DNA from: Bacillota bacterium
Lineage (GTDB): Bacteria > Bacillota > Limnochordia > Darwinibacteriales > DTU012
Direction of reading: 5' to 3'
NCBI GenBank assembly: GCA_012837335.1
Contig: DURM01000078.1
Location: forward strand, 1 to 53,318
Length of the DNA: 53,318 nucleotides
Shown here: positions 1 to 53,318 of the stretch, one piece after another
Numbering within the stretch: position 1 is the first letter of the stretch
How the letters are laid out: every line of letters begins with the position of its first letter
Notes under the pieces: model-generated
Told to the model about the DNA's origin: nothing
What the model saw: only the letters and a program-made list of their open reading frames with translations
Databases searched by the model: none
Made by a program: the position numbers and the translations under genes

Positions 1-128
1 CTGGTGACAACACTAGACTCAGCTGCGAACTGATCACTCCGATTGCGATGGAGGAAGGTCTGCGCTTTGCTATCCGCGAAGGCGGCCGCACCGTAGGCGC
101 TGGAGTTGTTACCAAGATTTTGAAGTAA
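1..128 (+). CDS. tuf: Elongation factor Tu, C-terminal end (partial)
   Basis: Only the last 41 codons are inside the window; the reading frame enters at base 3 and stops at TAA 126-128. The translated tail, ending in [14 protein letters not shown], is the near-invariant C-terminus of EF-Tu (domain 3), the GTPase that carries aminoacyl-tRNA to the ribosome. Its place directly upstream of rpsJ is the common end-of-str to start-of-S10 junction in Firmicutes. Everything upstream lies outside the window. Confidence 0.97.
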
Positions 129-138
129 GACTTTAGAG

Positions 139-165
139 GTGACCCGGTCGCCGGGTCACTCTTTC
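139..165 (+). terminator. Hairpin after tuf (weak intrinsic terminator or attenuator)
   Basis: A 9-bp GC-rich stem, GTGACCCGG / CCGGGTCAC with a 3-nt loop, begins 10 nt after the tuf stop codon. It is followed by TCTTTC, only a partial U-tract. It probably terminates part of the str-operon transcripts and lets some read into the S10 operon; that leakiness is an inference. Confidence 0.6.
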
Positions 166-186
166 ACTGTTAATACTAGCGATGAT

Positions 187-259
187 GTAGAAGGTTGCCA
201 AACCAGGGCCTGCTCCCGAAGTTTGGGGAATTTCTACAGAGCAAGTCCGCGAATCGGAC
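187..259 (+). promoter_or_regulatory. Structured 5' leader of the S10 operon
   Basis: The 150-nt gap between tuf and rpsJ folds by eye into a three-tier hairpin: GTAGAA (187-192) with TTCTAC (232-237), CCAAAC (198-203) with GTTTGG (221-226), and GGG (206-208) with CCC (215-217). A second hairpin follows, GTCCG (245-249) with CGGAC (255-259), just before the rpsJ Shine-Dalgarno. S10 operons in other bacteria carry leaders bound by L4 for autogenous control, and this is a candidate for such an element. I see no convincing sigma-A promoter in the gap. Confidence 0.5.
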
Positions 260-278
260 GAAAGGGAGGAAATTGTTG

Positions 279-593
279 ATGGCAAAGCAAAAAGTAAGAA
301 TTCGTTTAAAAGCATTTGATCATAAAATCCTTGATAATTCTGCTCAAAAAATCGTTGATACAGCAAGACGGACTGGGGCAGTTGTTTCCGGGCCAATCCC
401 CTTACCAACAGAGAGAAATGTATTTACCGTTTTGCGTTCGGTCCATATTCATAAGGATTCACGGGAACAATTTGAAATGCGTACTCACAAGCGTTTAATT
501 GACATTTTGGAACCAAACCCCAAAACGGTGGATGCGTTGATGCGCTTAGATTTACCTGCTGGAGTCGATATTGAGATCAAACTGCAAAATTAA
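279..593 (+). CDS. rpsJ: 30S ribosomal protein S10
   Basis: This 104-residue protein starts [15 protein letters not shown] and contains the GPIPLPT loop and the RTHKR segment of S10. S10 sits in the 30S head and also acts as NusE in antitermination. The ATG at 279 follows GGGAGG with an 8-nt spacer; the frame is open further upstream, but that extension lies in the structured leader and is not S10-like. First gene of the S10 operon. Confidence 0.98.
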
Positions 594-626
594 GCCTAGC
601 AGAGGCATATTTTAGGGGGTGTAACA

Positions 627-1262
627 ATGGCCAAAGGAATTTTAGGTAAGAAATTAGGTATGACTCAAATTTTTGATGAACAAGGTACGCTGATTCCTGT
701 AACCGTTATCGAAGCTGGGCCCTGTACAGTAGTACAGAAGAAAACTGCTGAAAAAGATGGTTATGAGGCCGTGCAGCTCGGATTCGGCGAAAAACGGGAA
801 CGCTTATTCAATAAACCGCTTAAAGGACATTTCGATAAAGCCGGCGTTAAACCGAGGCGGTATCTGAAGGAATTCCGTTTGGACCAAGCAGATGAGCTTT
901 CATCTCTCAACGTTGGGGATGAAGTTAAAGTAGATATATTCACAGAAGGCGAAAAAGTCGACATTACCGGCATTACCAAAGGTAAAGGATACCAAGGTCC
1001 GATTAAGCGCCATGGATTCGCCAGAGGACCGATGTCCCACGGTTCAAAGTACCACCGCGGTATTGGTTCGTTAAACTCTGTCGATCCGGCAAGAGTGTTT
1101 AAAGGCAGAAAGATGGCAGGTAGAATGGGCGGTGTTAAGCGCACTGTTCAAAACTTGGAAATCGTTAAAGTTGATTCCGAAAGAAACTTATTGTTGGTGC
1201 GTGGGGCTGTACCCGGTGTTAAGGGCAGCTTAGTCACAGTTCGGAGTACAGTAAAACAGTAG
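627..1262 (+). CDS. rplC: 50S ribosomal protein L3
   Basis: Bacterial L3 of 211 residues, starting [18 protein letters not shown]. It carries the [13 protein letters not shown] and [11 protein letters not shown] loop that reaches toward the peptidyl transferase centre, and GRKMAGRMG near residue 155. L3 is an early 23S rRNA assembly protein. The ATG follows a TAGGGGGTG site. Second gene of the S10 operon. Confidence 0.98.
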
Positions 1263-1294
1263 TGTAAAGTATTGCAAGAGAGGAGGCTGCAATT

Positions 1295-1918
1295 ATGCCG
1301 AAAGTGGCCCTATACAATATGGAAGGCAAGCAAATTGGCGACATCGAACTGAATGAAGCTATTTTTGGAGCCAAGATTAATGATGCGCTCATGCATCAAG
1401 TAGTTTTAAATCAACTAGCCAACCGCAGACAGGGAACCGCAGCCACAAAAACTCGTTCGTTTGTTAGAGGAGGCGGCCGCAAACCCTGGCGTCAGAAAGG
1501 AACAGGGCGGGCACGCGTTGGAAGTATCCGTTCGCCTTTATGGGTAGGTGGTGGTGTGACCTTCGGTCCTGCACCGCGCGATTTTTCCTACCGGATACCG
1601 AAAAAAGCCCGCAGACAGGCGTTAAAATCAGCTCTGTCAGCTAAGGTCAGAGACGGAGAAGTAATCGTATTAGATCAATTGACTCTCGATCAGCCCAAAA
1701 CCAAGCTGATGGTGAATGTCTTAAATGCACTTAATGCTGGTAAAAAACCCTTGATCGTGATTGGTGATTGGGATACAAATATTGAACTTGCAACCCGCAA
1801 TATTCCTAAAGCTCTGTTACTTAAAAGCAGCGGTTTAAACGTTTATGATGTACTCAATCATGGTTGTGTGATCTTTACTAAAGATGCTTTAACAAAACTT
1901 GAGGAGGTGCTTGCATAA
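1295..1918 (+). CDS. rplD: 50S ribosomal protein L4
   Basis: Full-length L4 (207 residues). The central basic loop with [19 protein letters not shown], which lines the exit tunnel, is intact. In other bacteria L4 is the autogenous repressor of this operon, which makes the leader at 187-259 relevant. The ATG follows AGAGGAGG. The stop codon TAATG overlaps the rplW start by one base, so the two are translationally coupled. Confidence 0.98.
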
Positions 1919-2202
1919 TGGACGCTCGCGATGTCATTATCCGGCCAGTAATTACTGAGAAAAGCACCGACCTACTTTCGCAAAACAAGTACACTTTTAT
2001 TGTGCATTTAAAAGCCAATAAAACTCAGATTAAGCAAGCAGTTGAAGAAATCTTCGACGTGAAAGTCACTAAGGTTAATACTGTGCGTGTTCGGGGTAAA
2101 TTACGGCGACAAGGTACAAGTGTAGGTAGAACTTCTGATTACAAGAAAGCTGTCGTAACTTTAGCCGACGGCCACAGCATTGAAGTTTTTGAAGGACTAT
2201 AA
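1918..2202 (+). CDS. rplW: 50S ribosomal protein L23
   Basis: L23 of 94 residues, starting [17 protein letters not shown]23 lies at the tunnel exit and docks trigger factor and SRP. The motifs VITEKST and [20 protein letters not shown] are typical. The start codon shares a base with the rplD stop, and its ribosome-binding site (GAGGAGGTG) lies in the end of rplD. Confidence 0.97.
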
Positions 2203-2216
2203 GGAGGGACGGAATC

Positions 2217-3041
2217 ATGGCAGTAAAAAAATATAAGCCGACCACTCCAGGCCGCCGTGGGATGACAGTCTCAACATTTGAAGAGATTACTAAGACTAAA
2301 CCTGAAAAGTCTTTAACCGCACCGCTGAATAATTCTGGTGGGCGCAACAACAAAGGCCGCATCACCATGAGACACAGAGGCGGTGGACACAAACGGAAGT
2401 ACCGCATTATCGACTTTAAGCGGAACAAAGATGGAGTACCGGCCAAGGTAGCATCAATCGAATACGATCCGAACCGTTCGGCTCGCATTGCTCTGCTCCA
2501 CTATCTCGATGGCGAAAAACGCTACATCTTAGCACCGGTTGGACTTCAGGTTGGCCAAATGGTAGAGTCCGGTCCTGATGCAGACATCAAGGTCGGAAAT
2601 GCACTCCCGCTGGCTAACATTCCCGCAGGTACTGTTGTTCACAATGTTGAGCTGCAGCCGGGCAAAGGCGGACAGATGGTGCGCTCAGCCGGAGCATCCG
2701 CTCAGATTATGGCGAAAGAAGGCAGCTATGTTACACTGCGACTGCCATCTGGTGAGTTTAGAATGGTGCATCAGAACTGCCGCGCTACTATCGGTCAGGT
2801 TGGCAATGTTGAGCATGAAAACATCGTGATTGGTAAAGCTGGTAGAAGTCGTTATTTAAATAGACGTCCGCATGTTCGCGGTGTAGTAATGAACCCGGTA
2901 GATCACCCACATGGTGGTGGTGAGGGTAAATCACCAATCGGCAGACCAAGTCCGGTCACACCTTGGGGTAAACCAACACTGGGAACCAAGACTCGCAAGA
3001 AGAAAGCAAGCGATCGGATGATCGTCAGACGTCGGAAATAA
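2217..3041 (+). CDS. rplB: 50S ribosomal protein L2
   Basis: Full-length L2 (274 residues) that binds 23S rRNA domain IV at the subunit interface. It shows the N-terminal [14 protein letters not shown], the central [12 protein letters not shown] and the C-terminal [13 protein letters not shown] with the functional histidine near residue 230. The ATG follows AAGGAGGGACGGAATC, 15 nt after rplW. Confidence 0.98.
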
Positions 3042-3068
3042 CGTTGTTCTCCATGAGGGGGTGTAATG

Positions 3069-3347
3069 ATGGGTAGATCGTTAAAAAAAGGACCCTTTGC
3101 TGATGAGCACTTGCTCGCGAAGGTGCGCAAGATGAATGAAGCAGGCGAGAAGAAAGTAATCAGAACCTGGTCTCGTCGTTCCACAATTTTTCCTGAAATG
3201 GTAGGTCATACTATTGCAGTTCATGATGGCAGAAGACATGTGCCAATATATATTACCGAGGAAATGGTGGGTCACAAATTAGGAGAGTTTGCTCCCACCC
3301 GGACATTTCGCGGACACGCAGGAAGCGAAAGGTCATCGGGCAGATAG
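3069..3347 (+). CDS. rpsS: 30S ribosomal protein S19
   Basis: S19 (92 residues from this start) begins [16 protein letters not shown] and ends with the [14 protein letters not shown] signature. It binds 16S rRNA in the head with S13. Two ATGs stand in tandem at 3066 and 3069; the second gives the usual N-terminus and a better 7-nt spacer from GAGGGGG. Confidence 0.97.
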
Positions 3348-3367
3348 GATAGATGGGGGGATAGACA

Positions 3368-3718
3368 ATGGAAACTATGCCAAGTGCAAAAGCAAGCGTG
3401 CGCTATATCCGCATGTCACCTCGGAAAGTGCGGCAGGTTGTTGATTTAATTCGCAACAAAGATGTCGGTGAAGCTTTAGCTATTCTCCAGCTGACACCGA
3501 GAGCTGCATCCTCTGTAGTGGAAAAACTGCTGCTGAGCGCGATTGCTAACGCTGAGAATAACTACGATATGGATCCGGATTTACTATATGTAGCTGAATG
3601 TTACGTAGATCAAGGCCCAACCTTAAAACGGTTCCGGCCGCGGGCGCGGGGTATGGCAGATCGGATTCTGAAACGCACCAGCCATATCACCGTAGTATTG
3701 AAGGAAAAGGAGGAGTAG
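3368..3718 (+). CDS. rplV: 50S ribosomal protein L22
   Basis: L22 of 116 residues with [20 protein letters not shown] at the N-terminal end and [18 protein letters not shown] at the tunnel-lining hairpin. It contacts all six 23S domains. The first ATG (3368) follows GGGGGG; an internal ATG at 3377 would drop three residues and is an alternative start. Confidence 0.97.
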
Positions 3719-3722
3719 ATGC

Positions 3723-4388
3723 GTGGGTCAAAAAGTACACCCGATTGGGTTTAGGCTAGGAGTCATCAAGGACTGGAACAGCAGATGGTATGCAAACAAG
3801 CGCAATTATGCCGATTTGCTGCACGAAGACCTGGAAATCCGCAAGCTGATTAAAGAGCGCTTTTATACTGCCGGTATTTCCAAGGTTGAGATCGAAAGAG
3901 CAGCCAATCGCTGTAAAGTAACCATCCATACCGGCCGCCCGGGTATGGTTATCGGTAAAGGCGGCGCAGAAGTAGATAAACTGCGCAAGGATTTAGAGAA
4001 ATTAGGCGGCAAGCAGTATCAAATTAACATTGTTGAAGTAAAGACTCCCGAAACAGACGCCCAGTTAGTGGCTGAAAATATCGCTTTCCAATTAGAAAAG
4101 CGGATTTCTTTCCGCAGAGCTATGCGTCAAGCACAGCAGCGCGCACTGAGATTAGGCGCTAAAGGTATCAAAGTAGCGGTTTCCGGACGCTTAGGCGGAG
4201 CAGAAATTGCGAGAACAGAGTGGAACCCGGAAGGCAACGTGCCTCTCCACACTCTCAGAGCAGATATCGATTACGGATTCGCAGAAGCAGCAACTACTTT
4301 CGGGCAGATCGGAGTCAAGGTATGGATCTATAAAGGAGAAGTATTGCCTGAGAGAAAAGGTAACAAACAGGCTGAAGGGAGCGAATAG
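3723..4388 (+). CDS. rpsC: 30S ribosomal protein S3
   Basis: S3 (221 residues) with the N-terminal [13 protein letters not shown], the KH-domain [15 protein letters not shown] and the C-terminal [20 protein letters not shown]. It forms part of the mRNA entry channel and its helicase. The start is a GTG at 3723, just after the rplV stop; GGAGGAG at the end of rplV provides the ribosome-binding site. Confidence 0.97.
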
Positions 4389-4389
4389 G

Positions 4390-4824
4390 ATGCTAATACC
4401 AAGACGTGTAAAGCATCGCCGTGTCCATCGGGGTAGGATGACCGGTAAAGCCAGTCGCGGAGCAAAGATTGATTTCGGCGAATTTGGTTTACAGGCATTG
4501 GAGCCTGGCTGGATAACCAATGCACAAATAGAAGCAGCTCGTGTAGCAATGACTCGTTCAATCAGACGTGGTGGAAAAGTCTGGATTAGAATTTTCCCTG
4601 ATAAACCTGTTACCAGAAAACCTGCAGAAACTCGGATGGGTTCCGGTAAAGGTTCACCGGAGCAGTGGGTAGCAGTAGTTAAACCCGGCAGAATCATGTT
4701 CGAGCTTGCAGGCGTGAGTGAGGAAGTTGCTCGTGAAGCTATGAGATTAGCCGCTCATAAACTGCCAATTAAAACTAAGTTTGTGAGCAGAACTGTGGCG
4801 GGTGGTGATGCACGTGAAGGCTAA
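4390..4824 (+). CDS. rplP: 50S ribosomal protein L16
   Basis: L16 (144 residues), starting [17 protein letters not shown]. It sits by the A-site tRNA and the central protuberance. The conserved [21 protein letters not shown] is present. The frame is open far upstream inside rpsC, but the family N-terminus and the position one base after the rpsC stop decide this ATG. Confidence 0.97.
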
Positions 4825-5017
4825 GGAATTAAGAGAATTATCGGCTGAGGAATTAGATAAAAAGCTTGCTGAATTAAAGGAAGAACTCTTTAACCTTCGG
4901 TTCCAGCTGGCCACCGGTCAGTTAGAGAATCCAATGCGCGTGAGAGCTGTCAGGAAGGATATCGCACGCGTTAAGACAGTGATGACAGAGAGAGTTCGCC
5001 AGATTAAGCGAGCTTAG
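4808..5017 (+). CDS. rpmC: 50S ribosomal protein L29
   Basis: L29 (about 67-69 residues), a two-helix protein at the tunnel exit beside L23. The core runs from [13 protein letters not shown] to the [13 protein letters not shown] motif. The start is uncertain: ATG 4808 gives MHVKAKEL, while GTG 4814 gives the more typical MKAKEL with GGTGGTG six bases upstream. Either way it overlaps the end of rplP by 11-17 nt. Confidence 0.95.
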
Positions 5018-5046
5018 CCTTAGAGATAAGGAATGGAGGAGCACGC

Positions 5047-5310
5047 ATGGCAGAAACTGTGAGAAACAGGCGCAGAACTCGTGTGGGTTTAGTCGTCAGT
5101 GATAAAATGGATAAAACTGTTGTCGTGGCTGTCAGAAGGGACGTCAGACATCCTTTGTACGGCCGCACCGTAAGAAGAACTCAAAAATTTAAAGCTCATG
5201 ATGAAAATAATCAATGTCAAGTAGGCGACCGAGTACGGATTATGGAAACTCGCCCTTTAAGTAAAGATAAACGCTGGCGAGTCGTGGAAATCGTCGAAAA
5301 GGCTCGCTAA
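5047..5310 (+). CDS. rpsQ: 30S ribosomal protein S17
   Basis: S17 (87 residues) is an OB-fold primary 16S binder. The signatures are [26 protein letters not shown] and [20 protein letters not shown]. The ATG follows ATGGAGGAGCACGC. It forms the usual rpmC-rpsQ-rplN run. Confidence 0.97.
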
Positions 5311-5346
5311 TAACCCTAGAACTTTTGCAGGGAAGGAGGGGCTATC

Positions 5347-5715
5347 ATGATCCAAAAAGAATCGCGATTAAAGGTTGCAGACAATACAGGTGCTAAAGAA
5401 ATACTGTGCATTAGTGTTCTCGGTGGTACTGGCCGGCGTTACGCCAGTGTAGGTGATGTAATCACTGCCACCGTTAAACAAGCCAGCCCGGGCGGTATGG
5501 TTAAGAAGGGCGATATCGTTCAGGCAGTTATTGTTCGTACCAAAAAGGAAATTCGGCGTCGTGATGGTTCGCATATTCGTTTTGATGAAAATGCAGCAGT
5601 AATTTTAAGTGATCAAACTAATCCAAGAGGCACCCGGATCTTTGGTCCGGTAGCTAGAGAGTTACGGGAAAAGAACTTTATGAAGATCGTATCTCTAGCC
5701 CCTGAGGTACTGTAG
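5347..5715 (+). CDS. rplN: 50S ribosomal protein L14
   Basis: L14 (122 residues) starts [18 protein letters not shown] and ends with the [25 protein letters not shown]-terminus typical of the family. It lies at the subunit interface and is the docking site of the silencing factor RsfS. The ATG follows GAAGGAGGGG. First gene of the spc section. Confidence 0.98.
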
Positions 5716-5735
5716 TTTAGAAAGGAGGATGAGCG

Positions 5736-6056
5736 ATGGCAAAAGTCCATGTTAAAAGCGGTGATCAAGTAGAAGTGCTTACCGGCGCAGATCGCGGTAA
5801 ACGAGGCCGGATTCTACAAGTTTATCCTAAAACCGGTAAAGTGATAGTTGAAGGTATCAATTTGCAGAAGAAACATACTCGTCCTACTCAATCTAATCCT
5901 CAGGGTGGAATTGTTGAGCGTCCTGGTCCAATTGATGCATCAAATGTACAATTGGTATGCCAAAGCTGCCGTAAGGCTACACGTCCAATCAGAGAACGTG
6001 ATGAGCAGAATAATTTGACTCGCAAGTGCCGGCACTGCGGCAAGGCAATAGATTAG
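5736..6056 (+). CDS. rplX: 50S ribosomal protein L24, zinc-ribbon form
   Basis: L24 (106 residues), an initiator of 50S assembly, with a KOW motif near the N-terminus ([20 protein letters not shown]). The C-terminal part carries two CxxC pairs (CQSC and CRHC), the zinc-binding C+ form. The ATG at 5736 follows AAAGGAGGATGAGCG. Confidence 0.97.
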
Positions 6057-6087
6057 GTTGAGGTTATTCGGAAAGGGGGAGTAGTTG

Positions 6088-6627
6088 ATGGCACGACTGA
6101 AAGAATATTATCGCAGTGAAGTGGTGCCTGCCCTCAAAGAGCGGTTTAATTACGCTAATGTGATGCAGGTTCCTAAAATCGATAAAGTCGTTGTTAATAT
6201 TGGTGTAGGAGAAGCTGTTGCTGAACCAAAAGCTTTAGAAGCTGCAGTTCGGGATCTGGAAACAATCACCGGACAAAAAGCGATCATTACCAGAGCTAAA
6301 AAATCGATTGCTGCATTTAAGATTCGTGACGGTATGGCAATCGGCTGTAAAGTTACACTGCGCGGCGATCGGATGTATGAATTCTTAGACAGACTAATCA
6401 ATGTAGCACTACCGCGTATTCGCGATTTTCGGGGCGTATCACCCCAATCTTTTGACGGACGCGGAAACTACAGCTTAGGGCTTAGAGAACAGCTGATTTT
6501 CCCAGAGATTGAGTATGACAAAGTTGATAAAATCCGCGGTTTACAAGTAACTATTGGAACTACCGCTGAAACTGATGAGGAAGCGTATGAGCTGTTAAAG
6601 CTGATGGGTGTCCCGTTCAGAGCATGA
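6088..6627 (+). CDS. rplE: 50S ribosomal protein L5
   Basis: L5 (179 residues) binds 5S rRNA in the central protuberance. Recognisable parts are [20 protein letters not shown], the [16 protein letters not shown] segment and [22 protein letters not shown] three bases upstream (6085) is in frame, but ATG 6088 has the better spacing from GAAAGGGGGA. Confidence 0.98.
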
Positions 6628-6640
6628 AAGGAGAGATATC

Positions 6641-6826
6641 GTGGCTAAAAAGTCCATGATCATTAGAGCCCAGAGACGTCCGAAGTTCTCTACTCGCCAG
6701 GTAAACCGCTGCCGACGCTGCGGACGTCCCAGGAGTTATATGCGGCGCTTTCAACTGTGCCGTGTCTGCTTCCGGCAATTAGCCCATGAAGGCGAAATTC
6801 CCGGTGTTAAAAAAGCTAGTTGGTAA
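6641..6826 (+). CDS. rpsN: 30S ribosomal protein S14, zinc form (type Z)
   Basis: The short 61-residue S14 with four zinc-binding cysteines in two pairs (CRRCG and CRVC). It starts with GTG in [16 protein letters not shown], 5-6 nt after AAAGGAGAGA. The longer zinc-free paralogue, used during zinc starvation in some bacteria, is not in this window. Confidence 0.97.
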
Positions 6827-6861
6827 TCAGTGTTCACCTGAGGTTGAAAGGAGGTTCCCGT

Positions 6862-7260
6862 ATGGTTTTAACTGATCCAATCGCGGATATGCTCACTCGA
6901 ATCAGAAACGCGAATTCAGTGAAACATGAATCCGTAGATATACCTGCTTCCAAAATGAAAAGCGAGGTTGCCAGGATTCTGAAAGAAGAGGGTTATATTC
7001 GGGACTATAAAGTTATTGAAGACAATAAACAGGGGATCCTGCGGATTTATTTGAAGTACGGCCCCAATGATGAAAGAGTTATCACTGGCATTAAGCGCAT
7101 CAGCAAACCTGGACTGCGCGTTTACGCCAAGAAAGATGAAATCCCGCGTGTACTCGGCGGTTTAGGAATAGCAATTCTTTCTACTTCTCACGGAATTATG
7201 ACAGATAAATCAGCCCGTAAAGGTAATATTGGCGGAGAAGTTATCTGCTACGTATGGTAA
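6862..7260 (+). CDS. rpsH: 30S ribosomal protein S8
   Basis: S8 (132 residues) binds the central domain of 16S rRNA and is the spc-operon autogenous regulator in E. coli. It starts [18 protein letters not shown] and ends with [20 protein letters not shown] followed by the final VICYVW. The ATG follows AAAGGAGGTTCCCGT, which excludes the longer upstream frame. Confidence 0.98.
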
Positions 7261-7272
7261 GGGGGGAAAAAG

Positions 7273-7812
7273 ATGTCACGCATCGGAAAATTACCCGTGG
7301 AGATTCCTGCAGGTGTTGAAGTATCCTTATCTGGCACAACACTTACAGTCAAAGGTCCTAAGGGACAGCTTGTCAGGGAATTCCATCCTGAAATTAACAT
7401 CGAAGTTGCAGACGGAGCTATCACTGTTACCAGACCTTCAGATAAAAAAGAACACCGTTCCCTTCATGGTCTTACCCGTACATTGATCGCCAATATGGTT
7501 GAGGGTGTTACCAAAGGATACCAACGGAATCTAGAAATCGTGGGTGTTGGTTACAGAGCAGCTATGCAGGGTAAAAAACTTGTCTTGACAGTCGGTTATT
7601 CCCATCCGGTGGAGTTTATACCTGAGGATGGTCTAGAAATAGAAGTTCCGGCACCAACTAAGATCCAAGTTAAAGGAATCGATAAGGAAAAAGTTGGCCA
7701 GCTCGCGGCAAACATTCGCAAAGTTCGTCCGCCTGAGCCGTACCTCGGCAAAGGAATTCGTTATGAAGGCGAACGGATTATTCGCAAAGCCGGTAAAGCT
7801 GGTAGAGCTTAA
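7273..7812 (+). CDS. rplF: 50S ribosomal protein L6
   Basis: L6 (179 residues) with two repeated alpha/beta domains, lying near the factor-binding site. It begins [17 protein letters not shown] and ends with [17 protein letters not shown] and the basic tail. The ATG is 12 nt after the rpsH stop, preceded by AAGGGGGG. Confidence 0.98.
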
Positions 7813-7837
7813 TTAGTTTTAGAGGTGGTGAGTTTTT

Positions 7838-8203
7838 GTGGCTAAGTTGAGTAAGCAGGAAGCACGCAAACGCCGTCACATGCGGGTGCGCAATAAAGTT
7901 TACGGTACGCCCGAGAAGCCGCGTTTAAGTGTTTATCGCAGTTTAAATCATATGTACGCTCAAATTATTGATGATACCGCAGGCAAAACTCTTGCAGCAG
8001 CCTCAAGCATTGAACCGGAACTGAGAAACAAGCTGTCAAGCACAAAGAATAAGGAAGCTGCTAAAGAAGTCGGACTGCTCATCGCTAAAAGAGCAAAAGA
8101 AAAAGGTATTACTCAAGTTGTATATGATCGCGGGGGCAACCTCTATCACGGTAGAGTTGCTGCGCTTGCAGAAGGCGCACGCGAAGGCGGATTAGAATTT
8201 TAG
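7838..8203 (+). CDS. rplR: 50S ribosomal protein L18
   Basis: L18 (121 residues) binds 5S rRNA together with L5. The motifs RPRLSVYRS-like ([20 protein letters not shown]) and the C-terminal [20 protein letters not shown] are clear. The start is a GTG at 7838 after AGAGGTGGTGAGTTTTT. Confidence 0.97.
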
Positions 8204-8224
8204 TCGGATAGGGGGGAAATTAGT

Positions 8225-8728
8225 TTGGCAAATCGAATTGATCCTACAGGATTAGAACTCGAGGAACGATTAGTATCCATCAATAGAGTAGCGAAGACCG
8301 TAAAAGGTGGTCGTTCAATCTCGTTTAGCGCATTGGTTGTAGTAGGAGATGGCAACGGTAAAGTCGGTGCCGGTCTTGGGAAAGCGAAAGAAGTAGCGGA
8401 TGCTATTCGCAAGGCGGTAGATGATGCCAAGAAGAATTTAATCGAAGTGCCAATCGTGGGTACAACAATACCTCACGGGGTAACAGAGAGATTCAGTGGA
8501 GCCCAAGTCATGCTGAAGCCGGCTTCAGAAGGTACGGGAGTAATTGCCGGTGGACCGGTTCGCGCCGTACTCGAATTAGCAGGTGTCAGAGATATCTTGA
8601 CTAAATCACTTGGTTCGCCGAACCCGATCAACGTAGTTCGCGCAACAATGAAAGGGTTGCAATCTCTGAAGACCGTTGAGGAAGTTGCCCGTCTCCGGGG
8701 ACTTGATCCATCTGAAATCTTAGGTTAG
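8225..8728 (+). CDS. rpsE: 30S ribosomal protein S5
   Basis: S5 (167 residues) contributes to decoding fidelity and mRNA entry. It contains the S5 fold [19 protein letters not shown] and the [22 protein letters not shown]-domain. The start is TTG at 8225 after ATAGGGGGG; there is no alternative start that keeps the N-terminal [15 protein letters not shown] segment. Confidence 0.97.
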
Positions 8729-8740
8729 GAGGCGGTTGTG

Positions 8741-8923
8741 ATGGCTAAGTTAAAGATTACATGGAAGAAAAGTGCAATCGGTTATGCAAAGGATCAAAAA
8801 GATACAATTGCTGCCCTAGGATTGCGGAAACTTAATCAAACAGTAATCAAAGAAGACAATCCCTGCATTCGCGGAATGGTTTTCAAAGTAAAACATTTAG
8901 TCGAAGTTGAGGAAGTCAATTAG
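8741..8923 (+). CDS. rpmD: 50S ribosomal protein L30
   Basis: L30 (60 residues), a small 50S protein found in most but not all bacteria. The sequence starts [19 protein letters not shown] and includes the [20 protein letters not shown] motif. A GTG directly upstream (8738) is in frame; ATG 8741 has the better spacing from TTAGGAGGCGG. Confidence 0.96.
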
Positions 8924-8940
8924 GGCAAGGAGGTGTAGGT

Positions 8941-9381
8941 GTGCGGATCCATGAATTAAAACCAGCACCCGGCAGCAAACACAGTCCGAAGCGTGTTGGA
9001 AGAGGAATCGGCTCTGGCTTAGGCAAAACTGCCGGAAAAGGTCATAAAGGTCAAAGAGCACGCTCAGGAGGAGGCAAGGGTCCTCATTTCGAAGGTGGTC
9101 AAACACCGCTGCAGAGACGCTTACCGAAGCGCGGCTTCACAAATATCTTTGCGAAGGTATATGCGGAGGTCAATCTTGAGGATCTTAACCGTTTTGCTCC
9201 GGATACAGTCGTAACTCCTGAGCTATTGAAGGAAACCGGTATTGTAAAGAAATTAAATGATGGAATAAAGATCCTTGGCAACGGAGAGTTAAAACATGCT
9301 TTGACAGTTAAAGCACATAAGTTTTCAAAATCGGCTGCTGCCAAGATAGAAGAGGCTGGCGGTAAGGTAGAGGTGATCTAA
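8941..9381 (+). CDS. rplO: 50S ribosomal protein L15
   Basis: L15 (146 residues) is a late assembly protein. It has the long basic Gly-rich N-terminal extension ([20 protein letters not shown]) and the [11 protein letters not shown] motif. The start is GTG at 8941, preceded by AAGGAGGTG. Its stop codon is directly followed by the secY start. Confidence 0.97.
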
Positions 9382-10641
9382 TTGCTGGAAGCTTTGAGAA
9401 ATGCATGGCGAATTCCTGATTTAAGGCGAAAGATTCTTTATACTGCTGTGCTTTTGGCAGTAGCTCGAATTGGTGCTTATGTTCCAGTGCCCGGCGTTGA
9501 CGCAGTAGGATTAGCAGAACAGCTGGGCTTGGACAGCGGTAACATTTTTGGGCTCTTAGATCTATTTTCCGGCGGAGCGCTGGGAAGATTTACTCTCTTT
9601 TCTATGGGAGTAGGTCCTTACATTACCTCATCGATTATCATCCAGCTGCTGGCTCTGGTAATTCCACAGCTGGAACAGATGGTTAAAGAGGACCAAAAAG
9701 CTTCTGCCAGATTAACTCGCTATGGAACAGTAGTGCTGGCGTTCATCCAGGGCTTTGCCACTACGATTATGGCTAAGAACTGGGGCGTCATCGAGAATCC
9801 GAGTTTCTTCAACCTGCTGTTGATTATCCTCAGTTTGGTTGCCGGAACCAGCTTCTTGATGTGGTTAGGCGAAATGATTTCGGAAAAGGGAATCGGCAAT
9901 GGAATTTCAATGCTGATCTTTATCGGTATTGTAGCTGAGATTCCCTCTAATGTCCGCAATGTTTATCTTGCCCTGCAGGCAGATGCAATCAGTATCATCG
10001 GTGTAATTGTCTACTTGGCAGTATCCGTTGCCTTAATTGCAGCAATTGTACTTGTACAGGAAGGACAGCGCCGGATTCCGGTGCAGTATGCTAAGCGGGT
10101 AGTTGGCCGCAAGATGTACGGAGGACAATCAACTCATATTCCGCTCAGAGTAAACCAAGCAGGTGTCATTCCAGTTATTTTTGCGTCATCAATTCTTACT
10201 TTTCCACTGACGCTGGCACAGTTTATACCGGCGGTTAACGTAATCAACCGCTGGATAGGTTACGGCACCATTGGGTATAATCTGCTATATGTTGTTATGA
10301 TTGTCTTTTTTACCTATTTCTACACAGCGGTGACCTTCAATCCGCAGGAAGTAGCAGACAATATGAAAAAAAATGGTGGATTTGTGCCTGGGCTGCGTCC
10401 GGGACGTCCAACAGCTGAATATATGGAACGCGTTCTGACTCGCATTACCCTGCCAGGTGCTATTTTCTTGGCTGTAATTGCGGTAATGCCGTTTGTAATT
10501 TCGGCAGTAACTCGTATTCCACAGCAGATTTTAAGCTTGGGAGGAACCGGCTTAATTATTATGGTAGGTGTGGCACTGGATACTATGAAACAAATTGAGT
10601 CACATCTGCTTCTGAGACATTACGAAGGTTTTCTTAATTAG
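9382..10641 (+). CDS. secY: Preprotein translocase subunit SecY
   Basis: SecY (419 residues), the channel of the Sec translocon, with ten hydrophobic segments. It shows PGVDAVGLAEQL, the plug-region GGALGRFTLFSMGVGPYI, and the cytoplasmic loop motif around QVADNMKK-like (QEVADNMKKNGGFVPGLRPG). It starts with TTG immediately after the rplO stop; GAGGTGA in the end of rplO is the ribosome-binding site, so it is coupled to the ribosomal genes. Confidence 0.97.
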   Translation: MLEALRNAWRIPDLRRKILYTAVLLAVARIGAYVPVPGVDAVGLAEQLGLDSGNIFGLLDLFSGGALGRFTLFSMGVGPYITSSIIIQLLALVIPQLEQMVKEDQKASARLTRYGTVVLAFIQGFATTIMAKNWGVIENPSFFNLLLIILSLVAGTSFLMWLGEMISEKGIGNGISMLIFIGIVAEIPSNVRNVYLALQADAISIIGVIVYLAVSVALIAAIVLVQEGQRRIPVQYAKRVVGRKMYGGQSTHIPLRVNQAGVIPVIFASSILTFPLTLAQFIPAVNVINRWIGYGTIGYNLLYVVMIVFFTYFYTAVTFNPQEVADNMKKNGGFVPGLRPGRPTAEYMERVLTRITLPGAIFLAVIAVMPFVISAVTRIPQQILSLGGTGLIIMVGVALDTMKQIESHLLLRHYEGFLN

Positions 10642-10657
10642 TTAGGGGGAAGGGGCA

Positions 10658-11335
10658 TTGCGATTAGTATTACTCGGTTTACCGGGCGCAGGCAAAGGGA
10701 CCCAAGGTGAACAACTAGCCGAGAAATATAGCATTCCCCATATTTCAACAGGTAGTCTAATTCGATCAGTAATTAATTCTGGTTTGAAACTTGGTGAGAT
10801 TGTAAATGCCTATATTTCTAAGGGGAATTTAATACCAGATAACTTAATGATGGAAATGCTCCGGCAGAGAATTCTAGCAGATGATTGTCGTAATGGATGG
10901 ATTCTAGATGGTTTTCCTCGGACAGTTAAGCAAGCAATGCACCTCGATGAAACTTTAAAACAGGAATCTCTACAGCTCGATCGAGCATTTGACATTCGGA
11001 TTTCTGCACAGGAAGCGGTGCTGCGAATCACGAAGCGTCGGGTTTGCCGCAGCTGCGGTCAGATTTACAGTTTGGAGCAGAGCCCTGAAAAAGTATCCGG
11101 GGTCTGCGACCGCTGCGGTGGCCCACTTTATCAGCGACCCGATGACAATGTTGAAGTTGCGCAGCATCGTCTTCTCGTTTACATGGAACAAACACATCCT
11201 GTTGTGCATTACTATGCTCAGTCAGGCAGGTTAACCAGCATCAATGGAGAACAGGATATCCACGCAGTTTTTCGAGATCTAAGCGCTGCCGTTGCTGCGT
11301 TGTTTGATAAAAACAAAGCAGGTGATCAACTGTGA
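10658..11335 (+). CDS. adk: Adenylate kinase, zinc (LID) form
   Basis: Adenylate kinase (225 residues) converts ATP + AMP to 2 ADP. Visible are the P-loop GLPGAGKGT (residues 6-14), the AMP-site STGSLIR (usually STGDMLR, so slightly diverged), DGFPRT, and a LID domain with CRSC...CDRC that binds structural zinc. The start is TTG at 10658 after AGGGGGAAGGGG. The end overlaps the map start by four bases. Confidence 0.96.
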
Positions 11336-12078
11336 TTGTTTTGAAGTCAGAGCACGAACTGGCGGCAATGCGCAGAGCAGGTCAGGTGGTTGCGCAGGCT
11401 CATCAGCTTGTGAAGGAAAATCTGCGGCCGGGCATTACTACAAAAATGCTCGATCAGATAGTGGAAGAGTTTATTCTGTCCCAAAATGCGGTTCCAGCTT
11501 TCAAAGGATACAACGGCTATCCTGCGACAATTTGCGCATCTGTTAATGAAGTTGTAGTGCATGGGATACCAAATGATCTCCCGTTAGAAGAAGGTTGGAT
11601 TCTCAGTGTCGACATCGGTGCTTTTGTCGATGGTTTTTGCGGGGATTCAGCTTGGACTTATCCGATTGGGGAAATAGATGCCGAAGCGCAGAGACTGCTT
11701 ACGGTTACGGAAGAGTCTTTGTACAAAGGCATCGAGCAAGCAGTGATTGGCAATCGCCTATCCGACATCTCCCATCAGATCCAAACTGTTGTTGAAAGCA
11801 ATGGGTTCTCGGTTGTGCGCGATTTTGTCGGGCACGGAATAGGACGCAAAATGCATGAGTCACCCCAGATTCCCAACTTTGGTGAACCCGGACGCGGTCC
11901 TAGGTTAAAAGCGGGAATGACGCTGGCAATCGAACCGATGGTCAATATGGGGAGTTATCATGTGCGCATTTTACCGGATAACTGGACAACAGTAACGGTG
12001 GATGGAGGCTGGTCTGCTCATTTTGAGCACACCATTGCTATAACGGCTGATGGTCCGGAAATTCTTACCAAATTGTAG
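11332..12078 (+). CDS. map: Methionine aminopeptidase, type I
   Basis: MetAP (248 residues) removes the N-terminal methionine. The metal ligands are seen in order: [14 protein letters not shown] (two Asp), [12 protein letters not shown] (His), a Glu in IEPM and a Glu in FEHTIAIT. It starts GTG at 11332 inside the end of adk (GTGA overlap). The map gene between adk and infA is the standard Firmicute arrangement. Confidence 0.97.
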
Positions 12079-12088
12079 GAGGGATAAT

Positions 12089-12391
12089 GTGGGGTTGGAG
12101 ATTGGCCAATTAGTTTCTTCGAAAGCGGGACGTGATGCTGGAAGAAGATACTTGGTACTTGCCAAACTGAATGACAAGCATGTGCTGGTCGCTGATGGTG
12201 TAACCCGAAAAGTTATCCAACCAAAGAAGAAGAATATCCGACATTTGGTGGCACATCGTCAAATAGCCACTGAAGTAGCACAGGCGTTACAGCAAGAACA
12301 AAAGCTCACCAATCAGCAGCTGAGGTTAGCAATAAAATCTCTTACTGAGTCAGCGGAGGAGCGAGAGGAGGTTTCGTCTGGTAATGGCTAA
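12089..12391 (+). CDS. KOW-domain RNA-binding protein (L14e/L6e-like)
   Basis: A 100-residue protein from GTG 12089, which follows TAGGAGGGATAAT. Residues 1-45 ([20 protein letters not shown], then [17 protein letters not shown]) form a KOW-type beta-barrel like that of archaeal/eukaryotic L14e. The rest is a charged, probably helical tail. Such proteins occur between map and infA in many Firmicutes; their exact role is not established, and ribosome-associated RNA binding is an inference. The 3' end overlaps infA by 8 nt. Confidence 0.85.
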
Positions 12392-12602
12392 AGATGATGT
12401 GATCGAAGTTGAAGGCACAGTAGTGGAACCACTGCCGAACGCGATGTTTCGTGTAGAATTAGAAAATGGTCATAAGGTTTTGGCTCATATCTCCGGCAAG
12501 ATGAGGATGCATTTTATCAGAATTCTGCCGGGTGACAAAGTAACAGTAGAGCTTTCCCCTTATGATTTAACTCGAGGTAGAATCGTTTATCGAAAAAAAT
12601 AG
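12384..12602 (+). CDS. infA: Translation initiation factor IF-1
   Basis: IF-1 (72 residues), an S1-type OB fold that occupies the A site during initiation. It starts [20 protein letters not shown] and ends [12 protein letters not shown] as in the family. The ATG lies within the end of the KOW gene, preceded by AGAGGAGGTTTCGTCTGGTA (a long spacer of about 12 nt). Confidence 0.98.
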
Positions 12603-12610
12603 ACGGCTAA

Positions 12611-12736
<126 letters not shown>

Positions 12737-12759
12737 ATTTCCAAGGAGGTGCTTAGCTA

Positions 12760-13125
12760 GTGGCAAGAATTGCTGGGGTAGATCTGCCTCGTGAGAAACG
12801 GGTGGAAATCGGTTTAACTTATATTTTTGGCATTGGACGTTCCACCTCTCAAAAGATCCTCACAATCTGCGGTATTGACCCGGATACACGTGTTGGTGAT
12901 TTAACAGAGGAAGAAGAAATCAAGCTGCGCGAAGTCATTGAGAACCAATTCCTGGTTGAAGGTGACCTGCGGCGTGAAATAAACATGAACATCAAGAGAC
13001 TGCGCGACATTGGCTGCTATCGCGGTTTGCGTCACCGCAGAGGCCTGCCAGTTCGCGGCCAAAGAACAAAAACTAACGCCCGGACTCGCAAGGGACCGAA
13101 GCGTGTAGCTGGTAAGAGACGCTAG
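12760..13125 (+). CDS. rpsM: 30S ribosomal protein S13
   Basis: S13 (121 residues) bridges the 30S head to the 50S. It starts [20 protein letters not shown], and ends with [20 protein letters not shown] and a basic tail. The start is GTG at 12760 after CCAAGGAGGTGCTTAGCTA. Confidence 0.98.
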
Positions 13126-13144
13126 AGAAAGGAGGAACTAGTTA

Positions 13145-13540
13145 ATGGCAAGAACCCGCAGAGGGCAACGTCCCAGAAGGCGTGAGCGGAAGAATATTCA
13201 AAGCGGTATTGCTCATATCCGTTCTACTTTTAATAATACAATTGTCAGTATCAGTGATGAACAGGGTAATGTAATTTCCTGGGCAAGCGCAGGAAATATG
13301 GGTTTTAAAGGGTCGCGCAAAGGTACACCTTTTGCTGCTGGTATGGCTGCTGAAACTGCTGCCAAAACCGCTATGGAGCATGGTTTGCGCGAGGTAAAAG
13401 TATATGTTAAAGGACCTGGAGCTGGAAGAGAAGCAGCAATAAGGTCTTTACAAAGTGCAGGCATAGATGTTAATGTTATTAAAGATGTTACTCCGATTCC
13501 TCACAATGGTTGCAGACCACCGAAACGGAGAAGAGTATAA
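13145..13540 (+). CDS. rpsK: 30S ribosomal protein S11
   Basis: S11 (131 residues) of the 30S platform, near the E-site mRNA. The motifs [18 protein letters not shown] and the C-terminal [18 protein letters not shown] are diagnostic. The ATG follows AAAGGAGGAACTAGTTA. Confidence 0.98.
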
Positions 13541-13565
13541 TTATGGTCAGCGGAGGTGAAAGTGA

Positions 13566-14189
13566 ATGAGATATACAGGACCAGTTTGTCGCCTGTGCAG
13601 ACGGGAAGGTGTTAAACTTTACCTGAAAGGTGACAAGTGCTATACAGATAAATGTCCAGTTCAGCGCCGGGCATACCCGCCGGGACAGCACGGACAATCC
13701 CGCAAAAAGTTATCTGAGTACGGACTGCAGTTGAGAATGAAGCAGAGACTGCGCCGGATTTACGGTGTTTCTGAGCGTCAGTTAGAGAACTATTATGATG
13801 ACGCAGCCCGCAAACGCGGTATTACCGGTGAAATTCTGCTCCAAACTCTGGAAATGCGTTTAGATAACGTGCTCTATCGCTTTGGTGTCGGTGCATCTAG
13901 ACCGCAAGCAAGACAATTGGTTATGCACGGACATGTGACTGTTAACGGTAAGAAAGTTGATATCCCATCATATCAAGTTAAAGTTGGAGACGTTATTGCA
14001 GTAAAAGAGTCTTCACGCAATCTTGATGTGGTTAAAGCTAATGCTGAAGCTGCATCCGGACGAGCTCTGCCTGATTGGCTGGAGTTTGATCTGGAGAAAT
14101 TAGAGGGAAGCATTAAAGCTGTTCCTGCACGGGAGCAAATCGACATTCCTGTTGAAGAGCATCTCATTGTTGAGTTCTACTCCAGATAG
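13566..14189 (+). CDS. rpsD: 30S ribosomal protein S4, zinc form
   Basis: S4 (207 residues), a primary 16S binder. The N-terminus carries four cysteines (C8, C11, C25, C30 by my count), the zinc-knuckle form. The S4 RNA-binding domain spans about residues 97-160 ([21 protein letters not shown]). It lies within the alpha operon, as in clostridia and E. coli; in B. subtilis it is elsewhere. The ATG follows GCGGAGGTGAAAGTGA. Confidence 0.97.
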
Positions 14190-14228
14190 GAATACTATCA
14201 CTTTAACCCTCAAAAGGTTCGAGTCCTT

Positions 14229-14262
14229 AGCTGCAGATGTCGTTTTATGGGGCTCTGTAGCT
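14229..14262 (+). other. Inverted repeat in the rpsD-rpoA gap
   Basis: AGCTGCAG (14229-14236) can pair with CTGTAGCT (14255-14262) over 8 bp including one G-T pair, leaving an 18-nt loop. It lies in the 111-nt gap before rpoA. There is no U-tract, so it is not a terminator. It may be a processing or translation-control structure; nothing else in the gap is recognisable. Confidence 0.3.
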
Positions 14263-14300
14263 TGACAAACGTGCAATCGAGAAGGAGGGTGTTTTTGGTA

Positions 14301-15242
14301 ATGATCGAGATTGAAAAACCAAAAGTCGAGCAGATTGAATTAACGGAGGACTATGGCCGTTTTGTGATAGAGCCTCTGGAAAGAGGTTATGGCATTACGC
14401 TTGGTAACAGCTTGCGTCGAGTTCTGCTTTCTTCGCTGCCTGGCACAGCGGTGACTTCAGTGAAGATTGACGGTGTGCTCCATGAGTTTTCCACCATCCC
14501 AGGGGTGGTCGAAGATACAGTAGATATCGTCCTGAATCTGAAGAAACTGCTCGTAAAGCTGTACACTGATGAGCCTGTTGTGGTTAGAATTGAGGCTAAT
14601 GGAGCAGGCCCTGTGTACGCGCGGGATATTATTGCCGATGCAAGTGTGGAGATCCTGAATCCCGATCTGTATATTGCAACTTTACAGGAGGATGGGAGCC
14701 TCAATATGGAAATTACCGTTGCCAAAGGAAGAGGCTATGTTCCGGCCGAACGAAACAAGCTTCCTGAGCATCCTATAGGTATTATTCCTGTCGATTCTAT
14801 TTTTACTCCTGTAAGCAAGGTCAACTTCCAGATCGATAATACACGGGTTGGTCAGGTTACAGACTACGACAAGTTAACTATCGACATCTGGACCGACAAA
14901 ACAATTGCACCGGATGAGGCGCTGGGCCTGGCATCCAAGATTCTCATCGAGCATCTTAAATTGTTTACCAATCTCACTGATACCAGCGATGAAGTTGAGA
15001 TCATGGTCGAGAAAGAGGAAGAAGCGATTGATCGCTTGCTGGAAATGACCATCGAAGAGCTGGATCTTTCAGTACGTTCCTATAACTGCCTCAAACGGGC
15101 TGGCATTAACACACTTGAAGAGTTAACCAGAAAAACAGAAGAAGACATGATGAAAGTCCGTAACTTAGGCAAGAAATCCCTCGCAGAGGTCAAAGAAAAG
15201 CTCGCCGCTTTAGGACTCTCGTTACGGGAATCTGAAGAATAA
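14301..15242 (+). CDS. rpoA: RNA polymerase alpha subunit
   Basis: Alpha (313 residues) dimerises to assemble RNA polymerase. The N-terminal domain shows [19 protein letters not shown] (residues about 30-50). The C-terminal domain (about 240-310) contains the UP-element/activator-binding helix-hairpin-helix motif with [14 protein letters not shown] and [18 protein letters not shown] 14301 gives the usual MIEIEKPK start but is 12 nt from AAGGAGGG; an in-frame TTG at 14295 has better spacing and is an alternative. Confidence 0.97.
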
Positions 15243-15257
15243 GGTAGGTGAACGAAT

Positions 15258-15596
15258 GTGAAACTGAAAAAACTAGGCCGCACTTCCAGCCATAGACGGG
15301 CCTTACTGCGCAGCTTAGTAACACAATTAGTGCTTCATGGGCGTATAGAAACAACAGAAGCAAAAGCAAAAGCTGTCAAGCCCTTAGCTGATAAAATGGT
15401 TACCTTAGGTAAACGTGGAGATTTGCATGCTCGGCGACAGGCAGCTGCTTTCCTTATACAGCCAGAGGCCGTAAAGAAATTATTTGACGATATCGCTCCT
15501 AAGTACGAGGATCGCAGTGGTGGATACACGCGCATTATGAAAACAGCTCCACGCCGCGGTGATGCAGCTCCGATGGCTATTATAGAGTGGGTTTAG
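15258..15596 (+). CDS. rplQ: 50S ribosomal protein L17
   Basis: L17 (112 residues) at the tunnel exit. It has [22 protein letters not shown] and the C-terminal [23 protein letters not shown]. The start is GTG at 15258. It is the last gene of the alpha operon and is followed by a terminator hairpin. Confidence 0.98.
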
Positions 15597-15641
15597 CCAC
15601 CCATTGTACTTGTGGGCAGAAATTCGAGGATAGTTGCAGGT

Positions 15642-15676
15642 CGCAGAGGTAGTTACCTCTGCGTTCTCTGTTATTT
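15642..15676 (+). terminator. Intrinsic terminator after rplQ
   Basis: A perfect 9-bp stem CGCAGAGGT / ACCTCTGCG with an AGTT loop is followed by TTCTCTGTTATTT. It closes the ribosomal cluster about 45 nt after rplQ. The U-tract is interrupted, so some read-through into ecfA1 is likely, and no separate ecf promoter is obvious. Confidence 0.75.
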
Positions 15677-15703
15677 ATAGGTTTGCAATGTGGAGTGATT
15701 ACC

Positions 15704-16549
15704 ATGGCAGAAGCTTTAATTAAATTTACTGATGTCAGCTTTTCTTACGGTGCAGATTCGGCGCAGGAATTAGAAGCGTTAGCGGGAATTAATTTAGAAA
15801 TCGCAGCCGGAGAGTTTGTAGCAGTGCTGGGCCACAACGGCTCGGGTAAATCCACCCTCGCCAAGCATATCAACGCCCTACTTGTGCCAACAAGCGGGAG
15901 TGTAGTGGTAGGCGGGATCGATACCAAGGATGCAGATCGGGTTTGGGAAATACGGCAGACTGCAGGAATGGTATTTCAGAATCCAGACAACCAGCTGGTC
16001 GCTACGACGGTTGAAGAAGATGTGGCTTTTGGACCGGAAAACCTTGGTATTCCTACTCCTGAGATTCACCATCGAGTTGATGAAGCTCTGGAACTGGTTG
16101 GGATGAGTGAGTTTCGTCTGCGTTCTCCGCACCAGCTTTCTGGAGGGCAGAAGCAGCGCGTTGCTATCGCGGGCATGATTGCCATGCGGCCCCGCTGTAT
16201 TGTGCTGGACGAGCCGACTGCGATGCTGGATCCAATGGGTAGACAGGAAGTCATGGATACGATCTTGAAACTAAACCGCCAAGAGAACATCACCATTGTT
16301 CTCATTACCCACGCAATGGAAGAAGCAATCCTTGCTGATCGAATCATAGTTATGGAAGCAGGAAGAGTGGTCTTGTCCGGGGTTCCTAGAGAAGTCTTTT
16401 CTCAAGTCGAAACTCTAACTCAACTGCGTCTGGATGTCCCTCAGGTTACTGCCCTGGCTAATCGCTTGCGCAAACGGGGATATACGCAGATTCCAAATAA
16501 TATCTTGACCATTGAAGAGATGGTGAATGTGTTATGCCAATTAGAGTAG
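15704..16549 (+). CDS. ecfA1: ECF transporter ATPase A1
   Basis: An ABC ATPase of 281 residues from ATG 15704 (preceded by TGGAGTG). Walker [10 protein letters not shown], the Q-loop [21 protein letters not shown] segment typical of EcfA, signature [13 protein letters not shown] and Walker B CIVLDEPT are present. With EcfA2 and EcfT it energises vitamin uptake through exchangeable S components, none of which lie here. It overlaps ecfA2 by 16 nt. Confidence 0.95.
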
Positions 16550-17385
16550 AAGGATTATCATATATCTATAACGCCGGTCAGCCCATGGAGAAGCTGGCTC
16601 TCAATGATGTCTCCCTGACGGTTGAGGATGGCGAGTTTATTGGTTTGATTGGGCATACCGGCTCGGGGAAATCTACCTTGGTACAGCATTTCAATGGTCT
16701 GTTAAAACCTACCAAAGGCCGGATTTACCTTGATGGTATCGATATCCACAGCAAAGGGATAACTCTCCGTTCGGTGAGACAGCAAGTTGGCATGGTTTTC
16801 CAGTATCCCGAGTATCAGCTCTTTGGAGAAACTGTGTTTGAAGATATCGCTTTTGGACCAAAAAACATGGGCGTTTCCGATCAGGAACTGGATGAGCGAG
16901 TTGATTGGGCTTTGGATTTAGTCGGCTTAGACAGCAGCTTCAAAGAGCGTTCGCCGTTTGAGCTTTCAGGAGGACAGAAGCGGAAAGTGGCCATCGCCGG
17001 CGTATTGGCGATGCGGCCGCGGATTCTGATTCTGGACGAACCTACCGCCGGTCTGGATCCAAAAGGCAGGGATGAGATATTATCGCTGGTTTCCCGCCTG
17101 CATCAGCAGGAAAAAACCACGATTATTTTGGTCAGCCACAGTATGGAAGATATTGCCCGCTTGGCAAGCCGGCTGATTGTAATGGCTAATGGTGAAATTG
17201 TACTGGAAGGCCCACCAGAAGTTGTCTTTAAAGAGGCTGATTATCTGGAGAAGATCGGTTTAGGGGTTCCCCAGATGAAAAAGCTGCTGCAGGCTCTGCA
17301 GGCACAGGGATTAGACGTGCATCCGGATCATTATACAATCGAGGCCGCTGAAGGCGAAATTGTGAGATTATTGGAGACGAAATAA
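16534..17385 (+). CDS. ecfA2: ECF transporter ATPase A2
   Basis: The second ATPase (283 residues) of the ECF module. Walker [29 protein letters not shown], signature [13 protein letters not shown] and Walker [14 protein letters not shown] are intact. The signature differs from A1, as usual for the A1/A2 heterodimer. The start lies within ecfA1, and the next gene begins one base after its stop. Confidence 0.95.
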
Positions 17386-17386
17386 G

Positions 17387-18184
17387 ATGGCAATGATGAG
17401 AAATATTACAATCGGACAGTATATTCCAGGTGAATCCCTCATCCACCGCTTAGATCCCCGCACCAAGATTATTGCAACATTTTTGTTTATCGCGCTGTTA
17501 TTTTTGGTGGATACTTTTATTGGCTATGCATGTGGTGCTGTTCTAATCCTGCTGTCAGTCATTCTGTCAAGAATCCCGATTAAGTTTATCCTCCGGGGGA
17601 TCAAGCCTTTGGCAGTAATTATTGTTTTGACTTTGTCGCTCCATTTCTTTATGACCGATGGTCGAGTTATCTTTCAGCTCGGCTTCATCAAGGTTACCGA
17701 AGAAGGAGTGGTGCGCGGTTTAATGATGGGCTCCCGGTTGGTGCTGTTGGTAATCGGCACTTCAATCCTCACTCTCACCACTTCGCCAATTCTGCTGACA
17801 GATGGGATTGAGAGCCTGCTGAAACCGTTTAAGGTCATTGGGGTTCCGGCACATGAATTGGCAATGATGATGACCATTGCCCTGCGCTTTATTCCTACCT
17901 TAGTTGAAGAAACGGAGAAAATCATGAAAGCGCAGATGGCCAGGGGAGCGGATTTTGAATCTGGCAATATTTTCCAAAGGGCTAAGAGCTTAATTCCGAT
18001 TCTGATTCCTCTATTTATCAATGCGTTTCGCCGGGCAGATGATTTGGCAACTGCCATGGAAGCAAGAGGATACCGCGGCGGAGAAGGCAGAACCAAATTC
18101 CGGGTCTTAAAGTTTACTCACCAAGATGGCTTTACTCTGCTATTTGTCACTGCGTTTGTTGTTTTAGTCAGCATCTATTTTTAG
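17387..18184 (+). CDS. ecfT: ECF transporter transmembrane protein EcfT
   Basis: EcfT (265 residues), the membrane scaffold of the ECF module. It starts with GQYIPGESLIHRLDPRTKI, has several hydrophobic helices between residues 25 and 120, then the two coupling-helix motifs AQMARGADF and AMEARGYRGG (each with the A-R-G signature), and a last membrane helix at the C-terminus. The ATG at 17387 is one base from the ecfA2 stop, so coupling is likely. Confidence 0.95.
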   Translation: MAMMRNITIGQYIPGESLIHRLDPRTKIIATFLFIALLFLVDTFIGYACGAVLILLSVILSRIPIKFILRGIKPLAVIIVLTLSLHFFMTDGRVIFQLGFIKVTEEGVVRGLMMGSRLVLLVIGTSILTLTTSPILLTDGIESLLKPFKVIGVPAHELAMMMTIALRFIPTLVEETEKIMKAQMARGADFESGNIFQRAKSLIPILIPLFINAFRRADDLATAMEARGYRGGEGRTKFRVLKFTHQDGFTLLFVTAFVVLVSIYF

Positions 18185-18196
18185 GATGAAGGCAGA

Positions 18197-18943
18197 ATGG
18201 CTAATTATAAGTTGGTAATCGAGTATGATGGGACAAACTATAATGGTTTTCAAATTCAACCGAACGGCATAACTGTTCAGGGTCTTTTGGAAGAAGCCTT
18301 GAGTAGAATTGCTAAGACTGAAGTTAAGATTATCGCAGCCGGGCGCACTGATGCCGGTGTGCATGCCTTTAATCAAGTTGTTAATTTTAATGCTAATTTG
18401 ACGGTGCCGGTAGAAAGAATGGCCGTAGCGCTGAACAGTCTGCTGCCGAAGGACATTCGGGTTAGAGGATGCGAAATAGTCCCTGACAGCTTTCATGCCC
18501 GCTATGATGCAGTGGAGAAAACCTACTTATACCGCATCCGCCACGGCCAAATCGAATCTGCATTTGAGCATAAGTACTGTTGGTGGCTGAAGCGAGAACT
18601 TGACTGGGATTTGATCGAACAAGCGGGTTTGCTGCTTGTAGGTACCCATGATTTTGCCGGCTTTGCTGCCAGCGGATCAGGTGTAAAAACTACCGTGCGT
18701 ACCATCAGCAATTATTCACTTACTAAAGCAGTTAATGGCGGAGACATCCGTTTTACCGCCGATGGATTTTTGTACAATATGGTGCGCAATATGGTGGGAA
18801 CCTTAGTGGAAATTGGTCTCGGCAAACGCCCAGTGGAAGATATACCGCGGATTTTATGTTCCCGGGATCGAACTCAAGCGGGAGTTACAGCACCGGCGCA
18901 GGGGTTGTTTTTGGAAAGCATTATTTATCCTGATCTTACTTGA
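18197..18943 (+). CDS. truA: tRNA pseudouridine(38-40) synthase TruA
   Basis: TruA (248 residues) isomerises uridines 38-40 of the anticodon arm. The catalytic Asp is in AAGRTDAGVHA (about residue 51), with YNGFQIQPN upstream and FLYNMVRNMVGTLVEIG downstream. It follows ecfT by 12 nt, the classical ecf-truA-rplM-rpsI order. Its TGA stop lies inside the -35 box of the rplM promoter. Confidence 0.96.
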   Translation: MANYKLVIEYDGTNYNGFQIQPNGITVQGLLEEALSRIAKTEVKIIAAGRTDAGVHAFNQVVNFNANLTVPVERMAVALNSLLPKDIRVRGCEIVPDSFHARYDAVEKTYLYRIRHGQIESAFEHKYCWWLKRELDWDLIEQAGLLLVGTHDFAGFAASGSGVKTTVRTISNYSLTKAVNGGDIRFTADGFLYNMVRNMVGTLVEIGLGKRPVEDIPRILCSRDRTQAGVTAPAQGLFLESIIYPDLT

Positions 18944-18968
18944 CATGTTGTTCGTTTTTCTGTAAAAT
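18940..18968 (+). promoter_or_regulatory. Sigma-A promoter of rplM-rpsI
   Basis: TTGACA (18940-18945), a 17-nt spacer and TAAAAT (18963-18968). This is close to consensus. The -35 box overlaps the last codons of truA. Transcription would start near 18975, so the RNA carries the L13-type leader. Confidence 0.85.
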
Positions 18969-18988
18969 GATATGTGGTGATTTTTAGG

Positions 18989-19042
18989 TAACCTCCTGAT
19001 TGGATTGTTGTCCAGCCCCGTACAACTGTTCCAATGAGGTGA
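18989..19042 (+). promoter_or_regulatory. L13-type ribosomal protein leader
   Basis: Within the 5' UTR of rplM, ACCTC (18991-18995) pairs with GAGGT (19036-19040), ATTGGA (18999-19004) with TCCAAT (19030-19035), leaving a CTG bulge, and GTTGT (19007-19011) with ACAAC (19022-19026). A long bulged hairpin at this place matches the known Firmicute L13 leader, through which L13 is thought to repress its own operon. The assignment is by position and shape; no covariance model was run. Confidence 0.7.
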
Positions 19043-19080
19043 GTATACAGTTACGCATAAGCTTGCAAGGGGGGAAGATC

Positions 19081-19512
19081 GTGAAAACATACATGGCAAA
19101 CAAAGAAAATATCGAAAGAAAATGGTATGTTATCGACGCTACAGATAAAACTTTAGGCCGTCTGGCAACACAAATCGCAACAATTTTGCGCGGCAAGCAT
19201 AAACCAATTTACACTCCGCATGTTGATACAGGCGACCATGTTATTGTAATTAACGCTGAAAAAGTTAGATTAACCGGAAATAAACTTCAGGATAAAAAGT
19301 ACTACCGCCACAGCGGATATCCTGGTGGACTGAGAGTAAGAACTGCTGGGCAGATTCTCAGCAGCGGACGTCCAGAGCAAGTGCTCAAGCTCGCTGTTAA
19401 AGGTATGTTGCCTCATAATCGGTTAGGCAGAAAGATGTTCAAGAAGTTGAAGGTTTACGCTGGTAATGAGCATCCTCACAGTGCTCAGAAGCCTGAGAAA
19501 CTAGACATATAA
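19081..19512 (+). CDS. rplM: 50S ribosomal protein L13
   Basis: L13 (143 residues), an early 50S assembly protein. It contains [21 protein letters not shown], the [14 protein letters not shown] segment and the [18 protein letters not shown] signature. The GTG at 19081 follows AAGGGGGGAAGATC; the frame stays open upstream, but that would run into the leader structure. Confidence 0.97.
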
Positions 19513-19528
19513 GAGAGGGGGCTAAAAA

Positions 19529-19933
19529 GTGAGTGCAGTAGCAAATACGGAAACATATTATGGTACCGGCAGAAGAAAAAAATCTGTTGCTCGTGTGCGT
19601 CTCTTACCAGGAAACGGTAAGGTGATTATCAACGGGCGTGATATAGAAGACTACTTTGGCAGAGCAGTACTCCGCACTATCTTAATGCAGCCACTAGTAT
19701 TAACCAATACTGACGGTAAATACGATGTGATTGCTAACGTTCACGGCGGCGGCACAACAGGACAAGCAGGCGCTATCCGCCACGGCATTGCCAGAGCACT
19801 GCTGCAGGCTGATCCTGAACTGAGAGCTCCGCTCAAGAAAGCTGGATATCTCACTCGCGATCCGCGGATGAAGGAAAGAAAGAAATACGGTTTGAAAAAA
19901 GCGCGGAAAGCACCTCAATTCTCCAAGCGTTAA
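19529..19933 (+). CDS. rpsI: 30S ribosomal protein S9
   Basis: S9 (134 residues). It shows [21 protein letters not shown] and the C-terminal tail [11 protein letters not shown] that touches P-site tRNA. The start is GTG at 19529 after AGAGAGGGGGC. It forms a two-gene unit with rplM and is followed by a strong terminator. Confidence 0.98.
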
Positions 19934-19947
19934 TTTTCAGATCAAAA

Positions 19948-22185
19948 TTACCCCGGAATATTCCGGGGTTTTTTTATTGCTTCGGCTTCAGCTTCTGGCA
20001 GAGGCTGAAGCGGCTCTTGAGGTTGAACTGGCGGCGGTTCCGGCTCCTGCTGAGGCGGCATTGGCGGAACTTCTGGCACCTCCTCCGGTTCTGTGGGCAG
20101 GATGGGTTCTTCCGGCGCAGGCTGCTCAGGCTGCACCGGAGGTTGCTGGGGAGCTTCCGGCTCCACTGGCACCTGCGGTTCCTCTGGTGTGGGTTCTATT
20201 GGTTCTTCCGGCACCTCTGGTTCTGGCTGTTCCTGCTCCGGCTCGGGAGTTTCAGGCAATTCAGGAATAGGCAGCTGCCGCTCCTGCCTGGGAGTCCAAT
20301 CGATGGCGCAGGGAGCGCGCTCGGTGGGAACGGTTCCTTCAATGAAGGCATCAAGTTCGGTCCATTCACACCGCTCCGTAGCTAAGAGTCCTGTAAACAC
20401 ATCAATCATTACATCTGTCACAATCAGCGAAGGCACGGGAAAATCGCGGGCTGGCTTATCTTCCAAAGCCCGGTTGATAAACTCAGCCCAGATTGGTCCG
20501 GCAATCGATCCTCCGTAGCCTTCAATGGGTGAGTTATCATCGTTGCCCATAAACACACCCACTGCAATGTCGGGAGTAAAGCCCACAAACCACAAATCCC
20601 GCTGATTATTAGTAGTACCTGACTTCCCTGCTGATGGACGCTCGATCGGAACCACGGACCCGGTTCCATAGTCCATAACCGCCTGGAGCATATCACTGAC
20701 AAGATAAGCCTGCTGCGGCGATAAAACTTGCTTTTTGTCAGGTCGGTAATCATACAGCACGGTTCCTTCTTGGTCCACGATCCTGACAATTGGGTTGGGA
20801 GCAAAGTATGCCCCCCCGTTAGCGAAGGGGACAAAAGCTGCAGTCATTTCCAGGGGAGTGACCCCATTGGTTAGTCCTCCTAGCGCCAAGGCAAGGTTGC
20901 GGTCTTCTTGAGGCAGCTCGATCCCCACTTCCTTGGCAAATTTGAAAACGGCGGAAATGCCGATCTCATTTAGAGTCCAGACGGCTGCGTTATTCAGGGA
21001 CATGGCAATCGCGTGTTTCATGGTTACCGGACCCCAATAGGCTTCTCCATGATTATCGGGCTTGTAGCCGCTGTACTCTCGGGGGATGTCTTCGACAATC
21101 GAGTTTACCTGCCAGCCTTCTTTAATGGCTGCGGCATAGATGATCGGTTTAAACACCGACCCAGGCTGACGCCGGGCGTTTACCGCGCGGTTAAACTGGC
21201 TTTCTTGATAACTGCGGCCGCCCACCAAGGCTAAAACAGTGCCATCCTGGGGGTCTAGCGCGACCAGGGCGCCTTGATGCTCTTGTTCGCTGAAGATCTC
21301 TTCTGCAATTTTCTGCATCTCTAAATCAAGGGATGTATGTACTCTAAGTCCACTGCTGAATACAGCGGTTTCGCCAAACTGCTCCATCAGGATTTGGCTT
21401 ACCCAATCCAGAAAGTAGCGGGCGGTGCCGCCGGTAAGCTCTGCTAGTTTAACCGGTGTGAATTTGGCTCGTTCTGCTTCGTCCGGCTCTAAATATCCCA
21501 CAGCCACCATTCGGTCAAGGACAATACTGCGCCGATTCAACGCCCTTTCCATGTGCTTATAGGGCGAGTAAGAGGAGGGAGCCTGCAGCAGACCGGCCAG
21601 GAGACTGCTTTCGCCTAAATTCAGCTCCGATACTGATTTATCAAAATAAGTGCGGGCAGCGCTTTCTACTCCGTAGCCTCCTTCGCCGAAGTAGGAAGAG
21701 TTAAGATAAAGCTCTAAAATCTGATCTTTAGAATAGCGAGCTTCCAAAAGCACTGCTAAAGCCAGCTCCTCAAGCTTGCGAGCTAGGGTCTTCCGCGGAT
21801 GCAGGAAGAGGTTCTTGGCCACCTGCTGGGTAATTGTACTACCTCCCTGTACGGTATCGCCTGCTCGGAGATTAGCAAAGACAGCCCTGATGATTCCAAT
21901 CACATCAACCCCAGCGTGCTGGTAAAACCGGCTGTCTTCCACAGCTACTACGGCGTTGGCCAGGTCTTTCGGCACCTCATCAATGGTAACATAGCGTCCG
22001 TTTTCGCCCAGTGTGCCAATTAGTTTTCCTTCTCGATCAAAGATGGACGCAGTCTGCAGCGGTGCTCCGATATCAAAGTCCTTTAGGGTGAAGTAACCTT
22101 TAACAAAGACAACTACCAGCGGCAGCAGCATCAAAAGAATTAGAGCCAGAATTGTATAGCGATAGCGTTTGATCCATGTCAGCAT
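19948..22185 (-). CDS. Class A penicillin-binding protein (PBP1a-like)
   Basis: A bifunctional peptidoglycan synthase of 745 residues. After a basic N-terminus and one membrane segment (about 10-32), the GT51 glycosyltransferase shows EDSRFYQHAGVD and GGSTITQQVAKNLFLHPRK. The transpeptidase has the catalytic Ser in PGSVFKP, the SLNNA motif and KSGTTN. The last ~100 residues are a Pro/Glu/Gln-rich low-complexity tail, likely flexible and outside the cell. ATG 22185 is eight bases from GAGGTGA; an in-frame GTG at 22197 is the alternative. The final codons form the rpsI terminator. Confidence 0.95.
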   Translation of the reverse strand: MLTWIKRYRYTILALILLMLLPLVVVFVKGYFTLKDFDIGAPLQTASIFDREGKLIGTLGENGRYVTIDEVPKDLANAVVAVEDSRFYQHAGVDVIGIIRAVFANLRAGDTVQGGSTITQQVAKNLFLHPRKTLARKLEELALAVLLEARYSKDQILELYLNSSYFGEGGYGVESAARTYFDKSVSELNLGESSLLAGLLQAPSSYSPYKHMERALNRRSIVLDRMVAVGYLEPDEAERAKFTPVKLAELTGGTARYFLDWVSQILMEQFGETAVFSSGLRVHTSLDLEMQKIAEEIFSEQEHQGALVALDPQDGTVLALVGGRSYQESQFNRAVNARRQPGSVFKPIIYAAAIKEGWQVNSIVEDIPREYSGYKPDNHGEAYWGPVTMKHAIAMSLNNAAVWTLNEIGISAVFKFAKEVGIELPQEDRNLALALGGLTNGVTPLEMTAAFVPFANGGAYFAPNPIVRIVDQEGTVLYDYRPDKKQVLSPQQAYLVSDMLQAVMDYGTGSVVPIERPSAGKSGTTNNQRDLWFVGFTPDIAVGVFMGNDDNSPIEGYGGSIAGPIWAEFINRALEDKPARDFPVPSLIVTDVMIDVFTGLLATERCEWTELDAFIEGTVPTERAPCAIDWTPRQERQLPIPELPETPEPEQEQPEPEVPEEPIEPTPEEPQVPVEPEAPQQPPVQPEQPAPEEPILPTEPEEVPEVPPMPPQQEPEPPPVQPQEPLQPLPEAEAEAIKKPRNIPG
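19951..19977 (+). terminator. Strong terminator of rplM-rpsI, inside the PBP 3' end
   Basis: CCCCGGAA-TA-TTCCGGGG followed by seven T. On the other strand the same bases encode the last residues of the penicillin-binding protein (PRNIPG, stop at 19948). On the minus strand the hairpin is followed by TAATTTTG, so it may act in both directions. Confidence 0.9.
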
Positions 22186-22260
22186 TCCCGCATTCACCTC
22201 ATTGTTAGTATCTGCGGGAATTTATTTTTCAACTCATCTTTTCATCTCTAAAATTTAAAC

Positions 22261-22295
22261 AAGGAGGTTAAGCTATCAGTAAAGATGCGGATTAA
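22261..22295 (+). promoter_or_regulatory. Orphan Shine-Dalgarno with possible mini leader ORF before sleB
   Basis: A perfect AAGGAGG (22261-22267) has no ATG, GTG or TTG at a workable distance. Seven bases on stands ATC, followed by AGT AAA GAT GCG GAT TAA (22278-22295). The stop runs into AAAAGGAGGG, the ribosome-binding site of sleB. This could be a six-codon leader started at AUC, a ribosome-standby site, or chance. An ATG at 22285 is too far from the SD and out of frame with sleB. Confidence 0.3.
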
Positions 22296-22309
22296 AAGGA
22301 GGGTTTCGG

Positions 22310-22807
22310 GTGCGATTGAAGTGGAAGCAGCAGTATTATCGCTATGCTGTGCTGTGCCTGGCTGTAGTCGCAGGCTTGGTACTTTACGCAGTTAACCGTG
22401 GGACACCGCCATCCAAGCCGGATGAAAAGGACAAGCAGCCCCGGATTTCTATTAAAGACAATGAGCTTGATCTGTTGGCACGGGCTGTGCATGCCGAGGC
22501 TAAGGGTGAGCCGTATGAGGGTATGGTTGCGGTTGCTGCCGTGATTCTCAACCGCGTTGACCATCCTGAGTTTCCCAACACTATTGCCGGAGTGATCTAT
22601 GAGCCGCTGGCTTTTCAGGTAGTGGCTAACGGTACAATCAACCAGGAACCGGATGAGGCTGCCCGGCAGGCCGCCTACGAGGCACTGCATGGACTTGATC
22701 CCACCAACGGCGCATTATACTTTTATAATCCCAATAAAACCCAGAATCGCTGGATTCGTTCGCGGCCAGTTATGAAGACTATCGGTAAGCATATCTTTGC
22801 AGGTTAG
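22310..22807 (+). CDS. sleB: Spore cortex-lytic enzyme SleB-like (cell wall hydrolase)
   Basis: A 165-residue protein from GTG 22310 (after AAAAGGAGGG). Residues 10-27 form a membrane anchor or signal segment. From about residue 47 the SleB/Hydrolase_2 domain runs to the end: LARAVHAEAKGEPYEGMVAV with the catalytic Glu, AAVILNRVDHPEFPNT, GALYFYNPNKT and RPVMKTIGKHIFAG. It lacks the N-terminal peptidoglycan-binding repeat of B. subtilis SleB. The next gene is ypeB, its known partner, which supports a role in spore germination. Confidence 0.9.
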   Translation: MRLKWKQQYYRYAVLCLAVVAGLVLYAVNRGTPPSKPDEKDKQPRISIKDNELDLLARAVHAEAKGEPYEGMVAVAAVILNRVDHPEFPNTIAGVIYEPLAFQVVANGTINQEPDEAARQAAYEALHGLDPTNGALYFYNPNKTQNRWIRSRPVMKTIGKHIFAG

Positions 22808-22817
22808 GAGTGGGATA

Positions 22818-24107
22818 ATGGGGCGATTAAAAACTTTTGGAGCTTGGGTTTTAGTATTCGGACTGCTGCTGTTCGGCATCAGTCAATATTATTTAAACCA
22901 AACATATCGGATGCAGCTGGAAGCGGGGTATCAGCGGGCATTTCGAGAGTTAGCGATCCATGTTGCTGGTTTAGAGACTGAGCTCAGTAAGCTGTTAGTA
23001 AGCAGCTCGCCTAAACTGCAGCTGGAAAGCGCAGCCAACATCCTCCGCTTAGTTTATGCTTCCCAGGCTAATCTTGGGCAGCTGCCGATCAACAGCTTAA
23101 ATCTTACTCGAACCGAAAACCTTCTGGCCGAAATTCAGGCAGCTGCAGTAAATGCAGCTCAAAGCGGTTTTAAGCTTGAAGATAAATTGACCAATCTGTA
23201 TCAACAGGTTCAATATCTTAATGGTGAGCTCCAAACGCAGCTGGCCCTTGGAGAACGGCGGACCAGCTGGGTAGACTGGCGCCGCTATGTCCAGACATCA
23301 ATCTCCCGAGCCGTTGTTGAACCGGATGAGCGCTATCCCCTGATGCAGGCATTAGTCATGATTGAAGATGGCATGGAGCGGTTTGTCGACTCTAATTTTC
23401 CCAGTGAGTTGGGCCGGCTGCAAGGACCGCTGCCTACAGGTGATCCCATTGCCGAAGCCGAAGCTAAGGCAGCTGCCGAGGCATTTCTCCCGGAAGCAGA
23501 AATAAAGCGGGAAGCAGCTGTAACTAATCAGACAGAAGGGCCGCTGCCTACCTTTACAGTAACCATGACAGCAGCAGACCAAAGTCCGGTAATAATAGAA
23601 GTCTCCAAGCTGGGAGGACATGTTTTATGGATGACTAATCCCCGCATTGTTGAGTCGAATCGGCTCGGTAAAGATGAAATGGTTGAAAAGGCAGAAGCGT
23701 TTCTGAACGAGCGGGGATTTCCCAAGCTGGAACTGATAGAAACAGATTTAAGATTAAATCGCCTGATGTGCAGTTATGCGCTGCTGGAAGACGGAGTAGT
23801 GATTTATCCGCAGCACCTGAAAGTACAGGTTGCCGCGGATAATGGCGAAATTGTTGGTTTCCAGGGTTCAGCCTACCACAGCTTCAAAAACACTAGAGAT
23901 CTGATTCCGAAGCTGACAGCGGCAGAAGCGCAGCAGTTTATTAAGGAATCTGCCGAGATTATAAGCCAGCGCTTGGCGGTAATTCTAGACTCGAATTTTA
24001 ACGAGGTGCTGACTTATGAATTTCGTGTAAACCATGGATCTGATCAATTCTTAATTTACATCAACGCCGCTGATGGCGCAGAAGTAAAAATCACCCGGAT
24101 CGAGTAA
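22818..24107 (+). CDS. ypeB: Germination protein YpeB-like
   Basis: A 429-residue protein starting MGRLKTFGAWVLVFGLLLFG, a membrane anchor. The N-terminal region (to about 190) is helical, followed by PepSY-like repeats with ITRIE-type ends (about 230-429). In Bacillus YpeB stabilises SleB in the spore and is cut during germination. ATG 22818 follows GGTTAGGAGTGGGATA. The 3' end overlaps the convergent dnaE gene by 17 nt. Confidence 0.88.
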   Translation: MGRLKTFGAWVLVFGLLLFGISQYYLNQTYRMQLEAGYQRAFRELAIHVAGLETELSKLLVSSSPKLQLESAANILRLVYASQANLGQLPINSLNLTRTENLLAEIQAAAVNAAQSGFKLEDKLTNLYQQVQYLNGELQTQLALGERRTSWVDWRRYVQTSISRAVVEPDERYPLMQALVMIEDGMERFVDSNFPSELGRLQGPLPTGDPIAEAEAKAAAEAFLPEAEIKREAAVTNQTEGPLPTFTVTMTAADQSPVIIEVSKLGGHVLWMTNPRIVESNRLGKDEMVEKAEAFLNERGFPKLELIETDLRLNRLMCSYALLEDGVVIYPQHLKVQVAADNGEIVGFQGSAYHSFKNTRDLIPKLTAAEAQQFIKESAEIISQRLAVILDSNFNEVLTYEFRVNHGSDQFLIYINAADGAEVKITRIE

Positions 24108-27100
24108 GGGGCATAATTCTTTCGGCCACAAGACTTACTTCCTTGCCTCCACGGCTGGAAACCGTGCCTTCAACAATTAGGAGAGGATGCTGGTACAGGT
24201 TTTCTCCATAGCGCTGATAAACATTTTCAAATACGGTTACATCAAGAAGTCCAAACTCATCTTCAAGGGTAAGAAAGACGACGATTTTACCGCTGCGGGT
24301 TGGCGGCCGGTGCGGCCGGATTACATAGCCAGCTGTTTTGACTTTAGCTCCTTCTGCCTGCTTCTTAACATCGCGGCTGGAGGCAAACTTTCGCTGCGCA
24401 AGCCGTGGTCTAAAGAAGTCCATTACATGTGTCGAAGCAGATAAATTAAGCACTTCAAATTCTAACATCCACCGCTGCCACGGCGTAAAATCCGGCAGCG
24501 CCTGTTCTTGAGCTGATTCTAAAAGAAAGAGACTGCCCTGCCTGTTGCTAAGATAATTGGGCAGCTGCCATAACAGAGAGCGGCGGTTTGGGGTAAAACT
24601 ATCAAAAGCGCCGGCTAGAATCAGGTTTTCGATCACATCTTTACTCACATTTGTGCGGAATACAAAATCCGATAGGGCAATAAAAGGCTGCTTTTGGCGC
24701 TGGGCAAGAATCGAATCAATAAATTTGGCCTCCATGCCTTTGACCTGTTTTAAGCCGATTCGGATGGAATTGTCATCAGCTGTGAAATCAGCCTCGCTTA
24801 GATTGATATCAAGGGGCAGAATGGTAATGCCCCGCTGGCGCGCCTGGACGCACAGGGTGTTCGGCGGATAAAAGCCCAGCGGCTGGTGATTGAGCAGGGC
24901 TGCGTAAAACTGAGCCGGATAGTGTTTGAGCAGATAAGCGGTTTTATAAGCGGTATCGGCAAAAGCTGCCGCGTGGGCTTCGCAGAATCCATAGCCGGCA
25001 TAGCCCAAAATATAAGAGAAGATGATTTCGGCGGTTTCTTTACTGACACCATTAGCAACCGCTTTGCTGATAAAAAGCTCGCCGATTTGGTCCATCTCAT
25101 TTTGAGAGCGGAATTTCGACATGACTCGGCGCAGCCGATCCGATTCTCCCGGAGTGAAGCCGGCGATCTCGGTGGCAATTTCAATTACCTGCTCCTGATA
25201 AAGCACCACACCGTAGGTATCTTTGAGGATCGGTTCCAGCTTGGGATGAATATAAGTGGGCCGTTCTAACCCGTGACGGCGGGCGATGAACGGTTCAACC
25301 ATGTTGCCCTTGATCGGTCCGGGGCGGATGAGAGCTACGCTGGCTACAATATCCTCAATATTGTCAGCTAGAAGCCGCGCCTGGAGATTGCGCTGGGCCG
25401 GACTTTCTAACTGAAAAACGCCGACAGTATCACCGCTGTTCAGCATCTGGTAAGTTGCGGCATCATCTAAAGGAATTTGGTCATAGCTGAAATTATGCTC
25501 TGCTTTCAAAGCTGTGTCCACCTCATGCACAGCCGATAATGTTCGCAGCGAGAGGAGATCAAGTTTAATCAAACCCAGATCTTCAATGGTATTTTTATCG
25601 AACTGAGTAATCAGCACTCCCTTGGCGGAAGGCTGGAGCGGAGTAACCGCATTCAAAGGCGGTCCGCTTACCACCATACCGCCTAAATGGGTTCCCATAT
25701 GGCGGGGAATACCGGTTAACTGCTCACACAGATCGATAAGCTCGCGGTACTGCTCCTGTTTGAGGGGATGATTCTTAAGCTCCGGCAGGGTTTTCAAAAC
25801 CTTGCGGATTCCATCGGCCGGAATGTAGGAAGGAATATTGCGGGTCAGCTGCTTAATTTCCCCTTCGCTCAAGCCGAAAGCTTTGCCCAAATCCCGCAGT
25901 GCAGAGCGGGCATGGTAGGTTGCAAAAGTGCAGACGGAAGCAGTGTGCTCTTCGCCATATTTTTCATAAACATAGGCAGCGATTTGATCTCTTTTGGCCG
26001 CATCAAAATCCACATCGATATCAGGCTTGCGGGCCTGTTCAAGGCTTAAAAATCGCTCAAACAAGAGATTGCGGGCAATCGAATCAACATTTGTAATGCC
26101 TAAACAGTAAGCAACCGCAGAATCTGCGGCAGAACCGCGCCCCGCGTAGCGAATATTATTTCTGCGGGCATAGGCGGTAATATCCCAGACCACCAGAAAA
26201 TAATCATTGACATCCAGCTGGTCGATAATGCTGAGCTCATGATTTAAGCGCTTTTCAATCCTAGGAGTGATTCTGCCATATCTCTTCACCGCTCCCCGGA
26301 AGACCAAGTGCCGCAGCAGCTGTCCGGCGGAACGGAATCCTTTTGGCAGGGGATACCTGGGAAAAAGATTGCGGTCAAGTGTTAAGGAAACTTCGCAGCG
26401 CTCCGCTATTTCTTTGGTGTTGGCAATCGCCTCAGGGTATTGTCTGAACCTCTGCGCCATTTCTGCCGGTGAAGCAAAATAGTTCTCTGCATTTAACGGC
26501 CGCTCAGGATGAATGTCGTTCAGCTGAGTTAAAGTTCGGGCGCAGACCATTAAATCATACAGCCGGAAATCATGTTTAGCAAGGTAATGCACATCATTGG
26601 TGGCAGCGAGAGGAAGCTTAACATGCTCGCTTAGTTCGGCAATTGCTGCCAAAACAGTCTTGGTTTTCGGCAGATAGCTGTTGATCATCTCCAAGTAAAT
26701 GTTTTCTCGGCCGAAAATCCCGATCAGCTTCTTTACATGCTCAAGCGCCGCCTGGTATTTTCCCCTGAGCAGCGCCTGCCACAGGGCTGACCGGCGGCAG
26801 CCGGTGAGCACCAACAGACCCTGATGGCAGGCGGACAGATCTTCCCAGGTGACGATGGGCTGTTTGCGGTCTACTTGGAATCCGGCGGTAAGCAGCCGGC
26901 AGATGTTCTGATAGCCCAAGCTGTTTTGGGCTAACAAGGTGAGGTGATATCCGCCTTCGATCGTGATTTCTACCCCTTGAATCGGCTTAATTCCCAGCGC
27001 AAGAGCTGTTCTATGAAATTCTACCGCGCCGCTGACATTATTGTGATCGGTTAAAGCTACTGCCGGGATGCCGAGTTCGGCGGCCCGTTCCAGATATGCG

Positions 27101-27162
27101 GTGGGCGAAGCAGTGCCGCTTAGAAAAGAATAAAAGGAGTGCACATGTAAGTGGGCAAACAT
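24091..27162 (-). CDS. dnaE: DNA polymerase III alpha subunit, DnaE2-like (translesion)
   Basis: A C-family polymerase of 1023 residues. The PHP domain begins FAHLHVHSFYSFLSGTASP; the palm has GRGSAADSAVAYCLG (about 342-355) and the catalytic Asp triplet in PDIDVDFD (380-387); GYGFCEAHAAAFADTAY and a C-terminal OB fold (about 925-1010) follow. The length is shorter than replicative DnaE1 and fits DnaE2. It follows an ImuB-like gene and a LexA-type promoter, so error-prone repair synthesis is the best reading; a replicative role cannot be excluded. ATG 27162 is six bases from AGGTG; ATG 27168 and GTG 27171 are also in frame. Confidence 0.88.
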   Translation of the reverse strand: MFAHLHVHSFYSFLSGTASPTAYLERAAELGIPAVALTDHNNVSGAVEFHRTALALGIKPIQGVEITIEGGYHLTLLAQNSLGYQNICRLLTAGFQVDRKQPIVTWEDLSACHQGLLVLTGCRRSALWQALLRGKYQAALEHVKKLIGIFGRENIYLEMINSYLPKTKTVLAAIAELSEHVKLPLAATNDVHYLAKHDFRLYDLMVCARTLTQLNDIHPERPLNAENYFASPAEMAQRFRQYPEAIANTKEIAERCEVSLTLDRNLFPRYPLPKGFRSAGQLLRHLVFRGAVKRYGRITPRIEKRLNHELSIIDQLDVNDYFLVVWDITAYARRNNIRYAGRGSAADSAVAYCLGITNVDSIARNLLFERFLSLEQARKPDIDVDFDAAKRDQIAAYVYEKYGEEHTASVCTFATYHARSALRDLGKAFGLSEGEIKQLTRNIPSYIPADGIRKVLKTLPELKNHPLKQEQYRELIDLCEQLTGIPRHMGTHLGGMVVSGPPLNAVTPLQPSAKGVLITQFDKNTIEDLGLIKLDLLSLRTLSAVHEVDTALKAEHNFSYDQIPLDDAATYQMLNSGDTVGVFQLESPAQRNLQARLLADNIEDIVASVALIRPGPIKGNMVEPFIARRHGLERPTYIHPKLEPILKDTYGVVLYQEQVIEIATEIAGFTPGESDRLRRVMSKFRSQNEMDQIGELFISKAVANGVSKETAEIIFSYILGYAGYGFCEAHAAAFADTAYKTAYLLKHYPAQFYAALLNHQPLGFYPPNTLCVQARQRGITILPLDINLSEADFTADDNSIRIGLKQVKGMEAKFIDSILAQRQKQPFIALSDFVFRTNVSKDVIENLILAGAFDSFTPNRRSLLWQLPNYLSNRQGSLFLLESAQEQALPDFTPWQRWMLEFEVLNLSASTHVMDFFRPRLAQRKFASSRDVKKQAEGAKVKTAGYVIRPHRPPTRSGKIVVFLTLEDEFGLLDVTVFENVYQRYGENLYQHPLLIVEGTVSSRGGKEVSLVAERIMPLTRSG

Positions 27163-27180
27163 TTCCATCACCTAACTGCA

Positions 27181-27420
27181 TCAATCATAAATTTTATAAA
27201 GCACCCAGCGGGATTGATCAGGATAATGGTGCAGCTCGAATAAAACCGCCTCTGAAATAACCCGGTAAACATGCAGCTCCGGTTCCTCCAGCCACCACTG
27301 CCCGGATTCCCGCCAGTATTCTGCGATTAGGTCTATTTTGTACGGGCGCTGGTAGATAAAGGCTTGGGGTTTATTCGCGGCGGTTTCAACGGTGATCTCG
27401 CTGTTGATGATCTTAGAGAT
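27181..27420 (-). CDS. Small DUF6504-like protein with no canonical start codon
   Basis: The 240-nt gap between the ImuB-like gene and dnaE is fully open on the minus strand from a TAG at 27439-27441 to TGA 27181-27183, yet contains no usable ATG, GTG or TTG. The translation has IYQRPYKIDLIAEYWRESGQ, then WWLEEPELHVYRV, LFELHHYP and a final WVLYKIYD. This pattern (WRE.G.WW, then FEL, then W.L..IYD) recalls DUF6504 proteins, which sit between imuB and dnaE2 in Actinobacteria. ATC 27420 lies seven bases after GGGAG and is my best start (79 residues); ATC 27411 or a frameshift from imuB are alternatives. Confidence 0.6.
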   Translation of the reverse strand: MSKIINSEITVETAANKPQAFIYQRPYKIDLIAEYWRESGQWWLEEPELHVYRVISEAVLFELHHYPDQSRWVLYKIYD

Positions 27421-28351
27421 AGGACTGCTCCCACATGGCTAAGATTTTTTCGCGGCGGGATGGTTTTAGCTGCACCAAAACACTGCTGAGCTGGGATTTT
27501 AAAGAAACAATTTTTCGACTAGTAGGATTTTCCCCAAAGATGTCTAATTGTTTATGTAGATGAGGAGCAAGATCCAACCCGGATATTTGTATTTGATCAA
27601 TCGGTTCATTGGGAATGGCTACCAGTAAAGAGCGATAAAATACATCCTGCTCTGCAGTGGGTGGATCAAAGCGGCGGATTGCAGTAAAATTTGTTCCGTT
27701 CTGCCGCCAGTCCAGGCGGATTTTAGCCGCAAGCAGCCGCCGGGAACGAAGCTGCTCAGCCACTGCGGTTAAACCCTGCCGCAGAAACAGCTCCAGCTGT
27801 GGTTGGCCCACTGGAGAAGCGATTTCTGGATCGGTCAAGAAATCGAACTCCCAATGAATTTTGATTGGTTTATCCGGAGTAAAGGGTTTGGGATCCTGAC
27901 CGCGGGCAATTTTGGCAAGCATTTCTGCATCACTGCCAAACTGGAGTCTTAAAGATTTTAAAGGCACTTGGGCCAGGGCTCCGAATGTATCGATCCCCAG
28001 CTTATTAAGCTGGGAAGTCTGCGGTAGATCCAGTAAATTAAGGGATAAGCCAGCAAGAAATGCGCTGCTTTCTGATCCCGGGATATAGGTATTTGCGCGG
28101 GTCAAGGCGGCTAGTTTAGCAATTATCTTACTGGCACCGGCACCCCAGATACCCGCAAGATAATTCTGCTTCAGCCGTGTTAGAAATTGAGCACCAAATT
28201 CAGCCGGCGCAAAGTGTTCTGGAAGACGGCAGTACCAAGTACAGGGCGTTTCAATTTCAATCTGTTCGGTCCAGCTGCGGCAGAACTGCAGCAGGTGTTC
28301 TCGCTGATCGGCTTCAATTGCTGCCCTGTTAATCTGACAGTAGACGATCAT
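27413..28351 (-). CDS. ImuB-like degenerate Y-family polymerase protein
   Basis: A 312-residue protein from ATG 28351. Residues 60-160 match the Y-family fingers/thumb: AGIWGAGASKIIAKLA, a helix-hairpin-helix-like NKLGIDTFGALAQVP and FGSDAEMLAKIARGQDP. The N-terminal catalytic palm, with its Asp and DE residues, is missing or shortened, so it is unlikely to be an active polymerase. QLDIFG at 268-273 looks like a beta-clamp-binding motif. ImuB is the inactive adaptor of the ImuA-ImuB-DnaE2 mutasome; no ImuA is seen nearby. It overlaps the small downstream ORF. Confidence 0.8.
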   Translation of the reverse strand: MIVYCQINRAAIEADQREHLLQFCRSWTEQIEIETPCTWYCRLPEHFAPAEFGAQFLTRLKQNYLAGIWGAGASKIIAKLAALTRANTYIPGSESSAFLAGLSLNLLDLPQTSQLNKLGIDTFGALAQVPLKSLRLQFGSDAEMLAKIARGQDPKPFTPDKPIKIHWEFDFLTDPEIASPVGQPQLELFLRQGLTAVAEQLRSRRLLAAKIRLDWRQNGTNFTAIRRFDPPTAEQDVFYRSLLVAIPNEPIDQIQISGLDLAPHLHKQLDIFGENPTSRKIVSLKSQLSSVLVQLKPSRREKILAMWEQSYL

Positions 28352-28367
28352 TTTCACCAACCCCTTA

Positions 28368-28418
28368 CGAACATATGATCGCAAATCAATTGTAATACAG
28401 AACACTTGTTCGCGTCAA
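28368..28418 (-). promoter_or_regulatory. LexA-controlled promoter of the translesion cassette
   Basis: On the minus strand TTGACG (28418-28413) and TACAAT (28394-28389) are 18 nt apart. A perfect LexA/DinR palindrome, GAAC-ACTT-GTTC (28400-28411 on plus), fills the spacer. A second near-match, CGAACATATGATCG (28368-28381, one mismatch to CGAAC-N4-GTTCG), lies just downstream. Repressor bound here would block polymerase, so SOS induction is expected. The region also lies upstream of the divergent PhnP-like gene. Confidence 0.85.
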
Positions 28419-28445
28419 GTGGTTAATTATGCCAGGAGGATAGAA

Positions 28446-29204
28446 GTGAAAATAACGTTTTTGGGAACCGGAACATCCCATGGTGTGCCGGTAATTGGAT
28501 GTAATTGTGATGTCTGTCAAAGTAAGGATCCGCGCAATCAGCGCACTCGTTCGTCAATTTTAATCGAAACTAAGGGTTTGTCCTTATTAGTCGATACTGC
28601 TACCGAATTTCGTCTGCAGGCGCTGCGGGCAGGCATCAGCACAGTTGATGCTGTGCTGTACACCCACTGCCACGCAGATCATGTCTTTGGTTTTGATGAT
28701 TTAAGGATTTTCAGCCAGCGCTCAGGTAAAGCGGTGCCTTTTTACGGTAATAGGGAAACCATCGAGGAAATGCTGCAGGTGTTCAGCTATGTTTTCCGCA
28801 AAACTCAAATCGGGGGTGGAAAACCGCAGGTGGAGCCAAACGTGGTTGATGGTCCCTTTCAGATTAAGGATTTGACGGTGATTCCAATCCCGATTTTCCA
28901 CGGTAATCTGCCAATTTACGGCTATCGGATTGGCGATATGGCTTATATTACCGACTGCAGTAAAATTCCGGAGCCATCGCTTGAGCTGCTATCGGGCTTA
29001 AAAGTCCTGATTTTAGGAGTAGTGCGCTACGAGCCTCATTCAACGCACATGCATGTTGACGGAGCTTTGGAGCTGATCAGCAAGCTCAAGCCGGATCAGG
29101 CTTATTTTACTCATCTTTCCCATTTGCTGGAGCACGGCGCAGTGAACTCAGAACTGCCGCCGGGGGTATCGCTTGCATATGATGGATTGATAATTGGGAT
29201 CTAA
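28446..29204 (+). CDS. MBL-fold metallohydrolase, PhnP-like
   Basis: A 252-residue metallo-beta-lactamase-fold protein. It starts MKITFLGTGTSHGVPVIGC, followed by C.VC.S.DPRN.R.RSS, a pattern of PhnP-type cyclic phosphodiesterases; the zinc motif THCHADH is near residue 75 and further ligands lie in PIFHGN and FTHLSHLLEH. Substrate unknown. The GTG at 28446 follows CCAGGAGGATAGAA. It is divergent from the LexA-controlled cassette with about 95 nt between start codons. Confidence 0.85.
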   Translation: MKITFLGTGTSHGVPVIGCNCDVCQSKDPRNQRTRSSILIETKGLSLLVDTATEFRLQALRAGISTVDAVLYTHCHADHVFGFDDLRIFSQRSGKAVPFYGNRETIEEMLQVFSYVFRKTQIGGGKPQVEPNVVDGPFQIKDLTVIPIPIFHGNLPIYGYRIGDMAYITDCSKIPEPSLELLSGLKVLILGVVRYEPHSTHMHVDGALELISKLKPDQAYFTHLSHLLEHGAVNSELPPGVSLAYDGLIIGI

Positions 29205-29211
29205 CAGGCAT

Positions 29212-29242
29212 TTGACAGTGCCGTTAGCCATATATTTATAAT
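29212..29242 (+). promoter_or_regulatory. Putative sigma-A promoter before the YpiB-like gene
   Basis: A consensus TTGACA at 29212-29217 is followed by TTTATA at 17 nt (29235) or TATAAT at 19 nt (29237-29242). It lies just after the PhnP-like gene and 31 nt upstream of the next start codon. Confidence 0.7.
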
Positions 29243-29272
29243 ATCAATCTGCTTTCAGAGTAGGGGTGGTGG

Positions 29273-29854
29273 ATGATGATTGTTGTTGATGCAATTCGCA
29301 GGTTCAGTAAAACCCCGCTCAAACACCGCATGAGCAAGTACTTGTTGGACTATCTGCTGGAAAACAAAGAGCTGCTGAAACGAATTAGGATTGTGACCTC
29401 ACGAGCATATCTGCCGGATACAATGATGATAGCGCAGGCCAGAGCGGAGGGACCGTCTTTTGAACTGGAATTGGGGGCAGTCGAGCGTGAGGAAATTTCC
29501 TTGGTAAACGGTCGCTTAGTGAAGCAGAAGCGAAAGAGCAGAACGCTGTGGGTGCATGACCCGGTGCAGGCGGTTGAAGTGCTGCGCCGCTTTAACGGTG
29601 TGCTTTATATGGAGTTTAGGTTCGCCGGTGATGTTCCAGACTGGTATCAGCAGGCGGTTGAGGAATTTACCGCTGAGAGTGCGAAAGATGATGAAATCTC
29701 CCGGTTAATTCGGGAACAGGTAGAACTGCTGCTCTCAGGTGTGGTGCTGAAAACCGAGATTGATAAGGCACTTCAAGAAGGCGATCAGCAGAGATTTCAG
29801 GAAAAAGTGCAGCAGTATAAAAAGGTCTGCAGCAGCTGCTTGTGGGAACTTTAA
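29273..29854 (+). CDS. YpiB-like (UPF0302) protein with IDEAL domain
   Basis: A 193-residue protein. The N-terminal part resembles YpiB: a DYLLENKELLKRIRIV helix and a following TMMIAQ strand. Residues about 150-187 (LLLSGVVLKTEIDKALQEGD, then FQEKVQQYKK) fit the IDEAL domain. The biochemical function of the family is not known to me. Tandem ATGs at 29273 and 29276 are equally possible starts after TAGGGGTGGTGG. Confidence 0.65.
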   Translation: MMIVVDAIRRFSKTPLKHRMSKYLLDYLLENKELLKRIRIVTSRAYLPDTMMIAQARAEGPSFELELGAVEREEISLVNGRLVKQKRKSRTLWVHDPVQAVEVLRRFNGVLYMEFRFAGDVPDWYQQAVEEFTAESAKDDEISRLIREQVELLLSGVVLKTEIDKALQEGDQQRFQEKVQQYKKVCSSCLWEL

Positions 29855-29868
29855 TCTTACCAGCTTGT

Positions 29869-29910
29869 TCCTGCTAGCTTTATCGGAGGTTAGCAGGAAT
29901 TTATTTATTT
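29869..29910 (+). terminator. Intrinsic terminator after the YpiB-like gene
   Basis: TCCTGCTA (29869-29876) pairs with TAGCAGGA (29891-29898) across a 14-nt loop, followed by ATTTATTTATTT. The U-tract is broken by A residues, so efficiency may be modest. Confidence 0.6.
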
Positions 29911-29941
29911 GATGTGGAATTTTCATATAGAGGTGAAGGGG

Positions 29942-30505
29942 ATGCAGGTAAAAAGAACTAAATCGCCGTTGCAAGAGTGGATTGAAACGATTGTCGGGGC
30001 AGCCGTACTTACTGCTTTTATTATTATTTTTATTGCGCAGTCATTTGTTGTGGATGGAAGTTCAATGATGCCTACGCTTGAAAATAACCAGCGGCTGCTG
30101 GTGGATAAGCTGACATATCGGTTCCGGGAACCCCGGCATGGAGATATTGTAGTTTTCAAATATCCGGCCAATCCTAAAGAAGAATTTATTAAACGAGTCA
30201 TTGCTGTGCCGGGAGACGCTGTTGCGATTGCCGGCGGAAAGGTATATGTTAACGGCGTTGTAATCGAAGAAGATTATATTGCCGAGACCACAATCAGAGG
30301 ATTCAACCCTCACATCGTTCCCGAGGGCCATTATTTTGTCTTAGGGGACAACCGCAATAACAGTTTAGACAGCCGCGATCCTCGGGTAGGATTCGTACCG
30401 CGGGAGAATATTGTCGGCAGAGCAATTTGGTCTTATTGGCCTTTGGATCGAATTCATATTTTCCGGATGCCGGAAGCTTTTGCCGGGATTGCTGATCAGG
30501 AGTGA
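29942..30505 (+). CDS. lepB: Signal peptidase I
   Basis: Type I signal peptidase (187 residues) that cuts signal peptides outside the membrane. After a basic start and one membrane helix (about 15-35), the catalytic Ser is in GSSMMPTL, the catalytic Lys in KRVIAVPGD, and GDNRNNSLDSR follows near the C-terminus. The ATG at 29942 is directly behind GAGGTGAAGGGG; the upstream in-frame ATG lacks a ribosome-binding site. Confidence 0.95.
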   Translation: MQVKRTKSPLQEWIETIVGAAVLTAFIIIFIAQSFVVDGSSMMPTLENNQRLLVDKLTYRFREPRHGDIVVFKYPANPKEEFIKRVIAVPGDAVAIAGGKVYVNGVVIEEDYIAETTIRGFNPHIVPEGHYFVLGDNRNNSLDSRDPRVGFVPRENIVGRAIWSYWPLDRIHIFRMPEAFAGIADQE

Positions 30506-30510
30506 TTATT

Positions 30511-30837
30511 TTGAACCAGTTTGATGACTATCAGGAGCAAGCAAAACGCACTTTAAATACAGAAGTTAAAGATCTATATTTATATGCCAACTTAGGCATG
30601 GGCTTAGCCGGTGAAGCAGGAGAAGTCTGCGATTATCTGAAAAAAGTAGTTTTTCACGGCCACGAGCTAGACGCTCAGAAAGTGGAGGAAGAGCTGGGAG
30701 ATGTGCTCTGGTATCTGGCTAACTTAGCGGATGCTGTAGGCCTTTCCCTCAGCGAAATTGCGGAAAAAAACATTGCTAAATTGCGTAAGCGCTATCCAAA
30801 CGGCTTTGAGCAGGTTCGCTCGCAGGAGCGCGGATAA
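30511..30837 (+). CDS. MazG-like nucleotide pyrophosphohydrolase
   Basis: A 108-residue all-helical protein. The EAGEVCDYLKK and EELGDVLWYLAN segments supply the E..E...E..D metal ligands of the MazG/dUTPase superfamily. A house-cleaning role (hydrolysis of abnormal NTPs) is inferred. TTG 30511 is eight bases from AGGAG; the in-frame GTG 30502 overlaps the SD itself and is less likely. It follows lepB by five bases. Confidence 0.85.
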   Translation: MNQFDDYQEQAKRTLNTEVKDLYLYANLGMGLAGEAGEVCDYLKKVVFHGHELDAQKVEEELGDVLWYLANLADAVGLSLSEIAEKNIAKLRKRYPNGFEQVRSQERG

Positions 30838-30842
30838 TAAGT

Positions 30843-30872
30843 ACAGCACCCGATTTACGGGTGCTGTTTGAT
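30843..30872 (+). terminator. Terminator between mazG-like gene and tex (convergent)
   Basis: ACAGCACCCG (30843-30852) pairs perfectly with CGGGTGCTGT (30858-30867) over 10 bp with a 5-nt loop, then TTGATTTT. The downstream arm lies inside the 3' end of tex on the other strand. Confidence 0.85.
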
Positions 30873-33011
30873 TTTCATCGTTAAACTGATTCTGCCCTGC
30901 GCTTCATCGACACTGAGCACCTGCACGGTCACAATATCCCCGACCTGCAGAACATCGGTGGGATGGCTGATGTATTGTTCGCTGATCTGGGAGATATGGA
31001 CCAATCCCGCTTTTTGAACGCCGATATCAACAAAGGCGCCGAAGTCAACCACATTTTGGACAGTGCCTTTGAGGATCATCCCCGGACGCAGATCAGAGAT
31101 TTCCAGCACATCTGCTCTAAAGAACGGAGGAGGAAGCTCATCTCTGGGATCCCTGCCCGGCTGGGCCAGGGCGGCTAAAATATCTCGGACTGTAGGTTCA
31201 CCGGCATTAAGCTCTGCAGCAACCGCTTTGGGATCCAGGGTCTTCAGCTTAGCCCTGATTTCTGGAAGCGATGTATTTAAATCTTGGGTCTCATATCCGA
31301 TTAACCGCAGAATCTGCCGGGCTAAGGGATAGGATTCAGGATGCACAGCGGTATTATCGAGAGGATCTGTGCTTTGGGCGATGCGCAGGAATCCGGCGCA
31401 CTGCTCAAATGTCTTTGCTCCCAAACCTTTAATTTCTTTAAGCTGCTCCCGGCTGGTAAATCCTCCGATTTCGCTGCGGTACGCAGATATTCTTTCCGCA
31501 ACCGGTGCGGTTAAGCCCGAAACATGCCTCAGTAAAGCGGGAGAAGCGCTGTTTAGCTCCACACCCACATAGTTGACGCAGCTTTCCACAACTTCCCCTA
31601 AAGCCTTGGCCAGCTCCTTTTGATTGACATCATGCTGATAGAGGCCGACACCAATTGATTTAGGATCGATTTTAACCAGTTCTGCCAGTGGATCAATAAC
31701 CCGGCGGGCAATTGAGACTGCTCCCCGCATGGAAACATCAAGTTCCGGAAACTCCTGCCTGGCTAGATCTGATGCGGAATAAACTGAGGCTCCGGCTTCA
31801 TTCACCACCAGATATTCTAGTTTGCGGTTGTGGTTTTTAATCAGTTCTGCCACCAGCTGTTCTGTTTCGCGACTGGCAGTGCCGTTGCCGATCGTGATTA
31901 AATCGATCTTATGTTTATCAACCATCTCAGCCAGCACTTGCAGCGACTGCTCCCACTGATTGCGGGGATCATGAGGATAAATTGTCGCAGTTGCCAGCAG
32001 GTCGCCATAGCTGTTGAGCGCAGCGACCTTACAGCCGGTGCGGTACGCCGGATCAATGCCTAACAGATTTCTGCCGCGCACCGGAGCCTGCATCAACAGC
32101 TGCCTTAAGTTCTTGGCAAAGATGGCAATGCTGTGTTCTTCCGCAGTTTCCGTCAGCTGATTGCGGATTTCCCGCTCCACACTTGGTGCCAGCAGCCGCT
32201 GATAGCTGTCTTCAATCACAGCGTGCAGCCACTGGGATCCGGGACTGGTAGAAGAAGTGATCAGCTTTTTGGCAAAGCTGCGATAAATCGGTTCCGGTTC
32301 GACAGAAAGCTTAACTTTTAAAGCTTTCAGCCGTTCCCCTCGATTGATCGCCAGCACCCGATGGGGGGGAATCTTATGGACCGGTTCTTGGTAATCAAAG
32401 TACATCTTGAATTCCAAATCCTGCTCCGAAGGCTCCTTATTGGCCGCTTCGCAGACAATCACGCCATAATTCCAGGTAAAATGGCGGGCTGTCTGCCGCA
32501 GATTTGGATCATCGGCAAAGCGTTCCGCGAGAATATCGGCTGCCCCTTGAAGCGCCGCTTCGATCGAATCCACTTCTTCGCTGATAAAAGGTTCAGCCAG
32601 CTTGTCCAGAGCTGCGCCGCTCTGCTCGAAAATCAAGTCTGCAAGGGGTTCCAACCCCTTTTCTTTGGCGATCGAAGCTCTGGTGCGGCGCTTAGGCCGG
32701 AATGGTCGATAGATGTCTTCCAGGGCCTGGAGAGTTACCGCGCTTTGAATCTGCTTTTGAATTTCCTCTGTCAGTTTGTCCTGCTCCGCAATTAAGCTTA
32801 GCACCTCACTCTTGCGTGTTTCCAGATTGCGCAGATAACTCAATCTGTCAGCGAGATTGCGGATTACTACTTCGTCTAACTCCCCGGTTGCTTCTTTACG
32901 ATAGCGCGCAATAAAGGGAATGGTGTTGCCTTCGTCTAATAACTTAACTGTTTGCTCCACTTGTTTAGCACTAATTTTTAGTTCCTGAGCTATTTGGTGA
33001 ATAATATCCAT
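30855..33011 (-). CDS. tex: Tex family RNA-binding transcription accessory protein
   Basis: Tex (718 residues): an N-terminal helix-turn-helix (IAQELKISAKQVEQTV), FIARYRKEATGELDE, a YqgF/RNase H-like domain (GIDPAYRTGCKVA, about 318-440), helix-hairpin-helix repeats (EIKGLGAKTFEQCAGFLRI) and a C-terminal S1 domain (LRPGMILKGTVQNVVDFGAFVDIGV). The role is in RNA metabolism and transcription; the mechanism is not settled. The SD is unusually far (19 nt) from ATG 33011. Confidence 0.95.
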   Translation of the reverse strand: MDIIHQIAQELKISAKQVEQTVKLLDEGNTIPFIARYRKEATGELDEVVIRNLADRLSYLRNLETRKSEVLSLIAEQDKLTEEIQKQIQSAVTLQALEDIYRPFRPKRRTRASIAKEKGLEPLADLIFEQSGAALDKLAEPFISEEVDSIEAALQGAADILAERFADDPNLRQTARHFTWNYGVIVCEAANKEPSEQDLEFKMYFDYQEPVHKIPPHRVLAINRGERLKALKVKLSVEPEPIYRSFAKKLITSSTSPGSQWLHAVIEDSYQRLLAPSVEREIRNQLTETAEEHSIAIFAKNLRQLLMQAPVRGRNLLGIDPAYRTGCKVAALNSYGDLLATATIYPHDPRNQWEQSLQVLAEMVDKHKIDLITIGNGTASRETEQLVAELIKNHNRKLEYLVVNEAGASVYSASDLARQEFPELDVSMRGAVSIARRVIDPLAELVKIDPKSIGVGLYQHDVNQKELAKALGEVVESCVNYVGVELNSASPALLRHVSGLTAPVAERISAYRSEIGGFTSREQLKEIKGLGAKTFEQCAGFLRIAQSTDPLDNTAVHPESYPLARQILRLIGYETQDLNTSLPEIRAKLKTLDPKAVAAELNAGEPTVRDILAALAQPGRDPRDELPPPFFRADVLEISDLRPGMILKGTVQNVVDFGAFVDIGVQKAGLVHISQISEQYISHPTDVLQVGDIVTVQVLSVDEAQGRISLTMKIKQHP

Positions 33012-33037
33012 AAATTGAGGCTTGCGCCTGCCTCCTT
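33012..33037 (-). promoter_or_regulatory. Unusual tex ribosome-binding site with hairpin spacer
   Basis: On the minus strand AAGGAGG (33037-33031) is 19 nt from the tex ATG, far beyond the usual 5-9. The spacer contains AGGC-GCAA-GCCT (33029-33018), a 4-bp stem with a GNRA tetraloop. If it folds, the effective spacing becomes 7 nt. Confidence 0.5.
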
Positions 33038-33061
33038 CCCAGCCGATTTATCGGCACCTTG

Positions 33062-33092
33062 ATTATATCAGATATTTATAGGATTTCGTCAA
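33062..33092 (-). promoter_or_regulatory. Putative tex promoter
   Basis: Minus-strand TTGACG (33092-33087) and TATAAT (33067-33062) with a 19-nt spacer. The -10 is perfect and the spacer is long. A small inverted repeat GCCGA-TTTA-TCGGC (33042-33055) lies in the 5' UTR. Confidence 0.6.
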
Positions 33093-33139
33093 GACAAAGG
33101 AGAATATTGAGAGATAAGCAGACAATGAGGTGAATCAGG

Positions 33140-33784
33140 TTGTTAAGTGAGTACTTAACTGTGGCGAAAGCCAGTGAAATAGTTTTAATTGAGCGCAAAT
33201 CCAAGTTTATCGGCCGGGCAAAGCCGGTCAGCACAGTTGAAGAAGCGGAAGAGTTCATCGCCGAAATCAGCAAAAAGCACTGGGATGCTACCCATAATGT
33301 CTACGCTTATGTTGTCGGCAACCAGGCTGAGCAGCAGAAATGCTCTGATGACGGTGAACCAAGCGGCACTTCCGGACTGCCTACCCTAGAGGCGATCAAA
33401 TCTCTTGATATGGTTAATGTAGTGGTCGTAACCACCCGCTATTTTGGCGGCACACTCCTCGGCCGGGGAGGTTTAATCCGCGCTTACGGCGGTGCAGCCG
33501 CGGAAGCACTGCGGGCAGCGGGAATTGTCCGCTATGTGCCTCACCAGCGCATTAAGGTAACCGTAGACTACACCTTGATGGGCAAGGTCCAGAATGAACT
33601 AGTCAACAGCGGTGTGATAATTCATGATACTGAGTACCTTGCGGAAGTAACCTTTAGTGTGGATGTCCTTCCTGATCAAGTTGATCAGATTTACCGCATG
33701 CTCCAGGAGATCACTGCGGATCAGTTCCAGTGGCAGCCGGATGTCCAGGTATACCATCAGATTCCGGTCGAAAATTTACCATAG
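33140..33784 (+). CDS. YigZ/IMPACT family protein
   Basis: A 214-residue protein with the UPF0029 core: KSKFIGRAKPV, HNVYAYVVG, SDDGEPSGTSGLP and VVVTRYFGGTLLGRGGLIRAY, then a C-terminal EF-G-like alpha/beta domain. The bacterial function is unclear; the eukaryotic relative IMPACT regulates translation via GCN1. The start is TTG at 33140 after GAGGTGAATCAGG. Confidence 0.92.
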   Translation: MLSEYLTVAKASEIVLIERKSKFIGRAKPVSTVEEAEEFIAEISKKHWDATHNVYAYVVGNQAEQQKCSDDGEPSGTSGLPTLEAIKSLDMVNVVVVTTRYFGGTLLGRGGLIRAYGGAAAEALRAAGIVRYVPHQRIKVTVDYTLMGKVQNELVNSGVIIHDTEYLAEVTFSVDVLPDQVDQIYRMLQEITADQFQWQPDVQVYHQIPVENLP

Positions 33785-33847
33785 CAGTTATTTTGTGTTC
33801 GTAGTATAATATATTTATGCATAGTATTAGGTGAGGGAGGGCTGAAT

Positions 33848-34603
33848 ATCAGCAGATATAATCGTTTCTTAATAGTGTTATTTTTGATTTTGGCAGTAAC
33901 ACCGGTTGTTGCAGCTGCTTTTCCTAAGCCGGTCGGATATGTCAATGACTTTGCAGGTATCCTCAACAGCGGCAGCAGGGCACATATTACAGCCATTGCC
34001 GAATCTCTGGCAGAGGAGCAGGGAATAGAACTAGCAGTTGTAACAATTTCAGATATTGGTGATGAGATTTTAGAGAACTATGCTGTAGATTTGTTTGCAG
34101 AATGGGGAATAGGTGGTCCGGAAGACAGCGGTATTTTAATTCTACTGGTACTTGAATCCCGGGATCTGCGGGTTGAGACCGGATACGGCATTGAAACCGT
34201 GCTGCCAGCTGGAAAAGTGGGCGCCATTCTTGATCAATACGTCATCCCGCATCTAGCGAAGAATGATTACAATACCGGATTGGTTGAAGCTGCAAGAGTT
34301 TTTCAAGCAGTATTGAGCGATGAGTCTTTTGAATTAGATAGAAAAACCGACGATTCAGGTGACTTAACAGCATTTTTGGTTTTTGTTGCGATAGCTATCT
34401 TTATCTCAGTGATGGCCCGCAAGCAGCCTCCAAATACTCCGGGGGGGACAGGTGGTTCCGGAACCGGAGGCAGAGGGTATCCCCGCACTGTAATTGTTCC
34501 GACTACCCGGATTCCGCGCTCCGGTGGGGGAGGACGCAGCGGAGGATTCGGAGGATTTGGCGGAGGACGCAGCGGTGGCGGCGGTGCCAGCCGTAAATTC
34601 TAG
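33848..34603 (+). CDS. TPM-domain membrane protein (YgcG-like), non-canonical start
   Basis: A TPM domain spans from VGYVNDFAGIL to RVFQAVL (the 'TPM_phosphatase' fold), followed by one membrane helix (about 180-197) and a Gly/Ser-rich tail ending SGGGGASRKF. The only canonical start, GTG 33875, has no SD and cuts off the n-region of the signal peptide. ATC 33848 is six bases after GGGAGGG, and CTG 33842 is seven after AGGTGA; either gives a normal signal peptide (SRYNRF then a hydrophobic run, then AAA). It pairs with lemA. Confidence 0.8.
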   Translation: MSRYNRFLIVLFLILAVTPVVAAAFPKPVGYVNDFAGILNSGSRAHITAIAESLAEEQGIELAVVTISDIGDEILENYAVDLFAEWGIGGPEDSGILILLVLESRDLRVETGYGIETVLPAGKVGAILDQYVIPHLAKNDYNTGLVEAARVFQAVLSDESFELDRKTDDSGDLTAFLVFVAIAIFISVMARKQPPNTPGGTGGSGTGGRGYPRTVIVPTTRIPRSGGGGRSGGFGGFGGGRSGGGGASRKF

Positions 34604-34625
34604 ACTAAGTATTGGAGGGTCAGCG

Positions 34626-35189
34626 ATGAAAAAAGGTTCTTTGGTCTTAGGCATTATTGTAATTCTTTTAGTGGCTCTTATCGGTGGAGTCGTCTCCAGC
34701 TATAACTCGCTGGTAAGCATGGAAACGGCAGTAGATTCCAGCTGGGCAGAGGTTGAAAACCTGCTGCAGAATCGGGCTGATTTAATTCCCAATCTTGTGG
34801 CAACCGTGAGAGGCTACGCCAGCCATGAAGAAGGAGTATTTTCGGAAATTGCTAACGCCCGTTCCCGTTTGATTGGTGCCGGTTCTGCTTCAGAAGCGCT
34901 GGAAGCTAATCAGCAGTTAGAATCAGCCTTAAGCCGTTTGTTGGTAATTGTTGAGCAGTATCCCCAGTTAAAAGCGGATACGCATTTCACCCGCTTAATG
35001 GATGAGCTGGCTGCTTCTGAGAATAAAATTGCTCAGGGGCGCCGCCGCTACAATCAAGCGGTTGAGGCGTGGAATGTGAAAATCAAACAGTTCCCGACAG
35101 TTGTGATCGCTAACATGTTCGGAAAACAAGCGCGGCCGTTCTTTGAAGCGCGTCCGGGAGCAGAAGAAGTACCGCAGGTACAGTTTTAA
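34626..35189 (+). CDS. lemA: LemA family protein
   Basis: LemA-type protein (187 residues) with one N-terminal membrane helix (about 5-25) and a coiled-coil alpha-helical body: YNSLVSMETAVDSSWAEVEN, NRADLIPNLVATVRGYA, and YNQAVEAWNVKIKQFP near the end. The function of LemA is not established; it commonly accompanies TPM proteins, as here. The ATG at 34626 follows GGAGGGTCAGCG. Confidence 0.93.
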   Translation: MKKGSLVLGIIVILLVALIGGVVSSYNSLVSMETAVDSSWAEVENLLQNRADLIPNLVATVRGYASHEEGVFSEIANARSRLIGAGSASEALEANQQLESALSRLLVIVEQYPQLKADTHFTRLMDELAASENKIAQGRRRYNQAVEAWNVKIKQFPTVVIANMFGKQARPFFEARPGAEEVPQVQF

Positions 35190-35192
35190 GAT

Positions 35193-35235
35193 ACAAAGAA
35201 AAGAGCTGGGTTACCCCGGCTCTTCTTTGTTTTTG
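35193..35235 (+). terminator. Terminator after lemA, shared with a minus-strand small gene
   Basis: ACAAAGAA plus AGAGCTGGG pairs with CCCGGCTCT plus TTCTTTGT across a short TTAC loop (35193-35230), with a one-base bulge and a G-T pair, followed by TTTTTG. The hairpin covers the stop codon of the small minus-strand ORF. Confidence 0.8.
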
Positions 35236-35372
35236 ACCTGTTTTGGATTTAGCTTCTGCTTAGTTTGGGCAGATTTAGCGAACGAATAATTATCAAAGTC
35301 ATAGTTATATCCATAGAGATCATATTGGTAGTCGTAAATCCGGTGAGGATTGATTATTCTCTGCTTGGACAA
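35211..35372 (-). CDS. Small Tyr-rich protein of unknown function
   Basis: A 53-residue ORF with TTG start at 35372, six bases after GGTGGAGTGA. The N-terminal half alternates aromatic and acidic residues (IYDYQYDLYGYNYDFDNYSF); the C-terminal half is basic (KSAQTKQKLNPKQVKNK). I do not recognise a family. The position (same strand, about 60 nt after the GT4 gene with no terminator between) and the good ribosome-binding site argue that it is real. It could be a spore-associated or cell-surface peptide, but there is no direct evidence. Confidence 0.55.
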   Translation of the reverse strand: MSKQRIINPHRIYDYQYDLYGYNYDFDNYSFAKSAQTKQKLNPKQVKNKEEPG

Positions 35373-35431
35373 GATGATTCACTCCACCGTGAGGCTCTTT
35401 ATTACAGCCTATGAGGGGAGGGATGAATCTG

Positions 35432-36604
35432 TTAACTGACTTTTTCTTGTTCTAAGGTTTGGTCGTACACAGTGATCAGCTGCCTGGATGTATTTTCAAT
35501 GCTGTACAGCTGAGCTGTTTTAAGGGCATTTTCCCGCAGCTCCTGCCATAGTGTTCGGTTGGTTAAGATCAATTCGGCTTTTTCAACCAGAGCTTCAGTG
35601 GAATTTTCAGTTAAGAAGCCGTTGTAGCCATCTATAACGCTTTCACTGGAACCGGTGGCATTGACCGCTACGACCGGCACACCCCCTGCCATGGCCTCAA
35701 TCATGACCAAACCCTGGGTTTCGGTAGTGGAGCTGAATAAAAACAGCTCAGCGCCGCTGTAGCAGTGGACTACCTCTTTGGCATCAACTGCGCCGGTAAA
35801 GGTAACCTGCTTCTCCAAGCCGTGAGCTTTGGCCATTTTGACGAGGTTGACTTTTTCTGGACCATCCCCTACAAATACCAAGTGGAGATCTGCAATTGAT
35901 TTATTCAGCTGCAGAAATGCTTCCAAGATTAAGCGGGGACTTTTTTCTACTGATAAACGTCCCACATACAAAATGATCCGCTGGTGCTTCGGTATCTGAT
36001 ACTTATGACGGAGCCAGTCAGGATCAGCCATTTCATACTGGCTGAGATCGATCCCCGTCGGTACGATGGTGATCGGATTTGTGATATGATAAAGATCCAG
36101 GATATAGTCCTTAACCAGTTCGGTTGGGGCGATGATATGATGGCAGTGGCGAAAATAGCGTTTGAGATAGCTCGTAATCATCTGCTTGGTCAATTTTTGC
36201 GGACCGGGTAAATAATGGCTGTATTCCTGATATAATGTATGATGAGTAAATACAAGCGGAATGCGGTTTCTCCGCGCCAAGATTGCTCCTAACTGTCCTG
36301 TGATAAATGGTGAATGGGTATGAATAATGTCGATGTTGAGCGTGCGAATCAGCCGATCTGCTTTTAAGGAGATGGGAATCGGCAGCGCGTAGGAAGGACA
36401 GGTAGGAGCAGGAAAGGAATGAAAGCGGAAGACCTTAATCCCATCCTGCTCACTGACATTGGCCATCTGTTTTTTCGAATACTGTGGTGCAAAGATGTAA
36501 ACATTGTGTCCGAGCGCGGTTAATCCGCGGCTGAAGCGCTGAATTGAGCGGACAACACCGCTTATATACGGGGTGTAGCTGTCAGTAAACATTGCAATGT
36601 TCAT
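35432..36604 (-). CDS. Glycosyltransferase family 4
   Basis: A GT-B glycosyltransferase (390 residues) starting MNIAMFTDSYTPYISGVVRS. The N-lobe has HTHSPFITGQLGA; the C-lobe has ILYVGRLSVEKSPRLILEAF and the nucleotide-sugar E-x7-E motif in ETQGLVMIE with GGVPVVAVN. The closest familiar enzymes are the diacylglycerol or phosphatidyl-myo-inositol glycosyltransferases of Gram-positives, so glycolipid synthesis is a guess. No membrane segment. ATG 36604 follows AAAGGAGCCCTTTTT. Confidence 0.9.
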   Translation of the reverse strand: MNIAMFTDSYTPYISGVVRSIQRFSRGLTALGHNVYIFAPQYSKKQMANVSEQDGIKVFRFHSFPAPTCPSYALPIPISLKADRLIRTLNIDIIHTHSPFITGQLGAILARRNRIPLVFTHHTLYQEYSHYLPGPQKLTKQMITSYLKRYFRHCHHIIAPTELVKDYILDLYHITNPITIVPTGIDLSQYEMADPDWLRHKYQIPKHQRIILYVGRLSVEKSPRLILEAFLQLNKSIADLHLVFVGDGPEKVNLVKMAKAHGLEKQVTFTGAVDAKEVVHCYSGAELFLFSSTTETQGLVMIEAMAGGVPVVAVNATGSSESVIDGYNGFLTENSTEALVEKAELILTNRTLWQELRENALKTAQLYSIENTSRQLITVYDQTLEQEKVS

Positions 36605-36621
36605 AAAAAGGGCTCCTTTGC

Positions 36622-37416
36622 TTATTCAGTTAAGCTCAAGAAGGTATCGACATCGACCATATACTCCGGATCCAGAATATGAGCCTGCTCTTTGAGCTCT
36701 GTTAAATCTCGGCGGGGCATCTCCTGCAGCAGATAGCGCAGCACTTCGACAGCTTCATATGGATGGGGAGTGTGGACAAAAATACTAATTACCCTCAGCT
36801 GAGAAGGATGCTGCACACCATAGACAGGATTATCGCTGTCCCCGAGCTGATACATTGCTCCGATCTGATCCAGCATTGCTTCATAGCGGTCATAGGGAAG
36901 CGCAAAAATGTCCGGAGCATCGCCGCCTGCCATGCGCACAACCAATTGGTTTTCAATCATGCTGCGCGATGATGTCTGCAGTTCAATATAAATATCGCTG
37001 CTTTCGGCATTAAAATCATTAATAATGCGGTTCAATTCATTCTGCTCATCCAGTGATGCTTCAAACAGAACATAAATTTTGGTCCGCCCCGCAGCCGGAT
37101 CCGGTGGTTCTGGCCACAAAATAGAAACTAAAATAACAGCAAGTACGATCCCGAGTCCCAGTAATATTCTATGCGGCGGGATTGGGGGAGGTGGACCATC
37201 ACCGGCAGATTTTTCACCGACCACTGCTTTGGCGACCTGGGCGCAGCCTCTGCGGCCGCAGCCGCCATTCTGCTTCCAGCAGTCAGCATGGTGGACTGCG
37301 TGACAGCGGGGACATTCGACAATTTCAGCACCGATTTCCAGTTTTTGTTCACACTTGGCGCAGCTCTTGCCCACATGGCGGGAGTCTTCAGTGAGAACTT
37401 CCAGTTTCTCTACCAC
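36622..37416 (-). CDS. RING-like zinc finger / membrane / solute-binding-like fusion
   Basis: A 264-residue protein from GTG 37416, just after TAGGAGGTGAAACC. Residues 19-56 contain CxxC, CPRC, HxxC and later cysteines resembling a prokaryotic RING finger. Then comes a Pro-rich linker (about 70-82), one membrane helix (about 84-104), and an outside domain: KIYVLFEASLDEQNELNRII and GGDAPDIFALPYDRYEAML recall the first lobe of family-1 solute-binding proteins, with a shortened second lobe. I know of no characterised protein with this order. It precedes the GT4 gene by 17 nt. Confidence 0.75.
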   Translation of the reverse strand: MVEKLEVLTEDSRHVGKSCAKCEQKLEIGAEIVECPRCHAVHHADCWKQNGGCGRRGCAQVAKAVVGEKSAGDGPPPPIPPHRILLGLGIVLAVILVSILWPEPPDPAAGRTKIYVLFEASLDEQNELNRIINDFNAESSDIYIELQTSSRSMIENQLVVRMAGGDAPDIFALPYDRYEAMLDQIGAMYQLGDSDNPVYGVQHPSQLRVISIFVHTPHPYEAVEVLRYLLQEMPRRDLTELKEQAHILDPEYMVDVDTFLSLTE

Positions 37417-37453
37417 GGTTTCACCTCCTAAGTATAATAGTGGATATATTTTA

Positions 37454-37482
37454 AATTTATCATACTCCGTCCGAAATGCCAA
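37454..37482 (-). promoter_or_regulatory. Putative promoter of the RING-GT4 operon
   Basis: Minus-strand TTGGCA (37482-37477), 17-nt spacer, TAAATT (37459-37454). It lies 38 nt upstream of the GTG start. A TATAAT on the plus strand (37433-37438) has no matching -35. Confidence 0.5.
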
Positions 37483-37516
37483 GAAAAACGAAGAATCCAT
37501 CCAAGGAGTGGTAAAC

Positions 37517-37975
37517 ATGACGCAAAAAACAATAGAAATCTACACCGATGGTGCCTGCAGCTGCAATCCCGGTCCGGGAGGTTGGGGGGCAGTTATTATC
37601 TATCATGATCATATTCGTGAAGTAGTTGAAGAATACAGCGGTTATGTGCCGAACACGACCAATCAGAGAATGGAGCTGACCGCTGCTGTCGAGGCTTTAA
37701 AGCGGCTGAAAACTCCCAGCAGAGTTAATCTTTACTCTGACAGCGCTTACCTGGTTAATGCTTTTCTGCAGGACTGGTTCTCCGGCTGGTTGAGGCGGGG
37801 CTGGAAAAACGCCAGAAATCAGCCGGTGAGCAATCAAGATTTATGGGAAGAACTGCTGGTATTAGCCAAGAAGCATGAAATCACGTGGATTAAAGTGAAA
37901 GGCCACAGCGACAATTTCTGGAACAATCGCTGCGATGAGCTGGCGCGGGAAGCGATCAAGAAGGGTTTGGAATAG
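37517..37975 (+). CDS. rnhA: Ribonuclease HI
   Basis: RNase HI (152 residues) cleaves RNA in RNA-DNA hybrids. Catalytic residues are visible: Asp in IYTDGACSCNPGPGGWG, Glu in RMELTAA, Asp in LYSDSAYLV and Asp in RCDELARE. The handle region with WLRRGWKN is present. ATG 37517 follows CAAGGAGTGGTAAAC; the longer frame upstream is antisense to the RING gene and is ignored. Confidence 0.96.
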   Translation: MTQKTIEIYTDGACSCNPGPGGWGAVIIYHDHIREVVEEYSGYVPNTTNQRMELTAAVEALKRLKTPSRVNLYSDSAYLVNAFLQDWFSGWLRRGWKNARNQPVSNQDLWEELLVLAKKHEITWIKVKGHSDNFWNNRCDELAREAIKKGLE

Positions 37976-38024
37976 TTTAGTCAAATATTACAGTTTAATG
38001 GACTGTGAATTAGGAGGAGTACCC

Positions 38025-39134
38025 GTGGCTGTAATCTTTGATCAGATGGTAATCATCGGAGTCGGTTTGATCGGCGGCTCCTTAGGAATGGCGGTGCGTA
38101 AGCACGGGCTGGCTGATAAAGTTGTTGGTATCGATCTTGATGAGAACAGTTTGCAAATGGCCAAAGAATTAGGAGCTGTTGATACATACGCGCTTGATTA
38201 TTCACCGGTGCGGGATGCAGATCTGGTTGTCTTAGCCGCGCCGATTTTCTCCAACTTAAAAATCTTGGAAAACATCCGCGGGTACCTGGCGCCACAGGCT
38301 GTGGTCACTGATGTGGGCAGCACAAAAAGTGAATTTGTAGCTCAGGCAGAGCAGCTTCTGCCCAACAACGCCTTTGTGGGTGGGCATCCTATGGCAGGGG
38401 CGGAAACAGCGGGTGTTGGCGGAGCAGATCCGTATCTGTTTGAAAATGCTTTTTATCTGCTGACTCCAACTGAGACAACTGATCCGCAGGCGCTGGGACG
38501 GGTGAGAAATCTAGTAGAAGGAGTTGGTGCCAGAGCTCTGGTCCTGGATCCGGACACTCATGACAAAATTACCGCAGCGATCAGTCATCTGCCTCATCTT
38601 GCGGCTGCCGCCTTGGTGCAGACAGCAGCTGAGCTCGCTGGAGAACATCCCATGACTTTAGCTTTGGCTGCCGGGGGCTTTAAGGATACTACCAGAGTTG
38701 CTTCAGGCAATCCCGGTTTGTGGAAGGATATCTGCTTCAGCAATAAAGAGCAGGTAATTGCCATGATTGATCGCTTCACAAATTGTTTAAACGAAATGAA
38801 GCGGGCTTTGGCCGAGGAATTAAGACCGGATTTTGAAATGCAGCTGGCAGCGGCTAAAACTGTTCGCGATCAGATTCCGGCGAAAATGAAAGGCTACTGG
38901 CCTTTCTTAGATGAGATTATTGTTACCATTCCTGACCGTCCGGGTATGATTGGACAGGTAGCAGCTATTTTAGGCGGGCAGGACGTAAATATAGACGATA
39001 TTGAGATTCTTAGGGTTCGGGAAGGCGAAGGCGGCACATTACGACTGGGCTTTGCTAAAATCGGGTCGGCAGAAAAAGCGGTCCGGATTCTCAAAGAGCA
39101 TGGATTTCCGGTACGGGTTCGGAACGCTCACTGA
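38025..39134 (+). CDS. tyrA: Prephenate dehydrogenase with ACT domain
   Basis: TyrA (369 residues) makes 4-hydroxyphenylpyruvate for tyrosine. The Rossmann motif IIGVGLIGGSLGMA opens the protein, with VTDVGSTKS and GGHPMAGAETAG in the catalytic part. A C-terminal ACT domain (about 300-365; TIPDRPGMIGQVAAILG) probably senses tyrosine. GTG 38025 follows TTAGGAGGAGTACCC. Its end overlaps the convergent queG by 7 nt. Confidence 0.95.
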   Translation: MAVIFDQMVIIGVGLIGGSLGMAVRKHGLADKVVGIDLDENSLQMAKELGAVDTYALDYSPVRDADLVVLAAPIFSNLKILENIRGYLAPQAVVTDVGSTKSEFVAQAEQLLPNNAFVGGHPMAGAETAGVGGADPYLFENAFYLLTPTETTDPQALGRVRNLVEGVGARALVLDPDTHDKITAAISHLPHLAAAALVQTAAELAGEHPMTLALAAGGFKDTTRVASGNPGLWKDICFSNKEQVIAMIDRFTNCLNEMKRALAEELRPDFEMQLAAAKTVRDQIPAKMKGYWPFLDEIIVTIPDRPGMIGQVAAILGGQDVNIDDIEILRVREGEGGTLRLGFAKIGSAEKAVRILKEHGFPVRVRNAH

Positions 39135-40228
39135 CTGGTTAAAGCTGATTCAATTTCAGCTAATACCTGCAGATCCGTTTCTTTGGTTTTATGATCAGCC
39201 AGGATTTCCCTGGCTTTTTTGGTGCCAATCTTTCCCAATGCCCAGGCAGCAGTGCCCCGCACAACCCGTTTGGGATCCTCCAGACTGGTTTTAAGCTCGG
39301 AAACAGCTTCGCCTAACTGGAGATTTCCGCACACGATCGCAGCGTTGCGCTGGATTACGCTTCTGCCGCGCCAGCCCATGGGTGTATCGCCAAAGCGATG
39401 CTTAAACTCCCGATTGCTGATGTTTAACAGCGGGATCACCGGGATGCTCTGCTCGTCTTTGGGAGCAAACTCCAAATGGGAACAGGAAGGAGCCTGTTTG
39501 TTAATGGGGCACACCTGCTGGCAGTTATCACAGCCCCACAATTTAACGCCGATTTTTGCTCTCAGCTCAACCGGAATAAAGCCCTTCATCTGGGTTAAGT
39601 AAGAAATGCAGATATACGGGTTGATCCGATACGGGGCAAACAGTGCTCCGGTTGGACAGGCTTGAATGCACAGATCGCACTTATCACAGGGAGATGCTGA
39701 TGAAAAAGGATGAGGGTTGATTTGCGGCAGTTCCACATCCACAAGGATGCTGCCTAAAAAGATCCAGGATCCAAATTGGGGATGGAAAACACAGCAGTTC
39801 TTGCCCCGCCATCCAAGCCCAGCCCGCAAAAAGATAGCCCTGTCTAGGGTGGGTTTAGTATCAACACAGACAGCATAGTTCTTAACGCCGAGGTTTTTTT
39901 GCATCCACTCTGCCAGTGTTTCCAGCTTGTGGGTCAGGACTCGGTGGTAGTCAATACCCCATGCGTAGCGGGAGAGCAGCCCGGACTGAGGACTTAACTT
40001 CGGCAGCTCAGTTTTGTAGGCAATTGCAGTACTGATGATTGTTTTTGCGCTCGGCAGCACTGCTTTGGGATCAATCCGAATCTGGAGATCCTGCTCGGTA
40101 AAATCGGGATAATGCCCTTCGCTTTTTATTTTCTCTAAATGCCACAGGCATTCTGTGAATTTCTCCGCATGGGTAACAGCGACCGCGTCTAACCCCAGCT
40201 GTTCTGCTTCTGCAAAAAACTGCTCCAC
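39128..40228 (-). CDS. queG: Epoxyqueuosine reductase QueG
   Basis: QueG (366 residues) performs the last step of queuosine tRNA modification. Two 4Fe-4S motifs are visible (CDKCDLCIQACPTGAL and CDNCQQVCP), with GWRGKNCC for the cobalamin domain and a C-terminal HEAT-like repeat (VVRGTAAWALGKIG). GTG 40228 follows AAGGGAGG. The other queuosine genes are not in this window. Confidence 0.95.
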   Translation of the reverse strand: MEQFFAEAEQLGLDAVAVTHAEKFTECLWHLEKIKSEGHYPDFTEQDLQIRIDPKAVLPSAKTIISTAIAYKTELPKLSPQSGLLSRYAWGIDYHRVLTHKLETLAEWMQKNLGVKNYAVCVDTKPTLDRAIFLRAGLGWRGKNCCVFHPQFGSWIFLGSILVDVELPQINPHPFSSASPCDKCDLCIQACPTGALFAPYRINPYICISYLTQMKGFIPVELRAKIGVKLWGCDNCQQVCPINKQAPSCSHLEFAPKDEQSIPVIPLLNISNREFKHRFGDTPMGWRGRSVIQRNAAIVCGNLQLGEAVSELKTSLEDPKRVVRGTAAWALGKIGTKKAREILADHKTKETDLQVLAEIESALTSQ

Positions 40229-40240
40229 TCTTAAACCTCC

Positions 40241-40277
40241 CTTAAAAAGCAAAAGGTAGGCGCAGACCGCCTACCTT
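40241..40277 (-). terminator. Intrinsic terminator after the NifU-like gene
   Basis: On the minus strand AAGGTAGGCG pairs with CGCCTACCTT over 10 bp, loop GTCTG, followed by TTGCTTTTT. It ends the nifU-like transcript just upstream of the queG ribosome-binding site, so queG depends on read-through or on an unseen promoter. Confidence 0.85.
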
Positions 40278-40288
40278 ATCATCATCTA

Positions 40289-40522
40289 CTAGTTAGCAGC
40301 CTCAACAGCTGTGACTTCCGGAATCTGCTGTTTGAGAATGCGCTCAATACCTGCTTTTAAAGTTAATTGGGACATGGGGCACCCAACACACGCACCGGTT
40401 AAACGAACAGTAACAACATTGTCCTCATTAATGCCAACCAACTCTACATCTCCACCGTCGCCTTGAATTTGGGGACGGATTAAGTCCAGCACTTTTTGCA
40501 CTCTTTCTTGCAGTGTATTCAA
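40289..40522 (-). CDS. NifU-like iron-sulfur scaffold protein
   Basis: A 77-residue NifU C-terminal-type domain with PQIQGDGGDVELVGI and CVGCPMSQLTLK (the CxxC that holds the transient cluster). It donates Fe-S clusters to apo-proteins; the neighbour QueG is a plausible client. TTG 40522 is six bases from AAGGAGGTG; the in-frame GTG 40531 overlaps that SD. Confidence 0.92.
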   Translation of the reverse strand: MNTLQERVQKVLDLIRPQIQGDGGDVELVGINEDNVVTVRLTGACVGCPMSQLTLKAGIERILKQQIPEVTAVEAAN

Positions 40523-40562
40523 GAAAGGCACCTCCTTCGCATTAATTATTACTACATTGATA

Positions 40563-40591
40563 AGTATACACCTTTCGCCAGTGATTTACAA
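40563..40591 (-). promoter_or_regulatory. Promoter of the NifU-like gene
   Basis: Minus-strand TTGTAA (40591-40586), 17-nt spacer, TATACT (40568-40563). The start codon is 40 nt downstream. No clear promoter is seen for the divergent kinase gene in the rest of this 180-nt gap. Confidence 0.7.
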
Positions 40592-40704
40592 CACCCTTGG
40601 CAATACTTTGCCCATTGGGTATTTATTGGCTTTCCAGGCAGGATATTTCCGCAGAACCGTTAATATAGAAGTTAGATTTGGTGGATAAGGGAGGCAGACG
40701 CGTA

Positions 40705-42132
40705 ATGTGGCACGATTATTTAAGGCATGCGATTACAACTAAACTTAACTGCAGGGTATTTGCCGGATTTAATGCAAATGTTGACGTAGTTATTAAGCTG
40801 AACGCAGACATGATTGCCGGCATCATGAAGCAGGAACCACAGATTTTGGACAATCCTCCTGCGGAACCAACCGAAGTGTGGCCTGTCACTACCAATACTG
40901 AGTTTATGGCTCTGCTTAAAGAGTGCATCAAGGTAGGTAAATCCCACTACGGGGTCATGGACAGCAAGCTTGGTGATTGGTTTAGTCAGGTCTTTCTGCA
41001 GCGTTCGGAGGCGATGGGCGGACAGGCTGGAATTATTGCAAACCAGATGGCAGCTTTAGGAGCCACCAGCTCCGTTTACAGCCCGGTCTTATCGTCGAAA
41101 CAGGCTGCCAGTTTTGACTCCAGGGTATTATATCCCGAGGTAAACAGCGGCATTACCTGGATTCCGGTTCGGGAATCAGTTAATGATCAGTGGACAAAAC
41201 TTAATTACATTTTTGAGTATGCTAAAGGAATTACTTTTAAATTTGGCGATGAAGAAATCACTTCACCTCGAGCTAATCGCGTGATTTTAGGTACACGCAA
41301 CCCGAAAGCGGCAATGGGATTTGATCCGGAAATAGCGTCCCATTTACCTGAATTAGGACAGACTATAGATGTAGCTTTTATGGCTGGCTACCACCACGGC
41401 CGGATTGAAGGGCGGGCAGAAACTTTAGATGAGTACATTAAGCTGAGCAGTGATGACCTGCTGCGCCTTAAGTCCAAGAATCCGGAATTAAAACTGCACT
41501 TAGAATATGTGCCTATGCCCGATGCGGATGACGAAAAGAAACTGCTAAAAAGTCTTGCGCCTTTGTTTACCAGTTTCGGAATTAATGAAAACGAGATCCG
41601 CCGGCTCTTAGCAGGACTCGGGTATGGTGAATTAGCAGCCGAGATTGCAGAAAATGAGAGAGCTTTCAGCCTCTACAAGGGAGCTCTCGCGGTGGCCAGG
41701 GAATTGAACGTTCCCCGTATCCATCTGCATAATCTTGGTTATTATGTAGTTGTACTCATGAAACCTTATGGAGTTGATCCGGAGATTGTGCGGCAGGCCT
41801 GCTTGTTTGCTTCCGCGGTTAATGCAGTGAAAGCTATGCAGGGAGGCGCGGTGCCGCTGGAAGATGTTGATCAGATGGTTGATTATCCGTTAAGTGATGT
41901 TGGTATGAAGCAGCTGCAGGAATTTGTCAGCGAAGCGCAGAGTTTAGGACTGCCGGCAGGCGAGGCAGTACTTGCTACAGGCATTATGGAACTGGATGAC
42001 CACTGGGCTTTGGTTGTCCCCGCCCATATCGTCCCGAACCCTGTCAGCACGGTGGGTATGGGTGATACAGTCTCTTCCAGTGCCTACGCTGCGGAAATTT
42101 CGCTGGCAGCAGCTGCCCAACGCGGCAGCTAA
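40705..42132 (+). CDS. ADP-dependent glucokinase/phosphofructokinase family protein
   Basis: A 475-residue ribokinase-fold protein of the ADP-dependent GK/PFK family, best known from archaea. It has VFAGFNANVDVVIKLN near the N-terminus, GGQAGIIANQMAALGA, FMAGYHHG in the middle, and the phosphoryl-transfer motif NPVSTVGMGDTVSSSAYAAE near the C-terminus with the catalytic Asp in GMGD. Sugar substrate and ADP preference cannot be read from the sequence. ATG 40705 is 10 nt from GGGAGG; the frame extends to TTG 40678. It precedes the helicase by 24 nt. Confidence 0.85.
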   Translation: MWHDYLRHAITTKLNCRVFAGFNANVDVVIKLNADMIAGIMKQEPQILDNPPAEPTEVWPVTTNTEFMALLKECIKVGKSHYGVMDSKLGDWFSQVFLQRSEAMGGQAGIIANQMAALGATSSVYSPVLSSKQAASFDSRVLYPEVNSGITWIPVRESVNDQWTKLNYIFEYAKGITFKFGDEEITSPRANRVILGTRNPKAAMGFDPEIASHLPELGQTIDVAFMAGYHHGRIEGRAETLDEYIKLSSDDLLRLKSKNPELKLHLEYVPMPDADDEKKLLKSLAPLFTSFGINENEIRRLLAGLGYGELAAEIAENERAFSLYKGALAVARELNVPRIHLHNLGYYVVVLMKPYGVDPEIVRQACLFASAVNAVKAMQGGAVPLEDVDQMVDYPLSDVGMKQLQEFVSEAQSLGLPAGEAVLATGIMELDDHWALVVPAHIVPNPVSTVGMGDTVSSSAYAAEISLAAAAQRGS

Positions 42133-42156
42133 TCTGGGATTATAAGGAGGATTTCT

Positions 42157-44412
42157 TTGAGTAATAACGGCACAACTCAGGTTTATCGCGGTTTTGTACT
42201 CGACCCCTTCCAGCAGGAAGCAGTAGAGTACATTGATCAGAATTATTCTGTCCTGGTTGCCGCTCCAACCGGTGTGGGTAAGACCTTAATTGCCGATTAC
42301 CTGATCGAAAAAATCTACAAAGAAAATGGGCGGGTAGTTTACACCGCGCCGATTAAGGCGCTCAGCAACCAGAAATTTAAAGAGTTTAAAGCTATTATGG
42401 GCGAAGACGCAGTCGGGATCTTAACCGGTGATGTGGTGATCAATTCCGAAGCTCCGGTATTGATTATGACCACTGAGATTTTTCGCAACCTCCTTCAGCA
42501 GTCTCCTGAGCGGGTTGCCGATGTGCGCTATGTGATTTTTGATGAGATCCACTACATCGATGATCCAGAGCGGGGCAGCGTGTGGGAGGAAAGCTTGATC
42601 TTCATGCCGGATACAATGCGGTTTTTAGGCTTAAGCGCTACTATTCCCAATGTGGAGCAGCTGGCGGAGTGGATCGGCCAGACTCAGCGGCAGGAGATTA
42701 AGATCGTCACTCACTTTGAGCGGATTGTGCCCCTGCGCCACTATATCTTTGAAAAAAGCATGGGTGCTGTTCCAGTTAATCAGTTTCGCAAGCGGGCTAA
42801 AAAGGTTTTGGGCAGGATCAAGCAGGCAGACGGCTATAAAGTTCCTGCAACTACCCATGTGGACCTAATCGAAGAAATAAAGGATGGGTATCTGCCTTGT
42901 TTGTTTTTCACTTTCAGCCGCAAAAAAGCTGAGTTAAATGCTATTGAGTTGGGAGCTGACAACAGCTTCCTGACAGTTAATGAGCGCAGAGAAGCGGAGG
43001 CTGTCATCGATGCAGTCAGTGCCCGTTATCCGCGCATCTTAAGTGAGCGGTGGAAAGGCCTGCGCAGCCTGCTGCTCAAAGGCATTGGCTACCACCACGC
43101 CGGAATGCTGCCGGCTCTAAAAGATGTGGTTGAAGAGTTGTTTACCAGGCGTTTAATCAAAGTGCTGTACTGTACCGAAACATTCGCAGTGGGGCTGAAT
43201 TTCCCCTGCCGCAGTGTTTGTTTCGATTCCAGCACTAAGTGGGACGGCCGGTCGTTTAGGGCGATTACCAACCGGGAATACTTTCAAATGGCGGGACGAG
43301 CCGGCAGGCGGGGAATTGATACCGAAGGCTTTGTGTTTATGCTGGTTGATTTTAATTATTATGATCCACATGATCTGCCCAGCATGAAAGAATCCCAGAT
43401 TGAACCGCTTCAGAGCCAGTTTGCCCTGACCTATAACTCGATTCTCAACTTAATTAAAAACTATGATGATGAGCAGATTTACCGCATCCTAGGCCAGAAC
43501 TTTGCTACATACCAAGCTCTCGATGAGCGGGAGTTTCTCAGGGAGCGGATCGATGATTTGAAGGCAGAGCTTGATCAGTTCTGCGAGCATACTGACCAGG
43601 AAGCCTGCCCAGCAGTCTTTGAGCGGATGCTCCGTCAGCAGAAACAGCTGCAGAACCGGTTGCGGAAGGAACGCTATCCGCGGGCAAAAAGGCGTCTGCG
43701 CCAGCAGCTGGCAGCCATTAATCAGGCTATTAACGAAACAGAGGTTGTGGACTGCCCGCAGGAAACGCAGCGCGAGTGCCGCAAAGACAGCAAGCGCTAT
43801 CGGAAACTGGTCCACCGCTATCAGAACTTAATCAAGCGGGAGCAGCAGATTGACCCACAAAGCCGGTATTACCAGGAGTATCAGGATAAGAAAGCTCTGC
43901 TTCAGGCTTTAGGTTATCTGCAGGGAGATAAACTTACCAGTGCCGGAGAGTTTGCCAGTCACATCCACGGCCACGAGCTTTTGATTACCGAGCTGTTTAT
44001 GGAAGGCTGGTTCCACAAGTACAGCATTTCCGAGCTGAATGCTCTGGCGGTAGCGATTGGCTATGAACCGCGCCGCAATGAAACTAAAATTCGGCATAAG
44101 CTGAACTTTACCCCCGCCTATAAGCTGGTATTCCAGCTTGCCAACATGGAAAAACGGTTCTTAGGATTTTCAACGGTTGAATTTAACGACCATATTGCGG
44201 TTCTAGCTTACCGCTGGTCCCAGGGAGAGAGCTTTACTGTGCTGATGGAGGCATCGCAAATTGATGAAGGTGACTTAGTATTTGCGTTCCGCCGCGGCAT
44301 CGATCTGCTGCGCCAAGTTCGCAACGTCGCGGCAGAAGATGCTTATCTGCGCAACAAACTCAAGGAGTGCATTGCCCGCATGGATCGGGATCAGGTTTCA
44401 GTAATGCTCTAG
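42157..44412 (+). CDS. Ski2-like DEAD/DEAH-box helicase
   Basis: A superfamily 2 helicase of 751 residues. Motif I APTGVGKT (about 35-42), Ia YTAPIKALSNQK, II DEIHY, III LSATIPN, V ETFAVGLNFP and VI QMAGRAGRRGID are all present. After the helicase core, a coiled-coil segment (about 465-600; CPAVFERMLRQQKQLQ) and a C-terminal DSHCT-like helical domain follow. This layout resembles Ski2/Mtr4 and actinobacterial HelY, so RNA unwinding is expected. The start is TTG at 42157 after AAGGAGGATTTCT. Confidence 0.88.
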   Translation: MSNNGTTQVYRGFVLDPFQQEAVEYIDQNYSVLVAAPTGVGKTLIADYLIEKIYKENGRVVYTAPIKALSNQKFKEFKAIMGEDAVGILTGDVVINSEAPVLIMTTEIFRNLLQQSPERVADVRYVIFDEIHYIDDPERGSVWEESLIFMPDTMRFLGLSATIPNVEQLAEWIGQTQRQEIKIVTHFERIVPLRHYIFEKSMGAVPVNQFRKRAKKVLGRIKQADGYKVPATTHVDLIEEIKDGYLPCLFFTFSRKKAELNAIELGADNSFLTVNERREAEAVIDAVSARYPRILSERWKGLRSLLLKGIGYHHAGMLPALKDVVEELFTRRLIKVLYCTETFAVGLNFPCRSVCFDSSTKWDGRSFRAITNREYFQMAGRAGRRGIDTEGFVFMLVDFNYYDPHDLPSMKESQIEPLQSQFALTYNSILNLIKNYDDEQIYRILGQNFATYQALDEREFLRERIDDLKAELDQFCEHTDQEACPAVFERMLRQQKQLQNRLRKERYPRAKRRLRQQLAAINQAINETEVVDCPQETQRECRKDSKRYRKLVHRYQNLIKREQQIDPQSRYYQEYQDKKALLQALGYLQGDKLTSAGEFASHIHGHELLITELFMEGWFHKYSISELNALAVAIGYEPRRNETKIRHKLNFTPAYKLVFQLANMEKRFLGFSTVEFNDHIAVLAYRWSQGESFTVLMEASQIDEGDLVFAFRRGIDLLRQVRNVAAEDAYLRNKLKECIARMDRDQVSVML

Positions 44413-44435
44413 CATGAAAAATATTATTTTTTGAG

Positions 44436-44471
44436 ATAAGACTGCTGTGTTAGAACGGCAGTCTTATTTTC
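44436..44471 (+). terminator. Intrinsic terminator after the helicase
   Basis: ATAAGACTGC (44436-44445) pairs with GCAGTCTTAT (44458-44467), 10 bp, 12-nt loop, then TTTC. It separates the kinase-helicase unit from the ABC exporter and may also be part of that exporter's leader. Confidence 0.75.
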
Positions 44472-44482
44472 ATCTCAGCCTT

Positions 44483-44558
44483 AAGGAGGAAAAATATCCG
44501 TTCCTCGGACCGTAGCCCGACCCAGCTGTTCCTGATATCCTCTAATCAAGGAGGTTGA
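44483..44558 (+). promoter_or_regulatory. ABC exporter leader with two Shine-Dalgarno sites and possible leader peptide
   Basis: A perfect AAGGAGG (44483-44489) has no ATG, GTG or TTG behind it. Six bases on, ATC (44496) opens a 20-codon frame ending in TGA 44556-44558, which abuts the SD (44548-44554) of the ABC gene. CCTC (44539-44542) can pair with the first SD (with ATATC/GATAT support) or the second SD, and the first SD can also pair with TTCCTC (44501-44506). These exclusive pairings are the shape of a ribosome-controlled attenuation switch. Confidence 0.45.
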
Positions 44559-44562
44559 GAAT

Positions 44563-46278
44563 ATGCAGTATTTTAAGCAGTTATTAGCGGATCTCAAACA
44601 GCACCGCCCACTCTTGATTTTAGCGTTACTCTGTATTTTGGTAGAAGCATTAGCGGATCTGAGTGTAGCAGCAGTTCTGCGGACCGGAGTTGATGCAATT
44701 ACCGGTGGCAGCTATCAGGACCTGCTCGCTGTCGGTATCTGGTTTACAGTAATTACGGTTGTGATGACGGGCGTTGTTTTTGTAAGAAGGCTGGCATTAG
44801 GCCGCTTCGGCGAGCAGGCCGGGGCGCAGATGCGGCAGCAGGCTGTGGAAAAGCTCAATCGGCTGCCGATTTCGTATCTGGAGCAGCACCATTCCGGTGA
44901 TTTGATCAGCCGCTTAACCAATGATGTTACCCTGGTAAGAGAATTTCTGGCAGGCGGATTGATGCCCCTGATTTACTTTCCTTTATCTGCGGTTGGGGCT
45001 TTAATCTATTTATTGATCATTAACTGGCAGCTGACCGCAGCGGTGATAGTTGTCACACCAGTCTTGGCAGCGGCGGTAACCTTAATTTCTAAACCGATTC
45101 ATCAAGCCAGCCGCCAACTGCAGGACAGCCTCGGTGATATCAACAGCCAGGTTCAGGACAGCATCGCCGGCAGCTTTGAAGTTAAGGCCTTCGGGATTGA
45201 AGTAGAGCGGGAGAAAAAATTCCAGAGCTTTGTAAAAAGAAGCCTGCAGCACGGCTTAAAACTAGGCAGGCAGCAGAGCTTGATGCACGCGGTTTCCTAC
45301 CTGGTTGGACTTACGCCTTTTCTAATCTGCTTCGGATACGGCGGATATTTGGCGATTTCCGGCCGGCTTTCGATTGGTTCCTTATTTGCTTTTATCAATC
45401 TTCTTAACCATGTCAGCAATCCTTTAACCGCACTGCCCCATTATATCGGCCAGTATCACCGGGCAATGGCAGGATACGGCCGTATTCAGGAGCTTTTAGA
45501 GATTCCAGAAGAACCGGTAGGGGGAGTGACCGATCCCGCGGATAACGACACTGCTTTGGAATTTTGTGGTGTCAGTTTCGGTTATGGAGAATCAGAGCTG
45601 TTTAAAGATCTGTCATTTCAGATCAAAAAAGGCGAGATAACAGCATTAGTCGGTCCCAGCGGCTCAGGGAAATCAACAATCTTTAAGCTAATTACCGGGT
45701 TCTATCGTCCTAATTCCGGTACAATCAATATTTTCGGCCATGAATATGCGAAATGGGATCCCCAGCAGCTTCGGAGCCGCATCTCGTTAGTTACTCAAGA
45801 TCCCTTTTTATTCCCCACAACAATCAAAGAAAATATCGCTTTTGGAAGGCTGGGTGCCGATGATGACCAAATTGCTGCCGCAGCCAAGGCGGCAGCGGCC
45901 CATGAGTTTATCCTCCAGCAGCCGCATGGATACGACACAGTTGTGGGTGAAAGGGGGAGCCGCCTATCAGGCGGGCAGAAGCAGAGAATTGCTATTGCCA
46001 GAGCATTTTTAAAAGATGCGGAGCTTCTGCTCTTAGATGAACCAACTTCTGCCTTGGATATGGAAGCGGAACACCTGGTTCAGCAGGCTTTGGAGAGGCT
46101 GATGCAGGACAAAACAACCCTTGTCATTGCCCACAGGCTGTCTACGATTAAAAACGCAGATCGGATTCTGGTGATTGATCAGGGACGGATTGTTGAAGCG
46201 GGTACCCATGAGGAACTCCTACAACTTAAAGGAACATACTACCGCCTATACCAAACCCAGCTGCAGCAGGCTGGTTGA
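44563..46278 (+). CDS. ABC exporter half-transporter, subunit 1
   Basis: A 571-residue fusion of six membrane helices and an ATPase. The membrane domain has the exporter signature ISYLEQHHSGDLISRLTNDV. The ATPase has Walker A GPSGSGKST, the Q loop, signature [14 protein letters not shown] and Walker B ELLLLDEPTSALD. It resembles BmrC/LmrC-type multidrug or lipid exporters and is followed after 12 nt by its likely partner. ATG 44563 follows AAGGAGGTTGAGAAT. Confidence 0.92.
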   Translation: MQYFKQLLADLKQHRPLLILALLCILVEALADLSVAAVLRTGVDAITGGSYQDLLAVGIWFTVITVVMTGVVFVRRLALGRFGEQAGAQMRQQAVEKLNRLPISYLEQHHSGDLISRLTNDVTLVREFLAGGLMPLIYFPLSAVGALIYLLIINWQLTAAVIVVTPVLAAAVTLISKPIHQASRQLQDSLGDINSQVQDSIAGSFEVKAFGIEVEREKKFQSFVKRSLQHGLKLGRQQSLMHAVSYLVGLTPFLICFGYGGYLAISGRLSIGSLFAFINLLNHVSNPLTALPHYIGQYHRAMAGYGRIQELLEIPEEPVGGVTDPADNDTALEFCGVSFGYGESELFKDLSFQIKKGEITALVGPSGSGKSTIFKLITGFYRPNSGTINIFGHEYAKWDPQQLRSRISLVTQDPFLFPTTIKENIAFGRLGADDDQIAAAAKAAAAHEFILQQPHGYDTVVGERGSRLSGGQKQRIAIARAFLKDAELLLLDEPTSALDMEAEHLVQQALERLMQDKTTLVIAHRLSTIKNADRILVIDQGRIVEAGTHEELLQLKGTYYRLYQTQLQQAG

Positions 46279-46290
46279 GGAGGAAGAAGA

Positions 46291-48060
46291 ATGAAAAAGC
46301 GTACTTTAATGAGGATTATCAAATACATCAAGCTCAAGCCGCTTTACTTTATTTCCTTAACAGCAGTTAGTCTGCTGTCCTTTGCCATCAATTATATTGT
46401 GGCTGCATTTTTTGCCGACATGTCCGCAGCGATGGAGTTAGGAGATTTGGCAGTCCTACTTGCAAAACTGACTCAAACAGCTTGGCTGCTGGGTGGAACC
46501 GCTTTGGTAGGCGGAATCAGCTACTATCTGCTTACATATGTGGTCAACCGCACCAGCGCAAACTTCCGCACCATCACTTTTGCGAAAATCCAGCGGCTTC
46601 CCGCCAGCTTTCTGGAAGAAAACCACAGTGGAGATTTAACCTCCCGGGTGACTAACGACCTAAAAACCCTCGAGTTAGTTTACAGCAGCAATATTCAGGC
46701 AATCTGCCAGAGCGTGCTGAGCGGTACCGCCGCATTAGCGGTGATGTTCATCCGCAGTCCGGAGCTCGCTGCCTTTACTATTGGCTTAGGCTTGATCTTC
46801 ACTTACCTTAACGCCCGTTTTGCTAAACTAGTGCGGAAGCTCTCAAATCAGGTGCAGGAGCGGTTGGGTAAGCTTACGGAAAGGCTCTCAGATCTATTGG
46901 CTGGAATGCAGACTACCCGGATTTATGGTTTGGAAGCGAAGATGAATAACGATTACTGCGAGGAAAACCGTTCGGTGCTGGCATTGGCGGATAGGCGAGT
47001 TCGCTGTAACGCAGCTTTGGGTTCAGTCAATTTCTTTACCAGTTTTCTCAGCGCTGTGGGGCTGATGATTATTGGCGGCTTCTTCGTTTTCAGAGGACGG
47101 GTAGGCTTTGGTGATATTGTTTTCATGGTGCAGATGCAGAATGATGCTATTCGGATGTTTCGCAGTCTCGGCGACCAGATCACCCAGATCCAGACCGGAC
47201 TGGCGGGAGCAGAGCGGGTGCTGGAACTTTTAGATCAGCAGGAAGAGCCGGTCAGGCTGCCTAAACCGGTATCAATCAAGCCAAGTAGGACCAGAACCGC
47301 TGCAGATGCGTCAACCGCGGTAGAGATTGCCGGGCTGGATTTTTGCTATCCCAATGGAGAGCAGGTGCTGCGCAAGCTTAACTTGACAGTGCCAAAAGGC
47401 CAGATGTATGCCCTGGTTGGTCCGAGCGGTGGAGGCAAGAGCACTATTTTAAAGCTGCTGTTAGGGTTTTATGCGCCGTCAGCTGGTGAGATTGTGATTG
47501 ATGGACGCCCAATCTATGATTTAAGCCTGGAGGAACTTCGCGGGCTGACCGCTTATGTGCCGCAAGAAAGCTATCTCTTTACCGGGACCATTGCCGAGAA
47601 TATTGCATACGGCAGCCCAAACGCAACCATGGACCAGATTGAAGCCTGCGCCCGGGCAGCTTACGCCCATGATTTCATTGTTCAGCTTCCCAATGGATAT
47701 GATTCAAAGGTCGGTGAGCGGGGTGCTTATCTGTCGGGAGGACAGCGGCAGCGGATTGCCATTGCCCGAGCGATTTTAAAAGATGCTCCAATTCTGCTTC
47801 TTGACGAAGCTACCTCAGCGCTGGATTCTGAATCTGAATATCTTGTCCAGAAAGCCTTGGAGCGTTTGATGGTTGGCAGAACTACAATCGCGGTTGCCCA
47901 CCGCCTGTCCACTGTCGAAAAAGCCGATCGGATTGTGGTTATCAATCAGGGGCAGGTGGCAGAATCAGGAACCCATTCCGAGCTGCTCGCTGATCCTAAC
48001 AGCCTTTACAGGTACCTGCATCAGCTTCAGTACGCAGATAAACAGTGTCTCGTTGGGTAG
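46291..48060 (+). CDS. ABC exporter half-transporter, subunit 2
   Basis: A 589-residue ABC exporter subunit: membrane helices in residues 15-290 with PASFLEENHSGDLTSRVTNDL, then the ATPase with Walker A GPSGGGKST, signature LSGGQRQRIAIARA and Walker B ILLLDEATSALD. Both subunits keep a Glu after Walker B, so a degenerate site is not obvious. ATG 46291 follows GAGGAGGAAGA. Substrate unknown. Confidence 0.92.
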   Translation: MKKRTLMRIIKYIKLKPLYFISLTAVSLLSFAINYIVAAFFADMSAAMELGDLAVLLAKLTQTAWLLGGTALVGGISYYLLTYVVNRTSANFRTITFAKIQRLPASFLEENHSGDLTSRVTNDLKTLELVYSSNIQAICQSVLSGTAALAVMFIRSPELAAFTIGLGLIFTYLNARFAKLVRKLSNQVQERLGKLTERLSDLLAGMQTTRIYGLEAKMNNDYCEENRSVLALADRRVRCNAALGSVNFFTSFLSAVGLMIIGGFFVFRGRVGFGDIVFMVQMQNDAIRMFRSLGDQITQIQTGLAGAERVLELLDQQEEPVRLPKPVSIKPSRTRTAADASTAVEIAGLDFCYPNGEQVLRKLNLTVPKGQMYALVGPSGGGKSTILKLLLGFYAPSAGEIVIDGRPIYDLSLEELRGLTAYVPQESYLFTGTIAENIAYGSPNATMDQIEACARAAYAHDFIVQLPNGYDSKVGERGAYLSGGQRQRIAIARAILKDAPILLLDEATSALDSESEYLVQKALERLMVGRTTIAVAHRLSTVEKADRIVVINQGQVAESGTHSELLADPNSLYRYLHQLQYADKQCLVG

Positions 48061-48155
48061 GGTTAGGCAGGACTTTCCAGGACTTAGTGCGAAGTACCAT
48101 CTTGATATTCCACATAATTTCAGGACAATTATCATAGGATTTGGGGGGATTGGAT

Positions 48156-48728
48156 ATGGCCCAATTAACGCGTGAGCAGGCCTGGGAGCTGTTAACCGAG
48201 TATAATCAATCCGACGCGCTGTTGAAGCACGCCCTAGCTGTAGAAGCAGTGATGCGCCATTTTGCCGCCAAACACGGCGAAGATGCGGACAAATGGGGTG
48301 TTATCGGGCTGCTGCACGACTTGGATTATGAAAAATATCCTGATGAGCACTGCCATAAAAGCGCAGAAATCATGCGCGAGCGAGGCGTTGATGAAGAAAT
48401 CATCCACGCTGTGTGCAGCCACGGTTATGGAATCTGCACCGATGTTAAGCCTGTTCACTTCATGGAGAAGGTTCTCTATGCTATAGATGAGCTGACCGGT
48501 TTAATCAACGCGGTCTGCTTAATGCGGCCTTCCAAAAGTGTTTTGGATTTGGAAGTCAAGTCTGTTAAGAAGAAGTACAAGCAGAAGAACTTCGCTGCCG
48601 GTGTAAATCGGGAAGTAATTGAAACAGGCTGTCAGATGCTGGGTGCAGATTTAGATGACCTGATCCAGGAAACCATTCTCGGGATGCGCACAGCGGCTGA
48701 AGCGATTGGCCTGAAAGGCAATCAATAG
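48156..48728 (+). CDS. HD-domain phosphohydrolase
   Basis: A 190-residue HD protein with H...HD...D ligands in LKHALAVEAVM, GLLHDLDYEKYP and CSHGYGI. Members hydrolyse phosphate esters or nucleotides; the substrate here is unknown. ATG 48156 follows TTGGGGGGATTGGAT. The 95-nt gap before it has no clear promoter or terminator. The GH2 gene follows 31 nt later. Confidence 0.88.
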   Translation: MAQLTREQAWELLTEYNQSDALLKHALAVEAVMRHFAAKHGEDADKWGVIGLLHDLDYEKYPDEHCHKSAEIMRERGVDEEIIHAVCSHGYGICTDVKPVHFMEKVLYAIDELTGLINAVCLMRPSKSVLDLEVKSVKKKYKQKNFAAGVNREVIETGCQMLGADLDDLIQETILGMRTAAEAIGLKGNQ

Positions 48729-48759
48729 GAGCCAATAAAATTACAGGGAGGTAATTTGG

Positions 48760-51700
48760 TTGAATCAGAAGCGGCTTTTTAACGATGGGTGGGAGTTTGC
48801 CAAGAGCAGTTTGGACGTTGCTGAACCGACCAATTTGGAATTTCAGCCCATCGATCTGCCTCACGACTGGTTAGTTCACGATACCTTAAATCTCTATGAA
48901 AACAGCATTGGCTGGTACCGCAGAAAACTGGTCTGCGAAACCAAGCCCGAACACCTGCTGCTGTATTTCGAAGGTGTCTATATGGATTCCACTCTGTACG
49001 TCAACGGCGAGTTGGTCGGGGAGTGGAAGTACGGCTATTCCTCCTTTGAGCATGATCTGACTGACTTTATTATTGAAGGCGAAAATGAAATCTTAATGAA
49101 AGTGGTGCATCAAGCGCCGAACAGCCGCTGGTATTCGGGAGCGGGAATTTATCGCGACGTGTATCTGATCACCCGCGGCAGTAACTACATTCCTACCGAT
49201 GGCACTTATGTATCGATTAAGCCTGAAGACGGCAGGTGGCGGGTAGAAATTGATACCGAGCTGGTGCTGAAAGATGATGCAGAACTAATTCACACAATTT
49301 ATGCCCAAAATCGGGTCATGGCTGTTTCTAAAAGCTTAGTTAAAGCTAAGGGTGGACAGCAGATAGACTCGCAGGTCTTGTATGTATCTGATCCGCGGCT
49401 CTGGAGTCCAGACGAACCGAATGTATACCGGTTGGTGAGCGAGCTTAAACCGGCAGGCAGCGCTCAAGCGGTGGAAACCATTGTTCAAAATGTGGGCTTT
49501 AGGGAAATTGTTCTTGACCCGAATCAGGGCTTGATCGTTAACGGCAGGAAGATGAAATTAAATGGGGTGTGCGAGCACCATGATCTGGGAGCGCTGGGCG
49601 CAGCGTTTAATAAAGTGGCGCTAGAGCGGCGGTTTAAGATACTTAAAGAGATGGGTGTAAACGCGATTCGAACAGCCCATAATATGCCGGCGCCGGCTTT
49701 AATGGATCTTGCAGACAAGATGGGCTTCTTTATTGTTAATGAAGCTTTCGATATGTGGGAAAAGCGCAAAACCCAGTACGACTATGCCCGGTTTTTCCCT
49801 GATTGGGCAGAGCGGGATGTGCGCAGCTGGGTGCGGCGGGACCGCAATCATCCCAGCCTGCTGCTTTGGAGTATCGGTAACGAGATCTATGATACCCATG
49901 CGAGCGAGCGGGGGCAGGCAATCACGAGAATGCTGCGGGATTATGTGAGAGAGCATGATCCGAAAGAAAACGCTCAAGTTACAATCGGCTCCAACTATAT
50001 GGCGTGGGAAAACGCCCAAAAATGCGCTGACATCTTAAAAATTGCGGGATATAACTACGCCGAAAGGCTCTACCAAGAGCATCATGAAAAATATCCGGAC
50101 TGGGTAATCTACGGCAGTGAAACCAGCTCAGTGGTGCAGAGCCGGGGCATTTATCATTTCCCGTTTGAGCAGCAGATTCTGGCTGATGATGACGAGCAGT
50201 GCTCAGCTCTTGGAAACAGCACGGTAAGCTGGGGGGCTAAGTCAGCGGAGTACTGCATTATCGCGGAAAGGGATCACCAGTTCTCCTTAGGCCAGTTTTT
50301 ATGGACCGGTTTTGATTACATCGGTGAGCCGACTCCATACCGCACCAAGAATTCATATTTTGGGCAGATAGATACTGCTACATTCCCGAAAGATTCCTTT
50401 TATATCTATCAATCTGCTTGGACCGATTACAAAACCAATCCCATGATTCATATCTTCCCCTATTGGGATTTCAACCCGGGTCAGATTATTGATGTGCGGG
50501 TCTGCTCGAATGCGCCGAATGTTGAGCTGCAGCTGAACGGCAGAACGATCGGCACCTTTGATATCGACCACGAGCATGGGGATCAGTTAATCGGCTGGTG
50601 GAAGGTTCCTTACGAGGAAGGCGAACTGAAAGCAATTGCTTATGATGAAAACGATCAAGTGATTGCCACAGCAGTGAGAAGATCGTTCAAAGATCCCAAG
50701 AAGATTATTCTTAAACCAGATAAGTACCAGCTACAGGCCAACGGTACTGATCTGATCTTTGTTGAGATTTCCATGGAAGATGAAGATGGCAATCCGGTAG
50801 AGAATGCCACTAACCGCGTTGAGGTTGAAGTCAGCGGTGCTGGCCGCCTCCTCGGTCTCGATAACGGAGACAGCACTGACTATGATCAGTACAAAGGCGT
50901 AAGCCGCAGGCTGTTCAGCGGCAAGCTGATGGCAATCATCGGTGCTAAACTCGAACCTGGAAAAATCCAGGTGCGGGTTTCATCTAAGGGACTGCCCAGT
51001 GAGATCCTTGAATTCGAGGCACTGCCGGTTGATCCAAGTGCAGCAATCGGTGTTTCGGCTCTGATGGAAAACCAGGCCAGACCAATCGTGATGGGAAGCA
51101 GTGAGGAAGTTCCCGTTCGCAAAGTCGAGCTGCACTGCGATCCGGATCGGGTGCTGACCAAAGATCGAAAAGAAATCACGGTTCAAGCCCGCATCTATCC
51201 GGAAAATGCTTCTTACCAGGAGCTGGAGTGGAGCGTGGTTAATGATCTGGGAATTCCGGTGCCTTACGCTGAGGTAGAAGCAGATGGCCATCAAGCTGTA
51301 GTGAGAGCATTAGGAGATGGTAAGTTCCGGCTCCGGTGCATTACCACCAACGGCAGCGACAAGCCGAAGCTCATCTCTCAGCTGGAGTTTGAAGGTGTGG
51401 GCTTAGGGGCAGTAGCTAAAAGTCCTTACGAGTTTGTACCCGCCGCGCTCTATGACTACGGTGAAGGAGAACTGGGCAGCGGTAGTGAGCGGAGCATTGC
51501 GACTCCACTGCATCAGCGAGCAGTTCTGGGCTTTAAGAACCTGGATTTCGGTCCCGATGGATCCGATGAGATTACGATCCCGATCTTCTTCAACTCCCGG
51601 GCTGAAGTTAGGATTGAGATTTGGGACGGCGTGCCGAACCAGGAGGGCAGCCGGAAACTGTTAGATGATGTTTATCAGAAAGCGCCGAAATGGATGGTGT

Positions 51701-52176
51701 ATCAGCCTGAAACCTACCGCCTCAACAGACGGTTGAGGGGACCTAACGACATCTACCTCGTTGTATATGAGCGGATGCAGATTAAAGGCTTCGAGTTTAC
51801 TGAATCGCCGCGAGCTTTTGCTCAAAATCGCGCTGTGGAGCATGATCAGCTTTATGGTGATACCTACACCATCAAGGAAGACACGATTGAGGGGATCGGC
51901 AACAACGTCTCGTTGGTGTTCGAAGACATGGACTTTGGTGATTCCGGTGCTGATAAGCTGGTAATATACGGCAGGGCTCCCCAAGGCAAAAATACCATTC
52001 ACATCAGCTTTGCCGATGAAGATGGAGAAACCCGCCAGATTATCGAATTCCCTGCATCTGAGGAATACCAGAAACTGGAGTTTCCGATCGAAAAGGTGAC
52101 CGGGAAGCAGACTGTTACCTTTATCTTCCTGCCCGGTTCTAACTTCGATTTTGGCTGGTTTAAGTTTAGTAACTAA
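48760..52176 (+). CDS. Glycoside hydrolase family 2 enzyme (beta-galactosidase-like) with C-terminal modules
   Basis: A 1138-residue GH2 protein. The sugar-binding N-domain starts NDGWEFAKSS with PHDWLVHD; the TIM barrel carries the acid/base Glu in SIGNEIYD (about 375) and the nucleophile Glu in YGSETSS (about 454). Bacterial Ig-like/DUF4982-type domains (about 560-890) and two repeats resembling family 6 carbohydrate-binding modules (about 890-1138) follow. No signal peptide is visible, so it is probably cytoplasmic. Activity on beta-galactosides or glucuronides is inferred. TTG 48760 follows AGGGAGGTAATTTGG. Confidence 0.92.
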   Translation: MNQKRLFNDGWEFAKSSLDVAEPTNLEFQPIDLPHDWLVHDTLNLYENSIGWYRRKLVCETKPEHLLLYFEGVYMDSTLYVNGELVGEWKYGYSSFEHDLTDFIIEGENEILMKVVHQAPNSRWYSGAGIYRDVYLITRGSNYIPTDGTYVSIKPEDGRWRVEIDTELVLKDDAELIHTIYAQNRVMAVSKSLVKAKGGQQIDSQVLYVSDPRLWSPDEPNVYRLVSELKPAGSAQAVETIVQNVGFREIVLDPNQGLIVNGRKMKLNGVCEHHDLGALGAAFNKVALERRFKILKEMGVNAIRTAHNMPAPALMDLADKMGFFIVNEAFDMWEKRKTQYDYARFFPDWAERDVRSWVRRDRNHPSLLLWSIGNEIYDTHASERGQAITRMLRDYVREHDPKENAQVTIGSNYMAWENAQKCADILKIAGYNYAERLYQEHHEKYPDWVIYGSETSSVVQSRGIYHFPFEQQILADDDEQCSALGNSTVSWGAKSAEYCIIAERDHQFSLGQFLWTGFDYIGEPTPYRTKNSYFGQIDTATFPKDSFYIYQSAWTDYKTNPMIHIFPYWDFNPGQIIDVRVCSNAPNVELQLNGRTIGTFDIDHEHGDQLIGWWKVPYEEGELKAIAYDENDQVIATAVRRSFKDPKKIILKPDKYQLQANGTDLIFVEISMEDEDGNPVENATNRVEVEVSGAGRLLGLDNGDSTDYDQYKGVSRRLFSGKLMAIIGAKLEPGKIQVRVSSKGLPSEILEFEALPVDPSAAIGVSALMENQARPIVMGSSEEVPVRKVELHCDPDRVLTKDRKEITVQARIYPENASYQELEWSVVNDLGIPVPYAEVEADGHQAVVRALGDGKFRLRCITTNGSDKPKLISQLEFEGVGLGAVAKSPYEFVPAALYDYGEGELGSGSERSIATPLHQRAVLGFKNLDFGPDGSDEITIPIFFNSRAEVRIEIWDGVPNQEGSRKLLDDVYQKAPKWMVYQPETYRLNRRLRGPNDIYLVVYERMQIKGFEFTESPRAFAQNRAVEHDQLYGDTYTIKEDTIEGIGNNVSLVFEDMDFGDSGADKLVIYGRAPQGKNTIHISFADEDGETRQIIEFPASEEYQKLEFPIEKVTGKQTVTFIFLPGSNFDFGWFKFSN

Positions 52177-52191
52177 AGCGGGATAAAACGA

Positions 52192-52226
52192 AGAGGGTGA
52201 AGCGTTAAGCTTCACCCTCTCTTTGT
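52192..52226 (+). terminator. Terminator between the GH2 gene and veg (convergent)
   Basis: AGAGGGTGAAGC (52192-52203) pairs perfectly with GCTTCACCCTCT (52209-52220), loop GTTAA. It is followed by CTTTGT on plus and TTCGTTTTA on minus, so it can serve both genes. Confidence 0.85.
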
Positions 52227-52227
52227 G

Positions 52228-52485
52228 CTAGGAGACTCGATCCTGTTCTTGAAATTCAAGTTCTACTGTTTTTGTTAGTAAGTCGGCGTAGGTGTAAGAT
52301 GCATTTTTAACAGCTGCTGTTTTGTCCAGTTTGACAACAAAGTGCCTCGGATAAGTTTCAGCAACGATACCTCTATTAATCGTCTTCTTCTTACGACTGT
52401 GATTGACGGTTAAAACTACCTTCTTCCCAAGATTCTTGTCCATGAATGTACGGATTTGATCAATTGTTAGCGGTTGACCTGACAT
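52228..52485 (-). CDS. veg: Veg family protein
   Basis: An 85-residue Veg homologue. NLGKKVVLTVNHSRKKKTI, then GIVAETYPRHFVVKLD and YTYADLLTKTVELEF match Veg of Bacillus, which stimulates biofilm genes and is one of the most strongly transcribed genes there. ATG 52485 is six bases from AAGGGGGAG; the frame extends to 52503 without a better start. Its upstream region holds a c-di-AMP riboswitch about 300 nt away. Confidence 0.93.
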   Translation of the reverse strand: MSGQPLTIDQIRTFMDKNLGKKVVLTVNHSRKKKTINRGIVAETYPRHFVVKLDKTAAVKNASYTYADLLTKTVELEFQEQDRVS

Positions 52486-52633
52486 CAACGTCTCCCCCTT
52501 CATTCATTGAATTAATGCTGAGCCATTAAGCTTCGACACTAGACTTCCGCATTCGACCGTTCACCACAAGTTACCCTTATTAACGACATTAAACTGGTAT
52601 ATTGTCTGGAATTTGACTTGTGCAGACCGTGTC

Positions 52634-52759
52634 TCAATGTCCATCAAGTCTTACATGAGGATTGGGACGTTGATTATGTGATATTTTGCAGCATTGAGTA
52701 GCAGTAAAGCGGAATATGTTAATCGGAAAGTTAGCGTGGATGTTATTGCAGATTTGCAT
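52634..52759 (-). CDS. Possible small ORF between riboswitch and veg
   Basis: A 41-codon frame starting ATG 52759, nine bases after AAAGGAG, and in frame with a further ATG at 52768. The product (beginning MQICNNIHANFPINIF) matches no family I know and has no obvious membrane or signal segment. It may be the real first gene of the riboswitch transcript or a chance frame in the veg 5' UTR. Between it and veg (52486-52633) I see nothing certain. Confidence 0.25.
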   Translation of the reverse strand: MQICNNIHANFPINIFRFTATQCCKISHNQRPNPHVRLDGH

Positions 52760-52785
52760 GCGGTCCATCTCCTTTCAACTATTAT

Positions 52786-52841
52786 GAAATCAAAAAGCGT
52801 GATCTACTTTTAACGACATCTTCTAAAGTAGATTCACGCTT
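52786..52841 (-). terminator. Riboswitch expression-platform terminator
   Basis: On the minus strand AAGCGTGAATCTACTTT (52841-52825) pairs with AAAGTAGATCACGCTT (52810-52795), 16 bp with one bulge, followed by TTTGATTT. It begins a few bases after the c-di-AMP aptamer, as expected for transcriptional control. Confidence 0.9.
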
Positions 52842-52847
52842 GGAGTA

Positions 52848-52959
52848 CTCCTACGAGGTTAGCTGACGGATTAGGACACCCAAGTTGCCCCTCTTGATAA
52901 TACTATCAAGATTCACCCCTAAAATCGGTTCCCCCGCTTCATAATAATTGAATTCGGAG
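52848..52959 (-). promoter_or_regulatory. c-di-AMP riboswitch (ydaO-yuaA type)
   Basis: The minus strand carries the hallmarks of this class in order: CTCCGAATTC, GAAGCGGGGGAACC, AGGGGTGAATC, AGAGGGGCAACTTGGG and AATCCGTCAGCTAACCTCGT, closed by CTCC/GGAG. These blocks match the ydaO leader as I remember it. The class normally turns genes off when c-di-AMP is high and controls cell-wall, osmolyte and potassium functions. Here the transcript reads toward veg. Confidence 0.9.
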
Positions 52960-52975
52960 ATTATGTTGTGTCTTA

Positions 52976-53004
52976 AGTATACCAGAAAAGTGAGTAAAAA
53001 TCAA
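52976..53004 (-). promoter_or_regulatory. Promoter of the riboswitch transcript
   Basis: Minus-strand TTGATT (53004-52999), 17-nt spacer ending in TGG, then TATACT (52981-52976). Transcription would begin near 52969, at the 5' edge of the riboswitch. Confidence 0.8.
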
Positions 53005-53318
53005 ATCTGCAGTATACGACGCTGGGAGCAACCACAAGGTATTGTGATTTCTTGCCTCAGCTGGTATATTCTTTCGTATGAAGCAACTCATTTTTATGGG
53101 GTCTCTTGACAATTTACAAAAGAATAACTTAAAAAATCCTAAAAATTAACACCGGTCTGCTCCTAATTTGCGTGGAAATGTCATAATATGTATATTTTAG
53201 AAAAAAACAACGCTAGGGTTATAATTTGGTTCTGCAATAGTGCTAAAAGACGGCAGATTGTCAACAACTTGAGCTGATAGATCTCTATACCAAAAATAAG
53301 ATAGGACGCTGGATTAAC
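53005..53318. other. AT-rich intergenic region, no gene seen
   Basis: No convincing coding frame on either strand. On plus, TTGCGT (53168-53173), a 17-nt spacer and TATATT (53191-53196) could be a promoter reading out of the window. A consensus TTGACA at 53106-53111 has only TTAAAA at the right distance. Confidence 0.35.

Follow-up and report, generated by a model that had tools for sequence, protein, structure and literature searches.

A putative AUC start codon, conserved over six genera, for the standalone ImuB-C gene of a Bacillota mutasome operon

The ImuB-C domain was named by Aravind and colleagues, standalone copies included (PMC3765255), and in published models it contacts the PHP domain of DnaE2, bridging DnaE2 to the Y-family part. 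In the Kyrpidia tusciae type of iPolY/ImuB-C/DnaE2 operon (DnaE2X group; PMC6511836, PMC12926913), the gene order is the same as at the locus described here, an ImuA paralogue is likewise absent, the operator is of the LexA type, and the standalone ImuB-C is, as here, a beta-barrel without a close solved fold; however, the start at our locus is a putative AUC embedded in the end of iPolY, and iPolY itself is strongly reduced. In the ImuA-ImuB-DnaE2 mutasomes, the C-terminal domain of ImuB belongs to the same Pfam family (DUF6504) and is encoded immediately before DnaE2, whereas ImuB-C here is a separate small protein, unfused to the Y-family part. With regard to the start codon, the fixed starts of Listeria rnhC (ATC) and infC (ATT) are near-cognates kept by descent, as proposed here (PMC13068326), but our codon, which two families have retained, lies inside an overlapping upstream gene in an operon for mutagenesis. 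In the ATA and ATT start mutants of Listeria rsbV-rsbW, the start is also located in an overlapping upstream gene and the weak start lowers the product (PMC13068326), although these are recent strain mutants, whereas the AUC is invariant over six genera. A search of the open-licence literature subset found no precedent for an AUC start kept over two families within a mutasome-operon overlap. The novelty here is the start of ImuB-C; standalone ImuB-C and fixed ATC starts (Listeria rnhC) were already known.

The window, i.e., the whole stretch of DNA analysed, comprises 53,318 nucleotides of a Bacillota bacterium (contig DURM01000078.1). On its minus strand, iPolY is followed by a start-less frame and then by dnaE2, with the following features (f1 is the family of the window and f2 a neighbouring family).

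27181..27420, minus strand: ImuB-C (DUF6504) coding sequence, 79 codons, from the proposed ATC (27420-27418) to the TGA stop (27183-27181)
27418..27420, minus strand: proposed start codon ATC, within the last codons of iPolY; the same in 9/9 f1 and f2 genomes
27428..27432, minus strand: GGGAG, Shine-Dalgarno (SD)-like, 7 nt 5' of ATC; invariant in 9/9
27413..27420, minus strand: 8-nt overlap ATCTCTAA between the beginning of ImuB-C and the last codons of iPolY (CTC TAA)
27413..28351, minus strand: iPolY ("imuB"), a Y-family polymerase in reduced, inactive form, beginning at ATG 28351 or, alternatively, at GTG 28357
24091..27162, minus strand: DnaE2, a C-family polymerase of the error-prone type, with a conserved start at ATG 27162
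28400..28411, unstranded: perfect LexA box of the Gram-positive type, GAACACTTGTTC, 5' of iPolY
28369..28380, unstranded: second LexA-like box with one mismatch, GAACATATGATC, just upstream of the iPolY start

We hold with good confidence that the start-less frame is a gene, placed second in an iPolY/ImuB-C/DnaE2 operon of the SOS type and most likely AUC-initiated at 27420 and coupled to the termination of iPolY. The operon itself is of the known iPolY/ImuB-C/DnaE2 type (PMC6511836, PMC12926913). Only one RecA-family gene was found in the genome, and there is therefore no ImuA paralogue. The perfect LexA sequence GAACNNNNGTTC occurred once in the 53 kb scanned, and boxes with one mismatch were no more frequent in this window than expected by chance. 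The perfect box (28400-28411) is flanked by iPolY on one side and, on the other, by a divergent metallo-beta-lactamase-fold gene (28419-29204, plus strand), which might have the LexA operator in common with iPolY.

The upstream gene, labelled "imuB" in the preliminary description, encodes a Y-family protein that is reduced and inactive and has no match to the Pfam IMS palm domain. It showed weak Pfam matches to the thumb and little-finger domains and NCBIfam matches to pol IV, and an RREKILAMWE-like block at its C-terminus is conserved. DnaE2 contains the Pfam domains PHP, DNA_pol3_alpha, finger, HHH_6, and OB, and scored 899 bits against the NCBIfam error-prone DNA polymerase model (cut-off 939). 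The idea that the small frame adds a third conserved part to the mutasome is supported by its conservation and its place in a DnaE2 cassette; such a part was known before, as standalone ImuB-C (PMC3765255, PMC6511836, PMC12926913).

The stretch between imuB and dnaE proved to be fully open, as had been claimed: the minus-strand frame at 27181..27438 runs from stop to stop over 85 codons (85 amino acids), and its sole ATG, GTG, or TTG is a GTG so close to the stop that a start there would leave only 7 codons. When the window was scanned for start-less frames (at least 60 codons from stop to stop, no canonical start over most of the length and no overlap with larger genes), this frame was the sole result. 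Conservation greatly exceeded what chance would give: homologues were matched in 53 of 60 related genomes, with a best E value of 2e-38 outside the window's own genome; the genomes of the clade are all metagenome-assembled or similar drafts, and one of them (G001) contains neither an iPolY nor an ImuB-C gene. A DnaE gene lies downstream in 66/69 homologous loci, and no viral homologues of ImuB-C were detected in viral contigs or phages. Codon-level comparison across relatives, which had been suggested as a check, yielded dN/dS values of approximately 0.08-0.44 beyond the overlap where synonymous change was unsaturated, synonymous sites being near saturation between genera. This pattern of substitution indicates that the frame is under purifying selection and protein-coding. 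Frames were intact in close relatives, among which one single-codon insertion kept the frame, and thirteen columns were invariant in 26 homologues and ten in 47. The pattern described as WRE-G-WW / FEL / IYD is real, since the P, F, WRE, G, WW, L, and W columns, including the conserved C-terminal W72, are invariant in the 47 homologues. A lack of conservation at the protein level and broken frames in close relatives, which the preliminary description had named as observations against a gene, were both looked for, and neither occurred.

The window protein alone matched Pfam DUF6504 (PF20114) with an E value of 9e-4 and 19.9 bits, below the gathering cut-off of 24.2, and a DUF6504 search of its own genome and an NCBIfam scan gave no useful match for it (under threshold). 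We nevertheless assign it to DUF6504, as first suspected, because the profile matches 45 of its 47 homologues (best E value, 2.3e-15). In an ImuB encoded on a Sphingobium plasmid, upstream of an error-prone polymerase gene, PF20114 was matched at residues 437-514 (30.2 bits, above the cut-off); because the C-terminus of this ImuB is PF20114, DUF6504 corresponds to the ImuB-C domain of PMC3765255. According to the AlphaFold2 model (mean pLDDT, 90.8), the 79-residue ImuB-C is a beta-barrel with seven strands, the first of which spans residues 2-14. Fold searches of the PDB returned no Foldseek match below an E value of 0.5, and the VIA Z scores (5.5 or less) were little informative, in agreement with the lack of a close solved fold reported in PMC12926913.

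The GGGAG (27432-27428) located 7 nt from ATC 27420 (27420-27418) was confirmed. The ATC set consists of nine genomes from six genera, eight from f1 (five genera) and one from f2, in which GGGAG-7nt-ATC-TCT-AAR is kept (AGG in one) and the overlap octamer is always ATCTCTAA or ATCTCTAG. With a following G, ATCTCTAA(G) reads Ile-Ser-Lys in the ImuB-C frame and (Tyr)-Leu-stop in that of iPolY, and in the alignment ISKII stands opposite the MSKLI of relatives with ATG or GTG. The corresponding position in the other families inspected was occupied by ATG, GTG, or TTG, with a sole exception (L108, ATA). ATC TCT is identical in 9/9, whereas every other column of the first 30 codons is near-cognate in at most 7/9. 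In the window and in the relatives G004 and G007, the frame is interrupted by a stop six codons 5' of ATC, and a start earlier in this frame was therefore rejected. The codon usage of iPolY points in the same direction. Of its 39 invariant degenerate codon columns, only three hold a single codon in all nine sequences: one GAA, the GAG of the SD, which is kept even though GAA is synonymous, and the CTC that forms ATC. CTC accounts for 11% of Leu codons, and no other invariant Leu column of iPolY holds one codon. Because the GAG and CTC columns are each restricted to a single codon, the alignment indicates selection on the SD and start nucleotides beyond the needs of the iPolY protein. The nine ATC sequences are related, eight belonging to one family, and do not represent nine independent events, but this objection is limited by the near saturation of synonymous sites between genera.

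The calculated SD/anti-SD duplex has an energy of -6.5 to -7.3 kcal/mol. A GGGA-NNNN-TCCY hairpin can form over the SD (27421-27432 of the window, minus strand), with four pairs in six of the nine genomes, a weaker form in two and none in f2. Predicted SD accessibility was 0.04-0.28 in the ATC genomes versus 0.34-0.60 in the ATG relatives folded. Such a hairpin could enforce coupling, or it may be caused by a Ser codon of iPolY. At L108 (L108:4495-4722), from a distant Bacillota metagenome-assembled genome, the ImuB-C frame begins with ATA directly after an in-frame TAA, in an ATAA overlap with the iPolY stop. Two relatives have GTG at this position, and the ATA is possibly a sequencing error, the coverage in the contig name being 2.25.

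The most serious rival to AUC initiation is a programmed +1 frameshift at the end of iPolY (CUC UAA; compare CUU UGA in prfB), which would fuse iPolY to ImuB-C and make the ATC merely part of the shift site. ImuB-C does lie in the +1 frame relative to iPolY, the sequence TAT/CAT CTC TAA/TAG is conserved in 9/9, a frameshift signal would also predict conservation of the octamer, and the ImuB proteins of Proteobacteria are fusions of just this kind, e.g., that of Sphingobium with DUF6504 at 437-514. However, in prfB the SD is placed 3 nt before CUU, with UGA following, whereas the SD here is 9 nt before CTC, a distance suited to initiation at ATC, and the stop is TAA or TAG. Re-pairing from CUC to UCU is expected to be poor, and a UAA with a purine after it should terminate strongly, both of which count against a shift. 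In addition, the sister families initiate ImuB-C separately, with ATG or GTG at the same position, and we regard the frameshift as improbable. Transcriptional slippage at the A6 run of iPolY (CGAAAAAATC) was rejected, since this run is not a conserved feature among relatives.

Initiation might alternatively take place at another, non-conserved near-cognate codon further down, such as the ATC or ATT at codons 4, 5, or 9, where Ile codons are frequent. None of these three columns is near-cognate in 9/9, though, the SD spacing would be longer, and the modelled first beta-strand would be cut, breaking the barrel, so that a start of this kind seems very improbable. That the frame is a decaying or unexpressed ImuB-C relic left after loss of the start codon is scarcely credible: a canonical start is indeed absent and weak initiation expected, but purifying selection extends over six genera, frames are intact in 9/9, the motif residues are invariant, and ImuB-C is absent together with iPolY in G001.

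Initiation at AUC with reinitiation after iPolY thus remains the most likely route, judged from the sequence comparisons. The ribosome would terminate iPolY translation at the overlapping UAA, be held there by GGGAG, and reinitiate with fMet-tRNA at the AUC five bases upstream of the iPolY UAA; following published models of its role, ImuB-C would then bridge DnaE2, via the PHP domain, and iPolY-RecA. The ribosomes of the clade accept a near-cognate, because infC starts at ATT in these genomes (L059, L060, L045, and further infC loci), a trait common to many bacteria. AUC, which is very rare as a start codon, forms a third-position mismatch with the initiator anticodon CAU. A low yield is to be expected from AUC, because IF3 rejects weak third-position pairs in vitro (PMC10158994), and a Listeria gene that overlaps its neighbour was expressed only very weakly from an ATT start (PMC13068326).

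The persistence of so weak a start is probably explained by the overlap, which would lock the AUC in place because iPolY needs its last Leu. The C-terminal residue of iPolY is Leu in all nine genomes, a feature shared with members of families f4, f5, and, in some cases, f3 that have no ATGA overlap. The third base of the proposed start codon is the first base of this last Leu codon; ATG, GTG, or TTG would place a G there and change the Leu to Val, and would be closed as long as Leu is kept, and ATT would require a TTA or TTG Leu codon, altering residue 2 of ImuB-C. The f1 arrangement could have arisen by a small deletion removing an ATG, as a comparison with the overlap of an f4 member (TATCTTTAACCAATGAGTAAG) suggests. 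In the DnaE2 tree, the f1 clade was supported at 99/96, the positions of f2, f4, and f5 were not settled, and a single clade of all ATC rows was not rejected (p-AU, 0.32), making a single origin of the ATC rows possible. A more tentative and rather unlikely proposal is that the AUC start was selected because it holds ImuB-C at a low level and couples its synthesis to iPolY termination, so that ImuB-C would be the component limiting how much mutasome is formed after DNA damage; if true, the dependence on iPolY termination would make ImuB-C sensitive to IF3 and to the state of the ribosome.

Several related loci differ in arrangement. In Armatimonadota (L113, L116, L117, L123, L124, L126, L127, L129, and L130; at approximately 4470-4760 in most), a WREAGEWW-type segment shares a reading frame with DnaE2, to which it adds approximately 100 residues at the N-terminus, in ORFs of approximately 1170-1325 amino acids where complete. 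The three extensions tested had no match to Pfam DUF6504, and the segment may be a partial ImuB-C or merely a common motif. In the group L085 and L091-L095, ImuB-C and dnaE2 are approximately 1.2 kb apart, and in L091 the gap is occupied by a gene in the opposite orientation (L091:4760-5788, minus strand) that reads as a tryptophanyl-tRNA synthetase. On a plasmid of Thermaerobacter, DUF6504 is likewise encoded by a standalone gene (L142:5004-5255), and the 10 kb displayed contain no polymerase gene.

The locus offers a clear comparative case of a putative bacterial AUC start kept over six genera, for which the need for Leu in the overlapping codon would be a simple explanation. Gene callers limited to ATG, GTG, and TTG will miss the ImuB-C gene here, and surveys of mutasome composition would therefore record a false absence of ImuB-C in these bacteria. 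The operon also provides a natural setting in which to test how ribosomes reinitiate at a weak start and how dosage is controlled in error-prone repair.

Follow-up and report, generated by a model that had tools for sequence, protein, structure and literature searches.

The window (the whole stretch of DNA that we analysed, 53,318 nucleotides) carries three genes of a mutasome operon on its minus strand, a promoter with two LexA operators in front of them, and a divergent gene on the plus strand. The features are as follows:

24091-27171, minus strand: dnaE2 (imuC), error-prone C-family polymerase, 1026 amino acids
27181-27420, minus strand: standalone ImuB-C (DUF6504) open reading frame, missed by the ORF finder, with a probable ATC start at 27418-27420
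27413-28351, minus strand: imuB-like gene, 312 amino acids (identified by profile, structural model, and alignment)
28361-28366, minus strand: AAGGGG, probable ribosome-binding sequence upstream of the imuB-like ATG, proposed from the sequence
28368-28381, minus strand: LexA operator 2, CGATCATATGTTCG (a second box is present in 28 of 31 relatives)
28389-28394, minus strand: -10 element, TACAAT
28399-28412, minus strand: LexA operator 1, CGAACAAGTGTTCT, within the 18-bp spacer (exact core match)
28413-28418, minus strand: -35 element, TTGACG
28446-29204, plus strand: divergent MBL-fold metallo-hydrolase, whose orthologues without the cassette have no LexA boxes

Read along the minus strand, the upstream region runs TTGACG-CGAACAAGTGTTCTGTAT-TACAAT, then TGATTTG, CGATCATATGTTCG, a purine-rich ribosome-binding sequence, and the ATG of the imuB-like gene at 28351. 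The promoter (TTGACG, 18 bp, TACAAT) spans 28389-28418 on the minus strand, and the entire core of operator 1, GAACAAGTGTTC (28400-28411), lies inside its spacer. This core is a perfect Bacillus-type LexA core. The box matches the Bacillus/Staphylococcus SOS box CGAACN4GTTCG (PMC9578287), with a perfect core and a different final flanking base, and it overlaps the promoter. Operator 2 starts 31 bp downstream of operator 1 and 8 bp past the -10 element, which probably places it over or just after +1. Its core (GATCATATGTTC, 28369-28380) has one mismatch, in the left arm. The preliminary description of this DNA had located the arrangement exactly (28368-28418), with the palindrome quoted as it reads on the plus strand (GAACACTTGTTC, 28400-28411); the promoter itself is on the minus strand. 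The second site that it called near-perfect is CGATCATATGTTCG, with its one core mismatch.

The 312-amino-acid product of the imuB-like gene had no match in Pfam at E < 0.001. A profile of its family, compared to the PDB, matched Rev1 (E = 1e-17) and Pol IV (E of about 1e-15), and the best Foldseek matches to its AlphaFold model (pLDDT 87.5) were Y-family polymerases throughout. The global TM-scores were low, at about 0.4, which probably reflects a different arrangement of the domains. In the alignment, most relatives have PHAWY in place of the catalytic Asp-Glu motif (SIDEAY-type), and the window has PCTWY. Also, about 60 N-terminal residues that most relatives have, including the region of the N-terminal motif, are missing from the protein in the window's genus and in one neighbouring genus. 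The protein does contain a beta-clamp-like motif, QLDIF. As judged by the alignment and the model, it appears to be a catalytically dead, N-terminally reduced homologue of the Y-family polymerases.

The 1026-amino-acid DnaE stops at the OB domain and is without the C-terminal domain. It groups with DnaE2 from Thermomicrobium and ImuC from Rhizobium, with long branches, and separately from the two other PolIII-alpha homologues in the genome. ImuA was not found: searching with NF033429 gave only RecA and weak or spurious matches, none above the cut-off, and the sensitivity of this search is uncertain because the control genomes did not pass the cut-off either. The “translesion cassette” of the preliminary description was rightly named but incompletely described, as the operon is an ImuA-less mutasome comprised of an inactive PolY, ImuB-C, and DnaE2.

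To follow the promoter across relatives, we searched for the imuB-like protein in 100 related genomes. Some match was present in 70 of them, and strong orthologues were restricted to the order. Among GTDB genomes, the relatives that carry names are uncultured Bacillota, with Limnochordia as the label for several of them. There were 31 usable orthologous promoters, from five families (f1-f5). In 30 of the 31, the TTGAC...TAnnnT spacer contains a LexA core that has no more than one mismatch, and TTGAC is kept ahead of the embedded box in 30 of the 31. A second core is found downstream in 28 of the 31 promoters (L021, whose second box has two mismatches, was left out of this count). The spacing from the first core is 28-31 bp (36 bp in one promoter), and the second core usually lies 6-8 bp after the -10 element. 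In one promoter of family f2 (L023), the embedded site is absent and a single box lies elsewhere, and one of family f4 (L025) has operator 1 only, embedded as usual. Operator 2 has a perfect core in all of the f3 promoters that we examined, and the one-base variant GATCATATGTTC is common to six f1 promoters (the window and L016-L020). The conserved parts are the half-sites, whereas identity is about 53-55% over the central 4 bp and about 31% over the linker; these percentages are partly circular, as the regular expression used in the search fixes part of operator 1, and the count across 31 promoters is less conditioned. The N-terminal shortening of the Y-family protein is seen in L016-L019 and largely in L025 as well. 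By eye, the L025 protein may carry a RecA-NT-like motif, as in the Kyrpidia-type variant.

The ImuB-C frame has a weak match to DUF6504 in the window (E = 0.002) and a stronger one in G008 (E = 1e-7), and its relatives are clear at the same position, between the imuB-like gene and dnaE2. No ATG, GTG, or TTG is present at the homologous start in any of the nine f1 and f2 genomes (L015-L023). The position that is homologous to the MSK start of the other families reads ATC TCT AAR in eight of the nine, with a close variant (ISR) in L018. In the f1 and f2 genomes, GGGAG lies about 7 nt upstream of this ATC, and the ATC overlaps the end of imuB (TAT/CAT CTC TAA). Because CTC makes up only about 13% of the leucine codons in the window, and codons ending in T about 65% of those for tyrosine and histidine, finding the pattern in nine of nine genomes points to constraint, with the caveat that these species are relatives of one another. 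In some of the f1 and f2 genomes, a GTG or ATG does occur deeper in the frame; a start there would yield a shortened protein. Initiation at ATC appears to fit the ribosome-binding spacing best, and the alternative is +1 frameshifting to a fusion. We would put it at an even chance that, in this family, ImuB-C is made from an ATC start conserved over nine species or by a +1 frameshift at the imuB stop, with expression driven by a promoter that has a LexA dimer on either side of its -10 element. If the frameshift is real, then the product would be a fused ImuB::ImuB-C, resembling the classical ImuB.

The genome encodes one LexA (TIGR00498, 254 bits versus a cut-off of 111). When aligned to solved LexA structures, it has the Ala-Gly cleavage site and the Ser and Lys catalytic residues, and it is predicted to be an intact repressor of the self-cleaving type. 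The lexA gene and a yneA-like LysM gene (59.2 bits versus a cut-off of 60) are divergently oriented, with several LexA boxes between them. One of these, with one mismatch, lies in the spacer of the yneA promoter (TTGACA-AAACATACGTTCTGGTT-TATACT). The same divergence, with three LexA-like boxes of which one is in the yneA spacer, is conserved across the order (L004/L008 and relatives). In the window genome, the recA match is preceded, at a distance of about 64 bp, by a degenerate box, CGAACAAAGGTTTT; most relatives also have a degenerate recA box with a GTTT right arm, about 50-75 bp upstream. Another LexA box (CGAACGTAAGTTC) lies about 95 bp upstream of the ORF start of a UmuC/UvrX-type Y-family polymerase gene (L001 / G000:C13:8658). 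The preliminary description had tied its proposal to a LexA in the genome and to the motif at the recA and lexA promoters: LexA is present, and the motif is strong at lexA/yneA and degenerate at recA.

With an operator in the spacer across the order, a LexA in the genome, and boxes at lexA/yneA and recA, the sequence evidence supports the earlier proposal that the cassette is under SOS control, and we consider it very likely that a LexA-repressed SOS promoter drives this ImuA-less DnaE2 mutasome operon. During normal growth, one LexA dimer would occupy the spacer between -35 and -10 and another would bind just downstream of -10, and RNA polymerase would be excluded from a -10 element that is flanked by repressor. 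If the DNA is damaged, filaments of RecA (which the genome also encodes) would lead LexA to cleave itself, and both sites would empty. The imuB-like gene, imuB-C, and dnaE2 would then be transcribed together, as a single three-gene transcript. By analogy with mutasomes that have been described, the inactive Y-family protein would anchor DnaE2 at the sliding clamp for error-prone bypass of lesions, and RecA possibly substitutes for ImuA.

Alternatively, operator 1 alone might matter, with operator 2 being accessory or weak. We regard this as a possible but rather doubtful reading. In the window genome and other f1 promoters, operator 2 has the variant form GATC...GTTC, it is missing from f4, and in the P1 promoter of phage GIL01 the second site has a minor role (PMC4551915). 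Against this, every f3 promoter that we examined has a perfect operator 2 core, and the sequence around operator 2 is less conserved than its half-sites. In the window genome and its close relatives, operator 2 may indeed be weak, given its one core mismatch. Repression by LexA at both sites remains our preferred reading, but we do not claim cooperativity or a joint “clamp,” because the two adjacent LexA sites of GIL01 P1 are bound non-cooperatively (PMC4551915).

The boxes could instead serve the divergent MBL-fold hydrolase, or both of the divergent genes, rather than imuB alone. The start of the MBL gene is only about 95 bp from the start of imuB, with the boxes in between; in a relative, too, the MBL gene sits next to the cassette and is divergent from it; and a reverse promoter is conceivable, as the -10 region is near-symmetric. 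But no LexA box is present upstream of the MBL orthologues that lack an imuB neighbour (three of three genomes of the class), the -35 and -10 elements that flank operator 1 are oriented towards imuB, and we did not recognise a good MBL promoter by eye. We think that this explanation is unlikely. G001, from the same genus, has neither the cassette nor the MBL gene (either the whole region was lost or the assembly has a gap there), so this genome does not separate the two readings.

Taken by itself, the palindrome is unremarkable. Across the whole 2.41-Mb genome (98% complete, 91 contigs), exact GAACN4GTTC occurs 27 times, as compared to 35 times for the reversed control pattern, so the bare LexA core is not enriched genome-wide, and the copies that we checked are mostly intragenic. 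About 0.6 copies are expected per 53-kb window, and one copy somewhere would be no surprise. A single palindrome is weak evidence because the core is no commoner than the control and because the checked copies are mostly intragenic. Its location is another matter: extrapolating from the density in the genome, a core that is wholly within one 18-bp promoter spacer would be expected about 1 in 10,000 times. Across 36 genomes, the composite pattern of promoter plus operator had 146 matches versus 52 for the control. The case is carried by the position of the palindrome in the promoter and by its conservation, not by the palindrome alone, so the “strong sequence evidence” claimed in the preliminary description overstates what the single palindrome can tell but is a fair description of the comparative footprint. 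Despite the lack of enrichment, and despite similar palindromes elsewhere (for example, beside an ArsR-like gene), it is extremely improbable that this is a chance palindrome or the site of some other palindrome-binding regulator with no SOS role, as position and spacing are the same in 30 of 31 orthologous promoters, the same class of box is found at lexA/yneA and recA, and the genome encodes an intact LexA.

The explanation is well supported and largely ordinary, and the arrangement of LexA sites is close to what other bacteria already show. The closest known system is in Kyrpidia tusciae, which has a putative operon of inactive PolY, ImuB-C, and DnaE2 (Timinskas and Venclovas 2019, PMC6511836). 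The two share these three modules, a Gram-positive lineage, and the fact that ImuA was not found, and standalone ImuB-C has been described before (PMC3765255). Unlike Kyrpidia, the lineage of the window is uncultured and Limnochordia-like, its Y-family part is down to 312-316 amino acids (in two neighbouring genera, one of which is that of the window), its ImuB-C is without a standard start codon, and it has a tandem LexA promoter across the order. The imuA-imuB-dnaE2 cassette of Caulobacter, Pseudomonas, and Mycobacterium also combines LexA-type control with a dead Y-family protein and DnaE2, but in the window ImuB-C is a separate open reading frame, no ImuA gene was found, and the box is of the Bacillus type, not the proteobacterial one. 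GIL01 P1, with dinBox1 and dinBox1b, likewise has two neighbouring LexA sites at one promoter; there, both sites come after the start site, the second one being a half-site, whereas the sites in the window flank the -10 element (PMC4551915). Two papers name both Limnochordia and the SOS response, and judging from their titles and abstracts both deal with other subjects.

What the comparison adds is evidence, from across the order, that a DnaE2 mutasome without ImuA is under SOS control in these uncultured, Limnochordia-like Bacillota. It also offers a minimal mutasome, with a Y-family part that is reduced further than in most relatives, and a set of naturally varying promoters in which to ask what a pair of LexA sites around a -10 element does beyond a single one. 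The Bacillus/Staphylococcus system has the same box (CGAACN4GTTCG) and a similar lexA-yneA locus, with a divergent yneA-like gene and several boxes. In the order of the window, the box is found within the promoter spacers of both imuB and yneA and, in some families, of a helicase. The helicase promoters are from families f3 and f5 (L132, L136, L137, L143, and L120), with a LexA box of the TTGACANGCAAACNNNTGTTCGTYTATGAT type inside the spacer, and the helicase itself looks, by eye, to be MrfA/YprA-like.

Follow-up and report, generated by a model that had tools for sequence, protein, structure and literature searches.

A c-di-AMP riboswitch very likely (probability about 0.85) controls the transcription of veg2, a paralog of veg specific to the order, and would do so by ligand-induced termination. 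Both lie on the minus strand of the window, by which we mean the whole 53,318-nucleotide stretch of DNA that was analysed. A sequence-only reading had proposed that c-di-AMP controls veg itself; the riboswitch very probably does read into the gene, as it supposed, but the gene is the paralog veg2, and the canonical veg is without a riboswitch. In the direction of transcription the order is promoter, aptamer, terminator, a 41-codon open reading frame (ORF), a non-coding stretch, veg2, and a second terminator, with the following features.

52976 to 53004, minus strand: sigma-A type promoter, TTGATT-17-TATACT with TG before the -10 (promoter scan).
52832 to 52969, minus strand: c-di-AMP (ydaO) riboswitch aptamer RF00379 (cmscan), P1 arms CUCC (52959-52956) and GGAG (52851-52848).
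52839 to 52884, minus strand: predicted antiterminator, arms 52884-52872 and 52853-52839 (folding of the nascent leader).
52790 to 52842, minus strand: intrinsic terminator, stem AAGCGUG..CACGCUU and U-run (folding, -19.0 kcal/mol).
52634 to 52759, minus strand: 41-codon ORF, likely a decayed orfA remnant with its ribosome-binding site retained (alignment with genomes G001 and G004).
52499 to 52547, minus strand: possible remnant of the orfB 3' end (alignment with the intact G004 copy; weak in the window).
52228 to 52485, minus strand: veg2, second VEG-family gene (PF06257), 85 amino acids, ribosome-binding site GAAGGGGGAG at 52501-52492.
52191 to 52221, minus strand: terminator 3' of veg2, 13 bp stem (sequence scan).

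The sole Rfam match in a cmscan of the whole window is RF00379 (c-di-AMP, ydaO) at 52969-52832(-). It spans model positions 1-134 of 134 and scores 88.0 bits (gathering score 38; E 2.7e-19), so that the ydaO model check suggested in the sequence-only reading came out positive at full length; the riboswitch itself is a typical representative of its known class. The terminator hairpin lies immediately 3' of the aptamer and ends at about 52790. The other parts described from the sequence, the terminator (-19.0 kcal/mol) and the TTGATT-17-TATACT promoter, were likewise recovered. The promoter scan is weak when taken alone, with five promoter-like sites versus 2.9 expected in shuffles, and we credit the promoter at 53004-52976(-) because it is conserved in relatives, which is the better evidence; promoters of this type precede almost every one of the 21 veg2 leaders, L006 and L017 having weak matches only. 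The terminator at 52221-52191(-) closes a transcript with one conserved gene. A further RF00379 copy of this genome is situated before a cation/proton antiporter-like gene, a typical target class.

The veg2 ORF matches the Pfam VEG family (PF06257) with 80.3 bits against a cut-off of 25. A start at 52503 was set aside, as the position of the ribosome-binding site favours the ATG at 52485 as the likely start. The genome (G000; 91 contigs, 98% complete) contains two VEG genes. The canonical copy, veg1, follows ksgA and yabG on contig C58, with ispE next, and has no riboswitch; veg2 is outside this ksgA-yabG-veg cluster, in which veg1 holds the veg place. The two are ~47% identical. veg2 misses the cut-off of the NCBIfam Veg equivalog NF046033 (72.9 versus 135 bits), and veg1 is likewise under it at 104.5 bits. 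Comparison with G001 gives a dN of 0.04, a dS of 1.44, which is near saturation, and a dN/dS of about 0.03; by this measure veg2 is under purifying selection, and the spacer has meanwhile lost sequence relative to G001. An AlphaFold prediction of veg2 made from two sequences has a mean pLDDT of 48, and 3fb9, an uncharacterized protein, is the sole relative found with a solved structure. In G001, the nearest relative, a group II intron match (RF00029; L005 1764-1845(-), 42.1 bits versus 40) is located right behind veg2.

RF00379 and PF06257 matches were collected from each of the 37 genomes available for the order, and their coordinates were compared. The genomes contain 56 veg genes, 35 first copies and 21 second copies. 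Each of the 21 second copies (in G000, G001, G004, G008, G010, G013, G017-G023, G025-G028, G030, G031, G033, and G035) is preceded at 0.1-0.8 kb by RF00379 in the same orientation, and a riboswitch is found within 0.8 kb upstream of none of the 35 first copies (Fisher p 7e-16, a value that treats the genomes as independent though they are not). The survey of ydaO-veg adjacency in related genomes that had been proposed from the sequence thus finds the riboswitch at every veg2. Counted by genus the pairing is present in eight of eight, and with an expectation of ~5e-4 per genome chance adjacency is ruled out. Twelve genomes, in genera g7 and g14, have the riboswitch followed by veg2 with no ORF between them and a gap of only 48-66 nt, in which no promoter-like sites are found except weak ones in G010 (L011); veg2 transcription there must therefore pass through the riboswitch, and these 12 direct leaders mark veg2 itself as the target. 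At three g7 loci (L041, L042, L043) the riboswitch-veg2 pair is divergent from trkA/trkH-like potassium uptake genes, which fits c-di-AMP biology as a matter of neighbourhood only.

A phylum-wide Bacillota draw has veg in 87 of 119 genomes and two copies only in G000 and G008, both of them veg2-bearing members of the order, and none of the 36 other genomes of the class has more than one copy. By this distribution veg2 is an order-specific paralog among the genomes searched. Nor is RF00379 directly upstream of veg among the matches listed for the class outside the order and for the phylum sample. In a Veg gene tree a single veg2 clade is not rejected (p-AU 0.34), with too few alignment columns to establish a single origin, and in the window's genus veg2 evolves fast, its grouping with the veg2 of family f3 not being firm. 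The case for a common origin of the veg2 copies comes instead from the shared riboswitch and orfB synteny.

The 41-codon ORF had been described as unrecognised and as the only thing between riboswitch and gene. It is present, and a profile search gives no family match, but it is most probably a decayed remnant, and its frame is not conserved: it is partly deleted in G001 and has a stop after a few codons in G004. It occupies the position of orfA and has the same kind of ribosome-binding site (AAAGGAG), which is kept in G001 and G004, and an intact zinc-ribbon gene is found at its position in L076, L086, and L088. In four genomes (G018, G020, G022, G027) the operon reads riboswitch, orfA, orfB, veg2. 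The orfA products are 55-59 residues long and of the CxxC...CxxC zinc-ribbon type, with sub-threshold Pfam matches only, and orfB (the 105-residue family), whose product has 105-109 residues in these genomes and 103-112 over all copies, has no Pfam or NCBIfam match. Of the 73 genomes of the class, 7 carry orfB, in every case downstream of a c-di-AMP riboswitch (loci L076, L086, L088, L097, and L101-L103). Loss of orfA is seen in G026 and G004, loss of both genes in G000, G001, and G008, and the riboswitch stands directly before veg2, with neither gene, throughout genera g7 and g14. The remnant of the orfB 3' end is clearer in the G001-G004 comparison than in the window. Since the frame of the ORF is broken in relatives and veg2 is constrained, the ORF is most probably what is left of a lost operon gene and not a new gene, and veg2 the constant cargo.

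Small ORFs follow c-di-AMP riboswitches elsewhere as well. At L083, L084, and L094 the riboswitch is followed only by a 53-63 residue zinc-ribbon-like protein (CxxC...CxxC). In the window's own genome, a c-di-AMP riboswitch at C27:37112-37242 (L035 5113-5243; 94 bits) has within ~200 nt, before a convergent gene, a single ORF, which encodes a 30-residue one-helix peptide (MLFPVKLSNKVRFLAAVLFGLFILVMLRFS), possibly a c-di-AMP controlled membrane micropeptide; a similar 30-residue peptide, then orfB, lie behind a riboswitch in G011 (L090).

Folding of the nascent leader, with the terminator 3' arm not yet made, gives a 13-bp helix between 52884-52872 (CUUGGGUGUCCUA) and 52853-52839 (UAGGAGUACUCCAAG). 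This antiterminator takes up the P1 3' strand (GGAG) and the first terminator bases (AAG), such that closure of P1 and the aptamer, the antiterminator, and the terminator foot are mutually exclusive by folding, and the expression platform is linked to the aptamer. The predicted hairpin layout is the usual one for ligand-caused termination. Each of the 21 veg2 leaders has the sequence to make 11-13 of the 13 antiterminator pairs; in G021 a G-C pair is replaced by A-U, the one compensatory change, and G-U occurs once. The arms are largely conserved aptamer sequence, which leaves little room for covariation testing, and conservation alone is no proof of a helix. A terminator of -16.3 to -25.3 kcal/mol is also predicted in all 21, with stem sequences that differ between genera. 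We infer c-di-AMP binding by the window aptamer from class membership only, and OFF is the likeliest direction given the published behaviour of the ydaO/yuaA class, which PMC5670726 describes as a genetic 'off' switch. Transcription would start near 52969, and at low c-di-AMP the nascent RNA would form the antiterminator (52884-52872 with 52853-52839) using the P1 3' strand and the terminator foot, allowing RNA polymerase to continue into veg2. With c-di-AMP bound, P1 would be closed, the antiterminator blocked, the terminator folded, and veg2 off. Two predicted c-di-AMP synthase genes (DAC, PF02457) are present in the window's own genome, and at least one predicted diadenylate cyclase (DAC) gene in every genome of the order.

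One alternative is that the riboswitch is a relic of a lost orfA-orfB operon and that veg2 is transcribed, independently of c-di-AMP, from a separate promoter in the spacer. The decay or loss of both orfA and orfB in the window would suit it, as would the long spacer (~350 nt from aptamer to ATG), in which a weak internal promoter is conceivable and 8-of-12 promoter-like matches do occur. However, a scan of the minus strand between 52790 and 52485 for a separate veg promoter finds no sigma-A-like site with at least 9 of 12 matches, the window leader is intact, and the g7 and g14 genomes, which lack orfA and orfB, still have the whole series from promoter through aptamer, antiterminator, and terminator to veg2, packed so closely that a further promoter would hardly fit. 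We regard this alternative as unlikely, and as the main reading it is rejected on the 12 direct riboswitch-veg2 leaders. Even less probable is that a functional small peptide encoded by the 41-codon ORF is the real riboswitch target, with veg2 merely following. The ribosome-binding site of the ORF, AAAGGAG, is a good one and is conserved in G001 and G004, and there are other riboswitches in the order with a small ORF behind them, but the frame is lost in both relatives through the G001 deletion and the early G004 stop, the CxxC motifs are gone, and such an ORF is absent from 12 genomes.

B. subtilis Veg has a known effect on biofilms, and a third alternative would have c-di-AMP control biofilm formation through Veg as in that species. 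We consider this very improbable. veg2 does belong to the Pfam VEG family, named after biofilm stimulation in B. subtilis, but it is far below the NF046033 cut-off, and a SinI match over cut-off is absent from the genome (98% complete, in 91 contigs). A 2021 study describes the precise function of Veg as unidentified and suggests a role in RNA metabolism (PMC8307031): a cspB cspD mutant is rescued if veg is lost as well, and Veg is cited there as mRNA-associated in C. difficile. A transfer of the biofilm role from Bacillus, which the sequence-only reading had named, therefore lacks support, given the lack of a SinI match over the cut-off, the 47% identity of veg2 to the genome's own Veg, and this study. 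The preferred reading remains riboswitch control of veg2, with Veg2 presumably an accessory RNA-associated protein rather than a biofilm regulator, whose level would follow c-di-AMP and hence the potassium or osmotic state. A broader and tentative proposal, which we hold to be possible though on balance doubtful, is that the order sets the level of a dedicated RNA-associated Veg2 via c-di-AMP, in the ancestral state along with a zinc-ribbon protein and a new 105-residue family, and that the messenger in this way reaches mRNA metabolism. If true, an RNA-associated Veg2 under a riboswitch would add a second, post-transcriptional layer to c-di-AMP signalling.

Veg is widespread in the Bacillota, and a veg2 under a c-di-AMP sensor would be a testable entry to its function. 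The link has been kept while neighbouring genes were lost, which would connect a Veg protein with c-di-AMP and, through it, with the potassium, osmotic, or envelope state, and the apparent c-di-AMP regulon gains two small protein families and a one-helix peptide. A literature search, outside of which lie the primary ydaO target-gene lists, returned no earlier report of a c-di-AMP-Veg link. As far as searched, what is new is the riboswitch target, veg2, and the conservation of that target, the riboswitch class itself being known.

The leader resembles other c-di-AMP (ydaO/yuaA) riboswitches of RF00379 in its full aptamer, terminator-type expression platform, and promoter, and differs in having a VEG paralog as its target; the targets covered by a review are transporters for K+ and amino acids, and cell wall and osmotic-shock proteins (PMC7266159). 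The large genomes of family f37 similarly have RF00379 upstream of veg on the same strand, but at a distance of 3-4 kb with yabE-, rnmV-, ksgA-, and yabG-like genes between, and control of veg by that riboswitch would be indirect at best. In G146 (L106) RF00379 comes ~180 nt after a canonical veg, in the same orientation, as the leader of the following gene. veg2 shares the Pfam VEG domain and a similar length with B. subtilis veg and with veg1 of its own genome, and is set apart from both by its location outside the ksgA-yabG-veg cluster and its predicted control by a riboswitch.
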